Source: Paludibacter jiangxiensis (GTDB lineage Bacteria; Bacteroidota; Bacteroidia; Bacteroidales; Paludibacteraceae). From it: DNA of 64,000 nt. Shown in pieces: positions 1 to 64,000 of the stretch. The first letter of the stretch is position 1; each line of letters opens with the position of its first letter. The DNA is taken from the NCBI GenBank assembly GCA_945870155.1, contig CAMBSB010000011.1, forward strand, positions 1-64,000. The letters run 5' to 3'. The notes below the pieces were generated by a model, which was not told where the DNA came from, searched no databases, and saw only the letters and a list, made by a program, of their open reading frames with translations. The translations under genes and the position numbers were made by a program.

Positions 1-105
1 TACCTTGATGAGTACCACTTTAGGTACAACAGGCGCTCAAATATGGAGACAATCTTCGATTTACTCATAAGAAAGATGGTTTTAAAAGAACCTATACGTT
101 TATAA
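1..105 (+). CDS. IS1595/ISXO2-like transposase, C-terminal end (partial)
   Basis: Frame 1 is open from the window edge and encodes about 34 residues beginning YLDEYHFRYNRR and ending near KEPIRL, then TAA at 103-105. The YLDE(F/Y)xFR(F/Y)NRR block followed by an IFDxLIxxM helix is the usual C-terminus of IS1595-family (ISXO2-like) DDE transposases. Most of the protein, including the catalytic residues, lies outside the window, so I cannot say whether the element is intact. The bases after the stop (about 120-145), with the small GGCG/CGCC hairpin, may include the IS end, but I could not pair them with a left end. Confidence 0.6.
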   Translation, partial: YLDEYHFRYNRRSNMETIFDLLIRKMVLKEPIRL

Positions 106-196
106 TCAATATATTAACTCGGGCGGTCTAAGCGCCTATACCAATAAAATTAATTAAAATATGATTGATTTAATAATTAATAAAACCTTAGAACAC

Positions 197-231
197 CCTC
201 TCAATATGCCCCCTTTAGGGGGTTAGGGGGC
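197..231. repeat. GC-rich hairpin repeat, copy 1
   Basis: A 35-bp sequence made of a CCCCCTTTAGGGGG hairpin followed by TTAGGGGGC. It is nearly identical to 2258-2292, including the preceding CCTCTCAATAT, and its core recurs inverted at 50871-50893 and 52891-52916. In this AT-rich background the runs of five G or C stand out. It is probably the head of the mobile repeat family described for 2022-2181. Confidence 0.8.
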
Positions 232-257
232 AGAATAGTTCAAATATATTTTTAAAT

Positions 258-749
258 TTATCTCCAACGTATCGAAGTGTTTTGTAGTGGATTATCATTC
301 AATTTGGATAATACTGATTTATAGCTTTTATTCCACCAATTAGCATAACTTGTCGAAGCAATGTATTGCAATTCCATTTTATTGGTAATTGTATAAGTAG
401 TATCAACTAACCTCGGATTGAGAGAAGGGTAGCGGTATGTTGTTGACTTATTGTTGTTTATCTCGGTCAGTCTGATTGATTCTATTGTCCACATGGCTAT
501 TACACCCAAAGTAACGCTATCCAAATGAAAAGATGAAATTGGATTGGTAGGATGTTTTACAATAACTTGCTTATTTTGAGCATATTCAATTAGAGTAGGG
601 ATGTCCTTTTTATCCAATAAAGGCAATTCATAGCTTTCGTAAGTGCCATTCTCCAACTGTTTCATATATTGCAATACCGACATATTTTCATAAGTATAAC
701 TGCATGAAAATGTGGCGATTAGATAAAACAACAAAAATGTTTTTTTCAT
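258..749 (-). CDS. hypothetical lipoprotein
   Basis: A 163-residue protein that I do not recognise. The N-terminus MKKTFLLFYLIATFSCSYT is a lipoprotein signal with a lipobox-like TFSC, so the mature protein should be lipid-anchored from Cys16. The rest is soluble-looking with no clear motif. It starts 12 bp after the stop of the vWA-domain lipoprotein upstream and is probably cotranscribed with it. That neighbour suggests a surface or periplasmic partner role, but this is only inference from position. Confidence 0.7.
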   Translation of the reverse strand: MKKTFLLFYLIATFSCSYTYENMSVLQYMKQLENGTYESYELPLLDKKDIPTLIEYAQNKQVIVKHPTNPISSFHLDSVTLGVIAMWTIESIRLTEINNNKSTTYRYPSLNPRLVDTTYTITNKMELQYIASTSYANWWNKSYKSVLSKLNDNPLQNTSIRWR

Positions 750-761
750 TTTCTGAAATTT

Positions 762-1934
762 TTATTCAGTTTTACTATATTTATTGATTAAACGTAGCAT
801 CAAATTATTGAGAAATTCTACTTGATATTTCCCCACAGTTGGTTTAAGATGTTCGCCGCCAATTCCACTATCGTTGGTAATGAAAACATAAGTGCCGTTG
901 GTAATTACAGCCATAAAACGCATCAAAAATTCGGTTTCTTTATCAATTCCACTGGCAGTAATAGGAATTATCATGATACCTTTCTCGCTGGCAGTTTGCA
1001 GATGACTTTGAATTTCGCTTACAATTTTTGTTTCGTAATGTGGAGGAGCATCAAGTAATAAAAAAATAATACGTGTACGTGCACTGCTCGACCATTGTAA
1101 ATCTTTGATGGCTTTATCTAAAGCAGTATGTACCGCTTCGGGAAAATCGCCACCTCCGCTTGCACTTTGTTTTTTGATAAAATCAAGTGTAGTATTTATT
1201 TCGCTGCTAAAATTGGAGATGCGTGTTACATAATCATCTTCTTCGTCGCGATAAAACACCGAACCTGTAAGCATACTCACACTTGGATTGTCGGCTTTAG
1301 CTCTGCTAATCACATCTTTAAGTTCTGTTTTCAGATATTCCAGCTCATCGCCCATCGATCCGGTTGCATCTACAACAAATGCCAATTCAACTTTATTTGG
1401 TTTGCTTACGTTGCTTGTAAGTGTAATTGTATTTATGCCGGTTTCATAAGTTTTAACTCCGGTAATTGTTTTTGTACCTACTTCTATTTGAAGTTTTGCT
1501 AAATCAATCGTCTCGCTTTTTTGAAATAAGTCAACCCAAAGTTCAGCTTTCCCTTCGTTATTGGTTTTTGCAATCCATACATTTTTACCGTTATATTTCA
1601 ATGTAATTTGCTGATCAACAGCTGGTTTTAGTGCGTTGTCAACTACTTTAACCGAAACACGATGGTTGGTAAAAAGTTTCCAATAAGTTGGCATTTTTGA
1701 ATAATCCTGCGAATTTAACAAACTATCCAGGTAAACCCAATTATTTAAATCGTTCCATTCACCCGAAGTAATTTTTCCGGGCTCTATTGGATTCCCTTCA
1801 CCATTTGCACTCGAACCACCACTTTTTGAGCCTGTTAAACTATAATCGGCGCTTAATCCGGATAAATCTTCATCATAGCTTGTACAGCTAAATAACAAGC
1901 TTAATAATAAAATTCCAACACTAAATTTTTTCAT
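762..1934 (-). CDS. von Willebrand factor A domain lipoprotein
   Basis: A 390-residue lipoprotein. I start it at MKKFSVGILLLSLLFSCTS (ATG at 1934), which gives a clean lipobox (LFSC). The longer open frame to 2048 is rejected because its extra N-terminus is encoded by the mobile repeat at 2022-2181. The first ~170 residues are a Ser/Gly-rich linker and a beta-rich region (QQITLKYNGKNVWIAKTNNEGKAEL) resembling an Ig-like fold. A vWA domain follows with a MIDAS motif DATGS (D-x-T-x-S), the block GGGDFPEAVHTALDKAI and the strand IIFLLLDAPPH. The family binds proteins through a metal ion. The ligand is unknown. It lies upstream of and probably in an operon with the small lipoprotein at 258-749. 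Confidence 0.85.
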   Translation of the reverse strand: MKKFSVGILLLSLLFSCTSYDEDLSGLSADYSLTGSKSGGSSANGEGNPIEPGKITSGEWNDLNNWVYLDSLLNSQDYSKMPTYWKLFTNHRVSVKVVDNALKPAVDQQITLKYNGKNVWIAKTNNEGKAELWVDLFQKSETIDLAKLQIEVGTKTITGVKTYETGINTITLTSNVSKPNKVELAFVVDATGSMGDELEYLKTELKDVISRAKADNPSVSMLTGSVFYRDEEDDYVTRISNFSSEINTTLDFIKKQSASGGGDFPEAVHTALDKAIKDLQWSSSARTRIIFLLLDAPPHYETKIVSEIQSHLQTASEKGIMIIPITASGIDKETEFLMRFMAVITNGTYVFITNDSGIGGEHLKPTVGKYQVEFLNNLMLRLINKYSKTE

Positions 1935-2021
1935 AATAAATAAATTGTTATAAGTTTGACACTTTTCTATGATGAATTCTATGATGAATTTGTTGCATGT
2001 GCAGGACATTATTATTTTTTC

Positions 2022-2181
2022 GTAAATACTCAGCCCCCAACCCCCCAAGGGGGGAGTTCTAGAGCGTTATTTAATTTTTAATGAATAATTAAATCTCAAT
2101 TTTGACTTATTAAGTGTTATTTTGATTAGGAGTTCACTTCAAAATCTGTTCTACACTATTGGATTTGTGGTGAGTGGTTAC
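2022..2181. mobile_element. MITE-like element, copy A
   Basis: A 160-bp non-coding unit with imperfect terminal inverted repeats: GTAAATACTCAGCC at the left, and GTAACCACTCACC read inward from the right. It aligns along its whole length with the inverted copy at 6480-6644 and carries the GC hairpin CCCCCCAAGGGGGG near the left end. The flanks TTTTTTC (2015-2021) and ATTTTTC (2182-2188) agree at 6 of 7 bases, consistent with an aged 7-bp target duplication. It encodes no transposase. With 1935-2261 it fills the gap upstream of the vWA gene. Confidence 0.75.
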
Positions 2182-2257
2182 ATTTTTCAAAAGATATAAA
2201 TCTTTTGGATTAGTAACTTAATTTTCAGGTTATGTTATTCAATCACTATAATTGATT

Positions 2258-2292
2258 CCTCTCAATATTCCCCCTTTAGGGGGTTAGGGGGC
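2258..2292. repeat. GC-rich hairpin repeat, copy 2, inside the nth 3' end
   Basis: Matches 197-231 except for one base (TATT for TATG before the C run). It overlaps the end of the endonuclease III gene and supplies its last residues, MPPNPLKGEY, and its stop codon. Confidence 0.85.
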
Positions 2293-2927
2293 ATGTTTGT
2301 TTTATAATATCTGCACCATTGAGTCAAACCGCACTCATTACATTTAGGTTTACGGGCAACGCAAACATAGCGTCCATGCAGAATCAACCAATGATGGGCT
2401 TTGGGAATCAATTCTTCGGGAATATATTTAACCAGTTCACGTTCAGTTTGGAGTGGGTTTTTTGAATTGGTGGTTAATCCGAGGCGTTCCGAAATACGGA
2501 ACACATGGGTATCAACAGCCATGGCGGGTTTATTAAAAATCACTGAAGCAATTACATTGGCAGTTTTGCGCCCAACTCCGGGGAGAGTTTGAAGTAATTC
2601 TATGTCATCAGGCACTTCACTATTAAAATCTGAAACTAATTTCTGAGCCATTCCCACCAAATGTTTTGCCTTATTATTTGGATATGAAATTGACTTAATG
2701 TGCTGAAATACAACTTCGTGATTGCTTGCTGCTAACACTTCGGGAGTTGGAAACGCTTCAAATAAGCGGGGTGTAATCATATTTACCCGCTTATCGGTAC
2801 ATTGAGCCGAAAGAATAACCGCAATAAGTAATTGATAGGGATTTAAGTGGTTTAATTCCGTTTCGGCAACAGGCATATTTTCTGTAAACCATTCTATTAT
2901 AAATTGATAGCGTTGCTTTGTTGTCAT
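2262..2927 (-). CDS. nth: endonuclease III
   Basis: A 221-residue DNA glycosylase/AP lyase that removes oxidised pyrimidines in base excision repair. The helix-hairpin-helix LLQTLPGVGRKTANVI carries the catalytic Lys, and the catalytic Asp lies in AVDTHVFRISERLG. The C-terminal [4Fe-4S] ligands follow the family spacing C-x6-C-x2-C-x5-C (CVARKPKCNECGLTQWC). The last ten or so residues after the cluster come from the GC-rich repeat and do not look native. They lie outside the fold, so activity is probably unaffected. The gene starts 44 bp after the alaX-like gene and is likely cotranscribed with it. Confidence 0.95.
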   Translation of the reverse strand: MTTKQRYQFIIEWFTENMPVAETELNHLNPYQLLIAVILSAQCTDKRVNMITPRLFEAFPTPEVLAASNHEVVFQHIKSISYPNNKAKHLVGMAQKLVSDFNSEVPDDIELLQTLPGVGRKTANVIASVIFNKPAMAVDTHVFRISERLGLTTNSKNPLQTERELVKYIPEELIPKAHHWLILHGRYVCVARKPKCNECGLTQWCRYYKTNMPPNPLKGEY

Positions 2928-2971
2928 AAATTTCGAGAATAAGAAGGTTGGAAATTAACTAAAAATATTGT

Positions 2972-3406
2972 TTACACCAATTTAAATCTCACCCTCCAAC
3001 GACCATTCTCATAATCATGGCTGATAATTTCGAATTGTCCAAGTTCGGACGTATTATCCACATGTTGACCTATGCAGGCACAGGCATCATAATCGCCAAC
3101 ACGTATAACGCGTAAAGTATCGGAAGCATCAATCGGAATTTTCGACAAATCGGCAATTTTTGCAGCATCCGTCCTGCTCATTAATTCTTCGGTTACAGGC
3201 AGATTTTGAGCTATTACTTCATTAACAGTGTCAGTTATCAATTTAATTTGATCTTCGGTAGGCGCAATAGGCAATAAATAATCGCACTTGCTTTTTTTGC
3301 GCTCAATATGAGCATTAACCGACCTGCCACAAGCAAACATACGCACCATGGTTTGATTTAAAATATGTTCGCAGGTATGCATCGGTTCATTGTAAAGCTT
3401 TGCCAT
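2972..3406 (-). CDS. AlaX-like alanyl-tRNA editing protein
   Basis: A 144-residue stand-alone editing domain of the AlaRS/ThrRS second-additional-domain superfamily, which hydrolyses mischarged Ser- or Gly-tRNA(Ala). The zinc-binding HxxxH is HTCEH near residue 11 and the second pair is CIGQH near residue 113. The length fits the short AlaX-S class. A Bacteroidetes -7 box (TATCTTTG on the minus strand, 3442-3449) lies about 35 bp upstream of the ATG. The family assignment is firm; which amino acid is edited cannot be read from the sequence. Confidence 0.85.
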   Translation of the reverse strand: MAKLYNEPMHTCEHILNQTMVRMFACGRSVNAHIERKKSKCDYLLPIAPTEDQIKLITDTVNEVIAQNLPVTEELMSRTDAAKIADLSKIPIDASDTLRVIRVGDYDACACIGQHVDNTSELGQFEIISHDYENGRWRVRFKLV

Positions 3407-3441
3407 TTTTTTATAATAATTTATTGTTTCTTATAATGATG

Positions 3442-3449
3442 CAAAGATA
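3442..3449 (-). promoter_or_regulatory. -7 promoter box of the alaX-nth operon
   Basis: CAAAGATA on the plus strand reads TATCTTTG on the minus strand, a full match to the Bacteroidetes TAnnTTTG box. It gives a leader of roughly 30 nt before the ATG at 3406. Confidence 0.6.
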
Positions 3450-3584
3450 AATAAATTGGAACGAATAGTAGCTATAAACTTTCTCTTTTCCACTTTAGAA
3501 CATACATACAGATAGAAAGAAAATTCTCTAAACTCTAGTCTCATTGTTTTCTGATTCCCACAGACCACATCATTGAAATCTTTT

Positions 3585-3626
3585 TTGCGCAAGATTTTAA
3601 AGTTTGCGCAAAAATTTGTAACTTTG
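3585..3626 (+). promoter_or_regulatory. ppdK promoter with two TTGCGCAA boxes
   Basis: The -7 box TAACTTTG is at 3619-3626, 40 bp before the ppdK ATG. Upstream are two identical 8-bp palindromes, TTGCGCAA at 3585-3592 and 3604-3611, 19 bp apart centre to centre, so about two helical turns on one DNA face. The second lies only 7 bp before the -7 box, across the -33 region. They look like a dimeric regulator's tandem site. The regulator is unknown. Confidence 0.6.
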
Positions 3627-3666
3627 CAGCCATAAAAAATAAATCATTTAAACACAATAAATCAAT

Positions 3667-6390
3667 ATGAGTAACACAAAAAGAGTGTATACTTTTGGTA
3701 ACGGAAAAGCCGAAGGTAAAGCTGAAATGAAAAATTTGCTTGGAGGTAAAGGAGCAAATCTTGCTGAAATGAACTTGATTGGTGTTCCGGTTCCTCCGGG
3801 ATTCACTATCACAACAGATGTTTGTTCTGAGTATTATTCACTTGGAAAAGACAAAGTAGTAGAACTTTTAAAGCCAGAAGTGGCTGCAGCAATTGCTGAG
3901 CAGGAAATTTTAATGAGTTCGAAATTTGGTGATATCGAAAACCCTTTGTTAGTTTCGGTTCGTTCAGGTGCTCGTGCTTCAATGCCCGGTATGATGGACA
4001 CTATCTTGAATCTTGGTTTGAACGATGCAGTTGTTGAAGGAATTATTCGCAAAACCGGCAATGCTCGTTTCGCATGGGATTCTTATCGTCGTTTTGTTCA
4101 AATGTATGGCGATGTTGTTTTAGGTATGAAACCTGAAAACAAGAATGATATTGATCCTTTCGAAGAAATTATTGAACATATAAAAGAAGAAAAAGGTGTT
4201 GAATTAGATACTCAACTTTCGGTTGACGATTTAAAAGAAATGGTAGCTCGATTTAAAGCTGCAGTTTTAAAACAAACCGGTCATAATTTCCCTGAATCGG
4301 CTTACGAACAACTTTGGGGAGCTATTTGCTCAGTATTTGATTCTTGGATGAATGATCGCGCTATTCTTTATCGCAAAATGGAAGGAATTCCAGCTGAATG
4401 GGGAACAGCCGTGAATGTACAAGCCATGGTATTTGGTAATATGGGTGAAACTTCAGCTACAGGTGTATGTTTCAGTCGTGATGCTGCTACCGGCGAAGAC
4501 CAATTTATTGGAGAATACTTAATTAATGCTCAGGGCGAAGATGTGGTTGCCGGTATTCGCACTCCACAACAAATTACAAAAATTGGTTCACAACGTTGGG
4601 CTGTTTTGGCAGGTGTTTCTGAAGAGGAACGTTTAGCTAAATATCCATCGATGGAAGAAGCTATGCCTGAAATTTATTTAGAGTTAGACGCTATCCAAAC
4701 AAAATTGGAAAACCACTACAAAGATATGCAGGATATGGAGTATACCGTACAAGAAGGTAAGCTTTGGTTCTTGCAAACCCGTAACGCCAAACGTACCGGT
4801 GCAGCTATGGTAAAAATTGCCATGGATATGTATCACCAAGGTATGATTGACGAAAAAACAGCTATTTTACGTGTTGATCCAAACCGTTTGGATGAATTAT
4901 TACACCCAGTATTTGATAAAAAAGCTATCAAAGATGCAAAGTTAATTGCTAAAGGATTGGCTGCTTCTCCCGGAGCTGCTTCAGGTCGTGTAGTATTTAA
5001 TGCTGATGATGCTGCTGAGTGGGCACAACATGGTGAAAAAGTAATCATGGTACGTGTTGAAACTTCACCAGAAGATTTAGCAGGTATGGCTGCTGCTCAG
5101 GGAATTCTTACTGCTCGTGGTGGTATGACTTCGCATGCTGCTGTTGTGGCACGTGGTATGGGTAAATGTTGCGTTTCAGGAGCTGGTGCTCTTAAAATTG
5201 ATTACGCTAACAAAATTATGGAAGTAGATGGTCTAACTGTTAAAGAAGGCGATTATATTTCATTAAACGGTTCAACCGGTGATATTTTCTTAGGAAAAGT
5301 TGGAACTACCGAAGCTGAATTGGATGCCGATTTCGCAGAAATCATGACATTGGCTGATAAATACACCAAAATGGCTGTACGTACTAATGCTGATACTCCT
5401 CATGACGCAGAAGTTGCTCGTAAATTTGGAGCTACAGGAATTGGACTTTGCCGTACAGAACACATGTTCTTCGAAGGTGAAAAGATCAAAGCTATGCGCG
5501 AAATGATTCTTTCGGAAAATGCCGAAGGTCGTCGTATTGCATTGGCAAAAATCCTTCCTTACCAACAGGAAGATTTCGAAGGTATTTTCGAAGCCATGGC
5601 AGGTTGTCCTGTAACGGTTCGTTTGCTCGATCCACCTTTGCACGAATTTGTTCCTCATGATGAAAAAGGTCAACGTGAAATGGCTGAAGCAATGGGAGTA
5701 TCGGTAAAAGTGATTAAACAACGTGTTGATTCACTTCACGAACAAAATCCGATGTTAGGACACCGTGGTTGTCGTTTAGGAAATACATATCCTGAAATTA
5801 CTGAAATGCAAACACGTGCTATTCTTGGTGCTGCTTTGGCTTTGAAGAAAAAAGGAATTGTTGCTGTTCCTGAAATAATGGTTCCATTGGTTGGTATCAA
5901 ATTTGAGTTTAACGAGCAAGATACTATTATTCGCGAAACAGCTGCTAAACTTTTTGCCGAAGTAGGCGATAGCATTGATTTTAAAGTAGGAACCATGATA
6001 GAAATTCCACGTGCAGCACTTACTGCCGATAAGATTGCTGAAAAAGCAGAATTTTTCTCATTTGGAACTAATGACTTAACGCAGATGACTTTTGGTTATT
6101 CACGTGACGATATTGCTTCATTCCTACCAATTTATTTGGATAAGAAAATTTTGAAAGCAGATCCATTCCAGGTGCTTGACCAAAATGGTGTAGGACAATT
6201 GGTACAAATGGCAACTGAAAAAGGACGTTCAGTAAATCCAAAACTAAAAGTAGGTATTTGTGGAGAACATGGAGGCGAACCATCTTCAGTAGAATTCTGC
6301 CACCGTGTAGGTCTGAATTATGTTAGTTGTTCACCATTCCGTGTGCCAATCGCGCGTTTGGCTGCCGCACAAGCTGCATTGAAGGAATAG
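3667..6390 (+). CDS. ppdK: pyruvate, phosphate dikinase
   Basis: A 907-residue cytoplasmic enzyme that interconverts pyruvate + ATP + Pi and phosphoenolpyruvate + AMP + PPi. In Bacteroidetes it is part of PPi-linked glycolysis. The length and three-domain order match the family. The N-terminal ATP-grasp domain starts VYTFGNGKAEGKAEMKNLLGGKGANLAEM. The swivelling phosphohistidine domain carries GGMTSHAAVVARGMGKCC with the catalytic His at about residue 490. The C-terminal PEP barrel has GICGEHGG with the catalytic Cys at about residue 865. It is monocistronic: a strong terminator follows directly. Its promoter carries paired TTGCGCAA boxes. Confidence 0.98.
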   Translation: MSNTKRVYTFGNGKAEGKAEMKNLLGGKGANLAEMNLIGVPVPPGFTITTDVCSEYYSLGKDKVVELLKPEVAAAIAEQEILMSSKFGDIENPLLVSVRSGARASMPGMMDTILNLGLNDAVVEGIIRKTGNARFAWDSYRRFVQMYGDVVLGMKPENKNDIDPFEEIIEHIKEEKGVELDTQLSVDDLKEMVARFKAAVLKQTGHNFPESAYEQLWGAICSVFDSWMNDRAILYRKMEGIPAEWGTAVNVQAMVFGNMGETSATGVCFSRDAATGEDQFIGEYLINAQGEDVVAGIRTPQQITKIGSQRWAVLAGVSEEERLAKYPSMEEAMPEIYLELDAIQTKLENHYKDMQDMEYTVQEGKLWFLQTRNAKRTGAAMVKIAMDMYHQGMIDEKTAILRVDPNRLDELLHPVFDKKAIKDAKLIAKGLAASPGAASGRVVFNADDAAEWAQHGEKVIMVRVETSPEDLAGMAAAQGILTARGGMTSHAAVVARGMGKCCVSGAGALKIDYANKIMEVDGLTVKEGDYISLNGSTGDIFLGKVGTTEAELDADFAEIMTLADKYTKMAVRTNADTPHDAEVARKFGATGIGLCRTEHMFFEGEKIKAMREMILSENAEGRRIALAKILPYQQEDFEGIFEAMAGCPVTVRLLDPPLHEFVPHDEKGQREMAEAMGVSVKVIKQRVDSLHEQNPMLGHRGCRLGNTYPEITEMQTRAILGAALALKKKGIVAVPEIMVPLVGIKFEFNEQDTIIRETAAKLFAEVGDSIDFKVGTMIEIPRAALTADKIAEKAEFFSFGTNDLTQMTFGYSRDDIASFLPIYLDKKILKADPFQVLDQNGVGQLVQMATEKGRSVNPKLKVGICGEHGGEPSSVEFCHRVGLNYVSCSPFRVPIARLAAAQAALKE

Positions 6391-6413
6391 AATTTCCAAT
6401 ATACTATTAATTA

Positions 6414-6452
6414 AGCCAGCACTTTTATAAAAAAAAGTACTGGCTTTTTTTT
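6414..6452 (+). terminator. rho-independent terminator of ppdK
   Basis: An AGCCAGCACTTTT / AAAAGTACTGGCT hairpin with one mismatch is followed by a run of seven or eight T, 24 bp after the ppdK stop. Confidence 0.9.
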
Positions 6453-6479
6453 GTTTAAAACAATGTAGAAATTAATTTT

Positions 6480-6644
6480 GTAACTACTCACCACAAATCC
6501 AATAATGTAGAACTTGGTTTTGAAGTGAACTCCAAATCAAAATAACACCAATTATGTCATAAATTGCGATTTAATTATTCATTTAAAATTAAATAGCACC
6601 CTAGAACTCCCCCCTTGGGGGGTTGGGGGGCTGAGTATTTACTA
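6480..6644. mobile_element. MITE-like element, copy B (inverted relative to copy A)
   Basis: A 165-bp element bounded by GTAACTACTCACC on the left and, read inward from the right, GTAAATACTCAGCC. It is flanked on both sides by TAATTTT (6473-6479 and 6645-6651), a perfect 7-bp direct repeat touching both ends, as expected of a transposition target duplication. It aligns with the reverse complement of 2022-2181 over its full length and has the same CCCCCCTTGGGGGG hairpin. It has no coding capacity and lies between the ppdK terminator and the GH57 promoter region. Confidence 0.85.
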
Positions 6645-6662
6645 ATTTTTGCATGTTTTGAA

Positions 6663-6676
6663 CAAACGTTTGCATT
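6663..6676. promoter_or_regulatory. LacI-type operator upstream of the GH57 gene
   Basis: CAAACGTTTGCATT contains the 10-bp palindrome CAAACGTTTG and a full right half-site (CGTTTGCATT) identical to that of the 30-bp palindrome at 49916-49945. The left half is degenerate beyond CAAA. It lies 53 bp upstream of the -7 box, more like an activator or upstream site than a simple roadblock. Confidence 0.55.
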
Positions 6677-6728
6677 CAATAAATTCAAAGATGATGGATT
6701 CAGAGGATTTTGTTTTTGACTTATACTA

Positions 6729-6736
6729 TATCTTTG
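6729..6736 (+). promoter_or_regulatory. -7 promoter box of the GH57 gene
   Basis: TATCTTTG matches TAnnTTTG exactly and lies 24 bp before the ATG at 6760. Confidence 0.6.
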
Positions 6737-6759
6737 GTTTTTAATTAAAATATTATCCT

Positions 6760-9700
6760 ATGAAATGCAAATTAATTTTATTATTTTATTTAATTAATTT
6801 TTTAAATTACTATCAAATTAGTGCGCAAAAAGTGCATACTTCCTACTTATGGCACATGGATCAGCCTGTGTATTGGGCAGATAAAAGTAAAGACAAGCCA
6901 GAATCTAAACAGTTTGTAGAAGAATCAAACAGATTAAAAAATAATGGTACAAATATCTATCCGGGGAGTCCGGTTGCTCATCCTACCAATAATTTAGAAG
7001 AAATATTTTCGAAAGCTGACAGGGTACAAGCATATCAGTCGTCGCCTCGGAACGCTATAAATAGTATGAGAGATATTCCTAATGCCGGAGCACAGTTAAG
7101 TATTTCTGGTGGATTGTTGGATAATATTCAATCTTTGGGAGCTAAAAATCAATGGGGTTATTCGGCAAATTGGATGAATAGCTACAAAGAAGCCAATGGA
7201 TGGAAAACATCGGGTAATTTTACACGATTAGATATTGTAAACTTTACTTATGATCATGCTTTTTCGCCTTTTGTAAGCGAACGAGCACTTGTGCGGCAAA
7301 TTAAAGCATTTCAATACGTTTCTTCAAAATACTATGGGTATAACTCAAAAGGCTACTGGCCAGCTGAATGTGCTTTTTCAGAACGAATTATTCAATCACT
7401 TGTAAGTTGTGGTATAGAATGGTCGGTTGTTCCAAACAGTCATTTAGCGCGTACATTGTCGGATTATGTTCATCCTTATAATATTAATGGTAATATTGAT
7501 GCTCCAAACCGAGCCGATAAAGTTCCAACGCAAGGCATAAATTGGTATTCGGGTACTATCGATGGTCGCGGAAGTACCCTGGCAGCTCCTTATTGCTACC
7601 AAGCTCATAAAGCGCAATATATTAACCCTGCAACCGGAGTCGCTTATAAAATCGACATTATTCCTATGTGTAACTATATCAGCTATATTGATGGTTATAG
7701 CGGTGCAAATACGAGCGATATTTCATCAAAAATTGAACCTTTTAGTTCAAGTTCACAACCAAGTATAGTTTTACTGGCTCATGATGGCGATAATGCCTGG
7801 GGTGGGGGCAGCAGTTACTACAATGAAGCAGTTAATAGTTTCAGTCATGCGGCTAATGCTGCCGGATATGAACCTGTTACCATCCAGCAATTTTTAAATG
7901 ATCATCCTGTGCCTGAAAGCGATATTGTAAAAGTTGAAGATGGCGCTTGGGTAAATGCCGATAGCGATTGGGGACATCCACAGTTTATAAATTGGATGTG
8001 GCCATTGTATTCAAAAACTGACTATCGTTTTAATCCGGATGGTTGGACCGAAGATGCCCGTAACTGGGCTGTAATTACGGCAACCGATAATTATGTAACT
8101 ATGGCAGAGGACTTAGAAGGAGGAACGCTTCGCAACCAATACATTGCCGAAGGCGGAACTTCAGCTACAAATGCTGAAAAAGCCTGGCATTTTTATTTTG
8201 GAGGATTGAATTCGGGTTTTATGTATTATGGTAAGGCCGAAGACATGGAGGTGAAACCATCGATGACAGGAAATATTGCGATTGAATATGCACAAAAAGT
8301 GATAGATTCAAAACCCGGAGTCGACAACACCGCTCCTTCAGTTTTTATACCTCAACGTTATCCTTATAATCCCGGCGAATTTACTTTTGGACCTACTACG
8401 GCATACAAAAAAGTTGCCACATCATCCGATTTTCATGTATGGACTTTTGCTTATGATGTAAGCGGATTATCCAAGGTTGAGCTGAAATACAGATTGGATA
8501 AAGATGGTGGTAATCCATTGAGCAGCAATGACAATGAAATATACAATGGTGGTTCCGAAGTTGAAGCATGGCAAACTATTGATATGAATCGCCGCCCAAT
8601 GAGTTCAGATCCAACAACAGATTCGGAATTAAATTTCTTTATTTTGCCAAAAGCCAAAGCAGATTTGTGCTATGCCGAGATAATAGGTTTAAAGGATAAA
8701 TTAGTAGATTATTATGTAGAAGCTACTGATTCAAAAGGGAATGTATACCGTTCACCAATACAGCATGTTTATGTAGGATTAGGCGATGGTCAAACCGGCG
8801 GCGGTGGTTCAGTTGTTAATTGGGAACCAAAAGAACCTAGTAATGCAAGTATTATAACAATTTCGTGTACAAACGCCACGGCATCTTCAAAGCTACATTG
8901 GGGTGTGAATGCAACATCTGGCGGATGGGTAAAACCTATCGCGGCTTATTTTAGCCCTACTACGGTTTCAACTGGATCTACATCTGTTGAAACTCCATTT
9001 ACGCTTATTGATGGTAAATGGCAAGTAGTATTAGGACCATTTAACAATCCGGCTCAAGCAGTAAGTTCAGTAAACTTTGTAATTAATCACGGAAGTAATA
9101 ATTGGGACAATAATAATGGAAGTGATTATGCCATTAAACTAAGTTCAGTATCAACAGATAATCCTATTAGCCAGAACTTTACAAAAACACTTAATCAGAA
9201 TGAATCCTGTGTTTTTACACTTTCAGATTTTGGTTTTTCAAGTCCGAAAGGAAATCAATTTAAAGCAATCAAAATACTTTCTTTACCTGAAACCGGAGTT
9301 TTAAAATTAAACGGGACAAATACTTTTGTTGGACAATTGATAACAAACCCAACCGAACTTATCTATTTTGCAGCATTGTTAAATAGCTCATTTAGCTTTA
9401 AAATTATTGATAATCAGGACTTGGAAAGTGATGCCAATTATACTGTTTCTTTTGTAGTAAAAAACCCAAATATATCAGGCATTACTTTATCATTTAAAAA
9501 ACCAATAGAGTGGGGGAGTAGTGGGGTGTCAATTTGGGCTTGGAATTCAAATGGTAATATTTTTTCAAGTTGGCCGGGAGTAGCTATGACAGACAATGGA
9601 AATGCTTGGTATAGCTACACTTTCGAAACTTCAATAAGCTCTGTAAATGTGATATTTAGTAAAAATGGAAATCCACAAACTGTCGATATTAATGCCGTTA

Positions 9701-10044
9701 CACAGTCGACCTGTTTCCAACAAAACGGTTTAAACGGCACAAAGTTAACTGTTGCCACAACCGATTGTAGTACAACTGCATTAATGCCTGTAAAGGCAAA
9801 GATCGGGATGCTTGTTTATCCTCAACCTGCAACAACAAAAGCAAGAATTGAATTAGCAAATATTGACGATTTAAGCAATAATTCATTGATTTTGTGTAAT
9901 TTAAATGGTAGTGTGGTGTTGATGAAAAGCTTCAGTGGTTCAAGCTTTATACTTGAAAAAAATGAGTTGAAATCAGGTTTTTATTTGCTCAATATTCTAA
10001 CCAAAAATGGAATGCAATTTAAATCAAAAATAGCTTTTAAATAA
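6760..10044 (+). CDS. secreted GH57 glycosidase (amylase-like) with starch-binding modules and a T9SS tail
   Basis: A 1094-residue exported enzyme. Residues 1-22 are a signal peptide. About 24-520 is a GH57 catalytic domain: the opening SYLWHMDQPVYW, GYWPAECAFSE with the predicted nucleophile Glu203, and LLAHDGDNAWGGG (341-349) with the predicted acid Asp. GH57 enzymes act on alpha-glucans. A module near 690-800 with LHWGVNATSGGW looks like a starch-binding fold. A linker domain and a CBM26-like module follow (about 907-990, IWAWNSNGNIFSSWPG). The end, from MLVYPQPATTKARIEL, is a T9SS type A sorting domain, so the protein should cross the outer membrane. It is monocistronic, with a LacI-type half-palindrome upstream. 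Exact substrate is uncertain. Confidence 0.88.
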   Translation: MKCKLILLFYLINFLNYYQISAQKVHTSYLWHMDQPVYWADKSKDKPESKQFVEESNRLKNNGTNIYPGSPVAHPTNNLEEIFSKADRVQAYQSSPRNAINSMRDIPNAGAQLSISGGLLDNIQSLGAKNQWGYSANWMNSYKEANGWKTSGNFTRLDIVNFTYDHAFSPFVSERALVRQIKAFQYVSSKYYGYNSKGYWPAECAFSERIIQSLVSCGIEWSVVPNSHLARTLSDYVHPYNINGNIDAPNRADKVPTQGINWYSGTIDGRGSTLAAPYCYQAHKAQYINPATGVAYKIDIIPMCNYISYIDGYSGANTSDISSKIEPFSSSSQPSIVLLAHDGDNAWGGGSSYYNEAVNSFSHAANAAGYEPVTIQQFLNDHPVPESDIVKVEDGAWVNADSDWGHPQFINWMWPLYSKTDYRFNPDGWTEDARNWAVITATDNYVTMAEDLEGGTLRNQYIAEGGTSATNAEKAWHFYFGGLNSGFMYYGKAEDMEVKPSMTGNIAIEYAQKVIDSKPGVDNTAPSVFIPQRYPYNPGEFTFGPTTAYKKVATSSDFHVWTFAYDVSGLSKVELKYRLDKDGGNPLSSNDNEIYNGGSEVEAWQTIDMNRRPMSSDPTTDSELNFFILPKAKADLCYAEIIGLKDKLVDYYVEATDSKGNVYRSPIQHVYVGLGDGQTGGGGSVVNWEPKEPSNASIITISCTNATASSKLHWGVNATSGGWVKPIAAYFSPTTVSTGSTSVETPFTLIDGKWQVVLGPFNNPAQAVSSVNFVINHGSNNWDNNNGSDYAIKLSSVSTDNPISQNFTKTLNQNESCVFTLSDFGFSSPKGNQFKAIKILSLPETGVLKLNGTNTFVGQLITNPTELIYFAALLNSSFSFKIIDNQDLESDANYTVSFVVKNPNISGITLSFKKPIEWGSSGVSIWAWNSNGNIFSSWPGVAMTDNGNAWYSYTFETSISSVNVIFSKNGNPQTVDINAVTQSTCFQQNGLNGTKLTVATTDCSTTALMPVKAKIGMLVYPQPATTKARIELANIDDLSNNSLILCNLNGSVVLMKSFSGSSFILEKNELKSGFYLLNILTKNGMQFKSKIAFK

Positions 10045-10092
10045 TTTCGTAGTTTATCAGGTTTTTTTGTGAAATTATAATTGTCTTGAAAA

Positions 10093-10130
10093 TTAGAAAC
10101 CACCTCATTAGCTTATGGGGTGGTTTCTAA
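10093..10130. terminator. hairpin between the convergent GH57 and cold-shock genes
   Basis: TTAGAAACCACC and GGTGGTTTCTAA form a 12-bp perfect stem with a 14-base loop, between the stops of two convergent genes. T runs on either side are short, so it may act as a weak terminator in both directions. Confidence 0.65.
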
Positions 10131-10176
10131 TATTTTAAAAAAATATATACTGTTAAAATAATTATTTTACAAAAAC

Positions 10177-10620
10177 CTATATTTTTTTAACTCGCACAGC
10201 ATTCATACCTTTCATTCCACGCTCAAGCTCAAAAGTAACATTATCACCTTCTTTAACTTCTTGCATAAGTCCTTTTACGTGAACAAAGAATTTCTCTTGC
10301 GTTCCGGTTTCTTTTATAAAACCAAATCCTTTTGTATCGTCGAAAAAATCTATTTTTCCAACGCGTTCGGTTGGCATAACTATATCTTCCTGACGCGAAA
10401 CTCCAATTTCGATGCTGTTGACATCTACTTTTAATTTTTTTGCGGGATCCGGTGGAGTATCTGTAAGTCGACCATATTCATCAACATAAGCAATCATGTT
10501 ATCCAAACCACTTTCTCCACTTAGTTTGCGTTCTTCTTTTTTTTGTAACTTTTCTTTCTTTTTCTTCAAACGATTTTTTTCGTTATCTTGTTTTGAATAG
10601 GTGTTCTGCGGTTTTGCCAT
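10177..10620 (-). CDS. cold-shock domain protein with a lysine-rich N-terminus
   Basis: A 147-residue protein. The first ~45 residues are highly charged (SKQDNEKNRLKKKKEKLQKK), probably a helical RNA-contacting arm. The C-terminal 65 residues are a cold-shock domain beginning VGKIDFFDDTKGFGFIKE, which contains RNP1 (KGFGFI), with RNP2 in EKFFVHV. It should bind single-stranded RNA or DNA. CspA itself is about 70 residues, so the N-terminal arm is an addition seen in some Bacteroidetes proteins. A -7 box (TAACTTTG on the minus strand, 10667-10674) gives a leader of about 40 nt. Confidence 0.9.
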   Translation of the reverse strand: MAKPQNTYSKQDNEKNRLKKKKEKLQKKEERKLSGESGLDNMIAYVDEYGRLTDTPPDPAKKLKVDVNSIEIGVSRQEDIVMPTERVGKIDFFDDTKGFGFIKETGTQEKFFVHVKGLMQEVKEGDNVTFELERGMKGMNAVRVKKI

Positions 10621-10835
10621 TAAAAATTTTATTATAGAATATTAGGACTTGTTTTAGGATTCTTTACAAAGTTAGTGAGTTTTTTTGAATTAATACTAAT
10701 AATGTAAATAATATAATTCAGTTTCCCGAAAATCTAAATTAGAAAAGTCTGTTTTCAATAAAATAGCTTGAATGTTTTGTGTTTGAATATAAATTCAATT
10801 TGCTGTATGTCAGTATGATATGTTTTTGTTGGATA

Positions 10836-10894
10836 TAAAAAAAGAAACATTTTTTAAAAAAGTGGATTAAAACTCTTTTTAAAATGTCTCTTTT
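10836..10894 (-). terminator. terminator of the LEA-like gene
   Basis: On the minus strand an AAAGAGACATTTT arm pairs with AAAATGTTTCTTT and runs into T7 and then ATATCC. It lies 25-85 bp downstream of the stop at 10920. Confidence 0.7.
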
Positions 10895-10919
10895 AAATTT
10901 TAATTGTATAAATGCAAGA

Positions 10920-11462
10920 TTAAGCTTTTGGTTCGTTTGGTTTATCTGTTTTCGCCTTAATTTTTTCGCTAACATTTTCAACAACATCTTCCACTTTAGC
11001 GCTAACTTTTTCAGCCACATCTTTCAATTTAACTTTGCCAACTTCTACTTTTTCTTTTACATCTTCAATAGTTTCCTCGGTCCATTGCTTAGCAGTTTCA
11101 ATTTTGTTGTCAATTTCATATTCTTTGCGCAGTTCTTCAACTTTAGCTTCTGCTTTTTCTTTTACAGCGCCCGCTTTTACTTTTAATTCAGCAACCTCTT
11201 CTTTTGCATCGGCTAAAACATCTGCTGCTTTCACTTTAAGCTCAGCAACTTCTTCTTTTGCTTCTTCTATAACATCAGCTGCTTTTTCTTTCATTTCGGC
11301 ATACTCTTCTTTTAAATCGGCAGCAACATCGGCAGCTTTTTCTTTGAGTTCAGATACTTCTTCTTTAACATCTGCTATTGCATCTTTCATTTCGTCTTGT
11401 GCTTTCGATGAAAGTTCGGTTGTTTTACCGACAATTTTGTTGAAAAATTCTTTTAGTCCCAT
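10920..11462 (-). CDS. LEA/YtxH-like amphipathic helical repeat protein
   Basis: A 180-residue, almost wholly helical, charged protein with no signal peptide. After MGLKEFFNKIVGKTTELSS it is built of degenerate 11- and 22-residue repeats of the type (V/E)AELKxKAADV(L/I)xDAKEE, six or so in a row (residues ~25-110), then a diverged tail ending in KAKTDKPNEPKA. Such patterns occur in LEA-like and apolipoprotein-like stress proteins and in YtxH-type proteins. A protective or membrane-surface role is inference. The DNA of the repeats is itself repetitive, so copy number may vary between strains. A -7 box (TAAATTTG, minus, 11495-11502) precedes it. Confidence 0.75.
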   Translation of the reverse strand: MGLKEFFNKIVGKTTELSSKAQDEMKDAIADVKEEVSELKEKAADVAADLKEEYAEMKEKAADVIEEAKEEVAELKVKAADVLADAKEEVAELKVKAGAVKEKAEAKVEELRKEYEIDNKIETAKQWTEETIEDVKEKVEVGKVKLKDVAEKVSAKVEDVVENVSEKIKAKTDKPNEPKA

Positions 11463-11616
11463 AATTTTATTAATTAATTAAATGAATATGTTTGCAAATT
11501 TACAGTTAATTTGTGAATATAGATGAATAATTTGAAAAAACCTGTCTAATAAATTGATTTTATATGTAAATTTCCGATATAGTTAATCGTTTGAATTTCA
11601 ATAATACTCATCTTTA

Positions 11617-12765
11617 TCAATATTTATTGTAATATGATTTTATATAGCTATATGCTTGTTTGTAAATTGGTTTTGTAAATTCTACAAACATATTTTGATT
11701 ATTAGGAGGAGTCTGAGCATTTTTATTACATGCTTCCACTTGTTCTTTAGTTAAGGCTCTCTCATCTCCATTGAAGCTGGACCAAGTTGTAAACCAAACA
11801 TATTCGCCTCCAAAATTTTGCTGTTGGATTAACTGATTTTGATTGTCGTAAATACGTACACTTAACACACCGGTTGATTTAATTTCTCTGCGGAAAGTGT
11901 GATATTTTGCTGTAACAGTATTATAAACATCTACTTTTTTGCCTTGCAAAGTGGCGCTGCCAACTTTTACACTATCACGTTTCATATCAATAGTATTTTT
12001 AGTTTCACGCACATTTCCTATCGAATAATCTTCGAAATTTAGTACTAAATATTGATGAGGTTTAATGGTATTTATGTTAGTAGCTTCAGAATAGTTATAG
12101 AAACGTATCATCTTATTTTTAAATGCATTAGTTATTTCAGCCATCAAATTTGTACTGAAAAAATCTGCCGACAATTGATAGCTCAAACTAGTACGTGGTT
12201 TTTCCACTACAATTCGCATAGTACCCTGAAATCGTGATTCATCAATCAAACTAAGTACATTTTTATAACCAGGTACATATTCATTTACTTTTTTAAATTG
12301 CTGATAAGCAATCCGTGCCTGATCTAAAGTTCCTACATTCAGTGTTTTATTGGCTATTTCGTAAACTTGAGCAGCAGCTTTTTGTCGGGCATCAGTTAAT
12401 TGTGCACGATATTCTGTTGGTCTTGGTATAATTTCAAGGGCTTTGGGGCATTTATAAATATTATCAGCCATTAAATTTAATCTTTCGTATTGTAAAACGA
12501 TAGTTTCATAATTATTTTGATCATTTTGTAATAGTGCATTGTCAATTTCGCGTAAAGCCTGCTGTTGAGCTAAGGGATATGTTTTGCTTAATACAAATTG
12601 AGCTTTTTCATTTTTAGGGTTGCTTTTTAACATGTCAACTGCATCAACACATGCTTTATAATAATCACCTTTTTTATAGGAATTATAACCTGTTGAGCAA
12701 GAAGCGACTGTGAAAACAAGAATTAAAAAGCTTATTAACTGATAATTAATAAATAGTTTATTCAT
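11617..12765 (-). CDS. hypothetical lipoprotein with an N-terminal TPR-like region
   Basis: A 382-residue protein whose specific family I cannot name. Residues 1-23 are a lipoprotein signal with lipobox VASC. The region YNSYKKGDYYKACVDAVDMLKSNPKNEKAQFVLSKTYPLAQQQAL reads like a TPR hairpin pair. The remainder is mixed alpha/beta with strand-rich segments (FQGTMRIVVEKPRTSLSY, HQYLVLNFEDYSIG). Monocistronic by spacing, it probably sits on the periplasmic face of the outer membrane. No enzymatic motif was seen. Confidence 0.75.
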   Translation of the reverse strand: MNKLFINYQLISFLILVFTVASCSTGYNSYKKGDYYKACVDAVDMLKSNPKNEKAQFVLSKTYPLAQQQALREIDNALLQNDQNNYETIVLQYERLNLMADNIYKCPKALEIIPRPTEYRAQLTDARQKAAAQVYEIANKTLNVGTLDQARIAYQQFKKVNEYVPGYKNVLSLIDESRFQGTMRIVVEKPRTSLSYQLSADFFSTNLMAEITNAFKNKMIRFYNYSEATNINTIKPHQYLVLNFEDYSIGNVRETKNTIDMKRDSVKVGSATLQGKKVDVYNTVTAKYHTFRREIKSTGVLSVRIYDNQNQLIQQQNFGGEYVWFTTWSSFNGDERALTKEQVEACNKNAQTPPNNQNMFVEFTKPIYKQAYSYIKSYYNKY

Positions 12766-12819
12766 TTTACTTTGTGTTTTTGTTTGTTATATATTAAGTT
12801 GCAAAAATTTTTCTTTGTT

Positions 12820-13608
12820 TTATTTGACTATATTTTTTTTCATTACACCAGATTTCTCGAATGAATATTTTACTGTCAATACAATACTTATTCCAATACT
12901 TAACACCGTAGATGCTAAAATAGCAATCATGATTGCAATTTGATATTTTATGGCGACCAAAGGTACTGATCCACCTAAAATTTGACCGGTCATCATGCCC
13001 GGAAGTGAAACAATTCCCATGGTTGCCATCGAAGCAAGCGTAGGGTTGATAGCTGCAACAAAACTTTTTTTTGCAAATGGAAGCAATGCTTCAAATTTGT
13101 TTGCACCCAAAGCTAATTTGTAAAAATATAAATTTTCTTCTTTGTGGATGGATTTATAAAAATCTCCCAAGCCTACTACATTGGCTCGCAGCGAATTACC
13201 CAATAACATTCCTCCTATAGCTATTATATATTTGGCTTCAAAAATATAATCCAATTGTACTATAAAGGTATTAAAATACAAAACAACAAAGAAATTAGCT
13301 AAAGCAAAAGAAACAAATACCGGTAAAAAGAAATGTTTTATATTAAGATTTGAATTTTTTATTACCGAGAATACGGCTACAGTAATCATTAATGTAAACC
13401 ACAATACGTTGATAATAAAATGATTATATTTAAATAGGTACTCCAGAAAAAATCCAATCATAAAAAGCTGTATAGCCATTCGAAATGTTGAAATCAGGAG
13501 CGAATTGAATAAACCCATTTTAAAATACCAAACTAAAAACAATGGAATGAGCAGTAATAATCCGCTCATAAACATCGAAAACAGAGTTAAATCAGGAGCT
13601 CCATTCAT
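12820..13608 (-). CDS. fetB: FetB-like ABC exporter permease (UPF0014)
   Basis: A 262-residue membrane protein with about seven hydrophobic segments and the UPF0014/FetB block SLRANVVGLGDFYKSIHKEENLYFYKLALGANKFEALLPFAKKSF, followed by MATMGIVSLPGMMTGQILGG. In E. coli FetAB exports iron and gives resistance to oxidative stress. Its ATG overlaps the end of the ATPase gene by 4 bp (ATGA), so the two are translationally coupled. Substrate here is inferred from the family. Confidence 0.88.
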   Translation of the reverse strand: MNGAPDLTLFSMFMSGLLLLIPLFLVWYFKMGLFNSLLISTFRMAIQLFMIGFFLEYLFKYNHFIINVLWFTLMITVAVFSVIKNSNLNIKHFFLPVFVSFALANFFVVLYFNTFIVQLDYIFEAKYIIAIGGMLLGNSLRANVVGLGDFYKSIHKEENLYFYKLALGANKFEALLPFAKKSFVAAINPTLASMATMGIVSLPGMMTGQILGGSVPLVAIKYQIAIMIAILASTVLSIGISIVLTVKYSFEKSGVMKKNIVK

Positions 13609-14240
13609 AATACATCAAATTTAATGGTCCTAATATCAAATCCTTTGGGCAAATATTTATCATGCGAAATATAGAGTACAGTAAAATCAGGCTTAGTCAG
13701 AAAAAAGTCTATTGTTTTTATTTTCAGTGAATTATCGAGTGAAGAGCTTATTTCGTCGAGCAAAAATATTTTTCTTTCCAACAGCAATGCATTAATTATG
13801 GCAATGCGTTGTTTTTCGCCACCCGAAAGCTCTTCTATGTTTTTATCAAGAAATGAAACCGGAATTTCAAAAAAATCTAAATAATTATCCAACATTGCAA
13901 GTGCTTTGGATTTAATATGGAGATTCGATTTTAAAAAAAGTGTTTCAGTAAAGAAATTTCGAACTTTCCCATACCCAATATTCAAATCCTGACTTATATA
14001 CACCACTGATTTTCTGAATTCCCAGAAGGATTTATCTTCTAAGTTATTGTTATTGAATAGGATATTCCCCGAATCAGCTTTTTCAAAACCCAATAACAAT
14101 CGAAAAAGGGTTGTCTTACCCAAACCCGAACGTCCACTAATTTGTACTTTATCGCCTTCATTAATTTTGAACGAAAAATTATTCAGAACAAATTGTTCTG
14201 AAAACTTTTTTGTTACATGTTGAAATTCGATTAAGCACAT
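13605..14240 (-). CDS. fetA: FetA-like ABC transporter ATP-binding protein
   Basis: A 211-residue ATPase. Walker A is GRSGLGKTT, the signature is LSGGEKQR and Walker B is IFLLDEISSSLD. I start at ATG 14240 (MCLIEFQHVTKKF). The longer open frame to 14318 adds an unlikely hydrophobic N-terminus, and a -7 box lies inside it at 14257-14264, so the longer start would be upstream of the transcript. Partner of the FetB permease immediately downstream. Confidence 0.9.
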   Translation of the reverse strand: MCLIEFQHVTKKFSEQFVLNNFSFKINEGDKVQISGRSGLGKTTLFRLLLGFEKADSGNILFNNNNLEDKSFWEFRKSVVYISQDLNIGYGKVRNFFTETLFLKSNLHIKSKALAMLDNYLDFFEIPVSFLDKNIEELSGGEKQRIAIINALLLERKIFLLDEISSSLDNSLKIKTIDFFLTKPDFTVLYISHDKYLPKGFDIRTIKFDVL

Positions 14241-14256
14241 AAAAATTAAATAATTG

Positions 14257-14264
14257 CAAAGATA
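14257..14264 (-). promoter_or_regulatory. -7 promoter box of fetAB
   Basis: CAAAGATA on the plus strand (TATCTTTG on the minus) lies 17 bp upstream of the chosen fetA ATG at 14240 and decides that start. Confidence 0.6.
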
Positions 14265-14529
14265 ATAAAATATTAAGTATAAATGATTTTTTATGTGTTT
14301 TTTGAAATTAAAGAACAAATGATAGTGAAGGTCATTGATTACAATGATAATTTAACTATTTTCGCAATTTGAAGCAAATTAACTAACAAAACTTTCAGCT
14401 ATAATTCTGTGTTTTAAGATAAGTATTTTAAAATATTCTTGACTTAAATTTATAAAAAACAAAAATAATCGCTTGAAAATTTGGCTCGTACCTACTTGTT
14501 TTTGTTATTTTGCATTCGATTTGTAAAAA

Positions 14530-16941
14530 ATGAATCTAACTAAATTAAAAACTATGTCGAAAAACCTTGTTATTGTAGAGTCACCAGCTAAGGCAAAAAC
14601 CATTGAAAAGTTTTTGGGATCGGATTATCAGGTTATGTCAAGTTTTGGACATATTCGCGATTTGGCAGATAAAGGTATTGGAATTGATTTTGAAAACAAC
14701 TATCAACCTCAATATATTGTTTCAACCGACAAGAAGAAAGTTGTTTCAGAGTTGAAAAAAGCAACAAAACTTGCTGAAATGGTATGGCTTGCTTCCGATG
14801 AAGACCGTGAAGGAGAAGCTATTGCATGGCATTTATACGAAGAATTAAAACTCAAACAAGATAATACCAAACGTATTGTTTTTCATGAAATTACCAAAGA
14901 AGCCATACTTCATGCCATTGCAAATCCGAGAGCTATTGACATAAATTTAGTTGATGCACAACAAGCCCGCCGTGTTTTGGACAGAATTGTAGGTTTTGAA
15001 CTTTCGCCTGTTTTGTGGAGAAAAATTCGCCCTTCGCTCTCTGCCGGTAGAGTTCAGTCAGTAGCAGTACGTTTAATAGTGGAACGTGAACGTGAAATTA
15101 ATCAGTTTACACCCGAATCGAGCTATAAAGTGAATGCTATTTTTAAAGCAAACGACATAAATGGCAATCCAATAGAATTGAAGGCTGAATTAAATCAACG
15201 ATTTAGCACAAAAATTGAAGCTGAAAATTTTCTTGAAAAATGCAAAAATGCAAATTTCAGCATTGATAGCATAGTGAAAAAACCAGCCAAAAAATCACCA
15301 GCACCACCATTTACAACCTCTACTTTGCAACAAGAAGCGGCTCGTAAACTCGGTTTCTCTGTTTCACAAACCATGATGGTGGCTCAAAGATTATACGAAT
15401 CGGGAAAAATAACTTATATGCGTACCGACTCGGTAAACTTGTCGGATTTAGCAATAGGAGCTTCTAAAGCTGAAATTATTGATATGGCAGGCAAAAAATA
15501 TGTGCAAACACGCCGTTTCAATACCAAAACAAAAGGTGCTCAGGAAGCGCATGAAGCAATTCGCCCATCGTATATGAATACACATACGGTCGAAGGAACT
15601 TCGCAGGAAAAAAGATTGTACGAATTAATTTGGAAACGTACTATTGCTTCTCAAATGGCAGATGCTGAACTAGAAAAAACCTCAATATTTATTAATATAT
15701 CTACTACAAATCAGCAGTTTTTTGCATCAGGCGAAGTGATCGTTTTTGATGGTTTTCTGAAAGTTTATCTCGAGTCGAACGATGATGAAAACGATGCTGA
15801 AAACGAATCATTACTTCCTGCCATGAAAAATGGAGAGGAATTACTTACGAATGAGATTGTTGCACAAGAACGTTTTTCGCAAAAACCCGCCCGATACAGC
15901 GAAGCAAGTTTAGTTCGTAAATTGGAAGAACTTGGAATTGGACGTCCTTCTACTTATGCTCCAACTATTTCGACAATTCAAAACAGAACATACGTGGAGA
16001 AAGGTGATAGAGTGGCTGATAGACGCGATTTTATTGTACTTAAACTGAAAGCAGGTAAAGTTTCGGAGCAGATAAAAACTGAAAATACGGGAGCAGAAAA
16101 ATCAAAATTATTCCCAACTGACATAGGTATAGTCGTAAATGATTTTTTAACAGAATATTTCCCTGAAATTTTAAATTTTAATTTCACTGCTGATGTAGAA
16201 AAAGAATTTGATTACATTGCCGATGGTAAAATAAAATGGACTAACTCTATTGATAAATTCTACAAAAAATTTCACCCAATTGTAGAAGATACAATGAAAA
16301 ACTCCGAACGTCAGGTTGGAGAACGAATTCTTGGAACAGACCCCGTTAGTGGTCGTCAACTTTCTGTAAAAATAGGAAAATTTGGACCTTTGGCTCAAAT
16401 AGGAATTGCCGACGAAGAAGAAAAACCGGTTTTTGCATCTTTACGCAAAGAGCAATCTATAGAAAGTATAAGTCTGGAAGAAGCTTTGGAATTATTTAAA
16501 TTGCCAAGACAACTAGGGGAATTTGAAGACAAAGTGATGACAGTTGCTATAGGTCGTTTTGGACCCTATATCCGACATGATGCCTCGTTTTATTCATTAC
16601 CAAAGACCGATGATCCAATGGAAATTTCGGCCGAAAGAGCCATTGAAATTATCGAAAACAAAAGGGAAGAAGAGAAAAACAGAATAATATGTACACTAGG
16701 TGATAGTGCTGAAATTCAAGTTCTTAATGGACGATTTGGTCCTTACTTTACTTTTAATAAGATAAACTATAAAATTCCAAAGGGAACTGAACCTGCAAGT
16801 TTAACTTTCGAGAAATGTCAGGAACTAATTGCAGCTCAGCCAGATGCAGGAATTAAAAAGAAAGGCTTTGGTGGTAAAAAAACAACAGCAAAGACCCCTG
16901 CAAAATCTCCGGCTAAAAAACCAACTAAAAGTAAAAAATAA
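14530..16941 (+). CDS. topA: DNA topoisomerase I
   Basis: An 803-residue type IA topoisomerase that relaxes negative supercoils. The Toprim domain opens NLVIVESPAKAKTIEKFLG and has the acidic DEDREGEAIAWHL. The catalytic Tyr is in GKITYMRTDSVNL (about residue 296). The C-terminus lacks the Cys4 zinc fingers of E. coli TopA. It has repeated ILGTDPVSGRQLSVKIGKFGP-like modules and a Lys/Ala/Pro-rich tail that probably binds DNA. MSKNLVIV at 14554 is an alternative start. A promoter-like TATTTTG (14506-14512) with TTTG 22 bp upstream precedes it. Confidence 0.97.
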   Translation: MNLTKLKTMSKNLVIVESPAKAKTIEKFLGSDYQVMSSFGHIRDLADKGIGIDFENNYQPQYIVSTDKKKVVSELKKATKLAEMVWLASDEDREGEAIAWHLYEELKLKQDNTKRIVFHEITKEAILHAIANPRAIDINLVDAQQARRVLDRIVGFELSPVLWRKIRPSLSAGRVQSVAVRLIVEREREINQFTPESSYKVNAIFKANDINGNPIELKAELNQRFSTKIEAENFLEKCKNANFSIDSIVKKPAKKSPAPPFTTSTLQQEAARKLGFSVSQTMMVAQRLYESGKITYMRTDSVNLSDLAIGASKAEIIDMAGKKYVQTRRFNTKTKGAQEAHEAIRPSYMNTHTVEGTSQEKRLYELIWKRTIASQMADAELEKTSIFINISTTNQQFFASGEVIVFDGFLKVYLESNDDENDAENESLLPAMKNGEELLTNEIVAQERFSQKPARYSEASLVRKLEELGIGRPSTYAPTISTIQNRTYVEKGDRVADRRDFIVLKLKAGKVSEQIKTENTGAEKSKLFPTDIGIVVNDFLTEYFPEILNFNFTADVEKEFDYIADGKIKWTNSIDKFYKKFHPIVEDTMKNSERQVGERILGTDPVSGRQLSVKIGKFGPLAQIGIADEEEKPVFASLRKEQSIESISLEEALELFKLPRQLGEFEDKVMTVAIGRFGPYIRHDASFYSLPKTDDPMEISAERAIEIIENKREEEKNRIICTLGDSAEIQVLNGRFGPYFTFNKINYKIPKGTEPASLTFEKCQELIAAQPDAGIKKKGFGGKKTTAKTPAKSPAKKPTKSKK

Positions 16942-17000
16942 TTTTGTGAAGGTTTGATTAAGATATTCAGGATTTATAAAATGATTTAAAACAACACATT

Positions 17001-18068
17001 ATGAAAAGAAGTTTGTGTATAATTATAGTATGTTTTGCAATTCTGTCATTATCGGCAAAAGAAAAAGTGAATTTAAATCAGGAGCAAAATGCTTTTGTTT
17101 ATTCATTGCCGCAAACTGAACTTTGCATAGAAGTTGAAATTGAGAAAATTACTCAGAAAACCGGCGTTTACAATCAGTATGCGCAGCGTTATTTGGCAAC
17201 TGATCAAATTATTTTAGAAGATAAAACCACATATAATCTCAAAAATATTCAAATTGGAAGTCGTGTAGTGGCTGACGCCAACCGGACATATATTTTACAA
17301 CTCGAAGAAAATATTTTGAGTCAGATTTGTGTTAATAGCAAGGGAATACTAAGTGGAATAAATGTTCACAATGCCATAGAAAACTATAAAATTCCTTCAA
17401 CTAATAAAATATATAATGAAAAAGCCGATGAAGTTACTTTATTGCCTTTGGGTGAAGAGTATATGATGGCCGGATCGAATGCAAAATTAGCCGAAGGTGC
17501 AGCAAAACAAATTTACCGCTTACGTGAAAGCAGAGTTAGCATTTTAACCGGAGATTTGGAAAAACTGCCTTCCGATGGAAAATCATTATCGACTATGCTC
17601 GCCGGTTTGGATAAGATGGAGAAACAATTGACCGAACTTTTTATAGGCAAAACTAAAACTGAAATTCTTAGAAAAACTATTTTTTTGATTCCAGATTCTA
17701 GCTATACTAATCAACAAGTACTTTTCCGATTATCATCACAAAAAGGATTGGTTACAAGCACAGATTTGTCGGGTAAGCCATATTTTATCAATTTCAGCTC
17801 CGAAAAACCGATACTTAAAGCCGAAGATTACTCTTTAAAAAACAATAAAAGCATATCAATCAACACGATACTTCCAGCAGTAACCAATGTAAGTATAACA
17901 GATGGAGTTAAGTCAATTTATTCTAATAATATCCTCATTCCACAATTTGGTGTGGTTGTACCTTTAAGTATCGAAGAACTGGCAAGGCAAAAATCCAAGG
18001 TTCAAATTGATACTATTACAGGTAGAATTTTAAGCATTGAAAAAACTGCTGATAAAAAAGGAAAATAG
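17001..18068 (+). CDS. exported DUF4831-family protein
   Basis: A 355-residue protein with a signal peptide (MKRSLCIIIVCFAILSLSA). The opening block FVYSLPQTELCIEVEIEKITQKTGVYNQYAQRYL and the mid-region GEEYMMAGSNAKLAEGAAKQIYRLRESR match my memory of the Bacteroidetes DUF4831 family, whose function is unknown. It should be periplasmic. It starts 59 bp after topA with no visible terminator between, so read-through from topA is possible. Confidence 0.75.
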   Translation: MKRSLCIIIVCFAILSLSAKEKVNLNQEQNAFVYSLPQTELCIEVEIEKITQKTGVYNQYAQRYLATDQIILEDKTTYNLKNIQIGSRVVADANRTYILQLEENILSQICVNSKGILSGINVHNAIENYKIPSTNKIYNEKADEVTLLPLGEEYMMAGSNAKLAEGAAKQIYRLRESRVSILTGDLEKLPSDGKSLSTMLAGLDKMEKQLTELFIGKTKTEILRKTIFLIPDSSYTNQQVLFRLSSQKGLVTSTDLSGKPYFINFSSEKPILKAEDYSLKNNKSISINTILPAVTNVSITDGVKSIYSNNILIPQFGVVVPLSIEELARQKSKVQIDTITGRILSIEKTADKKGK

Positions 18069-18187
18069 TTTTTTTAATAAAAAATAAGTAACACATTCTA
18101 ATCTTATAAACAGATTGAAATGTATTTCTTGTTTTCGATGTATTCTAATAAGATTAAAATCAATTAGATATGTTTTAAAGCTGCAAT

Positions 18188-18955
18188 TTACATGGGTTTT
18201 TGAAAACAAAAAACAAAATAAACATAGCCTCCGTTTTTAATTTCATTGTATGTGTGCGACCCTATTGCACCAGCAAAATTATGCGTTGCTTTTTTGAAAA
18301 ATGGTGGTGCATATTTGTTTACCAAGGCTTCGCGGCGTGCATTATCCAATTCTAAAGCTTCTACAACATTGCTATTTATCCATTGCTCATCAAACTTTAC
18401 AAACTTATATTGCTTTAACAATTCGAGCAGGGCATCCAAATCTTTTGCATATCTGAAGTCTGTTAATAAAAAATATCCACCGGGTTTTAAAACTCTATAA
18501 ACTTCATTTAAAAACATGTCCATATTTGGATAGCGATGCGAAGATTCCACATTAAACACAATGTCAATACTTGCATCTTTGAGTTCTAAGTTTTGCGCAT
18601 TTCCTTGTTTGAAGCTAAGTCCATTTAAATGATAATGCTTGTTTCCGAAATTTGCTGCTCGAATATCCAAATCAATACCTAAAGCACTTTTTGGAAAGAA
18701 ATGTTTTGTTATATAGGCCAAACCACCACCACGTCCACAACCCACTTCAATTATGTCTTTTGCTTTTACATCAACCATTTTTGCCAAACGGTGATACAGT
18801 TGAATTGAGAATCGATTAGGCTCGTCATGTTCATCAAGCTCAATTATTTCATTTGAGTCATGGTATCCATAATTCATAAATAAAATCTCTTTTTTCTTGT
18901 CAATCACATTGACATACCAATACCACGCACGAAATAAAATTGAACGAAATGTCAT
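18188..18955 (-). CDS. SAM-dependent methyltransferase (class I)
   Basis: A 255-residue protein with a Rossmann methyltransferase core: motif I DIIEVGCGRGGGLAYI, the acidic loop GIDLD, motif II/III GNAQNLELKDASIDIVFNVESSHRYPN and post-motif RVLKPGGYFLLTDF. The long N-terminal region (LFRAWYWYVNVIDKKKEILFMNYGYHD) and the ESSHRYP block resemble methyltransferases acting on sterol-like or polyketide small molecules, but the substrate is not readable. A -7 box (TATCTTTG, minus, 19001-19008) precedes it. No operon partner. Confidence 0.85.
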   Translation of the reverse strand: MTFRSILFRAWYWYVNVIDKKKEILFMNYGYHDSNEIIELDEHDEPNRFSIQLYHRLAKMVDVKAKDIIEVGCGRGGGLAYITKHFFPKSALGIDLDIRAANFGNKHYHLNGLSFKQGNAQNLELKDASIDIVFNVESSHRYPNMDMFLNEVYRVLKPGGYFLLTDFRYAKDLDALLELLKQYKFVKFDEQWINSNVVEALELDNARREALVNKYAPPFFKKATHNFAGAIGSHTYNEIKNGGYVYFVFCFQKPM

Positions 18956-19206
18956 ATTTACTCTAAATTATTATGTTACTTGACTGTACTTTAAATAAAA
19001 CAAAGATAATCGAAAAATTGATAGTAAACACATTATGTACTAAAAGCTCTGATTTTGAATTAATTATATTGCTATCGACATGAAATAATAACACAACAAA
19101 ACTTAATTATATTTATTAAATCTTATTTTAATAATGAAATAAACACATAAAGTATAAACGAATTTAATTTGTTTAAGTGAATTATTTTAGTATGTAATTT
19201 AATTTG

Positions 19207-19214
19207 TATCTTTG
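19207..19214 (+). promoter_or_regulatory. -7 promoter box of pnp
   Basis: TATCTTTG, an exact TAnnTTTG match, 42 bp before the pnp ATG. It supports a short leader without the RNase III-processed hairpin known for E. coli pnp. Confidence 0.6.
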
Positions 19215-19255
19215 CAGCCAAATTTTAGTAGTAAAAAAAGAAAAATGTAATTTTT

Positions 19256-21385
19256 ATGAATGTAGTTACAAAAACTATCACATTGGGTGATGGACGTACG
19301 ATTTCTATTGAAACAGGAAAATTAGCTAAACAAGCTGATGGTTCTGTAATGGTTCGCATGGGCGATACCATGCTTTTGGCCACAGTTTGTTCGGCCAAAG
19401 ATGCTGTACCGGGAACGGATTTTATGCCACTTTCGGTTGATTATAAAGAAAAATATGCTGCCTTTGGACGTTTTCCCGGAGGTTTCCTTCGTCGTGAAGG
19501 TCGTGCATCGGATTACGAAATTTTAGTTTCACGCTTGGTTGACCGCGCATTGCGCCCTTTGTTTCCTGATGATTTTCATGCTGAAACTTTTGTGAATGTA
19601 ATGCTTGTTTCGTCGGATGGAGTTGATATGCCTGATGCATTAGCCGGTTTGGCTGCTTCTGCTGCTTTGGCTGTATCAGATGTTCCTTTCAATGGTCCAA
19701 TTTCTGAGGTTCGTGTTGCTCGAATTGCAGGTCAATTTGTTGTTAATCCAACTTTTGAACAATTGGCAACAGCTGATATGGAAATTATTGTGGCTGCAAC
19801 TATCGACAATATTATGATGGTTGAAGGTGAAATGAAAGAAGTTAGTGAGGAAGATTTGTTGAACGCAATGAAAGTTGCTCACGAAGCAATTAAAGTTCAT
19901 TGTCAGGTACAATTGGAATTGATGGAAGCTGTTGGCAAAACTGTAAAACGCAGCTATTGTCATGAAGAAACTGATGAAGATCTGAAAAAAGATATTTGGG
20001 CAAAAACTTACGATAAAGTGTATGCTGTAGCAGCTTCTTGTAACACCGATAAACACTCACGTGTAGAAAACTTTGAAGCTGTAAAAGCTGAATATATTGC
20101 TGCTTTGGAACCAGAAGTTGCAACAGCAAAAAAAGGACTGATTGGTAAGTACTATCATGATGTTGAAAAAGAAGCTATGCGTCGTTCTATACTAGATGAA
20201 GGAAAACGCTTAGATGGTCGTAAAACTACAGAAATACGCCCTATTTGGTCTGAAGTTGATTACTTACCCGGCGCACATGGTTCGGCAGTATTCACTCGTG
20301 GCGAAACTCAATCACTTACAACTGTAACTTTGGGAACTAAAATGGATGAGAAAATTGTTGATGATGCCTTGTTTAAAGGCAAAGAACGTTTCTTGTTACA
20401 TTATAATTTTCCTCCTTTCTCTACAGGCGAAGCAAAAGCATCACGTGGAACCGGTCGCCGTGAAGTAGGACATGGAAATTTGGCAATGCGTGCGTTGAAA
20501 AACATGATACCTGATAATTATCCTTATGTTATACGTATTGTATCCGATATTTTAGAATCAAATGGTTCATCTTCAATGGCAACAGTATGTGCAGGAACAT
20601 TGGCTTTGATGGATGCAGGTGTTGAAATTAAGAAACCTGTATCGGGTATTGCCATGGGTTTGATTTCTGAAAATAAAGGCAAAAACTTTGCGGTTCTTTC
20701 TGATATTTTGGGTGATGAAGATCATTTGGGTGATATGGACTTTAAAGTAACCGGTACTAAGGATGGTATAACAGCTACTCAAATGGATATTAAAGTAGAT
20801 GGACTATCATACGAAATTCTAGAAACAGCTTTAAGTCAAGCCAAAGCAGGACGTATGCATATTTTAGGTAAAATACAAGAAACACTGGAAGCTCCACGTG
20901 CCGATATGAAACCTAATGCTCCGCGTATTGTTGTTATGTTTATACCAAAGGAAATGATTGGAGCAATCATAGGCCCTGGTGGAAAGATTATTCAAAATAT
21001 GCAAGCTGAAACGGGTGCAGTGATTACGATCGAAGAAATTGGAGATCAGGGACGTGTAGAAATTGCAGCCAACAACAAAACTGCTATCGATGCTGCTATT
21101 GCCAAAATTAAAGGTATTGTTGCAATTCCTGAAATTGGCGAAACTTACCCATCGAAAGTGAAATCGGTTATGCCTTATGGTGCATTTGTTGAATTTATGC
21201 CAGGTAAAGAAGGTTTGTTGCACATTTCGGAAATTGACTGGAAACGCATAGAAACTATGGATCAGGCTGGAATCAAAGAAGGTGATATGATAGATGTTAA
21301 ATTGCTCGAAATTGATCAAAAAACCGGAAAATTCAAACTTTCACGTAAAGCCTTGTTGCCTCGACCTCCAAGAGAAGAAAAATAG
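19256..21385 (+). CDS. pnp: polyribonucleotide nucleotidyltransferase (PNPase)
   Basis: A 709-residue 3'-5' phosphorolytic exoribonuclease and part of the RNA degradosome. The order is RNase PH domain 1 (residues ~1-150, [34 protein letters not shown]), a helical linker, RNase PH domain 2 (~320-540, [23 protein letters not shown] and [16 protein letters not shown]), a KH domain ([16 protein letters not shown]) and S1 ([19 protein letters not shown]). Length and order are typical. It is monocistronic, followed by a repeat and a terminator. Confidence 0.98.
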
Positions 21386-21389
21386 GAAC

Positions 21390-21437
21390 CTCTCCCCTCC
21401 CGATAGCTATCGGGACTACTCAAAAGGAGAGGGAGAG
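21390..21437. repeat. palindrome-bearing intergenic repeat
   Basis: A CTCTCCCCT arm, then the palindrome CCCGATAGCTATCGGG, then an AGGAGAGGGAGAG arm, giving two nested foldbacks. The same 16-bp palindrome lies inside the SpoIID-like gene at 43408-43425, which marks it as a dispersed repeat. Confidence 0.75.
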
Positions 21438-21446
21438 AGCATTGAA

Positions 21447-21484
21447 TAAAAAAGCTGCAATCAGAAATTGATTGCAGCTTTTTT
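21447..21484. terminator. bidirectional terminator after pnp
   Basis: AAAAAAGCTGCAATCA and TGATTGCAGCTTTTTT form a 16-bp perfect hairpin with a 5-base loop and a T run on both strands. Confidence 0.9.
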
Positions 21485-21771
21485 ATTTGCCAAACTAAAG
21501 AAATCATCTGCTTTTTTATGCCGTTTTTTTCAAAAAAAACGCCAAGAAATTAAGTAGAAAAATGGATGGTATTAATATAAAAAAGGCATTGTATGCGTAC
21601 ACAGTTCAAGTTTAATGCAACATAACAGGCTTAAACAACAATATAACACCCTGTTCTATTTCATTATAAAACTTTGTAATAATTACATATATGGTTGATT
21701 ATAAATCAAGTAAAAAAATATAATATAGGTTTTATTAAGTTATTTTAGCGCACAATACAAGATATATTGTC

Positions 21772-21779
21772 TACTTTTG
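21772..21779 (+). promoter_or_regulatory. -7 promoter box with no coding gene downstream
   Basis: TACTTTTG fits TAnnTTTG. About 20 bp upstream is a TTTTAG that could be a weak -33 element. The next plus-strand landmark is a terminator, not a start codon. Confidence 0.45.
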
Positions 21780-21785
21780 CATTGT

Positions 21786-22000
21786 CGTAAAACACAAAAT
21801 CATATAAGACTTATAGATTGTATTTTTTAAATGCTGATTAAATAAGATAATTGAATAGTGCGACCGTTTATTACACATATTTAAAACAATTTGCAATTTG
21901 AAATATCGGAATTCTAAACCTTAATTTATCTCTTTGTTTACACTTTGGATGGATTAGTCCGAATTAAAAACGCTTTCCTGACTTGGAAAGCGTTTTTTTT
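21786..22000 (+). ncRNA. candidate small RNA of about 210 nt
   Basis: The segment lies between the -7 box at 21772-21779 and a strong terminator at 21967-22000 and has no convincing open frame. Within it, ATCGGAATTC and GGATTAGTCCGAATT could pair in part. Size and architecture suit a 6S-like RNA, but I could not fold it into a convincing 6S shape and do not claim the family. The rest of the gap (21485-21771) shows nothing I can name. Confidence 0.35.
21967..22000. terminator. terminator with plus-strand T8 tail
   Basis: AAAACGCTTTCC / GGAAAGCGTTTT forms a 12-bp stem followed by T on the plus strand. On the minus strand it lies 20 bp beyond the nuclease stop and may also end that transcript. 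Confidence 0.85.
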
Positions 22001-22019
22001 TAGTGCAGAATTTGTTATA

Positions 22020-22784
22020 CTAAAATATATCGTTTAAAATATTGGCCAACTGAATTCCACCTCTATAAAGCATTTCATCTAAGTTGTCAGAGAAACGATA
22101 AATATATTGATAATTGTTGGTATTGGATTTATCATAATTATAAATCTCATTTCTAATAAGATATCCGGCTTCTATGGATTGTAAAACTGTAAATTCTACA
22201 AATTCTTTTTTGCGTGGTTTGAATTTATCCTGAAGATATTGACTAAACTCAGAATAAGACATTTTTCTATTTTCAGTAATCATTCCATCCCATACAGCGT
22301 GTATATTTGTGGTTTTACCAAACCAATTTACACTGATTTTATTTCCACCTAAATCTTCGAACCGCCCTAAATGCATTGGTTGATGTAAATCGGCAACAAA
22401 ATGCACCAAAAACTTCAGAGCTTCAGCATCTTTGGGATTATCTTTAAGCCTTTTAGTCATTAAATCAATGGCGTAAAACAAATGATCACCCTCTGCTTGA
22501 TTATTTTGTAACAATGCAAATAAATCATTTGTTGTTAAGCTGTCTTTCAAGTTTTGATAATGCCACTGATAGCTATAATCATATTTTTTATCGCTTCGCA
22601 CTTCATCAGCCCATGTCGATTCATAAATTATTCCATGTTTTCCAAGCAATTTATCACAATGTTTTTTTGCTTTTATATTTAAGTTTTTGTAAGCAATTTC
22701 TGATATAATGCGATGACCTACAGCATCATATGCCCATGTAAAAGTAGAGATAAATAGTGAAACAATAATAAGACTTTTTTTCAT
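22020..22784 (-). CDS. secreted S1/P1-family nuclease
   Basis: A 254-residue zinc nuclease for single-stranded nucleic acids. The signal peptide is followed by a mature start near WAYDAVGHRIISEIAY, where the N-terminal Trp and the His are zinc ligands in the family. Further zinc ligands are visible in the helices with FLVHFVADLHQPMHLG and NIHAVWDGMI. It should be periplasmic and used for nucleotide scavenging. It starts 64 bp after alanine dehydrogenase with no terminator seen between, so cotranscription is possible. Confidence 0.9.
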   Translation of the reverse strand: MKKSLIIVSLFISTFTWAYDAVGHRIISEIAYKNLNIKAKKHCDKLLGKHGIIYESTWADEVRSDKKYDYSYQWHYQNLKDSLTTNDLFALLQNNQAEGDHLFYAIDLMTKRLKDNPKDAEALKFLVHFVADLHQPMHLGRFEDLGGNKISVNWFGKTTNIHAVWDGMITENRKMSYSEFSQYLQDKFKPRKKEFVEFTVLQSIEAGYLIRNEIYNYDKSNTNNYQYIYRFSDNLDEMLYRGGIQLANILNDIF

Positions 22785-22848
22785 TTTTGTTTGTTTTTTG
22801 TATTTTTGTCTTTATTCTTTGATCTTTAATCTTTAATCTTTGTTCTAT

Positions 22849-24051
22849 TTAATATCCGGCTAAAAGTAAGCCAATGTCGTTTGAATTTATTCCATAATAA
22901 TCACCAATAAGTCTATTAACCAAAACACCGCCATAAATATAAGCACCATTTCTAAATCCTGCACTTTCAGTAATTGCAGATTTTACACTTCCGGAATTTC
23001 CAATTTTCAATAAAATTGGTGCAAAAATATTACTTAAAGCCATGGAGGTTGTTCGTGCTACACGTGCCGATATATTAGGTACACAATAATGTATGACACC
23101 ATGTTTAATGAAAATTGGATTTTTTAATGTTCTGCATTTTGAAGTTTCAAAACAGCCACCCTGATCGACACTTAAATCGATGATTACAGCACCGGTTTTC
23201 ATTGTTTTAACCAAGTCTTCTGATACCATAAAACGTTCAGATCCATTTATATACCTCAGATTACCTATAACGGCATCTGCTGATGCCAATGCTTTAAACA
23301 AAACAGCCGGGTGAATTACAGATGTAAAAACCTGTTGCCCTAAATAATGTTGAATTTTTCGGAGTTTGTTAATGTCATGGTCAAATATTTTCACTTGTGC
23401 TCCCAGTGCCAGAGCCGAACGGGCAGCCACTGTGCCGGTAATTCCTGCTCCTAAAATCAATACTTCTGTAGGTGATATTCCTGCAATACCTCCCAAAAGA
23501 AGGCCTTTTCCACCATGCTCGTTACTCATCAACTCTGCAGCTACTGTAATAGCAGTTGAACCTTCAATCTCAGAGACTGAACTTACCACAGGAAATGCTT
23601 TTTGCTCATCTTTTATTAACTCATAAGCAATAGCTGTCATTTTCTTTTTCATTATCAAAGTAATACACTCAGCCGAAAAATTGCTTAACTGTAACATCGA
23701 GAAAATGGTCGATTTGTCATGCATTAACTCAAGTTCCATTAATGTTGGAGGAGCTATTTTTAACACTAAGTCTGCACCGTAAACCTCTACATCGCTGTCA
23801 ACCAGATAAGCACCGGCTTCGCTGTAATGTAAGTCGGAATACGACATGGGCTCTCCTGCACCTCTTTGTACATAAACGCTATGGCCTTCTTCAGTTACTA
23901 TGGCTACACCTTCGGGAGTTAAAGCTAGACGAGATTCAAGATCGGGATTCTCTTTTGGTAAACCTATCGATAATCGTGGTTTTCGAGCTATTTCTCTTAA
24001 TAAACACTCTTCAGGAAAAAGTGAATGTTGTGTTTTTGGGTCTATTTTCAT
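22849..24051 (-). CDS. ald: alanine dehydrogenase
   Basis: A 400-residue NAD-dependent enzyme interconverting alanine and pyruvate + ammonia (AlaDH/PNT family). The N-terminal substrate domain has GLPKENPDLESRLALTPEGV. The Rossmann segment has EVLILGAGITGTVAARSALALGAQVKIFD, and IDLSVDQGGCFETS matches the family. It is longer at the N-terminus (about 30 residues) than the classical 370-residue enzyme, as in Bacteroidetes homologues. A -7 box (TAGTTTTG, minus, 24077-24084) with a TTTG 20 bp further upstream defines the promoter. The link to alanine from the salvage genes is metabolic inference only. Confidence 0.9.
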   Translation of the reverse strand: MKIDPKTQHSLFPEECLLREIARKPRLSIGLPKENPDLESRLALTPEGVAIVTEEGHSVYVQRGAGEPMSYSDLHYSEAGAYLVDSDVEVYGADLVLKIAPPTLMELELMHDKSTIFSMLQLSNFSAECITLIMKKKMTAIAYELIKDEQKAFPVVSSVSEIEGSTAITVAAELMSNEHGGKGLLLGGIAGISPTEVLILGAGITGTVAARSALALGAQVKIFDHDINKLRKIQHYLGQQVFTSVIHPAVLFKALASADAVIGNLRYINGSERFMVSEDLVKTMKTGAVIIDLSVDQGGCFETSKCRTLKNPIFIKHGVIHYCVPNISARVARTTSMALSNIFAPILLKIGNSGSVKSAITESAGFRNGAYIYGGVLVNRLIGDYYGINSNDIGLLLAGY

Positions 24052-24199
24052 AAAAATAAGTATTTCTGACAGACTACAAAACTAAACACTATTATTGATA
24101 AATCCAAATAAATTCTTAATTTGAGTAGCAAATACGATCGTTTGTTTTTGAAAATGATAATTTAATGAAATTTTTCTATCTTATAATCGGAACTTAAAG

Positions 24200-24207
24200 T
24201 ACCTTTG
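24200..24207 (+). promoter_or_regulatory. -7 promoter box of the DMT transporter gene
   Basis: TACCTTTG ends only 9 bp before the ATG at 24217, so the transcript should be leaderless or nearly so. It also excludes the upstream TTG start at 24205, which lies inside the box. Confidence 0.55.
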
Positions 24208-24216
24208 TGCCCAATT

Positions 24217-25188
24217 ATGGAAAAAAGTAAATTTAAAGGTCATATTGCAATTTTTGCTGCCAATATTCTTTTTGGATTGAATAATCCAATTTCTCGTTCT
24301 TTGATGCCTGAGACTTTAAGTCCCTATGTGTTAATTATTTTCAGGCTTTTAGGGGGAATGATTTTGTTTTGGATTGCATCCTTATTTGTAAAAAAGGAAA
24401 AGGTAACTCCCAAAGATATTTTGCTGTTTTTCTTTGCAGCAATTTTTGGCTTGACTACCAATCAATTACCATTTATAGTCGGTTTGTCTATGACTTCGCC
24501 CATCGATGCTTCAATAGTTGTGACACTGCTGCCTATTTTGAGTATGATTTTAGCCGCAATCATCATCAAAGAGCCAATTACCTTAATGAAAACTTTCGGG
24601 GTGCTTGTTGGCGCCTCAGGAGCGCTTGTGCTTATTTTTGGAAGTCATTCCGGCAGCTTAGGCTCGGGCAATACTGCAGGAAATATGTTGGCATTATTGG
24701 CTGTTTTCTCTTTCGCGCTATATCTTACACTTTTTAAAAGTTTAATTTCACGATATTCATCCATTACAATCATGAAATGGATGTTTCTCTTCGGAAGCAT
24801 TCAGACTTATCCATTTTGTCATAATTCACTTATGTCGACTGATTTCAGTTTATTTGATACATTGGTATATTGGCGCATTTTCTATATCGTGGTGATAGCT
24901 ACTTTCTTCACATACATTTTGCTGCCCATTAGTCAAAAAGTTTTAAGACCCACAACTCTTAGTATGTATAATTATTTACAACCTATAGTGGCTTCATTGG
25001 CTACGGTGGCAATGGGATTGGATAGTTTTGGTGCTGATAAAATTTTATCTGCAGTTTTAGTTTTTGCAGGAGTTTATTTTGTAACTCAAAGTAAATCCAG
25101 GGCACAAGTTGAAGCTGAAAATCAGAAGAAACTCAATCAAATAAAGCATGAAGAATTGGGAGAGAATTCAAGCCATAAAAATCTGTAA
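24217..25188 (+). CDS. EamA/DMT-family transporter
   Basis: A 323-residue inner-membrane protein with about ten hydrophobic helices in two EamA repeats. The first has NPISRSLMPETLSPYVLIIFRLLGG and the second FSFALYLTLFKSLISRYSSITIMKWMF. The drug/metabolite superfamily exports amino acids and other small metabolites; the substrate cannot be assigned. I start at ATG 24217 because the TTG at 24205 lies within the predicted promoter box. Its 3' end overlaps the convergent recO gene by 56 bp. Confidence 0.88.
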   Translation: MEKSKFKGHIAIFAANILFGLNNPISRSLMPETLSPYVLIIFRLLGGMILFWIASLFVKKEKVTPKDILLFFFAAIFGLTTNQLPFIVGLSMTSPIDASIVVTLLPILSMILAAIIIKEPITLMKTFGVLVGASGALVLIFGSHSGSLGSGNTAGNMLALLAVFSFALYLTLFKSLISRYSSITIMKWMFLFGSIQTYPFCHNSLMSTDFSLFDTLVYWRIFYIVVIATFFTYILLPISQKVLRPTTLSMYNYLQPIVASLATVAMGLDSFGADKILSAVLVFAGVYFVTQSKSRAQVEAENQKKLNQIKHEELGENSSHKNL

Positions 25189-25855
25189 GGTGTAATTTAT
25201 AATACTCAATAATATTTTCGAGTAATTTATAACGTTCATCCCTATGAAGAGATATGGTTTTTAAATTTGTAAAGTCAGCTTGCATTATTCGTACAAAATT
25301 TTCAGTAGCTTCGGGTGTAAGATAATGATTATGGATAGGTTTTGAAATTGATGCAATTCCATTCATTAAATCAAAATACTTTAATTGTCCATCCTCAATA
25401 TTTGGCTCAAAACCCAAATATCTGGTAAGTTTCAGTAGGAATACCAAATGAAAATTAGCCAGCCCCTCTTCGCAACAATCCAATGCCTGAATGGAGTTTT
25501 CTAAAAAGTAATACATATTTTCATCAGCATCAGTTTGTTTAATGCATCTATAAAGAACTTCGGAAATAAACAGCGCTAAAGAATTTTTTACAGGATTGTA
25601 TGGTATACCCGTTAATGGGAAAGAGATACGAATATCTTTTATACTTTGAATGGTTTTGTTGGGTGAATGATAAACATCCATATCCAAAATAGTAAGAGCT
25701 TGTAGAAATGCATTCCTACATTTCGATTTTTTCTTATTTGCTCCATGCACCATGTAAACCACACGTCCAAATTCGCTTGTGAATATTGTAACTATATTGG
25801 CCGAATCGCTATATTTTAGCGAGTGTAATATAATTCCGTTGGTTTTTTGCAGCAT
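25133..25855 (-). CDS. recO: DNA repair protein RecO
   Basis: A 240-residue recombination mediator that helps load RecA with RecR. The N-terminal OB fold starts TNGIILHSLKYSDSANIVTIFTSEFGRVVYMVHGANKKKSK. The helical C-terminal domain includes LFISEVLYRCIKQ and FHLVFLLKLTRYLGFEPN. The zinc-finger cysteines of Deinococcus-type RecO are not obvious. A -7 box (TATATTTG, minus, 25875-25882) lies 20 bp upstream. Its 3' end overlaps that of the DMT transporter tail to tail. Confidence 0.92.
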   Translation of the reverse strand: MLQKTNGIILHSLKYSDSANIVTIFTSEFGRVVYMVHGANKKKSKCRNAFLQALTILDMDVYHSPNKTIQSIKDIRISFPLTGIPYNPVKNSLALFISEVLYRCIKQTDADENMYYFLENSIQALDCCEEGLANFHLVFLLKLTRYLGFEPNIEDGQLKYFDLMNGIASISKPIHNHYLTPEATENFVRIMQADFTNLKTISLHRDERYKLLENIIEYYKLHLTDFYGLNSLPILHALFD

Positions 25856-25995
25856 AAATTCATAATTTTTATTGCAAATATACTGAAAAATATCGCTTTT
25901 ATTTAATTAAAAATATAATTTTACTACTTTTTGCAATTAAAAACTATTGACAAATAGGGAATTACAAAATAATACAAAATATTTATACTAAAGTC

Positions 25996-26026
25996 TTTGT
26001 CAATTCAAAAAACTGCCGTATATTTG
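25996..26026 (+). promoter_or_regulatory. promoter of the tRNA-Glu/rpsT unit
   Basis: TTTG (25996-25999), a 19-bp spacer and TATATTTG (26019-26026) give a full Bacteroidetes -33/-7 promoter 49 bp upstream of the tRNA. Confidence 0.7.
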
Positions 26027-26074
26027 CACCCGCAATTGAGACATAGAAAAAAGCTCAAAAGCACAAGACCAATT

Positions 26075-26146
26075 GGTCCATTCGTCTATCGGTTAGGACG
26101 CCAGGTTTTCATCCTGGAAAGAGGGGTTCGACTCCCCTATGGACTA
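26075..26146 (+). tRNA. tRNA-Glu (anticodon UUC)
   Basis: A complete cloverleaf. The acceptor arm GGTCCAT pairs with ATGGACT (G-U at the first pair). The D arm is in CGTCTATCGGTTAGGACG. The anticodon stem CCAGG/CCTGG has loop TTTTCAT, and the T arm AGGGG-TTCGACT-CCCCT is intact. The 3' CCA is not encoded (CTA follows the discriminator A). It lies 38 bp upstream of rpsT and probably shares its transcript. Confidence 0.97.
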
Positions 26147-26184
26147 CTAAACAAGAAATTTAAAGAAACAAAATTAAGATTGAG

Positions 26185-26439
26185 ATGGCAAATCATAAAT
26201 CGTCGATAAAAAGAATTCGTCAAACCGAGAAACGCAAATTACACAATCGTTATTACGCAAAAACTGCTCGTAACGCTGTTCGCAAATTGCGTGCTACTTC
26301 AGATAAAGCAGTTGCTGCTGAAATGTTACCAAAAATTAGCTCTATGCTTGATAAGTTGGCTAAACGTAACATTATACACAAAAACAAAGCTTCGAATTTG
26401 AAATCGAAGTTAACAGTTTTCGTTAACAAAATAGCATAA
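26185..26439 (+). CDS. rpsT: 30S ribosomal protein S20
   Basis: An 84-residue basic helical protein that binds 16S rRNA. It begins [36 protein letters not shown] and contains the family block [14 protein letters not shown]. Length is typical. A strong terminator follows directly. Confidence 0.97.
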
Positions 26440-26460
26440 TTGCTTCTTGTAAAATATACA

Positions 26461-26493
26461 GAAGCCCTTTTCCAATTGGAAGAGGGCTTTTTT
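26461..26493 (+). terminator. terminator of rpsT
   Basis: AAGCCCTTTTCCAA / TTGGAAGAGGGCTT forms a 14-bp stem with one mismatch followed by T6, 22 bp after the stop. Confidence 0.9.
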
Positions 26494-26565
26494 GTCATCC
26501 TATTTATTCGATATTTTTTTTGCGGTAAATTGAGTAGGAATTTATTTTGGGTCAATGTAAATTTT

Positions 26566-27300
26566 TTAGTATTCGATATCAGCAATTATTGCTTGTTCGG
26601 TCATTTGGAATAAAGTATTGAAGTCGTAATCACTTACTTTTATTGGTGCGTGAACCGTGAATTTTAGCTTATTACCCATACCCAAGGGGAAGTTGCCATA
26701 CTTAAATACTTTCCACGAATTATTTATTGTAACAGGTACAACATAAGCACTAGGTGCATATTTGCAAAGTATTTTCAATCCATTAGAAGCGAAAGCCTTT
26801 GGTTTGCCATTTCGCGTACGGGTACCTTCAGGAAATATAACTGCTGACCGATGATTAACTTCAATGTATTCTGCCATCTTTTTCATGGCAGGTAATGCTT
26901 GTTTTGGGTCATTTCGGTCTATAAGTACTGAACCACCATATTTCAGATTATACGAAACACTTGGAATTCCTTTTCCTAGTTCAATTTTACTGACAAATTT
27001 TGGATGAAATTTGCGGAAATACCAAGCAAACCCGATAATATCGAAAGTGCCTTGATGATTTGAAGCAAAGATAATTGGGACACCACTTGGTATTAATTCG
27101 AGATTTTTAACTTCGAAATTTGAAAATAAGAAGTTGACAGTACGGATCAAAAAGAAGTTTAAAAAGTCAACGCTCTTTTTATGTGCCTGATAACCAAATA
27201 GATTATAACAAATCCATTGTATAGGTTGAAATAGACATATAAATAACAGAAACCATAAATAGGCAAGAATAGAGAAGGGGTAAGATATAATTTTTTTCAT
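26566..27300 (-). CDS. plsC: 1-acyl-sn-glycerol-3-phosphate acyltransferase
   Basis: A 244-residue membrane-associated acyltransferase for phosphatidate synthesis. The N-terminus has a hydrophobic segment (ILAYLWFLLFICLFQPI). Motif I is NHQGTFD (H-x4-D) and motif III is FPEGTR, in the usual order and spacing. A -7 box (TATTTTTG, minus, 27318-27325) lies 17 bp upstream. No operon partner. The substrate is not certain from sequence: it could also act on ornithine- or serine-type lipids. Confidence 0.88.
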   Translation of the reverse strand: MKKIISYPFSILAYLWFLLFICLFQPIQWICYNLFGYQAHKKSVDFLNFFLIRTVNFLFSNFEVKNLELIPSGVPIIFASNHQGTFDIIGFAWYFRKFHPKFVSKIELGKGIPSVSYNLKYGGSVLIDRNDPKQALPAMKKMAEYIEVNHRSAVIFPEGTRTRNGKPKAFASNGLKILCKYAPSAYVVPVTINNSWKVFKYGNFPLGMGNKLKFTVHAPIKVSDYDFNTLFQMTEQAIIADIEY

Positions 27301-27437
27301 ATTCTGGAAATTTTCAACAAAAATAGAAAATATTTTTTCAAATATAAAAGATTCATGAAATCAAAATGCAATTTCGGATTTACTTTTTTTATTTTTATTG
27401 AAAAAACTCGGTAAGATGACAAAAAAAATTATATTTG

Positions 27438-27842
27438 TTATTTATTTAAATGCTTTTGTATTAATTCTAGTAACTCTATATGGTTAATTGGTTTGGTAAG
27501 ATAATCGTTGCATCCGGCTTCAAGTGACTTTTGTCTGTCGCCTGATAAACCATAAGCGGTTTGAGAAATGATGGCTATGTTCGGATTAAGTTTTCTGATT
27601 TCTCGTGTGGCTTCATATCCGTTCATTTCAGGCATTAAAATATCCATCAATATCAGATCAATATCGTTATGCTTACTGCAAATTTCAACTGCTTCAAGAC
27701 CGTTATTTGCTATTAGTATTTCTTTACATATATCATTTATATATTTAGAGATTAACACTTGTGAGTAAACCTCATCTTCCACTATTAATATTTTATACTT
27801 TGGAGAAGGATAAACTTCATTATCAGTTGAATTTACTTTCAT
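27438..27842 (-). CDS. single-domain response regulator (receiver only)
   Basis: A 134-residue CheY-like receiver with no output domain. The acidic pocket is in ILIVEDE, the phosphoacceptor Asp in LILMDILMPEMNG, the switch Thr in ISQTAYG and the Lys in YLTKPI. I start at ATG 27842 (MKVNSTDNEV). The longer frame to 27914 begins at the predicted transcription start, since a -7 box lies at 27918-27925. No kinase is nearby, so it probably serves an unlinked hybrid histidine kinase. Confidence 0.88.
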   Translation of the reverse strand: MKVNSTDNEVYPSPKYKILIVEDEVYSQVLISKYINDICKEILIANNGLEAVEICSKHNDIDLILMDILMPEMNGYEATREIRKLNPNIAIISQTAYGLSGDRQKSLEAGCNDYLTKPINHIELLELIQKHLNK

Positions 27843-27917
27843 GTTAGTGATTTTTAGTATGTAATTATGTTGGCAATAAGCTGTTCTTGAACTATTTTTT
27901 GAATAAAATTTCAATCA

Positions 27918-27925
27918 CAAAGATA
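27918..27925 (-). promoter_or_regulatory. -7 promoter box of the receiver gene
   Basis: TATCTTTG on the minus strand. It places transcription start near 27911 and supports the ATG at 27842 over the one at 27914. Apart from this and the repeat at 28147-28322, the gap 27843-28407 shows nothing I can name. Confidence 0.55.
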
Positions 27926-28146
27926 TTAAAACTTTTTCAATTAAATATAAATTTTATATTTTAAATGATAAAAATATGGTTCTAAATAAAATTTGTCGAT
28001 TATATAAACATTTAAGATGCTTTTAGAGAATGTTCAAGGTGTTTCAAAGCATTTGGAAGGGAAAATCCTCTTTTGTAAAAAAAAAGAATTTAAGATTAAA
28101 AAATGTCTTAAGAACAAAAATTAAATTATTTATGAAATTTTATTTC

Positions 28147-28322
28147 TACTTAGCACCACCTGGCCTATCCCGACATGTCGGGATAAATTGTGGGGGAGTT
28201 TAGGCACATCATTAAAAGTTAACTCTTAAAATAGATTGACTATTTTTTATTCTTTCGGTAATTTAATTCATTTATTTATAACAAAGTCGTTGTTATATCA
28301 AATTGAAGTGTGCTGTTTAGTA
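28147..28322. repeat. MITE-like repeat, second subfamily
   Basis: A 176-bp segment with imperfect inverted ends (TACTTAGCACCAC, and TACTAAACAGCAC read inward from the right, 10 of 13 matching). It carries the palindrome TCCCGACATGTCGGGA near its left end and an internal stretch (about 28206-28295, from TTAAAAGTTA to CGTTGTTAT) that aligns with 50909-50991. I see no clear target duplication. Confidence 0.5.
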
Positions 28323-28407
28323 AGACTTAAATAGACTTTTTTTTAAAATAAAATTTCCGAAAGATAATTGTATGGTATTGAGCTTTATGTTTTTGAAAGC
28401 GGAATTT

Positions 28408-30498
28408 TTAATTCCAACTCCATTTTAATTTTACAAATATATTGCGTCCAGCTTCGTATAAGTCTAGGCCACGAGTGTTGAAAAGATGGTTTTTATAGGC
28501 TGTATCAAAAATATTATTCACTCCGGCAAATAACTGTAAATGAGACTTTTTAATATTTACAGGAAATGAATTTGCGCTAAAGTTTATTATCACATGTCCT
28601 TTTGTTGCAGTTTCATTTTTTGCGAGTTGGTTTTGAGTACCTGCCCACAGTGCTGAAAGTTCTGTCTCAAACTTATTATTCATGCGATAATTAGCTGATA
28701 AATAGCCATGTAGGGGCGGTATTTGAGGAAGAAAAATACCCGCTTCAATATCACGTGCTTGCACATACGAAACATTTCCCAACAACATAAAACTATTACT
28801 TAACAACCAATTAAATTCCATCTCAGCTCCAGTAAAAAAAGCTTTATTTACATTGGTATTTATAAGAGCATTAACTGTAGTGCCAGTTGGAGTCACATAA
28901 TTGCCCTGCATTTCGGTTATTAAGTCGAACAGATAATTTGCAAAAATATCCGCTTTTAAATTAAATTTGGAACCGGAATACAGATAACTTAAATTTGAAA
29001 ATCCACCTTTTTCGGGTTTTAAATTAGGACTACCAATTCGTAAAAGACCTGCCTGATCAATATATTTGAACCTTTCTTCGATGGATGCAACCCTGTAAGC
29101 ACTGGCCAAAGTTAGTATTAGCTTATTACGTTTTATTGGTATAAATTCAAAATCGAGATGTGCCGAATACGAAAATTCAGGTTTAATTCCTGCATTTGTT
29201 TGAATTACTTTTGGTATAACAGCATCCACTTTTTTTCCATCAATAATAGTATATTTGAAAACCTGCTTAAATGCGGTATCGTTTTGAGTGCGATGATAAT
29301 CCAATCGTAAACCGGAATTAATGGTAAAATACTTGGGGTCAATAATTTTTTTGTACAATGCAAATGCACCAACATTTAGCATATTGGCATCGGGGTTAGG
29401 TTGTTCTCCTACAACAATTGTATCTGCCCCATAAGTAATATTTAATCTTCTTGTTCCTGATTTTCTGTACCATGATTCTGCACCTACAGTTAGCGTGTTA
29501 TAATCATTAAAATACAAATCGGCAGTTGCTTTTACGCCAGATGTTGAATTGTAGCTCGAAGGTAAAATGCTTTTGTTTTTATTTACAATGTTTTCAACAT
29601 TACGTCCAATGTTTTGAGTATAAGCTTTGATTTTTAGTTGAGTTATCAAATCACTGAGATCGGTAAAAATATATTCACCACTCATTTGACGACGTTTCAT
29701 ACCTGTATATCGAACTGTGGCTGTTGCTGGAAAAACATTGCTTCCCGGCAATCCTACATCCCAGGCATTGGCTTCATTGTAGTTTACCAGTAATTCCTGA
29801 TTGTCGTTATATCTCATTCCACCTTTCAAGCCCCATGCTAAGTCGTTGAATTGACTGTTTTTTAAAACCCCTTTTGGAGTTTGTGTGTTTTCAGCAGTTC
29901 TATAATTACCATTTAATGAAACAAACCAGTTTTTGTTTGTAAAATTGATATTGGCTGCATTGTCCCACATCTTGTTAACTATATGATAGCCAGAACTTAA
30001 ATTTCCAGAGCTTTTAAGACTATTGGTGTATTCAGGAATTTGTGATACGAAGTTAATAACGCCACCCATAGCACCCGATCCGAAAATTACAGATCCTGCA
30101 CCTTTAATGACTTCAATTTTTTCCAATTGGTTCATATTTATTGTTGATAATGCTCCTGCAATATCACTTGAAGTTTGAATCCTATCCTGATCTATTAATA
30201 ATAATAGTTTTTGTTCATTCATTCCTCTGATATTTACTGTTGTAGCCCATATTCCATCGCGTATTAATGCTACTCCAGTTTTTGATACCAATGCATCAGC
30301 AGGTGTAATAAAACTATTTTTCTCAATGCTAGCTTTATCAACAGAAACATAGGGGAGAGTCAGTTTTGGAGAGGCCAAACTGTAAATCGTTATTTCTTTT
30401 ATTTGCATTTGTTTGATAGAGTCATTGTTTGTGTTAGCAAACACTATCAGGGTTAAACACATCAAATTAATTAATGAAAGTAATTTCTTGTAATTCAT
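28408..30498 (-). CDS. TonB-dependent outer-membrane receptor
   Basis: A 696-residue receptor. I start at ATG 30498 (MNYKKLLSLINLMCLTLIVFA), which gives a signal peptide. The longer frame to 30675 does not. The plug domain includes IRGMNEQKLLLLIDQDRIQTSSDIAGALSTINMNQLEKIEVIKGAGSVIFGSGAMGGVINFVS. The 22-strand barrel ends in FVKLKWSWN, lacking the usual terminal aromatic. It imports a scarce ligand (siderophore, haem, cobalamin or a metal); nothing here tells which. It stands alone, with no SusD, riboswitch or transporter partner. Confidence 0.9.
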   Translation of the reverse strand: MNYKKLLSLINLMCLTLIVFANTNNDSIKQMQIKEITIYSLASPKLTLPYVSVDKASIEKNSFITPADALVSKTGVALIRDGIWATTVNIRGMNEQKLLLLIDQDRIQTSSDIAGALSTINMNQLEKIEVIKGAGSVIFGSGAMGGVINFVSQIPEYTNSLKSSGNLSSGYHIVNKMWDNAANINFTNKNWFVSLNGNYRTAENTQTPKGVLKNSQFNDLAWGLKGGMRYNDNQELLVNYNEANAWDVGLPGSNVFPATATVRYTGMKRRQMSGEYIFTDLSDLITQLKIKAYTQNIGRNVENIVNKNKSILPSSYNSTSGVKATADLYFNDYNTLTVGAESWYRKSGTRRLNITYGADTIVVGEQPNPDANMLNVGAFALYKKIIDPKYFTINSGLRLDYHRTQNDTAFKQVFKYTIIDGKKVDAVIPKVIQTNAGIKPEFSYSAHLDFEFIPIKRNKLILTLASAYRVASIEERFKYIDQAGLLRIGSPNLKPEKGGFSNLSYLYSGSKFNLKADIFANYLFDLITEMQGNYVTPTGTTVNALINTNVNKAFFTGAEMEFNWLLSNSFMLLGNVSYVQARDIEAGIFLPQIPPLHGYLSANYRMNNKFETELSALWAGTQNQLAKNETATKGHVIINFSANSFPVNIKKSHLQLFAGVNNIFDTAYKNHLFNTRGLDLYEAGRNIFVKLKWSWN

Positions 30499-30903
30499 AC
30501 AGGTTTTATATTTAAAATATGGGATGCAAAGTATATAATAATCGGTAAAGTGAAGAATTTTATTTCGTTTCAGAAGTGAGTTTATCTTCTTTAAATAATG
30601 ACTTACAATATCTCTTAATGATAAAGCCAATATGATTAAAACCTCGTACTGTAAGTGCTTCATGAAATAACACAATAAAACCTCAATGGTTCACCAAAAT
30701 AGGGGCAAAATTTAGTTGTTTTAGTTTTAATTATTGCATAGAAATTACATTATTGAATTTTTAAACAGATTATCCTCTAATATTAATTTTCACAATTACC
30801 TAATCTTTTAGATATTTAAATTCATAAATAAATGATGACTATAACTGGATAGTTTCACTGAATCTTCAAATAATCAAATACATTTATCGATAACTCTGGG
30901 TTT
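30499..30903. other. 405-bp intergenic region
   Basis: It lies between the five-gene lipid operon and the receptor gene. Apart from a weak promoter-like TACTTTG on the minus strand (30527-30533), I see no gene, hairpin, riboswitch or repeat in it. Confidence 0.5.
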
Positions 30904-31899
30904 TTAATACCTTATCAATGCTCCACCAATTGAAAAACCTGCAGCTGTACCAACCAGAAAGCAAATATCCCCACGCTTAATTTCTCCATTTTCAATAGAG
31001 TCATGTAGCAACATTGGAATAGAGCTTGCAATACAATTGCCATGCGTTTTTAAATTTCCCTTTACTTGATTTGGTTTAAAATTATACGTTTTTTCAAGGA
31101 TTAATACTGCTTTAAGTGATGCTTGATGCGGTATTACAGAGTCAACATCCAATATTTTAATTGCTAAATCTTCAAAAAAAGCATCGATAAAAGGTGCTAA
31201 TTTTTGCAATGCGAGTCGCATCAAATTTTTACCATTCATAGTAAATGAGTATAAATCAGCAGTATAAGGGTTGTCTTTAAAATAGTATTTATTTCCGCCT
31301 CCTTTTACTAAAGAATCGAAAATGCCTTCGGTGTAATTTTTTTGCATAGCCTTATAAAAACGTGCATCTGCACTCTCATCATATTGTAAAATAAATGCAA
31401 CAGCACCATCCCCAAAGAGCGTTATTGTTTCTTTGTTAGCAGGATTTAATCCCTTTGATGATATTTCGCTGCTTACTATAACAATCGTTTTATATTGTTT
31501 TCCATCTAATAATGCAGAAGCAACTTCGAATGCACTAACAAAACTAAGGCAACTTGCGTCGATATCTATGGTTCCAAAATCAAATTCATTGCCATTTACC
31601 AACTCGCTTTTAATTACACTTGCCTGGTTTGGAAGTGGATAGTCAAATGTAGCTGAAGCTGATATTAACAAATCTACATCCTTGAGTTGCAGATTGCTCT
31701 TTTCGAATGCATTTTCTACAGCTCGTGCGCCCATATATCCGTTGCACTCAAATGTAACATGATGTCTTGACTCAACTCCGGAGTTTTTTGCCGACCATCC
31801 ACGTTCTAAATTGTGTAAATCTTCAATTTGAGATGAATAGACTATTTTTGGAAGATATTTTCCTGAAGCAATTATTTTTATCGGTTTAGCTGTTTTCAT
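30904..31899 (-). CDS. FabH-like 3-oxoacyl-ACP synthase III homologue
   Basis: A 331-residue thiolase-fold ketosynthase. The full catalytic triad is present: Cys117 in DIDASCLSFVSAF, His258 in VIPHQAS and Asn288 in THGNCIASS. The C-terminus GDICFLVGTAAGFSIGGALIRY has the glycine-rich end of the family. I start at ATG 31899, overlapping the ligase gene by 14 bp; the longer frame to 31944 would overlap by 59 bp. It is the last gene of a five-gene operon with an SDR and an adenylate-forming enzyme and no acyl carrier protein nearby. That set-up resembles OleA-type head-to-head condensation more than primary fatty-acid synthesis (inference). Confidence 0.85.
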   Translation of the reverse strand: MKTAKPIKIIASGKYLPKIVYSSQIEDLHNLERGWSAKNSGVESRHHVTFECNGYMGARAVENAFEKSNLQLKDVDLLISASATFDYPLPNQASVIKSELVNGNEFDFGTIDIDASCLSFVSAFEVASALLDGKQYKTIVIVSSEISSKGLNPANKETITLFGDGAVAFILQYDESADARFYKAMQKNYTEGIFDSLVKGGGNKYYFKDNPYTADLYSFTMNGKNLMRLALQKLAPFIDAFFEDLAIKILDVDSVIPHQASLKAVLILEKTYNFKPNQVKGNLKTHGNCIASSIPMLLHDSIENGEIKRGDICFLVGTAAGFSIGGALIRY

Positions 31900-33169
31900 T
31901 TCTAATTCTTCTAAGTTTGTTGCCTTGAATATGATTTCTATCATTCAATAGAGTAAATTCTACATGCTTAATATTATATTGTAGTAATAATTCTTCAATT
32001 GAATTCACAGCCAAATTATAGGATAATGAAGAACTACTCTCAATAAATAAACACAATTGATTGGTGTTTTTCTGAATCAATGTATAGTCTGTGATTTTGC
32101 TGTCGGCCAATATAATAGCCCTGCGAAAAAAATCAGGAAAAATCTTTACCTTTAAATTGTCTGATGAAATAAATTCTAATATATCATCCGATCGTCCTTC
32201 GATAGCAGCTATGGCTTGCATTTTACTTCCACATTCACAACTAGCTTGTTCTGTTAATATATCGTTTAACTCATACCTTATTACAGCCTGCGATTTTCTT
32301 TTTAAGTCTGTAATTACCGGATGAAATCTAATTTGCTCTTTATCAATATATTTCTTCTCAATAATTAAAAAATCTTCGTTAAAATGTAAAGTGCCATTTT
32401 TGCAAGTATAAGCCAGAAAACCTTCGGTACATTGATATACCTGATGAATAATTTGATTGAATACACGTGTCAAATATGCTTTGTCTTCGGGAGTTAACAC
32501 TTCTGCAACCGAAATTATTTTTGAGGGTTGAATATGCAGAAGCTTTTTTTCAGTGGCTTTAGCCAATTCAAGCAACATACTTGGTTGTGCTACTAAAATG
32601 TTGGGCTGTAGTTTGTTAAGTCTGTCAATGTGACATGGTATATCAATGAGTAAATCAAAAAAATTAAATGATAGGATATTTGAATTTACCGAAGCATATA
32701 AATTGCTATTTGCCCTTAAAAAGAAGGCGACATTGCGTTTTTTTAATGAAAATCCAATAACCCGATCGAGCATCATTGCTACCCACATTGCTCGTTCGTT
32801 TTCGCTGGCTAAAAACACGCCTCTGTTGCCACTAGTGCCCGATGAAAGTCCAACAGTTACTCCATTTATTGTTGGCGAAAAATCTCTGTCCTTTTCAGCT
32901 TTTATAGCCAATTCTAAAGCATTTTCTAACTTTATTTTGCAAGTATTTATAAGATCGAAATTGGCCATAAACACTTGCTTGTTTATCAATGGAAAATCAC
33001 TAATTCCCATTTTTTTATTGCTAAATTCCTTATAAAATTCCGATTTAGCTAAAAAGCGTTTTAAGCTTTTAAATCGGATTTTTCTTAGCGTCGATAAATT
33101 ATTTCGGTACCAAAACTTAAGTAGTTTAGCCTGAATAAGATATAATAGTATTTTTATTTTAAAGCGCAT
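31886..33169 (-). CDS. putative adenylate-forming enzyme (F390 synthetase/PaaK-like)
   Basis: A 427-residue protein of the phenylacetate-CoA ligase/coenzyme F390 synthetase-like branch of adenylate-forming enzymes. The P-loop-like TVGLSSGTSGNRGVFLAS is intact, as are YQCTEGFLAYTC (adenine motif) and a C-terminal hinge region EGRSDDILEF. A CECGS pair occurs near residue 330. I start at ATG 33169 (MRFKIKILLYLIQ), overlapping the hydrolase gene by 11 bp. It probably activates a fatty or beta-hydroxy acid; the acceptor is unknown. Translationally coupled to both neighbours. Confidence 0.8.
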   Translation of the reverse strand: MRFKIKILLYLIQAKLLKFWYRNNLSTLRKIRFKSLKRFLAKSEFYKEFSNKKMGISDFPLINKQVFMANFDLINTCKIKLENALELAIKAEKDRDFSPTINGVTVGLSSGTSGNRGVFLASENERAMWVAMMLDRVIGFSLKKRNVAFFLRANSNLYASVNSNILSFNFFDLLIDIPCHIDRLNKLQPNILVAQPSMLLELAKATEKKLLHIQPSKIISVAEVLTPEDKAYLTRVFNQIIHQVYQCTEGFLAYTCKNGTLHFNEDFLIIEKKYIDKEQIRFHPVITDLKRKSQAVIRYELNDILTEQASCECGSKMQAIAAIEGRSDDILEFISSDNLKVKIFPDFFRRAIILADSKITDYTLIQKNTNQLCLFIESSSSLSYNLAVNSIEELLLQYNIKHVEFTLLNDRNHIQGNKLRRIRNENS

Positions 33170-34007
33170 CGATATCAAATTTTGCAGAAACAAGTTTTGA
33201 AGTCGTTTCGTTACAATGAGTGGGTACAATAATTATTTGTGGTGATTGTATGTGTAATAAATGTAATTTTTCTAGACTTGACATATATGCTTTCCATGAA
33301 TCGAAAATAATACTGGCTATTGGATGAGCGGGGCACATTTTTTCGAATGATTTCTTATACCAACAAGCATCCGAAACCAAGAAATAATTGTTTTTTGTAG
33401 TCTGAACCTGCATTCCAATTTGTCCGGCAGCGTGTCCGGGTAAGTCATATATAAACATTGATGTATCACCCCACAAATCATATTTAACCCCAAAAATTTC
33501 ATCATGAGTTGGCACAGCTATATCTTCAATAAAACTTAACCTTGAGTCAAAATCAGCCGGAATTAAGTCTTTTAGTATGCCTTTTGTAACTCCGAGGAAT
33601 GATGGCATGTTTTTCATTTGTTTATACGCAGGGCGTGAACAATAGAACTGAGCATTGTTAAAATCTTTCAATCCACCAATATGATCGGCATGAAAATGCG
33701 ATATTATAACATGTTTAATATCACTAACTTTAATTCCAAAAGAGTTCAATTGCCATTGTATTTCATCTTCGGTTTTTACAAAAACTTTTGTGATTTTTGC
33801 ATATATTTTGTTTGGAAAGTTTTTTGTTACATCATAAAAGCGTTCCGCATAACCAGTATCAAAAAGTATCCAACCTTTTTCAGGATGTAAAATCAAACCA
33901 TAAAGTGCGTTGAATTTTACTGGTTTATTCTCTCCGCCTTGTATGGCATGTTTCTCATTTGCAAAGCAATAGCCTGCATAATTTAAAAACAATTTTACTT
34001 TGTTCAT
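33159..34007 (-). CDS. metallo-beta-lactamase-fold hydrolase
   Basis: A 282-residue cytoplasmic hydrolase. The metal motif is HFHADHIGG (HxHxDH) after LFDTGY, with a later His in YDLPGHAAGQIGM and Asp in LVSDACWY. Domain layout resembles the AhlD/AiiA-type lactonase branch, so the bond cleaved may be a lactone or thioester. It sits in mid-operon, overlapping the SDR gene by 4 bp and the ligase gene by 11 bp. In an OleABCD-like scheme it would occupy the hydrolase position that OleB fills with an alpha/beta fold. That is inference. Confidence 0.85.
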   Translation of the reverse strand: MNKVKLFLNYAGYCFANEKHAIQGGENKPVKFNALYGLILHPEKGWILFDTGYAERFYDVTKNFPNKIYAKITKVFVKTEDEIQWQLNSFGIKVSDIKHVIISHFHADHIGGLKDFNNAQFYCSRPAYKQMKNMPSFLGVTKGILKDLIPADFDSRLSFIEDIAVPTHDEIFGVKYDLWGDTSMFIYDLPGHAAGQIGMQVQTTKNNYFLVSDACWYKKSFEKMCPAHPIASIIFDSWKAYMSSLEKLHLLHIQSPQIIIVPTHCNETTSKLVSAKFDIDAL

Positions 34008-35005
34008 TTACTATTATTTTTATACCAATTTACAAATTCATCAATGGACTGAAGGCTTGTAACTTGAGGTGTAAAGTTAAGCATTTTTTTTGCTTTTGAG
34101 ATATCCAAAGTAAAGCTATCGGCCAAAACTCCAACACTATATTTAATCAGTGGAGGTTCACTTTTCTGTTTCAGCACTTTGGCTTTAAACTCAATTATTG
34201 ATGCAATAAACATGGCAAGTGCACGAGGAATCTTTGTAGTAGGAGGGGAGAGCTGTAGCGATTTAAGTGCGTAATTTAATGTTTCCCAAAATGCTACAGG
34301 ATGGCCATCGGTGATATTATATGCTTCACCCCAAGCTTTCTCATCTGTTTTCAAGCAACAGAGCACTGCTTCAATTACATTACGTACCGATGTAAGGTCG
34401 CAAATATTTTTTCCATCTCCAATAATTTTTAGTTTACCTTTTTTATATGCTTCCAATATTCTTGGAAAAATAACTGTATCGCCTGCACCTATTATTGCTC
34501 TGGGTCGTAATGCTATAGTTAATATGCCTTTACCATTATATTCCAATATAAGTTTTTCACTTATTAATTTTGTTTTGGCATAATTATTTATCATCTTGGG
34601 TGGTAATGGATCCGATTCCTTAACATTCAATCTGCTATTAGAATTTACATAAATACTTGGTGTAGATATATATATAAATTTTTTCACACATGCTTTCTTT
34701 GATGCAATTAAAAGATTTTCTGTTGCCACACAATTTGCTTTATAAAAATCGTCATACGCTCCATAAGGCGACGATAATGCAGCGCAATGTATAACTATTT
34801 CAGCATTAACAACGAGACGATTGCAAAATTCTGCATCAGTTAAATCTCCTGCAATAAATTCGCAATTTTTGTTTTTCAATTCTTCAGTATTATTGTTGCG
34901 CCTCGAGGTAGCAACTATCTGATAATCATTTGTATTTTCGCCCAAATAAGCTGCCAGCCGTCCTCCCAAAAATCCGGCAGCACCTGTTACAATTATTTTT
35001 TTCAT
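34004..35005 (-). CDS. NAD-dependent epimerase/dehydratase family protein (3-beta-HSD-like SDR)
   Basis: A 333-residue extended SDR. The nucleotide-binding motif is TGAAGFLGG at the N-terminus, the acidic step is FIAGDLTD, and the active-site pair is YAKTK (Y-x3-K) preceded by STPSIY. The overall pattern is nearer to 3-beta-hydroxysteroid dehydrogenases and OleD than to sugar-nucleotide epimerases. It overlaps both neighbours by 4 bp. It probably oxidises or reduces a hydroxy/keto group on the operon's lipid product. Confidence 0.85.
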   Translation of the reverse strand: MKKIIVTGAAGFLGGRLAAYLGENTNDYQIVATSRRNNNTEELKNKNCEFIAGDLTDAEFCNRLVVNAEIVIHCAALSSPYGAYDDFYKANCVATENLLIASKKACVKKFIYISTPSIYVNSNSRLNVKESDPLPPKMINNYAKTKLISEKLILEYNGKGILTIALRPRAIIGAGDTVIFPRILEAYKKGKLKIIGDGKNICDLTSVRNVIEAVLCCLKTDEKAWGEAYNITDGHPVAFWETLNYALKSLQLSPPTTKIPRALAMFIASIIEFKAKVLKQKSEPPLIKYSVGVLADSFTLDISKAKKMLNFTPQVTSLQSIDEFVNWYKNNSK

Positions 35006-36090
35006 ATTGACGTTTGCTTAACGATTTTTCCTGCACAAAATGTATAAATCGAAGTGATATCGGTTTTAAACAAATACTCTTCGAGCTCAGCATTTCGTTG
35101 TATAGATGCAAATAAAGTTTCAGGGTGCTGTTTTACAAGGAATTGTCTTTCACAAAACCTAGCATTTGGTGCAGCTGCATCAATTATTTTTTCCCAACAG
35201 GATTTATATTCGTTTTTACTCGCATAGGAAGAAAAATCGGACAATGAAAATGCTGTAAATCGATTTTCAGTATTTGATAAATAGTCTGACATTGAATTAG
35301 TTACTATCTCAATGTTATTAATATTATCTCGTATTAATTCAAAATTTTCTTCGCGTAAATGATGTGGTAAAACACAGTCTGTACCATAATATCCTTGAAA
35401 TATTAAATTGGCAAAATGATTGGTTTTTAAATTAAAGTTAGTTGCCATATAATCCAATCTGGATTTCATATAAGTGTAAATACTGAAGTTTTTTGGGATT
35501 AATCTTGCACCGGGTTCCCTAAAAATGTACAACCATAAAAATTTATTGCAAATAATTCTAAATACAAATCTCCAAACTAAATTATCAAACCCTTCTTTCC
35601 ATAGCTTTTGTTGGGCGTCTAAATTGTTGATTGATATTAGTTTGTGTATTGTTTTTCGTTTTAAAAATGAGAACTTAATTAGCTTTCGTTGAATTCTTTC
35701 CCATGTTCCACAGTACAATATTCCGTTTTCAATAAGCTTATGATGTTTCAACCAATACAATTTACAATTATCTGATAAACTATCTTTAATACGTTCAAAA
35801 AAAAGGATTCTTTCCATTGAATCATTAAGACCAATAAATTGACAGAATTCTTTATATGTCAAATGCTTGTAGGCTGCAATTTTAAGTTCAAGAATAAAGT
35901 TTTGGGTTTTATTAAAGTCCAAACTTATTATTTTTTGAGGTGAGTCAACTAATAAATCGAGTGATCTTGCTCCACTTCCACTTATGCAGAAAACTATGTC
36001 TAAAGGGCTTAATCTTAAGGCCTTTCTTTCTGATTCACTGTCCTCATTACTAGATGAATAATTAATTTTTTGAAAGAATTTTTGTGACAT
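35002..36090 (-). CDS. BtaA-like 3-amino-3-carboxypropyl transferase (DUF3419)
   Basis: A 362-residue protein, first in the operon. The opening block DIVFCISGSGARSLDLLVDSPQKIISLDFNKTQNFILELK is the AdoMet-binding motif of the DUF3419/BtaA family. BtaA transfers the 3-amino-3-carboxypropyl group of S-adenosylmethionine to diacylglycerol in betaine-lipid synthesis. The C-terminal half includes FQGYYGTDCVLPHHLREENFELIRDN and FCERQFLV, also family-like. No BtaB methyltransferase is adjacent, so a betaine headgroup is not expected from this operon alone. A -7 box lies at 36234-36241 with a leader of about 140 nt. Confidence 0.78.
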   Translation of the reverse strand: MSQKFFQKINYSSSNEDSESERKALRLSPLDIVFCISGSGARSLDLLVDSPQKIISLDFNKTQNFILELKIAAYKHLTYKEFCQFIGLNDSMERILFFERIKDSLSDNCKLYWLKHHKLIENGILYCGTWERIQRKLIKFSFLKRKTIHKLISINNLDAQQKLWKEGFDNLVWRFVFRIICNKFLWLYIFREPGARLIPKNFSIYTYMKSRLDYMATNFNLKTNHFANLIFQGYYGTDCVLPHHLREENFELIRDNINNIEIVTNSMSDYLSNTENRFTAFSLSDFSSYASKNEYKSCWEKIIDAAAPNARFCERQFLVKQHPETLFASIQRNAELEEYLFKTDITSIYTFCAGKIVKQTSI

Positions 36091-36233
36091 TTATTTTATA
36101 AAATGTGGAATTATGGAATTATTATTTAATGTTACTTTTATATCTCTGAATTTTAAATTATGATTAGTAGTTTTTTAAATATTATTGCATTTATAGATTT
36201 ATTTGTATTATCAATATATCAAAGTTCATTATA

Positions 36234-36241
36234 CAAAGATA
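36234..36241 (-). promoter_or_regulatory. -7 promoter box of the five-gene lipid operon
   Basis: CAAAGATA on the plus strand (TATCTTTG on the minus). It is the only full match upstream of the BtaA-like gene. Confidence 0.5.
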
Positions 36242-36354
36242 CTAAAAACTGGGTTTAATAAATTTGACCACAAAAAATATTTAATTTATTTTTAAATAGC
36301 TTATATGCAAGATGCTTTTTTGAATTTTTATAAATTAAGTTTCCATTTTTCCAT

Positions 36355-36362
36355 TATCTTTG
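36355..36362 (+). promoter_or_regulatory. -7 promoter box of the C69 dipeptidase gene
   Basis: TATCTTTG, 24 bp before the ATG at 36387. Confidence 0.6.
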
Positions 36363-36386
36363 CAAAATACAATTTAAAAAACGCTT

Positions 36387-38033
36387 ATGAACAAGAAAAC
36401 GTTAATATTATTATTATTTGCAATTGCTTATACACATTTGCATGCTTGTACAAATTTTTTAGCAGGTAAAAATGCTACAGTTGATGGATCTACATTAATT
36501 AGTTATTCTGCCGATTCTTATTTTTTATTCGGTGCTTTGTACAATTATCCTGCAGCAACTTATCCAAAGGATGCTATGCTCGACATAAATGAATGGGATA
36601 CAGGTAAATACCTTGGAAAAATTAAACAAGTTGAAAAAACTTTTTCGGTAGTTGGAAACATGAATGAGTATCAGGTTAGTATAGGTGAAACAACTTTTAC
36701 CGGAAGAGAAGAACTTATTGATACTACTGGTTTGATTGATTACGGCAGTTTAATTTATATCGCCTTACAACGTTCAAAATCAGCTCAGGAAGCCATAAAA
36801 GTAATGACTGACTTGGTTGCTGAATATGGATATTACAGTTCTGGTGAATCATTTTCTATTGCTGATCCAAATGAAGTTTGGATACTCGAAATGATTGGAA
36901 AAGGACCAAAGAACAAGGGTGCTGTGTGGGTAGCACAACGTATTCCTGACGATTGTGTTTCGGGTCATGCCAATCAGGCAAGAATAACTACTTTTCCATT
37001 GAATGATAAAAAGAATTGTTTGTATGCAAAAGATGTAATAAGTTTTGCTCGGGAAAAAGGATATTTTAAAGGAAGCGATAAAGAATTCAGTTTTTCGGAC
37101 GTATATGCTCCTCTTGATTACAGTGCTTTGCGTATATGTGAAGCGCGTGTTTGGAGTTTCTTCCGTCAGGTTGATCCAGCCATGGAAAAATACATTAGCT
37201 ATGTGAAAGGCGAAACCAAAGAACGTATGCCTTTGTGGATTAAACCAGCTTTTAAAGTAAGCGCACAGAATTTTAAAGAATATATGCGAAATCAATACGA
37301 AGGTACTGAGTTTGATATGACTAAAGGCGTTTGTGCTGCACCATTTGGTAGTAAGTTGCGTCATAGTCCGCTTGGATTCAAAGTTGATGGAATTGAATAT
37401 ATGCACGAACGCCCTGTGGCAACTCAACAAACAGGTTTTGTTTTTGTGTCGCAAATGCGCGGTTGGTTGCCTAACTATATTGGTGGAATTCATTGGTTTG
37501 GTGTGGACGATGCCGCAAGTAATATTCTGGTTCCTATGTATTGTGGAATTCATGGTGTTCCAACGTGCTATAACGAAAAAAATGGTAACTTATTAGAGTA
37601 TTCGGCTACTTCAGCATTTTGGATATATAATGGTGTAGCCAATTATGCCTATGGAAAATACAGTTATATGATGCAGGATATTAAGAAAGTACAATCTCAC
37701 TGGGAAACTAACTTTAATACACTTGTGCCTGCTATTGACAAAGTAGCTCAAACAATGAATGAAACCGATGCTCGTATTTTTCTAACAAATTTTAGTCATA
37801 CCCAAGCCGAAAACTCAACTACTGCATGGAAAAAGCTTGGTGAGTATTTATTGGTAAAATATATGGACGGTAATATTAAAAAAGAAAAAGATGGCAAATT
37901 TGTTCAAAACCATGCACATATACCTCCAACTATAATCAGAGCAGGTTATAGTGAAGAAATAATACGTCAAATTGCCAAAGAAAATCCGGGTCAAAGAGTT
38001 AAAACAGAAGAGGAATTAAAAAACAGAAAATAA
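36387..38033 (+). CDS. secreted C69-family dipeptidase
   Basis: A 548-residue N-terminal-nucleophile peptidase. The signal ends in THLHA and the mature protein would begin at Cys21 (CTNFLAGKNATVDGSTL), which is the nucleophile of the PepD/C69 family. The block YYSSGESFSIADPNEVWILEMIGKGP is typical. Such enzymes cleave dipeptides in the periplasm. Given the peptidoglycan genes 3 kb downstream, L-Ala-L-Glu is a plausible substrate, but this is inference. The gene has its own promoter and a terminator-like hairpin follows it. Confidence 0.88.
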   Translation: MNKKTLILLLFAIAYTHLHACTNFLAGKNATVDGSTLISYSADSYFLFGALYNYPAATYPKDAMLDINEWDTGKYLGKIKQVEKTFSVVGNMNEYQVSIGETTFTGREELIDTTGLIDYGSLIYIALQRSKSAQEAIKVMTDLVAEYGYYSSGESFSIADPNEVWILEMIGKGPKNKGAVWVAQRIPDDCVSGHANQARITTFPLNDKKNCLYAKDVISFAREKGYFKGSDKEFSFSDVYAPLDYSALRICEARVWSFFRQVDPAMEKYISYVKGETKERMPLWIKPAFKVSAQNFKEYMRNQYEGTEFDMTKGVCAAPFGSKLRHSPLGFKVDGIEYMHERPVATQQTGFVFVSQMRGWLPNYIGGIHWFGVDDAASNILVPMYCGIHGVPTCYNEKNGNLLEYSATSAFWIYNGVANYAYGKYSYMMQDIKKVQSHWETNFNTLVPAIDKVAQTMNETDARIFLTNFSHTQAENSTTAWKKLGEYLLVKYMDGNIKKEKDGKFVQNHAHIPPTIIRAGYSEEIIRQIAKENPGQRVKTEEELKNRK

Positions 38034-38063
38034 GGGAAAAATCTTAAATTAAACTTTAATTGC

Positions 38064-38103
38064 ACAAACAACCGATGTAAAACTTTTTACATCGGTTGTT
38101 TGT
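38064..38103. terminator. long perfect hairpin after the dipeptidase gene
   Basis: ACAAACAACCGATGTAAAA pairs with TTTTACATCGGTTGTTTGT around a 2- to 4-base loop, about 18 bp of perfect stem. The following TTT tail is short, so termination may be partial. Confidence 0.75.
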
Positions 38104-38135
38104 TTACCATATTAAACATGTAAAAAATTTATAAA

Positions 38136-39293
38136 ATGAATTTAAGTAAATTATATAATGAATTTTTCAAAAGCGAAAAAACTGGCGGTGTCCTTTTAAT
38201 TATTGTTACTCTGATTTCAATAACTTTAGCTAATTCTGTATGGCAAGAGAGTTATCTGTCTTTTTGGAATACCGACCTCGGTGGACATACTCTTACCCAG
38301 TGGATTAATGATGGATTGATGACCATTTTCTTTTTGCTCATTGGACTAGAACTTGAACGGGAGATTTATAAAGGTGAGTTATCAAACCTTAAGAATGCTG
38401 CACTTCCAATTTTTGCAGCTATGGGTGGAATGATTTTTCCGGCTTTTATATTTTATATCTTTAATTCAGGAACTCCAACCCAAAATGGAACAGGAATTCC
38501 TACTGCTACTGATATCGCTTTTGCTTTGGGTATATTGTCATTACTAGGAAATAGGGTGCCAAACTCGCTTAAAATATTTTTAACTGCTTTAGCTGTGATT
38601 GATGATTTGGGAGCAATAATTATTATAGCTATTTTTTATACCACAAGCATCTCTGGTGTAAATCTATTGATAGCTTTTGTTATTTATATTTTGTTGTTGG
38701 TTTTAAACCGTTTGAAGGTTAACAACCCTTTACCTTACCTGGTTGGTGGTATAGTGATGTGGTATTTTATGTTACATACCGGTATTCATCCAAGCATTAC
38801 CGGTGTTCTTATAGCATTTGCAATTCCATTCGGTAAATCAGATGAAACGTCACCATCTTATAAAATTCAACATATATTACACAAGCCTGTAGCTTATCTC
38901 GTATTACCAATATTTGCCATTGCCAATACTACCATTTTAATTAATCAAGGTTGGCAAAATAACATTCTTGAAGCAGGTAGTTTGGGGATTATATTTGGTA
39001 TGTTTATAGGTAAACCTTTAGGAATATTTATATTGTCATTTCTGAGTGTTAAACTAAAATTTGCAAGCTTACCTTCAGACTTAAAATGGACTAATATTAT
39101 AGGTGTAGGATTTTTAGGTGGAATTGGTTTTACCATGTCGATATTTATTACTTTGCTGGCTTACAAAGATTTGCACATTATCAATTATTCGAAAATTGCG
39201 ATTATTATTGGATCTCTATTCTCAGCAATAACAGGTTTAATTTGGTTACATCGAACTTTGAAGCCAATATCAAAGAATGAGAATAACACATAA
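38136..39293 (+). CDS. nhaA: Na+/H+ antiporter NhaA
   Basis: A 385-residue inner-membrane antiporter with about 12 helices. The opening FFKSEKTGGVLLIIVTLISITLANS, the helix-IV block GTGIPTATDIAFALGILSLLG and the catalytic Asp pair in ALAVIDDLGAIIIIAIFYT are all present. The C-terminal GVGFLGGIGFTMSIFI is typical. It exports Na+ in exchange for protons and could support Na+-driven symporters such as the one at 54651-56111 (inference). Length is normal. Confidence 0.96.
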   Translation: MNLSKLYNEFFKSEKTGGVLLIIVTLISITLANSVWQESYLSFWNTDLGGHTLTQWINDGLMTIFFLLIGLELEREIYKGELSNLKNAALPIFAAMGGMIFPAFIFYIFNSGTPTQNGTGIPTATDIAFALGILSLLGNRVPNSLKIFLTALAVIDDLGAIIIIAIFYTTSISGVNLLIAFVIYILLLVLNRLKVNNPLPYLVGGIVMWYFMLHTGIHPSITGVLIAFAIPFGKSDETSPSYKIQHILHKPVAYLVLPIFAIANTTILINQGWQNNILEAGSLGIIFGMFIGKPLGIFILSFLSVKLKFASLPSDLKWTNIIGVGFLGGIGFTMSIFITLLAYKDLHIINYSKIAIIIGSLFSAITGLIWLHRTLKPISKNENNT

Positions 39294-39353
39294 ACTGCGA
39301 TATGCTTACTTTTATACAGAGTTTTTATAGCATTTATAGCTCATTTTTTTAAT

Positions 39354-39408
39354 CAAAAAAAGCATACAGCAAAAAATCAAAACTATTGATTTTGTTGTAT
39401 GCTTTTTT
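39354..39408. terminator. bidirectional terminator between nhaA and ampG
   Basis: AAAAAAAGCATACA pairs with TGTATGCTTTTTT, with inner pairing of ATCAA/TTGAT. A T run follows on each strand. It ends nhaA on the plus strand and the seven-gene salvage operon on the minus strand. Confidence 0.85.
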
Positions 39409-39465
39409 GGTAATCTCCAAAGATTAAGATTAAAAATTTATCAACTGTTTATTTCAACAACAGTT

Positions 39466-41334
39466 TTAATTTTTCGTTTTAATTCCAAAGTTTTTATCAA
39501 TTTTCATAAACGGAATAACAGCCAATGTAGGAATAGCGCATATCATAACAAAAATAAAGAAATGGTTGTATCCCAACATATCCTGTAACCACCCGGCTAT
39601 CATACCGGGGAGCATCATGCCTAAAGCCATCAATCCGGTACAAATAGCAAAGTGAGCAGTTTTGTGTTCTCCTTCCGAAAAATAAATCATAAAAAGCATA
39701 TAAGCCGTAAATCCAAATCCGTAGCCAAATTGTTCAAAAGCAACAGCAGCATTTATGATCAAAAAGTTCTCGGGCAAAAACCACGATAAGTACAAGAAGG
39801 CAAGATGGGGTAAAGTAATACACAATGCCATTATCCATATCCAAAATTTTAAACCTTTGCGCGAAGCGGCTATTCCGCCGACAATTCCACCCAAGGTCAG
39901 CGATAGTATTCCAACAGTGCCATAAACAATTCCTACTTGCCCAGTAGTAAGTCCCATACCACCCACTTCACGTCCATCAAGCAGAAAAGGTGAAGCCATT
40001 TTCACTAACATCGCTTCTCCAAGACGGTAAAGTAGTAAAAATGCCAAAGCTGTTCCAATGCCCGGCTTTTGAAAAAAACTTGCAAAAGTGTTTCCAAATT
40101 CTTTTAGAATGTCAGAAGCACTATGTGTAAGAGTTGAAACATCGCTTGCCGGTCGAGGTAATATAAAACGATGATAAATCAAGAGTAAAATTACAAATCC
40201 GGAAAGTATAAAGAAAGTTATGCTCCATGCTAATTTAAGATTCCCTGAAATGCCTTTAAACTCAGCTTGTACTTCTGTTTTTAGTTTATAATCAAGTTGT
40301 ACTACTAAATAGGCAGGTTTATCCCAATTCTCAGTTGTAAAAACTATGCGTTCTCCATTTGTTATTGAAATACTCTTATCGCCGGTTTTTAAACTCGAGT
40401 TTAATACAACTGTTTTTCCTTCTTCAGGCTTTTTTGTCAAGCGAACAGCAATTATTGCTGCATTACCTACTTTTCCATCTGAACCTGATTGTACTTTTCG
40501 TTTCTCACCAAAATTTGTTTTCAGAAATTCACCTAAAGGAGTAGAAACATGATTGGACCACCACGATTGTTTGTTGATTTGAACATCATTGTGTTTTTTC
40601 TCAATGTTTACAAATCCATTTTCCTGATTTTTTGCTGTGGCGAAATCCTGAATTTTTTTCAACGAATCGGGCGGTATATTGTTGGTATTTAGAGATATAT
40701 TATCTGGGAAAGCCACAAATGTCATCTCATCTGTCTGTGGAACTGCATAATCCATCTCAGCTAAAACCATTTCGGTTTGCTTGACATTGGATGATGTGAC
40801 ATTAAACTTCATTGGCTCTAATCCTGTCCAACTTTCAAGACTTCCGGCAATAATTATAAGCAGACCTTGACCTGTAATCATAGCTAAACGGTAGAAAGTA
40901 CTTCGAATACCTACAAAAAACGATTGTTGCGAGCTGTCAAGTGCTAACATATAGAATCCGTCGGCAGCAATATCGTAAGTAGCCGAACTAAAAGCAATTA
41001 ACCACAACACAGCCAATGTTGCCTGAAAGAAAAATGGCATGGGAATTAAAAATGCTACACCAGCTAAACCCGCTCCTACTAATAGCTGCATCGTTATAAT
41101 CCACCAACGCTTAGTCTTAATTAAATCTACAAACGGACTCCAAAACGGTTTAATTACCCAAGGTAGATATAACCAGCTAGTATATAGCGCAATATCAGTA
41201 TTCGATATTCCAAGTCGCTTGTACATAATCACAGCTACTGTCATAGCTACTACATAAGGCAAACCTTGCGCAAAATAAAGTGTTGGGATCCAAGCCCAAG
41301 GAGAAATTTTTTTTGTTTGATTTGTGTTTTCCAT
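39466..41334 (-). CDS. ampG: AmpG-like muropeptide permease with a large inserted domain
   Basis: A 622-residue MFS transporter. The N-terminal WIPTLYFAQGLPYVVAMTVAVIMYKRLGISNTDIALYTSWLYLPWVIKPFWSP is the AmpG signature. AmpG imports GlcNAc-anhydroMurNAc peptides from the periplasm. E. coli AmpG is about 490 residues with no comparable domain. Here about 190 residues between the two six-helix halves (roughly 185-375) form a hydrophilic insert with beta-rich segments (NAAIIAVRLTKKPEEGKTVVL, PAYLVVQLDYKLKTEVQAEF). The function of the insert is unknown. It is the last gene of the operon starting at 49860, 39 bp after the LOG-family gene. Confidence 0.88.
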   Translation of the reverse strand: MENTNQTKKISPWAWIPTLYFAQGLPYVVAMTVAVIMYKRLGISNTDIALYTSWLYLPWVIKPFWSPFVDLIKTKRWWIITMQLLVGAGLAGVAFLIPMPFFFQATLAVLWLIAFSSATYDIAADGFYMLALDSSQQSFFVGIRSTFYRLAMITGQGLLIIIAGSLESWTGLEPMKFNVTSSNVKQTEMVLAEMDYAVPQTDEMTFVAFPDNISLNTNNIPPDSLKKIQDFATAKNQENGFVNIEKKHNDVQINKQSWWSNHVSTPLGEFLKTNFGEKRKVQSGSDGKVGNAAIIAVRLTKKPEEGKTVVLNSSLKTGDKSISITNGERIVFTTENWDKPAYLVVQLDYKLKTEVQAEFKGISGNLKLAWSITFFILSGFVILLLIYHRFILPRPASDVSTLTHSASDILKEFGNTFASFFQKPGIGTALAFLLLYRLGEAMLVKMASPFLLDGREVGGMGLTTGQVGIVYGTVGILSLTLGGIVGGIAASRKGLKFWIWIMALCITLPHLAFLYLSWFLPENFLIINAAVAFEQFGYGFGFTAYMLFMIYFSEGEHKTAHFAICTGLMALGMMLPGMIAGWLQDMLGYNHFFIFVMICAIPTLAVIPFMKIDKNFGIKTKN

Positions 41335-41373
41335 TGAATTATTTGGTTTTTATTTGAATTATTTATATAAATA

Positions 41374-42486
41374 TCACATTTCCATAAATCTTTCTAATTC
41401 TGTTACAACATCTTCGTTTGTATCTAAAACTGAAAAAATCAGATTATTGTATTTTCTTTCAATTATCATCTGTTGAATGAAACTTACAACAGGGATTTCT
41501 TCTGTCCAGTATTTTTTATTGAAAAATATCATAGGACTAGCATAACCAAACACTAGATAATGATTTTGTACAGCTTCCTGAAATATCTCTTGTAATGTAC
41601 CGGCACTTCCAGGCGTAAATACTACACCACCTTTGGCAATTGAAAGTAATCCGTCTTCCCTTATACTGTTTTCAAAATATTTAGCAATATGAGTTGCAAA
41701 AGGCGTTGATGGTTCGTGGCCATAATGCCAAGTAGGTATTCCAATACTCTTAAATTCTGTGGTAGGATATATACTTAGGACTTCCAAGGCTTTATCCAAC
41801 CAAAAAGGGTGTTTATAGTCGGGAGCTTCTCCGAGTATTTTACATGCTTGCTTTAGAATATCTTCCGATTTATTGGCAAACCATGCACCTACATGAGTAG
41901 CTTCCATGGCTCCGGGGCCACCACCCGATACCATAAGAAATCCTTTTTCAGTTAAATTTTTGCTTAATGATGCAATTTCGTAAAATCCTATTTCGTTGCG
42001 TTTTATATTATGCCCACCCATGATGGCAACAACCTTTTTTTCAGGAAAATCCGAAAGTAACTCATTTAAGGTTTCAGTTATAGAATGGTCGTGTATTCGG
42101 CAAGCTAATAATTCTTTGATATTCTTATCTTTACCTTTGGCTTGAATATAATGCCGATAAATTATTTGGTCATAAGTTTCTTTAAACGATTCAGGATTTC
42201 CCAGAACATAGCTTCCATAAAGTTTATCTTTATTGTAAAGACTTGAAGTATATACATTAAATGGAACATCAATTGCAGGAAAAATCAGATTTTTAATATT
42301 CTTTTTATTATCCCAATATTCAGGTAATTTACAGCCCATGAATATACAGTTTTCGAAAGTAATATCATTTACTAAATAGGATAAAGACACAAAATCAAGA
42401 TTTTGAAAAACCTTATATTCAATGTGTTTTGAATTTTTAAGTAAATCCTTTAAACTTTGGTTGTTATCTATTTCGAGATATATCAT
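41374..42486 (-). CDS. LOG/TIGR00730-like Rossmann-fold protein
   Basis: A 370-residue protein. The C-terminal two thirds carry the family motifs MVSGGGPGAMEATHVGAWFAN and TPGSAGTLQEIFQEAVQNHY. The second corresponds to PGGxGTxxE, with Ala in place of a Gly. Relatives hydrolyse nucleotide monophosphates (LOG phosphoribohydrolase) or bind nucleotides. The N-terminal ~140 residues (ENCIFMGCKLPEYWDNKKNIKNLIFP) are extra to the short LOG proteins. Its place among cell-wall salvage genes suggests clean-up of a nucleotide or sugar phosphate, but the substrate is unknown. Cotranscribed with ampG. Confidence 0.75.
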   Translation of the reverse strand: MIYLEIDNNQSLKDLLKNSKHIEYKVFQNLDFVSLSYLVNDITFENCIFMGCKLPEYWDNKKNIKNLIFPAIDVPFNVYTSSLYNKDKLYGSYVLGNPESFKETYDQIIYRHYIQAKGKDKNIKELLACRIHDHSITETLNELLSDFPEKKVVAIMGGHNIKRNEIGFYEIASLSKNLTEKGFLMVSGGGPGAMEATHVGAWFANKSEDILKQACKILGEAPDYKHPFWLDKALEVLSIYPTTEFKSIGIPTWHYGHEPSTPFATHIAKYFENSIREDGLLSIAKGGVVFTPGSAGTLQEIFQEAVQNHYLVFGYASPMIFFNKKYWTEEIPVVSFIQQMIIERKYNNLIFSVLDTNEDVVTELERFMEM

Positions 42487-42523
42487 AGACTTTTATTTAA
42501 AAAACAAGGTGCTGAAATAAAGA

Positions 42524-43879
42524 TTAAGAATAAATCCTTTTCAAATCTGCACCTCTGAAATAATGCAGCAAAATATCTTTGTAAAGATAGCCTTTTTCGC
42601 CCATAACTGCTGCACCAATCTGGCAAAGTCCCACACCATGACCCCAACCTGCACCGGTTAAAACAAATTTTTGAGGAATGCCATTTTCTAAATCATATTT
42701 ATCTACCACAAAAGCCGAACTATACAGGTGCGAGTTCGACAACCATTTGCGTAATTCAAGTTCTTTTCCAACAATTATGCTTTGTTTTGTTCCAATAATT
42801 TGCAACTCAATCAATCGGGAAGATTCACCACGTTTTATGGGAATTAAATCAATAATTTCGCCAAAATCAATCCCAGAACGACGTGCCAACAATTCGGATA
42901 TTTCTGCCTGTGTGTATTCCACTTTCCAACGGTAAAAATCGGTCGTTTCCTGGTCGTAATTGTTTAGAACTTGTGCCAATACTTTTTTATCAGAAGTATT
43001 GCAAAATGCCTCAGGTGAATGGCGTATCCATTTTTCTGCATTAGCTTCTATAGTCAAATCATGTTCATAAGATTCCGGTGCTACTGGATTATCAATTACT
43101 TTAGTCAGGTATGAATAATGTTCAGGTGCCCAGCAATTTTCGAAAGTTTCGGAAGCACCACCACATGATTTGCTAAAACGTGCATCACAAATTTCGTTGT
43201 CCGACATCAATACTTCACCACGGGTAGCTTCGATAGCTTTCTCTACAGCCATAGTCGATGCACGTGTAATGCCCTGATATCGTTGACAATGATCATCAGC
43301 ACAAACATCGAAATGTGTATGTGCATCACGCTCGTACCATTTAGTGTAGTTGACAGTTGACAATTGATCTTTGATTGTTTTGAATTCAGTTTCAGGTCTT
43401 TGTTCTTCCCCGATAGCTATCGGGGTTGTTCTTGTTTTTTGCAATGGACATAGCAACCAACTCCTCGAAATCACAGCATGTGCTTTTAGTAATTCATCCG
43501 AAGCTGTAGCACTCATTTCGCTTGATATAACGCTTGTAAGGTAATCCTCAACTCCGATTTTGTTAATAGCCGTCAACTGTCCATTTTCAACTATCAACTT
43601 TAAACTTCCTTTAAAACGTTGATTTTCTTTGCGTTCCCAGTGAAAGTTAATGCCAATTACCACATCAATTAGGTCGAAAGAAGCGTCATTAGTTTTTGAT
43701 TCGAAAATCAGTTCATCGGATAAGTTATTGTTAAATCTGATCTTTCCATTTTCCAGTTTAGCTACTTGTTTACCCGAATACTCAGTTTTGTTTAAATCAA
43801 AAAAAATACCGTTCAACTCAAATTCAATTTGAGTTGATGATAAGATGCCAACATTTATAATAGGTTCTGAAATGCTCAT
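42524..43879 (-). CDS. SpoIID/LytB-domain protein
   Basis: A 451-residue protein. I start at ATG 43879 (MSISEPIINVGIL), 34 bp after the upstream stop; the longer frame to 43981 overlaps it. The SpoIID domain is clear: ISSEMSATASDELLKAHAVISRSWLL, CADDHCQRYQGI, EICDARFSKSCGG and the end GAGWGHGVGLCQIGAAVMGEKG. SpoIID is a lytic transglycosylase of denuded glycan strands in sporulating bacteria; here, in a non-sporulating phylum, it should act in cell-wall turnover. No signal peptide is visible, so its location is puzzling. About 35 residues between SWLLCPL and WYERDAH are extra and include a dispersed palindrome. Confidence 0.85.
   Translation of the reverse strand: MSISEPIINVGILSSTQIEFELNGIFFDLNKTEYSGKQVAKLENGKIRFNNNLSDELIFESKTNDASFDLIDVVIGINFHWERKENQRFKGSLKLIVENGQLTAINKIGVEDYLTSVISSEMSATASDELLKAHAVISRSWLLCPLQKTRTTPIAIGEEQRPETEFKTIKDQLSTVNYTKWYERDAHTHFDVCADDHCQRYQGITRASTMAVEKAIEATRGEVLMSDNEICDARFSKSCGGASETFENCWAPEHYSYLTKVIDNPVAPESYEHDLTIEANAEKWIRHSPEAFCNTSDKKVLAQVLNNYDQETTDFYRWKVEYTQAEISELLARRSGIDFGEIIDLIPIKRGESSRLIELQIIGTKQSIIVGKELELRKWLSNSHLYSSAFVVDKYDLENGIPQKFVLTGAGWGHGVGLCQIGAAVMGEKGYLYKDILLHYFRGADLKRIYS
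43408..43425. repeat. dispersed palindrome inside the SpoIID-like gene
   Basis: CCCCGATAGCTATCGGGG, a perfect 18-bp palindrome. Its inner 16 bp equals that at 21390-21437. Here it is translated as part of TTPIAIGEEQ in a linker that does not look like family sequence. Confidence 0.8.
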
Positions 43880-43913
43880 AAATAGTAAATTGTAAATGAA
43901 AAAATTGTAAAAT

Positions 43914-44834
43914 TCAAAATGAGGCTTGATCGAAAATACTTTCAATATCTTCTTTCGTAATTCGTTGGAAATGAGACTCAATAGGTGTTATAAAAATACC
44001 ACTCATCTCTACAGTGGCCGGACTTACCATTAATCTTTTGTCGTCTTCGGCAGTGTATTGCCAAGGGCGAAATGTTTTGCGTGGAAGTATAAAAACGTAC
44101 CATTTATATTCTTCGAAAAGGCAAACAATATTCATCATCGGCTCTGTATCTTTCTCCTCAGTTAGTGAGCTAAATGACAGATACAACTTTTCAAATGCAT
44201 CCTCTACGCTTTCCATATCGCTTGACTCGATGCAATAAACTGTACGCAAATAGTTTTTCATCTGTAACAACTGCATTTTATCGGTAGTTACCAACAAATC
44301 GGTATGCGTGTTTTTCAGTCGTTTATAGTCGTTTACTAATGGCAAAAAATCTTTAGTACCAGCCTGAAAATGCATGTGATCCGGAGCAGAAGCTCCACAT
44401 TTTGGTCCGTTATAAAAAATCACATATTCATCCATTGCCTTAGCAAGTTGCAGCATATCAGTAAAATACGGAAGTATTTGTTGGTCGACATGCTGTTTGC
44501 GTGGAATGGTGAAATGCTCAGGGAAAATAGGGAAGGGATTTACCAATATCTCATAATCACCAAATTCCAGGGCTTTTTGTTGCAGGGGGCGATTTTCGGC
44601 ACACAAAAAACATTTCCGTTCAGCAATGGCTTTGGCATCCACCTTTGCACCTGACGACACTATGCGTGCCGGATTAAACTGTACTTTAACATCAAAATCG
44701 CCAAAACTAAAGGATTTTGTTTGTACTGTTTGAAGGCCCGCAAAATTAACACGGGCAAGTTCCCAATTGGAAACTTGCTCGTGAAAAAGAGATTTAATTT
44801 GTTTGTTTATTGAATTCATTAAATGATTAATCAT
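43914..44834 (-). CDS. DUF4922 protein (HIT/GalT-like nucleotidyltransferase fold)
   Basis: A 306-residue protein. The motif PDHMHFQAG (HxHxQ) and the upstream block RKCFLCAENRPLQQKALEFGDYEILVNPFPIFPEHFTIP match the GalT/GDP-galactose phosphorylase side of the HIT superfamily, annotated DUF4922 in Bacteroidetes. The Cys pair CFLC may bind zinc. Such enzymes transfer or release sugar-1-phosphates from nucleotide sugars. Its place between an outer-membrane protein and SpoIID in a salvage operon suggests handling of a UDP- or ADP-linked amino sugar (inference). It starts 3 bp after the upstream stop. Confidence 0.75.
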   Translation of the reverse strand: MINHLMNSINKQIKSLFHEQVSNWELARVNFAGLQTVQTKSFSFGDFDVKVQFNPARIVSSGAKVDAKAIAERKCFLCAENRPLQQKALEFGDYEILVNPFPIFPEHFTIPRKQHVDQQILPYFTDMLQLAKAMDEYVIFYNGPKCGASAPDHMHFQAGTKDFLPLVNDYKRLKNTHTDLLVTTDKMQLLQMKNYLRTVYCIESSDMESVEDAFEKLYLSFSSLTEEKDTEPMMNIVCLFEEYKWYVFILPRKTFRPWQYTAEDDKRLMVSPATVEMSGIFITPIESHFQRITKEDIESIFDQASF

Positions 44835-44837
44835 TTT

Positions 44838-46241
44838 TTAAAAAATTGAATAGAAAATTGAAGCATCTATACCATATCGAAATAATTTTTCATCATTATA
44901 GAGATTATTAATATTAAGATTTGTTCCTGTAGATACACTAAATCTAAGTTGTTGAGAAATATAATAATCCAAATACACACCCCCACCTACATTAAAATCT
45001 TTCTCAATTCTTTTTGGTTGTGTAATCCCATTTACTAATATATTGTCATAAATCTTCAGTTTGTTATAACTATTTGCAGAAAACATTAATCTGGTTCGGG
45101 TACTTGGATAAAAACTCAAATTATAACTAACATAGAACAATCCATCAGTAATTGTACCTTCTGATTTTTCAATTACATTTATATCATTTTTATTTTCTCC
45201 TTCGCCTGCAGAAAAAATAGTACCTAATTTAGCATACATTGACTGTTGCCAATTAAGACCTATTGATTTCTCGAAACGATATTGAAGGTTTAGTTCTCCA
45301 TTATAAAGTTTTGTCGAATTAAAATCTCCATTTTGGTGAAGATATGTTTTATTCAATTTGTTTTCAAAGCCGATATTTGGAGAAATATTTAGTTCTATAC
45401 TTTGGCCTGAGTACCTATCATATAAAGCACCTTTTTCCCAAAAATCGTAAAGAGTGGTAAAATATGCTGCATCTTGATTGGTCAGGTAATTGTTTTTCAA
45501 AAGAAATGAATCAACTGTACTTATTTCCTCTATCTTTCTTAAACGGGCATCCAAAAACCGTTTATTCTTTACTTTAGAAATTACCTGAGCAAACTCAAAA
45601 ATTTGCATGTCAGTCAAATCTTGTTTCAGTTTTCCTTTTTTAGATAATTCATCTAAAATATAAACAGCCTGGCGCGCATCTGTAACTAATTCTAACCTAC
45701 CTTTACCAATTCCAACATACGGTTTTATTGAGTAGTTTAAATTTCCTATTTCATTATATTTACGGCCATCAGTGAATAAGTTTGATTTGTTGTAAACACT
45801 TGACAAATTCGCATTTAACTGAAGTAAAAAAAAAGACTCATTCTTATTGTAAAAATAAGTACTATAATTTAAATCTAAAGAATTTTCTGTATAAAAACTA
45901 TTTCTCGAAAAATCATCGTGAATTTTGCCACTTTTACCAAAACTTCCATCTGTTCGAATTCTTACACTTTTAGTTGAAATAAGGGCGCGATTACTTTTAT
46001 AACTTAAAAAATTAGGCCTAAAATCCCAACTAAAACTATTCGATTTGGTACTGTCATTTGCATATTTGTTTGTTTGAAAATTATTACTTAAATGTAAGTT
46101 TAAATCCAAACTATTTCGAACAATATCGGGCGTATAATACTTGTTTAAATCAAAGTTTTTATACTCTTGTGCCTGAATAATAAGAGAACCTAGTACAAAA
46201 AATAGAAATAGAAATTGACGTAATTCAATAGTTTTTTTCAT
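44838..46241 (-). CDS. hypothetical outer-membrane beta-barrel protein
   Basis: A 467-residue protein I cannot assign to a named family. The signal peptide is MKKTIELRQFLFLFFVLGSLIIQAQ. The rest alternates short amphipathic strands with turns (SFSWDFRPNFLSYKSNRALIS, TITDGLFYVSYNLSFYPSTRTRLMFSANSYN) and ends with Phe (ASIFYSIF), the outer-membrane insertion signal. A helical plug-like stretch lies near residues 170-220. It precedes DUF4922 by 3 bp and follows the glycosyltransferase by 135 bp, so it may also have its own promoter. A role as a surface channel is inferred only from shape. Confidence 0.7.
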   Translation of the reverse strand: MKKTIELRQFLFLFFVLGSLIIQAQEYKNFDLNKYYTPDIVRNSLDLNLHLSNNFQTNKYANDSTKSNSFSWDFRPNFLSYKSNRALISTKSVRIRTDGSFGKSGKIHDDFSRNSFYTENSLDLNYSTYFYNKNESFFLLQLNANLSSVYNKSNLFTDGRKYNEIGNLNYSIKPYVGIGKGRLELVTDARQAVYILDELSKKGKLKQDLTDMQIFEFAQVISKVKNKRFLDARLRKIEEISTVDSFLLKNNYLTNQDAAYFTTLYDFWEKGALYDRYSGQSIELNISPNIGFENKLNKTYLHQNGDFNSTKLYNGELNLQYRFEKSIGLNWQQSMYAKLGTIFSAGEGENKNDINVIEKSEGTITDGLFYVSYNLSFYPSTRTRLMFSANSYNKLKIYDNILVNGITQPKRIEKDFNVGGGVYLDYYISQQLRFSVSTGTNLNINNLYNDEKLFRYGIDASIFYSIF

Positions 46242-46376
46242 GATAATTTGCGTTTTTAATTTTCATATTACAAACAATTATCATTCCAAAAAATTAATAT
46301 TTTTACAAACAGTTCATAATTTTTAAATAGTTAACAATGTCTGTTCAATATTACCAATTTTTATTTTCTAAAGCTT

Positions 46377-47831
46377 TTATTTTAAGTTTTTTCTTGCCTT
46401 TAACTCTATCGTTCTAATCTTATCTTTGTACAGATTATGTCCATTCATTCTAACCACATCGAGAGATGCATCGGAGTTTTCATCCCAACGGCGACACATA
46501 TAAATAGAGTCGTAAATACGACCAATTTGATATTTGCGACTTATTGCCAACCCAAGTGCATAATCTTCGCCATAGCTGGTGTTTGGTACTTTTATTTCGC
46601 GTAAAACGGGTGTGTAAAATGCGCGTGGTGCACCTAAGCCATTGATACGCAAAGCATTATTTCTGCCATTTTCGGGTGTCCATTCTTTATGATCAATTAG
46701 CCCCGGAGCTATCGTTTCCATTTTAAAGTTAGTCATTGTGTATGACCCGATAACCATGGCACAGTTTTGCTCGTAAAAAGCATCTACAATTTTTTGTATG
46801 GTGTTTTCGGTTTCATATATGTCATCACTGTCGAGTTGAATTGCAAATTTTCCACACAAGGGCGAATCAACACCCGCATTCCAACAACCTCCAATGCCTA
46901 AATCGCTGCGATTTGGCACGATATGAATAAGACGGCTATCGGTTTTGGCAATTTCTTCAATAATTTCGGATGTACCATCGTTTGAGAAATTATCAACTAC
47001 CAATAAGTTAAATTTAAAATTGGTTTTTTGCGATAATACTGACCGAATGGCATCATCAATTGTTTTTACACGATTTCGAACCGGAATAATAACGGACGCT
47101 TCAACAGGGAAACTTCCTTCATTGAACTCGATTTTTTTGAAATCCGGAGCTAAATAGCCTCCAATTTGTTTTAAATGATCGGTACATGCCAACTCCATCT
47201 CAATTTGTATGGCACGGTTTTTTGGATCAACATAATCGAAAAGTTTTTCGCCACTTTTGCGTGTGTCAAATTCCACTTCCGAATACAGATACTCGTTAAT
47301 ATGAAACAGTTCACCTTGTTGCGAGACTTTTAGTCTGAGGTTATAAAAACCGGCATGTTTGTATTGAGATGTAGTTTCAGCAACTGCTTGTTTCAACATG
47401 GTTGAATTATAGAATAATACTGAACCAAAATTAAAATCGTCGCGCAAGCTACCTTCCTGGTAATCTATTAAAGGCAAATTGGAACGAACACCTTCTTTAA
47501 TTTCATAATAATCAGCATAAACCATTCCTGCATTGGTGCTTTCAGCGATATAGAAAAAGCGCTCCAATGCGTACTGCCCCAATTCCAGGGTCGTATCTTT
47601 GGTATAAATTAAACTGTATTTAGTGTCCGAAACTGCTGCAATTTTAGAAACAGTTTCGTGGCTAAATAATGCATCAATCACCATTGTCTCTACACCCGGA
47701 ATTGAGTTTTCTAGTTTTTTATTTGTTAATAAAAACACTTTATTTACCAATTTTGATGCCAATAAGTTTTGTGCTGTTTTTTGAGCCTGATCGTTTTCGT
47801 TGTAAGTTATAAAACAATTAATCTGTTTCAT
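46377..47831 (-). CDS. family 2 glycosyltransferase
   Basis: A 484-residue protein. The second half is a GT-A domain: EASVIIPVRNRVKTIDDAIRSVLSQ, the nucleotide-binding LLVVDNFSNDGTSEIIEE and the metal motif QLDSDDIYE. The N-terminal ~240 residues look like a partial, degenerate GT-A domain (CFITYNENDQAQKTAQNL, MVYADYYEIKEG), so the protein may be a duplicated pair with one active half. It has no membrane segment. Donor and acceptor are unknown. It starts 40 bp after the NagB/PIG-L gene in the salvage operon. Confidence 0.85.
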   Translation of the reverse strand: MKQINCFITYNENDQAQKTAQNLLASKLVNKVFLLTNKKLENSIPGVETMVIDALFSHETVSKIAAVSDTKYSLIYTKDTTLELGQYALERFFYIAESTNAGMVYADYYEIKEGVRSNLPLIDYQEGSLRDDFNFGSVLFYNSTMLKQAVAETTSQYKHAGFYNLRLKVSQQGELFHINEYLYSEVEFDTRKSGEKLFDYVDPKNRAIQIEMELACTDHLKQIGGYLAPDFKKIEFNEGSFPVEASVIIPVRNRVKTIDDAIRSVLSQKTNFKFNLLVVDNFSNDGTSEIIEEIAKTDSRLIHIVPNRSDLGIGGCWNAGVDSPLCGKFAIQLDSDDIYETENTIQKIVDAFYEQNCAMVIGSYTMTNFKMETIAPGLIDHKEWTPENGRNNALRINGLGAPRAFYTPVLREIKVPNTSYGEDYALGLAISRKYQIGRIYDSIYMCRRWDENSDASLDVVRMNGHNLYKDKIRTIELKARKNLK

Positions 47832-47871
47832 TCTGTTTTTTTGTTTTTAGTGTTTCTGTTAGTTTTATATT

Positions 47872-49860
47872 TCAATCTTGAGGAATTTTATATTCTACAA
47901 AAGCCTCAATTGCTTCATACGAAGCCAAACCCAAATGTGTATATAGCTCTGCAGTAGCCCTGTTTCGTTCTTCGGAACGTTGCCAAAACAGCCTTTCATC
48001 ATTGCCCATATACGGAGCACTTTCCATTTGCGACTGGTGTTTAAGAATTGCATTTCGTTTGTTTCTTAATTCTTCGGGGCTAATAGGCACAGCCATTTCG
48101 ATGTGGTCAATTTCCCATTCTTTCCAAGCACCTCTGTACATCCAAACCCTGCAATCTTTCATCCATTTTTCGTTTTTCAATATATCAATCGCTGCCAATG
48201 CAGCATCCAAGCATACTTTGTGTGTACCATGAGGATCGGCTAAATCTCCCGCCACATAAATTTGATTTGGTTGTAATTCTTTTAATAAATCAATAATAAT
48301 CTGTACATCATCCATACTTATCGCTCCTTTTTTAACAGTACCGGTTTCGTAAAATGGCAGATTTAGGAAATGAACATTTTTAGATGGAAGTTGAATAAAT
48401 CTACAAGCTGCTTTCGCTTCTCCACGCCTAATCAGGGCTTTGAGTTCCAGAATTTCACGCGTATCTAAATCGCCTTCTTTTTTATCCTGTAAAATGAATT
48501 TTCTAAACTCTTCATATTTATTGTTTAGCACTGTATTATTGCTGTCGAACATATCCTTGAAGCCTTTCATAAATGACAGGAAGCGAATAATTTCATCATC
48601 AGCTACAGCAATATTTCCTGAAGTTTGATATGCAACATGCACATTGTGTTTTTGGTCAATCAAACGTTTAAAAGTACCACCCATAGAAATTACATCATCA
48701 TCGGGATGTGGACTGAAAATCAAAATGTTTTTGGGGTATGGGAGAGCTCTTTCAGGTCGATTTGTATCATCTGCATTTGGCTTCCCTCCCGGCCATCCGG
48801 TGATAGTGTGTTGTAAGTCGTTGAATATTTGTATATTAACATTGTAAGCTGAGCCATAAATAGCCAACAATTCACTCAAACCATTTTCATTGTAATCTTT
48901 ATTTGTTAGTTTTAAAATTGGTTTTTTTACATTCATACAAAGCCAAATAATAGCTCGACGTATTAATTTTTCGTCCCATTCGCAGGAAGTAACCAGCCAC
49001 GGACGACTTATTCGATTGAGTTCGCTTGCAGCTGAGAGGTCGCAAATAATTTTTACATTACTATGTGTTTGTAAATATGATGCTGGAAGTGAATCAGTTA
49101 CAGGGCCTTCGATGGCTGATTTTATAACTGATGATTTATGTTCGCCCCAAGCCACCAATACGATTCTTTTTGCTTTAAGTATAGTTCCTACGCCTAGCGT
49201 GATTGCACTAATAGGTACTAATTCTATACTTCCAAATAACTCAGAGGCATCTTTGCGCGATAAGTTGTCTAAAAGAATTAATCTGGTTGATGAATTTAAT
49301 TGTGAGCCGGGCTCGTTTATTCCGATATTTCCGGAACGTCCAATTCCCAGAATCTGAAAATCAATTCCACCTAAATCGACAATTTTTTGTTCGTATTTTT
49401 TGCATTCATTGATAATTTCTGATTTATCTACCGTAATATCAGGAGAATAAATATTGTGCGGGTTTACATCAATGTGGTTGAATAACAGTTCTTTAAGTTT
49501 GTGTAAACATGCTTTTGAATTTTTACTCAATGGGTAAAATTCAAATAAGTTTACAAAACTCACATTTTTAAAACTAAGACCTGCTTCTTTATGCAATCTT
49601 ACTAATTCGGCATATATACCTACATGTGTTTTGCCATTTGTTAACCCGATTACGCAATTTTCGTTTGTTTTTTGTTTCTCAATAATCAATGAAGCTATTT
49701 CATTGGCAATATATTTTGCACCTATTGATTCGTTATCAAAAATTTCAGTTGGTGTTTTCTCAAATCTAGTTACTCTCGATAATTCAAAAACATCTTCAGG
49801 TTGATAGTACTTTTTAGCAACACGAGTTAATGTTATGTATGAACTTAAATTTGTTTTCAT
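47872..49860 (-). CDS. NagB-like/PIG-L deacetylase fusion with a degenerate NagB active site
   Basis: A 662-residue two-domain protein heading the operon. Residues ~30-290 are a glucosamine-6-phosphate deaminase (NagB) fold; ~370-600 are a PIG-L/LmbE deacetylase with an intact zinc motif (SPHPDDDVISMGG) and DPHGTH. In the NagB half the catalytic positions are lost. The Asp of NxDE is Phe106 (NLFEF), and the D-G-H of GIGxDGHI is S-G-N (Ser176, Asn178). The phosphate loop reads TNGKTHVG instead of TGSTP-type. Only the Glu of NEPG remains. Deamination is therefore unlikely. The PIG-L half could deacetylate GlcNAc-6-P, a step for which no nagA is seen here (inference). Confidence 0.88.
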   Translation of the reverse strand: MKTNLSSYITLTRVAKKYYQPEDVFELSRVTRFEKTPTEIFDNESIGAKYIANEIASLIIEKQKTNENCVIGLTNGKTHVGIYAELVRLHKEAGLSFKNVSFVNLFEFYPLSKNSKACLHKLKELLFNHIDVNPHNIYSPDITVDKSEIINECKKYEQKIVDLGGIDFQILGIGRSGNIGINEPGSQLNSSTRLILLDNLSRKDASELFGSIELVPISAITLGVGTILKAKRIVLVAWGEHKSSVIKSAIEGPVTDSLPASYLQTHSNVKIICDLSAASELNRISRPWLVTSCEWDEKLIRRAIIWLCMNVKKPILKLTNKDYNENGLSELLAIYGSAYNVNIQIFNDLQHTITGWPGGKPNADDTNRPERALPYPKNILIFSPHPDDDVISMGGTFKRLIDQKHNVHVAYQTSGNIAVADDEIIRFLSFMKGFKDMFDSNNTVLNNKYEEFRKFILQDKKEGDLDTREILELKALIRRGEAKAACRFIQLPSKNVHFLNLPFYETGTVKKGAISMDDVQIIIDLLKELQPNQIYVAGDLADPHGTHKVCLDAALAAIDILKNEKWMKDCRVWMYRGAWKEWEIDHIEMAVPISPEELRNKRNAILKHQSQMESAPYMGNDERLFWQRSEERNRATAELYTHLGLASYEAIEAFVEYKIPQD

Positions 49861-49887
49861 TCTATTTTTAATGGTTTAATTTGGGGT

Positions 49888-49918
49888 CAAAAATACTAAA
49901 AATTTCGCAATATTCAAA
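49888..49918 (-). promoter_or_regulatory. promoter of the NagB/PIG-L to ampG operon
   Basis: On the minus strand: TTTG at 49918-49915, a 19-bp spacer and TATTTTTG at 49895-49888, a full -33/-7 match. The -33 box touches the 30-bp palindrome at 49916-49945. Confidence 0.7.
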
Positions 49919-49945
49919 TTTAATGCAAACGTTTGCATTAAATTT
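49916..49945. promoter_or_regulatory. 30-bp perfect palindrome, LacI-type operator
   Basis: All 15 bases on each side of the centre (between 49930 and 49931) are complementary. The core TGCAAACGTTTGCA has the central CG typical of LacI-family sites. It lies between divergent salvage operons, overlaps the -33 box of the minus operon and lies 20 bp upstream of the plus operon's -33 box. It is too AT-rich at its ends and too short-looped to be a terminator. Confidence 0.8.
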
Positions 49946-49964
49946 TGCTTTTTTGTCATTTTTC

Positions 49965-49996
49965 TTTGGTTGAGTCAATCATTTTGTGTTATTTTG
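49965..49996 (+). promoter_or_regulatory. promoter of the murK-murQ operon
   Basis: TTTG at 49965-49968, a 21-bp spacer and TATTTTG at 49990-49996 (one base short of the consensus box). The same TATTTTG form precedes topA. The ATG follows 39 bp downstream. Confidence 0.5.
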
Positions 49997-50035
49997 CACT
50001 TATTATTAAATCGTTAATTTTAAAAATTCTTCATT

Positions 50036-50869
50036 ATGAATCTTATTGCAGATAGTGGATCTACAAAAACGCACTGGTGTTTGGTTGAAAACGGCCAAAT
50101 TATCAAACAAATATTCACTAAAGGAATTAACCCTTTTTATCAGACGGAAAATGAGATAAAAACAGAAATTGAAATGTTCTTACTCCCGGAATTATCTATT
50201 CAAAATGTTAGTAAAATTTTCTTTTATGGTGCTGGTTGTTCCTTCCCCGATAAAAAAGTAATGATAAGCAATGCTTTAGGAAGTTTTTTCAAACACATTA
50301 GTATCGAAGTTCAAAGTGATTTGCTCGCAGCTGCACGCGCTTTGTTTGGTCATAATCAAGGCATTGCTTGTATTTTGGGTACGGGTTCAAATTCATGTTT
50401 TTACGACGGAAGTAAAATTGTGGAGAATGTATCACCTTTGGGTTTTATATTGGGTGATGAAGGAAGTGGAGCTGTTTTAGGTAAAACATTGGTGTCGGAT
50501 TGTTTGAAAAATCAGTTATCTTCAACATTGAAAGAGAAATTCCTAAACCAGTATAATATTACATCGGCCGAAATACTCGAAAATGTTTACAAAAAACCTT
50601 TTCCGAATCGGTTTTTAGCAAAATTCACTACATTTTTAAGTGAAAATATTCATGAAAAAGAAATTTATAATATAGTTTACGCTGGTTTTACTTCGTTCAT
50701 TAAGCGCAATATTGCTCAATATCAAACAGATGGACTAAAAGTGGGTTTTGTGGGTTCAATTGCATTTTATTTTAAAGATATATTATATAAAGTTGCATTA
50801 GAAAATGGATTGAAGGTCGATATTATTGACCAAAGTCCCATGAATGGATTAGTGAGCTTTCACAAATAA
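50036..50869 (+). CDS. murK: BadF/BcrA-type amino-sugar kinase, probably MurNAc kinase
   Basis: A 277-residue ASKHA-fold kinase. Phosphate-1 motif DSGSTKTHW is at the N-terminus, the catalytic Asp region VQSDLLAAARAL is in the middle, and phosphate-2 is ILGTGSNS followed by GFILGDEGSGAVLG. The family includes GlcNAc kinases and the MurNAc kinase MurK, which makes MurNAc-6-P. The next gene is murQ, whose substrate is MurNAc-6-P, as in the murTKQ cluster of Tannerella forsythia, so MurNAc is the likely substrate; GlcNAc is the alternative. Its last two codons and stop lie in the end of a mobile repeat. Confidence 0.85.
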   Translation: MNLIADSGSTKTHWCLVENGQIIKQIFTKGINPFYQTENEIKTEIEMFLLPELSIQNVSKIFFYGAGCSFPDKKVMISNALGSFFKHISIEVQSDLLAAARALFGHNQGIACILGTGSNSCFYDGSKIVENVSPLGFILGDEGSGAVLGKTLVSDCLKNQLSSTLKEKFLNQYNITSAEILENVYKKPFPNRFLAKFTTFLSENIHEKEIYNIVYAGFTSFIKRNIAQYQTDGLKVGFVGSIAFYFKDILYKVALENGLKVDIIDQSPMNGLVSFHK

Positions 50870-51017
50870 TCTGCCCCCCAACCCCCTAAAGGTGGAGTTT
50901 TGGCGCATCTTTAAAAGTTAGTTCATAAAATTGAATGACTATATATATCACCAATTTAACTCAATTATTATTAATAAAATCGTTGTTATAAAATCTTAAA
51001 GGGTGGCTGAGTTGTAA
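50862..51017. mobile_element. MITE-like element between murK and murQ
   Basis: About 156 bp. The left end CAAATAATCTGCCCCCC resembles the GTAAATACTCAGCC ends of the copies at 2022 and 6480. The right end read inward has ACTCAGCCACC. It contains the GC hairpin (one mismatch, GGTGG) and an internal part shared with 28147-28322. No target duplication is evident. It overlaps the murK stop codon. Confidence 0.55.
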
Positions 51018-51054
51018 GTTAAAATTACAATTAAAACAAATAAAAACATATTGA

Positions 51055-51939
51055 ATGAAAGACATAAATAAAAAAAACCAAAATGATAACTTAATGAATT
51101 CACCACATGATATGGTTGGTGGTTTTGTAAAAATTACTGAGCAAAATTCATTGCACGATGACCTTGATAAAAAATCAGTACATCAACTTCTTTCCGAAAT
51201 GAATGAGGAGGATTTGAAAGTTCCTTTGGCAGTTTCGAAAGCATTGCCTCAAATTGAAACATTGGTTCTTGGAATTGTTGAAAGGATGAAGCGCGGAGGT
51301 CGAATTTTTTACATGGGTGCGGGAACCAGCGGTCGTTTGGGAGTGCTAGATGCATCCGAGATCCCACCAACTTTTGGTATGCCGCCACATTTGGTTGTAG
51401 GACTAATTGCCGGTGGTGATATTGCCTTGCGCAATCCGGTAGAAAATGCCGAAGATAATTTGGAACGTGGTTGGCAAGAACTTTTGGAACATAATATCAA
51501 TGCCAATGATACAGTTGTTGGTATAGCAGCCTCTGGTACAACGCCTTATGTAATTGGTGCGTTGCGCAATGCCAGAGCCAATGGGATTTTAACGGCTTCA
51601 GTTTCGTGTAATCCAAATTCTCCAATTGCACAAGAAGCTGAAATAAAAATTGAAGCCATTGTAGGTCCGGAATTTGTAACCGGAAGCACCAGATTAAAAT
51701 CAGGCACCGCTCAAAAACTTATTTTAAACCTGATAACCACTACAACCATGATCAAGTTGGGGCGTGTTAAAGGGAACAAAATGGTCAATATGCAATTGTC
51801 AAATGCCAAATTAGTAGACCGAGGAGCAAGGATGATAGTGGAGGAATTGGGGTTGAAATATGAACAAGCAAAAAATATATTATTGATACATGGTTCAGTA
51901 AAAAAAGCCATAGAAGCCTATAAATCAGAGAATAAGTAA
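51055..51939 (+). CDS. murQ: N-acetylmuramic acid 6-phosphate etherase
   Basis: A 294-residue SIS-fold lyase that removes D-lactate from MurNAc-6-P to give GlcNAc-6-P. The key blocks FYMGAGTSGRLGVLDASEIPPTFG (catalytic Glu in DASE), AEDNLERGW (second Glu) and GIAASGTTPYVIGAL are intact. The C-terminal GTAQKLILNLITTTTMIKLGRV is typical. About 10 residues at the N-terminus are poorly conserved, and MNSPHDMVGG could be an alternative start. It follows murK across a mobile repeat and precedes DUF1460 by 34 bp. Confidence 0.97.
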   Translation: MKDINKKNQNDNLMNSPHDMVGGFVKITEQNSLHDDLDKKSVHQLLSEMNEEDLKVPLAVSKALPQIETLVLGIVERMKRGGRIFYMGAGTSGRLGVLDASEIPPTFGMPPHLVVGLIAGGDIALRNPVENAEDNLERGWQELLEHNINANDTVVGIAASGTTPYVIGALRNARANGILTASVSCNPNSPIAQEAEIKIEAIVGPEFVTGSTRLKSGTAQKLILNLITTTTMIKLGRVKGNKMVNMQLSNAKLVDRGARMIVEELGLKYEQAKNILLIHGSVKKAIEAYKSENK

Positions 51940-51973
51940 ATAAATTGGCATACAATTATATAAAAACATTGGT

Positions 51974-52927
51974 ATGAAAATAAAATTTTTTGCGTCAATA
52001 TTGCTGTTGTTTTTATCCGTTTCAATTCTGTTTTCTCAGTCAAATTTAAGTAATTCCGTTCTTGAATCAAATGCTATAAAAACATTTGATGATATAGTTT
52101 CAAAATACAAGTACGATAATTATTACTCGATTAATAATTTGATGATAAAAATAGGGCACGAATTTTTGGGTAAGCCTTATGTAGGACATACACTTGAAAT
52201 AAACGACTCAGAACAATTAGTTGTAAACCTGAGTGAATTTGATTGCACCACTTTTGCCGAAAATTGTTTGGCATTAGCCCGTACACTCAAAAATCCGGTT
52301 TGTACATATGATACTTTCAAAAAAGAACTCAGTAAAATCAGATATAGAAACGGTGAATTGATGGATTACACTTCACGTTTACATTATTTTTCCGATTGGA
52401 TATACGACAATGAGAAAAAGAAAATTGTAAGTAATATAAGTTGTAAACTTGGTAACGTGCCTTTTAATAACTATGTTGATTTTATGAGCACGCATTCGGA
52501 AAATTATAAAATACTGAAAAATAAACCGGATTTTATAAATATAATCTCTACAATAGAAAAAGAAATTTCAGCAAGAAAAAGTTGTTATATCCCTAAAAAT
52601 GACTTGAAAAAGTATGAATCTTTAATACAAGATGGTGATATTTTGGGGATTACAACAAACATTAAGGGGCTGGATATCACTCATGTAGTTTTGGCAATTT
52701 ATGAAAACGAAGAACTACATATGTTGCATGCCAGTTCAAAATATATGAAAGTTGTAATCTCAACTGAAACCTTAGCTGAATATTTGGCTAATAGAAGCGA
52801 TGCAACAGGCATTGTTATTGCCCGTCCTTATATTTGGCTAATAGAAGCGATGCAACAGGCATTGTTATTGCCCGTCCTTTGTAACTTTTCTGCCCCCCAA
52901 CCCCCTAAAGGGGGAGTATGTAAATAG
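51974..52927 (+). CDS. DUF1460 NlpC/P60-like amidase with a frameshifted C-terminus
   Basis: A 317-residue exported protein (signal peptide ending ILFSQS). The papain-like pair is Cys91 in SEFDCTTFAENC and His237 in GLDITHVVLAIYE. DUF1460 proteins are thought to be N-acetylmuramoyl-L-alanine amidases or related peptidases. Up to ARP285 the sequence is normal and the native end would be ...ARPL (286 residues). A 50-bp tandem duplication shifts the frame, so the last 32 residues are novel: the duplicated DNA in another frame (YIWLIEAMQQ...), then SAPQPPKGG from a GC-rich repeat. The catalytic core is untouched, so the protein may still work. Confidence 0.88.
   Translation: MKIKFFASILLLFLSVSILFSQSNLSNSVLESNAIKTFDDIVSKYKYDNYYSINNLMIKIGHEFLGKPYVGHTLEINDSEQLVVNLSEFDCTTFAENCLALARTLKNPVCTYDTFKKELSKIRYRNGELMDYTSRLHYFSDWIYDNEKKKIVSNISCKLGNVPFNNYVDFMSTHSENYKILKNKPDFINIISTIEKEISARKSCYIPKNDLKKYESLIQDGDILGITTNIKGLDITHVVLAIYENEELHMLHASSKYMKVVISTETLAEYLANRSDATGIVIARPYIWLIEAMQQALLLPVLCNFSAPQPPKGGVCK
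52781..52880. repeat. 50-bp tandem duplication in the DUF1460 gene
   Basis: Positions 52781-52830 and 52831-52880 match at 49 of 50 bases, differing only at the last (A against T). Because 50 is not a multiple of 3 the second copy is read out of frame. Without it the gene would end at TTG TAA right after ATGIVIARP. Confidence 0.95.
52881..52916. repeat. GC-rich hairpin repeat at the end of the DUF1460 gene
   Basis: GTAACTTTTCTGCC then CCCCAACCCCCTAAAGGGGG, the inverted form of the 197-231 repeat with a GTAA end like the MITE termini. It supplies the last residues of the frameshifted DUF1460 protein. A GAAAATTAC at 52946-52954 could be the other end of a short 74-bp element. Confidence 0.65.
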
Positions 52928-52972
52928 TTTAAAAAATGACTTGATGAAAATTACTACTTTCAATTCTATTAT

Positions 52973-53455
52973 ATGATTATTGATTTACAGGATATTAGCA
53001 TTCGAAGTGTGGAGTTAAATGATATAGACGAAATGATACTGCATCGCATAAATTATTTAACCGAAATGCAGGGAGTACGTGATGCTTCAACCATTAAAAA
53101 ACTCAAAGCAGAACTCAAAGCATTTTTTGAGAACGGAATTAAAAGTGGAAGTTTTATTGCGCTTGTCGCTAAATATAAGCATATTACACTCTCATATGGA
53201 GCAATAATTCTACATACAGTTCCCGGAGATTTTAATTGTTCATTCTATTTGGAAGGTGATATTTTAAATATGTATACCATCCCCGAAGCTCGTAATCAAG
53301 GCATTTCTACCCTAATTTTAAAACAATTAATTGCCGAAGCAAAACTTTTAGGAGTTACAAAATTAGCATTACACACTTCTGTAGCAGGTGAAAAACTCTA
53401 TCGATCAGCAGGTTTTAAAAAACCTGAATATCCTTTTTTGGAGTTGTCCGTTTAA
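52973..53455 (+). CDS. GNAT-family N-acetyltransferase
   Basis: A 160-residue acetyl-CoA-dependent acetyltransferase. The N-terminal strand ISIRSVELNDIDEMILHRI, the strand before the CoA loop (LNMYTIPEARNQGISTLIL, P-loop RNQGIS) and the end LYRSAGFKKP are standard. Acceptor unknown; as last gene of the murK-murQ-DUF1460 operon it might acetylate an amino sugar or a peptide amine (inference). It ends 14 bp from the convergent namZ stop. Confidence 0.85.
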   Translation: MIIDLQDISIRSVELNDIDEMILHRINYLTEMQGVRDASTIKKLKAELKAFFENGIKSGSFIALVAKYKHITLSYGAIILHTVPGDFNCSFYLEGDILNMYTIPEARNQGISTLILKQLIAEAKLLGVTKLALHTSVAGEKLYRSAGFKKPEYPFLELSV

Positions 53456-53469
53456 TTTTTAAGTTATTT

Positions 53470-54633
53470 TTATTCGGGATAAAGCAAATAAGGTTTTCTC
53501 TTTATTTTGAACTTCTTTACATCATTTTTCCAACTTGATTTAATTTCAGAAGCACTTTTTCCCTCCACAATCATTTTACGTACATAATCAACCCCTATCA
53601 GTTTTTCGAAAAATGGTGTGAAAAATGCATCTCCAATTTTCATATTTTGGTAAGCTTCAATCAGATATGATAAATCAACACCTTTTTTAAATAATTCTTT
53701 ATTTGTAGGTTCTTTTTGCAAATTCACTCCAAAACATATTTGGTTTAACTGAGGTGGATTTTTAGCTCCGGACACACTTCGAGGGGTAAAAGAATAAGAA
53801 TAACCGGTCATAAGCGGATTTCCAAATTGTTGAAAAGGCGCATCGGTTCCTCGTCCAAGGCTTACTTGTGTAGCTTCGAAATAGCAAAGCGAAGGATAAA
53901 GATAAACCGAACGCATATTTGGTAAATTGGGAGAAGGAGGAACCGGTAAAATATAGCGCATTTTATGTGTATAATTTAAACAAGGTACAACAGTTAAATC
54001 ACATTTAGCACCATTTTTCAACCACTTTTCACCATTAGTCATCAATGCCAACTCGCCTAAAGTCATTCCATGTACAACAGGTATAGGCAAAATACCTACT
54101 CCTGATTTGTATTTCATATCTAAAATTGGTCCATCCACATAAAAACCATTTGGATTTGGTCGGTCCAGTACAATAATCTTTTTATTGTGAATTGCACACA
54201 TATTCATGGCGTGAACCAGGGTTGTAAGATAAGTATAGTATCGTAGCCCAACATCCTGTAAATCAAATACTAAAACATCGATTTTCTGAATTATGGAATC
54301 CATAGATTTCTCGCCATTCCCGCCATAAAGCGAATGAATTGAGAGACCGGTTTTTACATCAATTGAATTATCAACTTTTTCGCCGGCATCGGCTGTACCT
54401 CTAAAACCATGTTCCGGAGAAAAGATTGTTATAATTTTAATTTTTTTGCTGTGTAAAAAATCAACAATATTTTCGTCGCCAATACGTCCTGTTTGATTAG
54501 TTAAAACAGCAATATTTTTACTTTCTAATAATGGCAAATAAGTATTGGGTTGTTCTGCTCCAACAAGTATTTTAAGAGCTGATAAATTAAATATTGTAAA
54601 CCAAAATGCGATTGCAAAAACTACTTTTTTCAT
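53470..54633 (-). CDS. namZ: NamZ-like exo-beta-N-acetylmuramidase (DUF1343)
   Basis: A 387-residue exported protein. I start at ATG 54633 (MKKVVFAIAFWFTIFNLSA), which gives a signal peptide and 17 bp of spacing. The family blocks are VLTNQTG, TIFSPEHGFRGTADAGEKV, IHSLYG, VLVFDLQDVGLRYYTY, VLDRPNPNG, VVHGMTLGELA and GRGTDAPFQQFG. DUF1343 is the NamZ/GH171 family, whose Bacillus subtilis member removes terminal MurNAc from glycan ends. It would feed MurNAc to the adjacent symporter and then MurK/MurQ. The short gap to the upstream symporter gene indicates an operon. Confidence 0.88.
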   Translation of the reverse strand: MKKVVFAIAFWFTIFNLSALKILVGAEQPNTYLPLLESKNIAVLTNQTGRIGDENIVDFLHSKKIKIITIFSPEHGFRGTADAGEKVDNSIDVKTGLSIHSLYGGNGEKSMDSIIQKIDVLVFDLQDVGLRYYTYLTTLVHAMNMCAIHNKKIIVLDRPNPNGFYVDGPILDMKYKSGVGILPIPVVHGMTLGELALMTNGEKWLKNGAKCDLTVVPCLNYTHKMRYILPVPPSPNLPNMRSVYLYPSLCYFEATQVSLGRGTDAPFQQFGNPLMTGYSYSFTPRSVSGAKNPPQLNQICFGVNLQKEPTNKELFKKGVDLSYLIEAYQNMKIGDAFFTPFFEKLIGVDYVRKMIVEGKSASEIKSSWKNDVKKFKIKRKPYLLYPE

Positions 54634-54650
54634 ATTAAAACTATTAAATA

Positions 54651-56111
54651 TTAAACAATTAAAGCAGGTTTTCTTAAAAGCCACATGCCAGCAAATGTAA
54701 ATAAACCATTGGCTATCAGTAATGTAAATCCAAAACCAAAACTGAAATAATGATTACTTAACCAATCGAGCAAAAAACAAAAAACAGGTGATAAAACAGC
54801 AACAACCGGCATCCACTTATCGCAAACCTGATATCGAGTTAAAATCCCAAAAAAGAAGAACCCAAGCAATGGACCATAAGTGTAAGCTGCTAATTTATAA
54901 ATCAAATTTATAACAGCCTCATTGTTAAAAGCATATAGAGCCAAAATGAGGAAAAAGAAAATTAAAGCATACAATGCATGAGTTCGATAACGTATTGATA
55001 ATTTTCTTTTTTCGGTTAAATCCTTACGCCGATTAAAACCTACAAAGTCAACACACCAAGACGTAGTTAATGAAGTTAAAGCTCCACCTGCACTTGGATA
55101 AGAAGAAGATACCAAACCTACCAGAAAAATAACCCCCACTGTAGCTCCCAAATAAGAGCTTGCAACGGTCGGAAACAATCTATCAACAGCTGAAATTCCC
55201 ATAGCTCCCATACCACCATGTTGTTTTACATAAATAGCCAAAACTGCTCCCAGTATTAGAAACAAGAAATTAACCATAAAAATAGTAATACTGGCAGTAA
55301 TCATGTTTTTTTGTGAATCTTTCAATGTTTTACAACTCAGGTTCTTCTGCATCATTTCCTGATCCAAACCGGCCATGGCTATTGTTACAAAAATTCCACT
55401 AATAAATTGCTTCAGAAAATAGGTGTTACTTCCCCATTTCAGGTCGAACCAGTCAGAGTATCGGCTGCTAGTAACAGCTGATATCATCTCACCTGTATTC
55501 CATCCCATTTCGCGGGCTATTACCACTACAGCAACTACTACAGCCAATATCATAAATGTAGTTTGTAAAACATCAGTCCAAACAATGGTTTTAACACCAC
55601 CTTTTAATGTATAAAGATAAATTAAGACCATAAATATTAATGCCACCAGCCAAAATGGTACTGTTTGCGATGGTAACAATCCATGTAGTACAAATACAAC
55701 CAGATAAATACGTACGGCAGCTCCCAAAACTCGAGATAATAGAAAAAATGATGCTCCGGTTTTATAGGTAAAAAGGCCAAAACGTGTTTCAAGATATGAA
55801 TAAATTGAAACTAGATTCATGCGATAATAAAGCGGTAAAAACACAAAAGCCACAATGGCATAGCCCACTGTAAAGCCTAATACCATAGGCATATAATAGA
55901 ATGACTGTTCCATAACATTGCCAGGAACAGATATCATTGTTACGCCCGAAATAGAAGTTCCTACCATACCATAAGCAACAATCAACCAGGGAGATTTTCT
56001 GTTTCCCTGAAAATAGGAACTATTGTCAGCTTTACGGGAAGCATACCAGGAAACAAAGAAAAGTAAAATAGTATAAGCAGCAAAAACCGTTAATATTAAG
56101 CTTAATGACAT
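54651..56111 (-). CDS. sodium:solute symporter, probably MurT-like MurNAc importer
   Basis: A 486-residue SSS-family transporter with about 13 hydrophobic helices. The core blocks YGMVGTSISGVTMISVPGNV, YSYLETRFG and ISGIFVTIAMAGLDQEMMQKNLSCKTLKDSQKN are typical. Tannerella forsythia has an inner-membrane MurNAc transporter (MurT) beside murK and murQ. Here the symporter heads a two-gene operon with namZ and faces murKQ across 2.7 kb, which supports MurNAc as substrate (inference). A terminator lies upstream at 56178-56213, so its promoter must be in 56112-56177 or it relies on read-through from susCD. Confidence 0.85.
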   Translation of the reverse strand: MSLSLILTVFAAYTILLFFVSWYASRKADNSSYFQGNRKSPWLIVAYGMVGTSISGVTMISVPGNVMEQSFYYMPMVLGFTVGYAIVAFVFLPLYYRMNLVSIYSYLETRFGLFTYKTGASFFLLSRVLGAAVRIYLVVFVLHGLLPSQTVPFWLVALIFMVLIYLYTLKGGVKTIVWTDVLQTTFMILAVVVAVVVIAREMGWNTGEMISAVTSSRYSDWFDLKWGSNTYFLKQFISGIFVTIAMAGLDQEMMQKNLSCKTLKDSQKNMITASITIFMVNFLFLILGAVLAIYVKQHGGMGAMGISAVDRLFPTVASSYLGATVGVIFLVGLVSSSYPSAGGALTSLTTSWCVDFVGFNRRKDLTEKRKLSIRYRTHALYALIFFFLILALYAFNNEAVINLIYKLAAYTYGPLLGFFFFGILTRYQVCDKWMPVVAVLSPVFCFLLDWLSNHYFSFGFGFTLLIANGLFTFAGMWLLRKPALIV

Positions 56112-56177
56112 TACAATTTTGTGTTTTAGTTGAATATTCAGAAATACAAAAAAACTTGCGTGAACTCAAATTTACAG

Positions 56178-56213
56178 AAAAAAAAACCTCCTTAATTTAA
56201 AGGAGGTTTTTCT
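56178..56213 (-). terminator. terminator after susD
   Basis: AAAAACCTCCTTT / AAGGAGGTTTTT hairpin with about ten T on the minus strand, directly after the susD stop. It separates susCD from the symporter-namZ operon. Confidence 0.85.
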
Positions 56214-56221
56214 TAATTTAA

Positions 56222-58060
56222 TTACCAAAGTTGTGTTTGCGTTAATGTTTTTCCATTGCCTGCATAAAGATCTATTTGATCTTTACCTATTGGAGCCAAA
56301 TAAACTTTATCGGTAAATGCATCTCTATCTGCTACTCCTTCTGGTAAATAGAAACCAACCATTGCTGCTTTATTATTGCCATCGTAAGTTACAATAGTTC
56401 CATCTCCTTTTTTTACTTTAAGTTTATTAACCTTTGCTGGGACTAAAAAACTCGACATTTCTTTTGGGAAATCAACCCAGATACCTAATAACATGTCAGG
56501 ATTTGTTGTTCCATTCATATAATTAATTTTCTTCCAACGTTTGATATCCAATAATCTCGAATGTTCAAAAACAAATTCCATGCGACGTTCGCGTCGGATT
56601 TCCCAGATTAACTCAGGCACATCTGCATCTCTTGCTGGATCAACAGGCAATGCAGCTAATGACATAGCAGCAGTTTTTGAGATTCCTTTCGAAATTGCTT
56701 CAGCATCCAATGGCCGGTTTCTTATCAGGTTTATTGATTTATCAATATCGGCTTGAACTACTGCTGCTCCGCCAAGTGTTGCAATTTCAGCTTTAGCCTC
56801 TACCCAATTTAAAAGTACTTCGGAATAACGCATTACAGGATAACCATTTGTGTTGGTGCTACTGCTATATTTTGGAGGTATACCTACGCCTGTTGAACCA
56901 ATTTTTGCTCCATCTCTGTCAATAAATTTACAAGCATAAAGCAATGTAGATGATTGACTACGAGGCAAATTCCAAAAAGTGGCTTCAAAACGTGGATCGC
57001 GAGTTTTTACTAAATTTGCTAAATTAAATGAATCGGCTTTTGCAACAGTTGAGTTTTGCCAAACTTTACCATCTTTACAAATAAAAGATTTTACAAGTGC
57101 TAAATTAGGTGCAACAGCTTGTGCCTCTGTACAATTTGAATACGATGCAATAGCATGCGTAACTGTTTGTGCAGCACTGTAATTTCTATAAAGTATACAC
57201 TCTTTATTCGCAGATAAGTTATCAGAACCAAAAAGCGAACGGAAATCTGAATTTATTGCATATTTATTGCTTGCAATTACTATATCGCCTGCCTGAACAG
57301 CTAATTCCAAGTATTTTTTTGCACGAGCATTGTCATTTTTATGATATTTTTGCCAGGTGCCTTCAAATAACATCCATCTTGATATAAATCCTGCAACTAC
57401 ATATTTATTTACATTCATTGTTCCATCATCTGCTCTTACATTGTTTAATGCATAAACAAAATTACTGTAAACCGAATCCATTACTTCAGCACGTGGAGTT
57501 CTGTCTTTAAACATTATGTCTGTATCCAAATTTGTAAAGTATTTATCAAAATAGGGAACATCACCAAATGTTGCAACTAACCTGCTATATTCAAGTGCTT
57601 TGAAGAATCTTGCAATACCTGTCCAATGTTTGTATTGTTCAGGAGTTAATACACCTATCATATTTGAGTTTATCCGATCCATCATTAAATTTGATTTACG
57701 CACATAATAAAATCCCCATGTTGGACCTTGATAAGTTGATAACCAAGCAGCTGTAGCAGAATTCGATCCTCTTGAAGTAGGAACACTAGTTTCGAAAAGT
57801 GCTTGTTTGTTTGTATTTGCAAAATCATCTGAGAATGTATAACCTCTTAATGGAGCATAATCTACACCAAATGCAGAATTATATCCCGGAAAGAAATAAG
57901 TGTAATTGTCATTCGCAAACAACCTGAGATTTGATTCTGAAACCCAGAATTTATCATCCTCGATAGTTGTTAATGGTGGTCTGTCAAGTAGCTCTTCGCA
58001 GCTCGAAAAGCTAATCAAAATCAAAGCAAATATTGAAAAAATTAATATTTTAGTTTTCAT
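56222..58060 (-). CDS. SusD/RagB-family nutrient-binding lipoprotein
   Basis: A 612-residue surface lipoprotein. The signal ends in lipobox FSSCEELLDRPP. The SusD block LDRPPLTTIEDDKFW, the TPR-rich body (GIARFFKALEYSRLVATFGDVPYFDKY) and the C-terminal IWEIRRERRMEFVFEHSRLLDIKRWK are all standard. SusD proteins cap the SusC channel and bind the ligand. The ligand here is not readable. The genomic setting (NlpC/P60, epimerase, NamZ, symporter) points to muropeptides or glycan fragments. It starts 20 bp after susC. Confidence 0.95.
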   Translation of the reverse strand: MKTKILIFSIFALILISFSSCEELLDRPPLTTIEDDKFWVSESNLRLFANDNYTYFFPGYNSAFGVDYAPLRGYTFSDDFANTNKQALFETSVPTSRGSNSATAAWLSTYQGPTWGFYYVRKSNLMMDRINSNMIGVLTPEQYKHWTGIARFFKALEYSRLVATFGDVPYFDKYFTNLDTDIMFKDRTPRAEVMDSVYSNFVYALNNVRADDGTMNVNKYVVAGFISRWMLFEGTWQKYHKNDNARAKKYLELAVQAGDIVIASNKYAINSDFRSLFGSDNLSANKECILYRNYSAAQTVTHAIASYSNCTEAQAVAPNLALVKSFICKDGKVWQNSTVAKADSFNLANLVKTRDPRFEATFWNLPRSQSSTLLYACKFIDRDGAKIGSTGVGIPPKYSSSTNTNGYPVMRYSEVLLNWVEAKAEIATLGGAAVVQADIDKSINLIRNRPLDAEAISKGISKTAAMSLAALPVDPARDADVPELIWEIRRERRMEFVFEHSRLLDIKRWKKINYMNGTTNPDMLLGIWVDFPKEMSSFLVPAKVNKLKVKKGDGTIVTYDGNNKAAMVGFYLPEGVADRDAFTDKVYLAPIGKDQIDLYAGNGKTLTQTQLW

Positions 58061-58080
58061 AATGAATTAAATTTTAAATG

Positions 58081-61000
58081 TTAGAAACTAATTTGTGTAC
58101 CAACTGAAAAACTTTTAAACATAGGTGTACCTAAACCTACACGACCTAAATTGTAACTGCCATCAGCAGAACCTGACATGCCAGGATTTTGACCTGCAAT
58201 AGCTTCTGGATCAAGAGGTAATCCGCGTAAGTTGTCAAATGTAAAGAAGTTTTCTAAACTTACATAAAAGCGAGCTTTTGAAATATAGATATTTTTGGTA
58301 ATAGCGGTTGGCAAAGTATAACCTAATGTCATGTTCTTTACTCTCAAGTACGACATGTCAAGTAAGTATTTAGATTGTATCTGCATATTATTTGTTGTTC
58401 CTGAACCAGCATTGTTATATGGTCTTGGATAAAATGCATTTGTTCTGTCTTCTTTCCAAAAATCACCTGCAATAGTTTGTGGCATACCACCATCCGAAGA
58501 ATGATAACCTGCAATTGCCAATGAACCATCGCCCCAAATACTCATTTCGCCTACACCCTGAAATAAAACTGATGCATCAATGCCTTTGTAGTCAGCACTC
58601 AAACGGAATGAATATTGAAAACGTGGTGTAGAATTGCCAATGACACTTAAGTCACCCATATTGTCAATAATGTTTGAGCCATTATTTAATTCACCATCGC
58701 CATTCAGGTCGGCAAATTTAACATCCCCCGGGCCAAAATAGAAATTGGAAGCATTTTGTAAATATACTTGATATACAGGTTTTACACCATCAATAGTTTT
58801 TAGCTTATAAGCTTTTTTGCCAACATTGCCTGCTACAGACGTTTCAGCAGCTGTAAGCGTAATGAGTTGAAGTTTACCTGCTCCATCTAATTCGAAATCT
58901 TCCATTTGATATAATCTATCAGTAGTGTAGCCATAAATATCACCATAACGTTTTCCTTCGAAGAAAGAATTTGTAACAGTTTTTAAAGCTCCTTGTTGGT
59001 ATTTTGTTACAACAGTTGTTGCATCAGATAATGAAGCCATAACACTTAAGCCTAAACCGTTTTTAAATCTATGATTAAAATCAACAGCAAGTTCCCAACC
59101 TGTGGTAGTTAGCTCTCCAAAGTTCCCAACCGGTGAGCCTGTGCCTAATGTAAGCGGTGCAGCAGCTCCAGCTACTAACATGTTTTGGTTTGTGCGTTTG
59201 TACCAGTCAAAGGAAATGCCTAATTTATCATTCATCAAGCGCATGTCAAAACCTAAATCAAGAGTATTAATATCTTGCCACATAATATCAGGTTGTACAA
59301 GCGGAGGGTTGTTGAATGCATTGTATTTTACCTCACCATTAAGCCAATTGCTTGTATATGAGCCTAGTCGAGCTTTGTATAAACTTGATGGAATTGTTTG
59401 GTCTCCAATTGTACCCCAAGATCCTCTTAATTTTAATGTTGAAAGATACGGATTTAATGGTTTCATAAATTCCTCTTCAGTAACACGCCATCCAGCTGAG
59501 AATGAAGGAAACCATCTCCACATAAGGTGAGTAGGGAATTTATTAGCAGCATCCCGACGAATATTAGCTTCGAAAAGATATTTGTCCATAAATGCATAAT
59601 TTACACGACCAAAAAATCCAATTTGTGAACCCCAACCAGCATCACCTCCTGAAGTTTGTGTTCCTGTTGCTAAATCAAACTGTGGATTATCGTATACCAT
59701 AAGCGCTGCTTTTTGAGCCCAACTATAAACCCAATCATTGGTTATCAAGTTCATACCTGCCATAAATTTCATGGCATGTTCGTTGGCATCACCTAATTTC
59801 AAATTGTAAGTTGAGTACACATTGGTAGTTCTTTGTTTTGAATTTTCTGCATTGCGATAAACATGATCAGGTGCAGCTCCAATTCCTGTGTATGTTGTTT
59901 TGGCAAGTCTATAAGCAGCCATAGCACCGGTTTCGGTCGAGGCAACGTATTGACCTGCTTCGTTTACATATAATTGATTTCCAGTAGCATCTACATCTTT
60001 AATAGGAGCACTCCATGAGTCACGTAAAGTAAAACGAGTTCCGGGTCTGAGCCAGGTAAATTCCTGATTTGAGAATGTGAAATCAGCTTCAATATTCCAG
60101 TCTTTTGTAATATTAAGTGTGGCACCAACATTTACGTTGTTGTAATTCCATTCTTGTTTTGCTGTATTTGCTGCCATAGCTTCACCTGCAGCTCCTCTTA
60201 ACTGATCACCTCCTTCGGTGGTAAGTGGTTGTAGTGAACTCCAACGATATAAGTATAACCATGGGTCAGCACCTGTTGTAACATAAGCATATTCTTTGCT
60301 GCGATTTGAAAAAAGCAAACCAGCACGAATAGTTAAAAATTTGTTCACTTCAGTACTTACTTTTACTGAGGCATTGTATTTTGTAAATTCGTCTTTTTTA
60401 GCAGGTTTCATCATACCTGATTGATTTAAATAATCCAGACCAATGCTATATGATGTTTTACCACTTTTACCACTCACTGTAAGATTATGATTTTTCGATG
60501 GAGCCCATTCACGAATCATATAATCATAAGGATCATACATACGTACACCAGTTTTACTTGTGTTAGGCACATCGTAATACCAGTCACGTCCATAAAGCAT
60601 AGGATCGCCAGGTTTTACAGTGTTTCCGTAATTTTGTAACCATAGTTTCGATTTTTCGTAGCTCGCTCTATCAGCCTGCCAAAATGCTCCTGTTTTTCCA
60701 TTTGTAGTTGGATTACGCTCAAGAGCTAAAACTGAATATTCGATTGCATCTATTGTGCCCATATTCATGTCTTTAGCTGCATTTTGCCAAGAGTAATTTG
60801 TTGAATATTGAACATTCATTGATTCTGCACTTGTTCCTTTTTTTGAAGTAATTAGAATTACACCAAAAGCACCTTTTGAACCATAAATTGAAGTTGAAGC
60901 TGCATCTTTTAAAATAGATATAGATTCAATATCACTCGGATTTACTAATTGTATACTCGGGATTTCAACATTATCTAATAATATGAGTGGAGAAGAACCA

Positions 61001-61620
61001 CCATAAAGTGAACCAATTTGACCCCTTATTTTCATAACAGCATCTGACCCAACTTCACCATTTCCAACAATTACTGTTAATCCGGGTACTGATCCTTGTA
61101 GTCCACGACCAACATCGGCAATTGGTCTGCTTGAAAGAGATTTGTTAATGTCTACAGTGCTTACTGCTCCCGTAAGGTTTTCCTTCTTTTGAGTACCATA
61201 TCCAACTACAACAATTTCTTGCATAGTTTTACTGTCCTCTTCCATTACAATACTTAAATTACTTTTGTTTGCAGTGATACTTTGATCTTTGTAGCCTACA
61301 TAACTAAATACCAAAACTGCACTGTTCGACTCTACAGTTAAACTAAATTTTCCATTAGCATCTGTAACTGTGCCTGTATTGGTGCCTTTTACCACAATAC
61401 TAACCCCGATTAATGCTTCGCCATTGTTGTCTTTAACAATACCTTGAACTTTAGTACTTGTTTGCTGTGTTTCTAAATTTGCAGCTTCTGTTTTACCATA
61501 AGCATTCGATGTAAAAACAAAACCAAACATAAACATTGAAGCTAATAAAATCAGCCTAAATGTCTCAATTTTTTTGAATTGACAATTTAACCTTGTCGTT
61601 TTTCTGTGATTGATTTTCAT
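58081..61620 (-). CDS. SusC/RagA-family TonB-dependent transporter
   Basis: An 1179-residue outer-membrane transporter. A long signal (~42 residues, ending TSNAYG) is followed by a CarboxypepD_reg-like domain (VQGIVKDNNGEALIGVSIVVKGTNTGTVTDANGKFSL), a TonB-box region (MQEIVVVGYGTQKKENLTGAVSTVD), the plug (LQGSVPGLTVIVGNGEVGSDAVMKIRGQIG) and the barrel, ending MFKSFSVGTQISF with terminal Phe. There is no STN domain, so there is no anti-sigma regulation of the RagA/FecA type. Instead a LacI-type operator lies on its transcription start (61745-61758). It partners the SusD below. Confidence 0.96.
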   Translation of the reverse strand: MKINHRKTTRLNCQFKKIETFRLILLASMFMFGFVFTSNAYGKTEAANLETQQTSTKVQGIVKDNNGEALIGVSIVVKGTNTGTVTDANGKFSLTVESNSAVLVFSYVGYKDQSITANKSNLSIVMEEDSKTMQEIVVVGYGTQKKENLTGAVSTVDINKSLSSRPIADVGRGLQGSVPGLTVIVGNGEVGSDAVMKIRGQIGSLYGGSSPLILLDNVEIPSIQLVNPSDIESISILKDAASTSIYGSKGAFGVILITSKKGTSAESMNVQYSTNYSWQNAAKDMNMGTIDAIEYSVLALERNPTTNGKTGAFWQADRASYEKSKLWLQNYGNTVKPGDPMLYGRDWYYDVPNTSKTGVRMYDPYDYMIREWAPSKNHNLTVSGKSGKTSYSIGLDYLNQSGMMKPAKKDEFTKYNASVKVSTEVNKFLTIRAGLLFSNRSKEYAYVTTGADPWLYLYRWSSLQPLTTEGGDQLRGAAGEAMAANTAKQEWNYNNVNVGATLNITKDWNIEADFTFSNQEFTWLRPGTRFTLRDSWSAPIKDVDATGNQLYVNEAGQYVASTETGAMAAYRLAKTTYTGIGAAPDHVYRNAENSKQRTTNVYSTYNLKLGDANEHAMKFMAGMNLITNDWVYSWAQKAALMVYDNPQFDLATGTQTSGGDAGWGSQIGFFGRVNYAFMDKYLFEANIRRDAANKFPTHLMWRWFPSFSAGWRVTEEEFMKPLNPYLSTLKLRGSWGTIGDQTIPSSLYKARLGSYTSNWLNGEVKYNAFNNPPLVQPDIMWQDINTLDLGFDMRLMNDKLGISFDWYKRTNQNMLVAGAAAPLTLGTGSPVGNFGELTTTGWELAVDFNHRFKNGLGLSVMASLSDATTVVTKYQQGALKTVTNSFFEGKRYGDIYGYTTDRLYQMEDFELDGAGKLQLITLTAAETSVAGNVGKKAYKLKTIDGVKPVYQVYLQNASNFYFGPGDVKFADLNGDGELNNGSNIIDNMGDLSVIGNSTPRFQYSFRLSADYKGIDASVLFQGVGEMSIWGDGSLAIAGYHSSDGGMPQTIAGDFWKEDRTNAFYPRPYNNAGSGTTNNMQIQSKYLLDMSYLRVKNMTLGYTLPTAITKNIYISKARFYVSLENFFTFDNLRGLPLDPEAIAGQNPGMSGSADGSYNLGRVGLGTPMFKSFSVGTQISF

Positions 61621-61744
61621 GATTTTAAAAATTTGATTTTTTTTGTTTATTATATAGTTTTAGAAAAATATATTCGTTTTTATTGTAACTATTTTATTTT
61701 CAAATGTCTAAATATAATATAGTATTAAGTGTTTTAATAATTAA

Positions 61745-61773
61745 TGCAATCGTTTGCAGCCGGTGCAAATATA
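61745..61773 (-). promoter_or_regulatory. susC promoter with a LacI-type operator over +1
   Basis: The -7 box reads TATATTTG on the minus strand (61773-61766). The near-perfect palindrome TGCAATCGTTTGCA (61745-61758, one mismatch, central CG) begins 7 bp downstream of it, across the predicted transcription start, the classic place for repression. The site matches the core of 49916-49945. The leader to the susC ATG is about 135 nt. The rest of the gap (61774-62024) is AT-rich with nothing else that I can name. Confidence 0.7.
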
Positions 61774-62024
61774 TGAATTTTAATTTGAATAAATACAAAA
61801 TTTAATATCATAAATTAAGAATAATTTATAAATGTCTGTTTAATAGCAAAGTAAGTTTTAATTTAATTTATTTGCAAGAAACATGTATTAATTCAATTGG
61901 AAGCGATTGTGTGATGTTAAAATGATAGTTATTATTGAATAATTGAGTTGGTAAATAATTTAAAATAAATAATAATGAACTTTATGATAATTATTTATAT
62001 CAAAATGATTATTTCAGCTCAAAA

Positions 62025-63182
62025 TTAATTTTCAATTTTAGTGGAGTTTTTTATTATACCAATTCCATATTTATTATTTAAAATAACTTTGCCATCTATA
62101 ATTTTCACGCCATCATAGAGATCATTTTTAATGAGCAGGTTTCCATCCAAATCAGCCCAATCAACTAATGGCGAAAGTTGAGCAGCCGCCGAAACAGCAC
62201 AGGAAGTTTCAGTCATGCAGCCTATCATTACCTTCATATCTAAAGCACGTGCAATATCTATCATTTTGTGTGCTTCACGCATTCCGGTGCATTTCATAAG
62301 TTTAATGTTTATTCCCGAATAAACCTGATAAGCGCGTTTTACATCGGGTACTCTTTGAAGAAACTCATCAGCAATGGTCGGCAAAGGGCTGTGTTGGGTT
62401 AGCCAAGCCATATCTTCGAGATTTTCTTTTGGCATGGGTTGTTCTACAAACAAAACCTTTTGTTCATTTAACCAATTAATCATATCCAAAGCCATATATT
62501 TATCTTTCCAACCCTGATTAACATCCACACAAAGTGGCGTATCGGTTACCGAACGAATAGCCGCTATCATTTCTTTATCATTATCACGGCCAAGTTTGAC
62601 TTTTAAAACTTTAAACTGATTTCCTGCTTCTCTGGTTTTTTCTTTAACTACATCCATAGTGTCAATACCTATTGTAAATGACGTATTTGGCGTGTTTTCT
62701 TTGGAAAGTCCCCAGATTTTATACATGGGTTGTTTCAGTAATTTGCCAATCAAATCGTGCAAAGCAATGTCAATAGAGGCTTTTGCTGCCGTATTTTTTG
62801 TGTCAATTGTATCCACATAAGCTAGTATTTCATCCAACCTAAAAGGATCATTAAAATTCGACAAATCTATTTTATTGAGGAATTTCAACACAGATTCATG
62901 CGATTCACCTAAATAGGGCGGCATAGATGCTTCACCGTAACCAATGATTCCATCATATTCAATTTGAGTTAAAACAACAGGTGTTGTGGTTCTGGAATTA
63001 GAGGCTACAGTAAATACATGTTTTAAAATTAAGTCGTAAGCCTTAAAAGATAGTTTCATTTTTCCTTTCGATTTTAAAGTAGTAGGATTCGCTAATTTAG
63101 CGGCTAATATATTGGAATCTAATATAGATAAACCTAATGAAAGAGCGGACATTTTTAAAAAATTGCGTCTATTTGTACTCAT
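62025..63182 (-). CDS. L-Ala-D/L-Glu epimerase (enolase superfamily) with a Tat-type signal
   Basis: A 385-residue muconate-lactonising-type enolase-superfamily protein. The acid/base lysines are K194 and K196 (LKVKLG) and K294 or K297 (INIKLMKC). The metal ligands are D220 (CVDVNQGW), E247 (FVEQPM) and D272 (IADEF). It would convert L-Ala-D-Glu from peptidoglycan to L-Ala-L-Glu. The N-terminus MSTNRRNFLKMSALSLGLSIL fits the twin-arginine consensus S/T-R-R-x-F-L-K with a hydrophobic stretch, so export is predicted, whereas E. coli YcjG is cytoplasmic. It starts 15 bp after the NlpC/P60 gene. Confidence 0.88.
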   Translation of the reverse strand: MSTNRRNFLKMSALSLGLSILDSNILAAKLANPTTLKSKGKMKLSFKAYDLILKHVFTVASNSRTTTPVVLTQIEYDGIIGYGEASMPPYLGESHESVLKFLNKIDLSNFNDPFRLDEILAYVDTIDTKNTAAKASIDIALHDLIGKLLKQPMYKIWGLSKENTPNTSFTIGIDTMDVVKEKTREAGNQFKVLKVKLGRDNDKEMIAAIRSVTDTPLCVDVNQGWKDKYMALDMINWLNEQKVLFVEQPMPKENLEDMAWLTQHSPLPTIADEFLQRVPDVKRAYQVYSGINIKLMKCTGMREAHKMIDIARALDMKVMIGCMTETSCAVSAAAQLSPLVDWADLDGNLLIKNDLYDGVKIIDGKVILNNKYGIGIIKNSTKIEN

Positions 63183-63197
63183 AATAATTGTTTTTTA

Positions 63198-64000
63198 TTA
63201 TTTGCGAATTTTATAAAATTCGCAGTCCTTAATTTTTACTATGCCATCAGATCCAGTATTAGAAATATAATCTTTGGCAATTAAAAAAGAGTTTCTTCTA
63301 TATTGACTGAAATCTGCATCAGCCTTATTGAAACTATTTATTGAAACGTTTCCCGAAGCGTGAATAAATTTCTGCTTACCCAAGCACAATGCTACATGTA
63401 TAACTTTTTGTTTTGAATCTTCATTTTCTTTTTCTCCAAAAAACAGCAAGTCGGCTGGTTGAAGACTTTCAAAATCTTTTTCAGGTATGCATTTCCTACC
63501 ATATAGAGCTTGCTGTGATGCATCACGTTGTAAAACAATGCCATTAACTAAAAAAGTCATTTTTGTAAAACCCGAACAATCCACAGCTTTAGCAGATGTA
63601 CCACCCCAGAGATAAGGCAAGCCCATAAATTTTTTAGCGGTATTAATAATCTGCTCAGCACTCGGATTTTCTGAATTTATCCATGCAGCATAATCTATGC
63701 ATTCCGATTTTTTAACGTAAGCCTGTCGACCATCAGGGTAAGCTGCTAAAATAAATTTACCTTTTGTATCGACATATTTCAATACATCACAAACAACCAA
63801 ATCCGATACAGTTTGTGAATTTTCATCGGGGTTTTCGTAACTATTACCAGTTTGTTTCCAATAAACTATTTTCCGGCAAGTTAACCAGTCATTTATTTCT
63901 TGTTTATTCATCAATTGTATGGCACCACCATCAACCCAAGCTATATAGTTATCAGGTGTTTGAACCAGATACCAATAACTGTGTTTTTTGAGAATATTCA
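63198..64000 (-). CDS. NlpC/P60 endopeptidase (YkfC-like), 5' end beyond the window
   Basis: At least 266 residues. The frame stays open past the apparent TTG/ATG start near 63914 to the window edge and encodes YWYLVQTPDNYIAWVDGGAIQL, which is an SH3-like domain, so the annotated start is internal. A second SH3b segment (AAYPDGRQAYVKKSECIDY) precedes the NlpC/P60 domain with catalytic Cys in AVDCSGFTKMTF and His in VIHVALCLGKQKFIHASG. YkfC-type enzymes cleave gamma-D-Glu-diaminoacid bonds to release L-Ala-D-Glu, the substrate of the epimerase encoded just downstream. Confidence 0.9.
   Translation of the reverse strand, partial: NILKKHSYWYLVQTPDNYIAWVDGGAIQLMNKQEINDWLTCRKIVYWKQTGNSYENPDENSQTVSDLVVCDVLKYVDTKGKFILAAYPDGRQAYVKKSECIDYAAWINSENPSAEQIINTAKKFMGLPYLWGGTSAKAVDCSGFTKMTFLVNGIVLQRDASQQALYGRKCIPEKDFESLQPADLLFFGEKENEDSKQKVIHVALCLGKQKFIHASGNVSINSFNKADADFSQYRRNSFLIAKDYISNTGSDGIVKIKDCEFYKIRK

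Follow-up and report, generated by a model that had tools for sequence, protein, structure and literature searches.

A five-gene operon in the Paludibacter jiangxiensis window (the whole stretch of DNA that was analysed, 64,000 nucleotides) is tentatively read, at close to even chances, as a probably acquired copy of a widespread four-gene cassette whose product would be a two-chain, hydroxyl-bearing lipid-like acid, to which a BtaA-like enzyme would here add a polar amino-acid head. The initial annotation had assigned the operon to an unknown lipid or lipid-like product; that assignment is supported, and the interpretation as a whole is partly supported.

Operon layout and gene families

The operon comprises five minus-strand open reading frames, listed here with their two neighbors.

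35002–36090, minus strand: BtaA-like SAM:3-amino-3-carboxypropyl transferase (DUF3419), 362 aa; putative variable 'head-group' slot
34004–35005, minus strand: extended SDR of the 3-beta-HSD/OleD type, 333 aa; core gene, putative ketone reductase
33159–34007, minus strand: MBL-fold hydrolase related to AttM/AiiA lactonases, 282 aa; core gene, putative thioesterase or lactonase
31886–33169, minus strand: F390 synthetase-related adenylate-forming enzyme (TIGR02304), 427 aa; core gene, putative carboxylate activation
30904–31899, minus strand: FabH-like ketosynthase (KS) of the MxnB/CorB type, 331 aa; core gene, putative acyl–acyl condensation
28408–30675, minus strand: TonB-dependent receptor with a Plug domain, downstream neighbor; junction border
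36387–38033, plus strand: C69 peptidase (PF03577), upstream divergent neighbor; other junction border

With the starts used, successive genes overlap by 4, 4, 11 and 14 bp, confirming the coordinates and the 4 to 14 bp overlaps first described. The F390-related gene starts at an ATG, with an in-frame TTG 60 bases upstream, and the KS gene at an ATG, with an alternative in-frame ATG at 31944 that would give 346 aa. The TonB-dependent receptor gene, across a gap of 228 bp, is not counted among the operon genes. Counts of promoter-like sites (28 versus 32.8 in shuffles) and terminator-like sites (4 versus 2.6) were close to those in shuffled sequence, and an argument from them was dropped; one minus-strand match to a Bacteroidetes-like promoter falls within the KS gene.

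The original family calls hold. The BtaA-like protein matches DUF3419 (PF11899; 195.8 bits, cut-off 28.2), the Pfam name of the BtaA family; the SDR matches 3Beta_HSD and Epimerase (PF01073, PF01370), the hydrolase Lactamase_B (PF00753) and the KS ACP_syn_III. The adenylate-forming enzyme exceeds the cut-off of TIGR02304 (450.8 versus 251.9 bits) and has no match in Pfam, AMP-binding included.

A four-gene core and its spread

The conserved unit consists of the SDR, MBL, F390-related and KS genes, with the BtaA-like gene as an optional partner. For this analysis the best 80 of 571 confirmed TIGR02304 genes were kept. All four core genes are present in 70 of 80 named genome loci (48 of the 50 whose flanks both exceed 4.5 kb) and in 17 of 20 further loci. 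Since the core occurs in so many of the named loci, on a single strand and in just two gene orders in all 70, the linkage goes beyond chance. F390-related genes lacking the core also occur (loci L007, L145, L146 and L029). The cassette is found in many bacterial groups, among them Bacteroidota, Bacillota and Pseudomonadota, E. coli included. The five families of the originally proposed set were found together in other genomes, so the proposal does not fall on that ground; its BtaA-like member, however, is one of several accessories and not part of the core. Among same-strand operon members of at least 120 aa there was no recurrent transporter, and a scan of short open reading frames for ACP-like motifs gave a match in 1 of 100 loci. 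An 'F390 synthetase' is mentioned in a fatty-acid gene cluster of D. psychrophila (PMC2649909).

The operon was probably acquired, because the junction that it occupies is short or differently filled in sister genomes: in 18 of 39 other genus genomes searched, a single contig carries the TonB receptor and C69 genes next to each other, and between them there is either a short junction or a set of other genes. Operon GC (0.30–0.35, versus 0.34 for the window) is not foreign-looking; it is distribution and junction that argue for acquisition. A phage origin was considered and set aside, as there was no match in the phage collection.

The ketosynthase

In a profile search the KS scored highest against MxnB (315 bits) and CorB (306), followed by the best FabH (261), PqsD (154) and OleA (114); identity to MxnB and CorB is 33–34%. 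Its predicted structure (pLDDT 96.2) likewise has MxnB and CorB as best Foldseek matches, and the structural comparison with FabH suggested by the initial annotation places MxnB nearest (TM 0.94, versus 0.85–0.89 for FabH). In a KS tree with few outgroups, from which OleA and PqsD rows are absent, a branch with 100/100 support joins the cassette KSs to MxnB and CorB, away from eight other KSIII rows (27 versus 8 rows); placement of MxnB/CorB inside versus beside the cassette KSs gave an AU p of 0.41 with these few outgroups. The Cys-His-Asn triad, already described as intact, is confirmed as C117/H258/N288 (P0005 numbering), and all 72 cassette KSs have it unchanged.

A second site distinguishes these enzymes from OleA. 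The catalytic Glu of OleA precedes a Pro (E117 in X. campestris; PMC7064751, PMC4578411), the Glu117-Pro pair is reported for every OleA protein but two in the alignment of PMC7064751, and at the position of the Glu of OleA and PpyS, MxnB and CorB have a hydrophobic residue (PMC4578411). The cassette KSs retain the Pro (72/72), and the Glu site holds Ile in 47, Leu in 23 and Val in 2; because the catalytic Glu is thus replaced throughout, the cassette KS is, on sequence grounds, not OleA.

MxnB condenses two acyl chains (PMC5724707). By analogy with MxnB and CorB, the nearest solved structures, head-to-head acyl condensation by the cassette KS, as guessed at the outset, is plausible. This reading is weakened because the KS resembles FabH too, and because the chains joined by MxnB and CorB are activated beta-keto chains whereas the operon encodes no polyketide synthase. 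A linear route is conceivable, in which the KS would extend one chain by malonyl-ACP, the SDR would yield a 3-hydroxy acid, the MBL enzyme would release it and the F390-type enzyme would activate the starter; the product, decorated by BtaA or another head enzyme, would derive from a hydroxy acid with one chain and might be a signal. The triad is that of decarboxylating KSIII enzymes, FabH ranks next after MxnB/CorB by both profile and fold, and PQS synthesis, which pairs a KSIII enzyme with an MBL hydrolase (PqsD/PqsE), offers a precedent. We nevertheless regard the linear route as rather unlikely: the KS falls below the cut-off of the FabH model TIGR00747 (181 of 292.1 bits), the 100/100 branch sets it apart from the FabH-like rows taken from related genomes, and 3-hydroxy acids are already supplied by ordinary fatty acid synthesis, leaving little for a dedicated four-enzyme set to add.

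The SDR, hydrolase and adenylate-forming enzyme

The catalytic residues of the remaining core enzymes are conserved. In all 87 loci the SDR keeps Tyr142 and Lys146, the MBL hydrolase keeps the seven metal ligands (HxHxDH, His192, Asp213 and His264) of a dinuclear site, and the F390-related enzyme keeps Asp303, Arg326, Tyr245 and Glu249, with Lys418 in 86 of 87. The nearest solved relatives are AHL lactonases for the hydrolase (by sequence; its scores stay below the equivalog cut-offs, at 77.5 of 390 bits for AttM and 59.8 of 375 for AiiA) and PaaK ligases for the F390-related enzyme. Versatility is common to the MBL hydrolase and PaaK-type ligase families, a point that counts against the proposed reading.

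The two best NCBIfam models for the SDR are OleD models, so the OleABCD logic invoked by the initial annotation stands in part; as a literal variant it does not. The SDR stays below the NF042422 OleD cut-off (202.4 of 580 bits), the OleA Glu is absent, and the operon has neither an OleC-type AMP-binding ligase nor an OleB alpha/beta hydrolase, its Lactamase_B enzyme being of a different fold, as first noted. A true Ole/lipstatin-type pathway would combine OleA-like condensation and OleD reduction with an F390-type enzyme in place of OleC to form a beta-lactone, the MBL enzyme acting in self-protection or lactone opening. The sequence of KS, OleD-related SDR and adenylate-forming enzyme would suit it, and oleACD clusters lacking oleB make beta-lactones (PMC7064751). 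Set against the Ile, Leu or Val at the OleA Glu site, the OleD score, an adenylate-forming enzyme outside the Pfam AMP-binding family and a KS score of 66 bits (cut-off 285) with PRK09258, presumably the model covering OleA, such a pathway appears quite improbable. Malleicyprol, also considered, involves a head-to-head fusion but proceeds via a PKS-NRPS (PMC12304814).

The BtaA-like enzyme and a putative head-group slot

Across 100 loci, an ATP-grasp gene was found in 39, a sulfotransferase gene in 18, a BtaA gene in 8 and none of the three in 35. Because no two of them occur together in any of the 100 loci, the data suggest that these genes encode exchangeable head-group enzymes, the BtaA numbers being small. 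Exclusion p values, which ignore kinship, were 7.5e-5 for ATP-grasp versus sulfotransferase, 0.34 for BtaA versus sulfotransferase and 0.021 for BtaA versus ATP-grasp, the last rising to 0.078, no longer significant, once a duplicate E. coli locus and the three plasmids chosen through a BtaA search are left out. In other loci the ATP-grasp enzyme is mostly accompanied by a GNAT-like partner. BtaA is again paired with the core on Rhizobiales plasmids, as KS-SDR-MBL-F390-BtaA-GNAT, and in a Chitinophagaceae MAG, a Microscilla and Emticicia. Emticicia aquatilis exemplifies the BtaA type and Paenibacillus elgii the ATP-grasp type; a quick method places four changes in BtaA presence on the core tree, four of them forced by starred branches.

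The BtaA-like gene is the only DUF3419 match in the genome, and its protein lies far in score from other sampled Bacteroidota DUF3419s. No solved relative was found by sequence at E≤0.1. At E≤0.001 the predicted model (pLDDT 83.5, built with 5 sequences) matches a single protein, from Leptospira and uncharacterised, followed by weak matches mostly to SAM enzymes. In a DUF3419 tree with long branches, a possible cassette clade gave an AU p of 0.29, with neither support nor rejection.

Membership of the BtaA family raises the alternative that diacylglycerol is the enzyme's acceptor, as it is in DGTS synthesis, with the other four genes being unrelated passengers. We consider this very improbable. 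There is no BtaB methyltransferase among the five genes and two neighbors; an R. leguminosarum DUF3419 protein with an adjoining methyltransferase is only 22.8% identical; the four closest of eight plasmid DUF3419 relatives adjoin an F390-related gene; and the BtaA-like gene overlaps the SDR gene in a pairing that recurs. Plain DGTS synthesis was rejected, and the acceptor is probably not diacylglycerol. A review of aminolipids mentions betaine lipids and, in the sections available, no such cassette pathway (PMC11631085).

Proposed pathway

From the observed families, catalytic residues, gene order, KS placement, accessory exclusion and junction, we infer substrates, step order and chemistry for the two-chain reading as follows. 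The KS would join two acyl thioesters head to head, giving a 2-alkyl-3-keto acyl product or its lactone; the MBL enzyme would hydrolyse the thioester or lactone, and the SDR would reduce the ketone to a secondary alcohol. The F390-type enzyme would adenylate a carboxylate, either feeding an acyl chain to the KS or passing on the finished acid. Finally, the BtaA-like enzyme would move 3-amino-3-carboxypropyl from SAM onto a hydroxyl or a carboxylate, so that the head is of the homoserine type and carries no methyl groups; at other loci its place is taken by an ATP-grasp enzyme or a sulfotransferase.

A broader extension, possible if on balance doubtful, is that one core makes new mycolate-like (2-alkyl-3-hydroxy) two-tailed lipids across seven phyla or more, many E. 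coli strains among them, with the head set by swapping a single gene: BtaA for aminocarboxypropyl, ATP-grasp (with GNAT) for an amino acid and a sulfotransferase for sulfate.

In the literature searched, no product is assigned to the cassette, although it is shared by Bacteroidota, Bacillota, Pseudomonadota and others and occurs in E. coli. In line with the initial annotation, which knew of no such pathway, full-text searches of openly licensed papers gave, among the titles and abstract beginnings listed, none that describes a pathway with this gene set. If the product is indeed a lipid with its head set by one exchangeable gene, the 'F390 synthetase-related' family would gain a role, an MxnB/CorB-type ketosynthase would be used outside antibiotic assembly lines, and BtaA chemistry would reach beyond glycerolipids, providing a natural series for testing lipid head-group function. 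We know of no BtaA-like enzyme acting on a non-glycerol lipid; this operon's would be the first.

Comparison with known systems

The operon shares with OleABCD and OleACD/lipstatin systems the logic of a KS, a 3-beta-HSD-type reductase and an adenylate-forming enzyme. It differs from OleABCD in having a PaaK/F390-type instead of an OleC-type ligase, an MBL fold for OleB and an added head-group enzyme. MxnB and CorB, of myxopyronin and corallopyronin synthesis, resemble the 72 cassette KSs in having the Cys-His-Asn triad and in the hydrophobic residue that replaces the Glu of OleA; they use carrier-bound, activated beta-keto chains to form alpha-pyrones, whereas here there is no PKS, and an SDR, an MBL hydrolase and an adenylate-forming enzyme are found instead. 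The likeness to BtaA/BtaB (DGTS) synthesis lies in a DUF3419 enzyme for which SAM is the expected aminocarboxypropyl donor; in that system BtaB stands alongside, whereas the operon's BtaA-like gene has no BtaB beside it. Lastly, by curated cut-off the adenylate-forming enzyme belongs to the 'F390 synthetase-related protein' family (TIGR02304), whose model name states no reaction and whose gene context here is the four-gene cassette.

A five-gene operon with a conserved four-gene core

The operon comprises five successive minus-strand open reading frames (ORFs) that overlap by 4, 4, 11 and 14 bp:

35002–36090, minus strand, DUF3419/BtaA-like protein (Pfam DUF3419, 195.8 bits)
34004–35005, minus strand, extended SDR (Pfam 3Beta_HSD, 130.8 bits)
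33159–34007, minus strand, MBL hydrolase (Pfam Lactamase_B, 54.1 bits)
31886–33169, minus strand, F390-related adenylate-former (TIGR02304, 450.8 bits against a cut-off of 251.9)
30904–31899 (alternative start ATG at 31944), minus strand, FabH-like ketosynthase, KS (N and C halves of Pfam ACP_syn_III)
Downstream of the operon, after a 228 bp gap, TonB-dependent receptor
Upstream of the operon, divergent, C69 peptidase

The adenylate-former gave no match in the Pfam domain search, though it is a clear member of TIGR02304. An F390 alignment, searched against genomes taken one per species, matched at least 595 stretches, 571 of which encode a relative. Among the best 80 of these at least 571 relatives (loci L030–L109, a sample biased to close relatives), 70 have SDR, MBL hydrolase, F390-related adenylate-former and KS together within 7.5 kb of F390. 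Of the ten named loci without this full core, eight (L039, L041, L043, L061, L083, L093, L095 and L101) have a contig end no more than 1.6 kb away from F390, and two (L080 and L109) do not. The full core is present in 48 of the 50 loci with at least 4.5 kb on each side of F390. All 70 complete loci carry the core genes on one strand and in one of only two orders, SDR-MBL-F390-KS (n = 39) or KS-SDR-MBL-F390 (n = 31). The conserved unit is the four core genes.

Twenty further loci, the window included, were picked from plasmid, E. coli and unnamed-genome matches; 17 hold the full core, and L007, L145 and L146 contain F390 alone. F390 likewise occurs without the KS/SDR/MBL core in L029. On the evidence of these four loci, the family occurs in at least one further setting. 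Complete cores were found in Bacteroidota, Balneolota, Bacillota, Campylobacterota, Bdellovibrionota, Pseudomonadota and Fusobacteriota. The sole named Pseudomonadota locus with all four genes, L056, is labelled Rickettsiales and falls among Bacteroidota rows in the core tree; its contig is probably mis-binned or mislabelled. Among the papers listed by full-text literature searches, none describes the cassette in its title or the opening of its abstract.

Many E. coli also carry the core on the chromosome, in a segment that includes PAP2 phosphatase, sterol-desaturase-family and fatty acid desaturase genes. In strain Ecol_244 (L110, 5737–12618) the core is located between narI and tRNA-Tyr/purU, and those three additional genes follow it. 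A 4-kb query from the region of another strain (L006), including 77 bases of narI, was covered to at least 80% in 672 of 5426 complete genomes, with some match in 1657. We know of no product of this segment. In the strain that supplied the query, STO_Bone4 (L006, 4168–8358), both KS and F390 are split across two reading frames, and this cassette looks decayed, or the sequence record erroneous.

Probable gain of the operon at a variable junction

Among 36 genomes of the genus, the window's is the sole one with a TIGR02304 protein over the cut-off; the search found 3 such genomes among all 60 it covered, and a phylum sample gave 6 among 395, counting the window's. Of 39 other genomes of the genus that were searched, 18 have the TonB and C69 genes side by side on a single contig, divergently oriented. 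Match ends there are separated by 178–276 bp (n = 7) or 817–3047 bp (n = 11), against 5.7 kb in the window's genome. Twelve of the 18 intervals (eleven long and one short) were inspected, and all five operon families are absent from their ORFs. Eight hold a similar pair of glycosyltransferase and membrane-protein genes, of which the one pair scanned matched Glycos_transf_1 and LPG_synthase_TM; the others hold a glycosyltransferase-like gene alone (n = 1), a PAP2 protein (n = 1) or no ORF of at least 120 aa (n = 2). From these contents and gap sizes, the TonB–C69 junction (window 30676–36386) is a variable site in the genus, and the five-gene operon was probably gained there. The operon's base composition is not unusual and so bears no foreign mark.

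The BtaA-like gene and alternative putative head-group genes

Eight loci pair the core with a BtaA-like gene: the window, Emticicia L030 and L031, Microscilla L036, the Chitinophagaceae MAG L104 and the Rhizobiales plasmids L147–L149. The window's gene order recurs in L036 and L104; the plasmid order is KS-SDR-MBL-F390-BtaA-GNAT-like. Searched against plasmids, the window BtaA gave eight matches, the best four of which (31–33% identity) all adjoin an F390-related gene, judging from match positions, with three of the four regions retrieved; the match with a methyltransferase neighbour, DUF3419 of R. leguminosarum, is 22.8% identical. DUF3419 relatives occur in 46 of 395 Bacteroidota genomes, the window's own scoring 659 bits and the next 233. 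A single clade of the cassette DUF3419s was not rejected by the AU test (p = 0.29), on a tree with long branches. For the window BtaA, no solved relative was found by sequence at E ≤ 0.1, and a model built on five sequences (pLDDT 83.5) had a single match at E ≤ 0.001, an uncharacterised Leptospira protein. The model's other matches were weak; most were to SAM enzymes, including nicotianamine synthase (E 0.011), which is also an aminocarboxypropyl transferase.

Within 7.5 kb of F390, the 100 loci hold an ATP-grasp (39), a sulfotransferase (18), a BtaA (8) or none of the three (35), and no locus holds two. Using tests that ignore kinship, exclusion gave p = 7.5e-5 for ATP-grasp versus sulfotransferase, 0.021 for BtaA versus ATP-grasp and 0.34 for BtaA versus sulfotransferase; the second value became 0.078 over the 96 loci left once the three plasmids chosen through a BtaA search, and one of the two E. 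coli cluster copies, were removed. ATP-grasp and sulfotransferase thus clearly alternate, whereas alternation of BtaA with them is only suggestive, given its 0.34 and 0.078. On the 87-locus core tree (quick method), labels for the putative head-group gene require 20 changes, against 42.3 when shuffled, and none of 200 shuffles was as low. BtaA alone changes four times, all forced by starred branches, so the BtaA–core pairing was gained or lost repeatedly.

A GNAT-like gene accompanies ATP-grasp (both in 30 loci), and sulfotransferase loci tend to include genes for a fatty-acid hydroxylase, a desaturase and a Cupin_8 protein. When the count was restricted to operon members on the same strand and at least 120 aa long (89 loci), it gave ATP-grasp 32, GNAT-like 24, sulfotransferase 16 (15 distinct, L028 and L049 being the same contig), hydroxylase 11 and Rieske 7, with no transporter among the recurrent families. 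A motif scan for short acyl-carrier-like ORFs within 7.5 kb matched in only 1 of 100 loci. Rieske oxygenase genes, found with some of the BtaA-type and some of the ATP-grasp-type cassettes, lie beside GNAT in L038 and L150 and beside BtaA in L030, L031 and L036; the L038 protein weakly resembles the sterol demethylase SdmA (48 bits). The ATP-grasp of a Bacillota cassette (L082, 2136–3308) scores 377 bits (cut-off 406) to the NCBIfam model PRK06849, 'hypothetical protein', which may mark this pathway.

Proposed chemistry and comparison with known enzymes

The MBL enzyme has all seven metal ligands in every one of 87 loci, as F390 has its Tyr245, Glu249, Asp303 and Arg326; the F390 P-loop Gly-Thr-Ser and Lys418 are present in 86 (a gap in one), and the SDR retains Tyr142 and Lys146. 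The nearest solved relatives are AHL lactonases for the MBL enzyme and PaaK ligases for the adenylate-former; two OleD models are the SDR's best, scoring well below cut-off. Family, residue conservation, linkage and alternation are direct observations; by analogy with relatives, the most likely chemistry would combine acyl–acyl condensation with hydrolysis, reduction, activation and addition of a head group. ATP-grasp, sulfotransferase and BtaA enzymes are all capable of attaching a polar group at a hydroxyl or a carboxyl. The strongest reason to expect a hydrophobic core product ending in such a group is that these three take one another's place.

Turning to the condensation, Cys117, His258 and Asn288 (numbering of the window KS) are kept in all 72 cassette KSs. 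A profile of seven of them scored 315 bits to MxnB and 306 to CorB among solved structures, then at most 261 to FabH, 154 to PqsD and 114 to OleA. The KS model (72 sequences, pLDDT 96.2) likewise matched MxnB (TM 0.94) and CorB (0.92) first, followed by FabH (0.85–0.89) and X. campestris OleA (0.84). A linear FabH-type pathway, to which the FabH matches would correspond, is a less likely but plausible alternative. In a KSIII tree of 35 proteins, a 100/100 branch parts 25 cassette KSs plus MxnB/CorB from eight others, which come from related genomes, OleA and PqsD being outside this tree; for MxnB/CorB inside versus beside the cassette KSs, the AU test gave p = 0.41. A search of the host genome with the window KS found one other KS, 25% identical.

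Head-to-head condensation by the cassette KS is plausible because of this kinship with MxnB/CorB. Where OleA and PpyS carry their catalytic Glu, cassette KSs have Ile (47), Leu (23) or Val (2); three residues before it, residue 86 is near-invariantly acidic (Asp 41 and Glu 26, 67 of 72). CorB has Glu and MxnB Gln in this alignment column. Kresovic et al. (PMC4578411) report that MxnB and CorB have Val at the Glu site and explain it by easier deprotonation of a carbon between two carbonyls; a second paper (PMC5724707) describes two tunnels in MxnB and reports that both acyl substrates are transferred to it, for which Cys121 is required. By the logic of MxnB and CorB, the cassette KS may need a beta-keto chain as one of its condensation partners.
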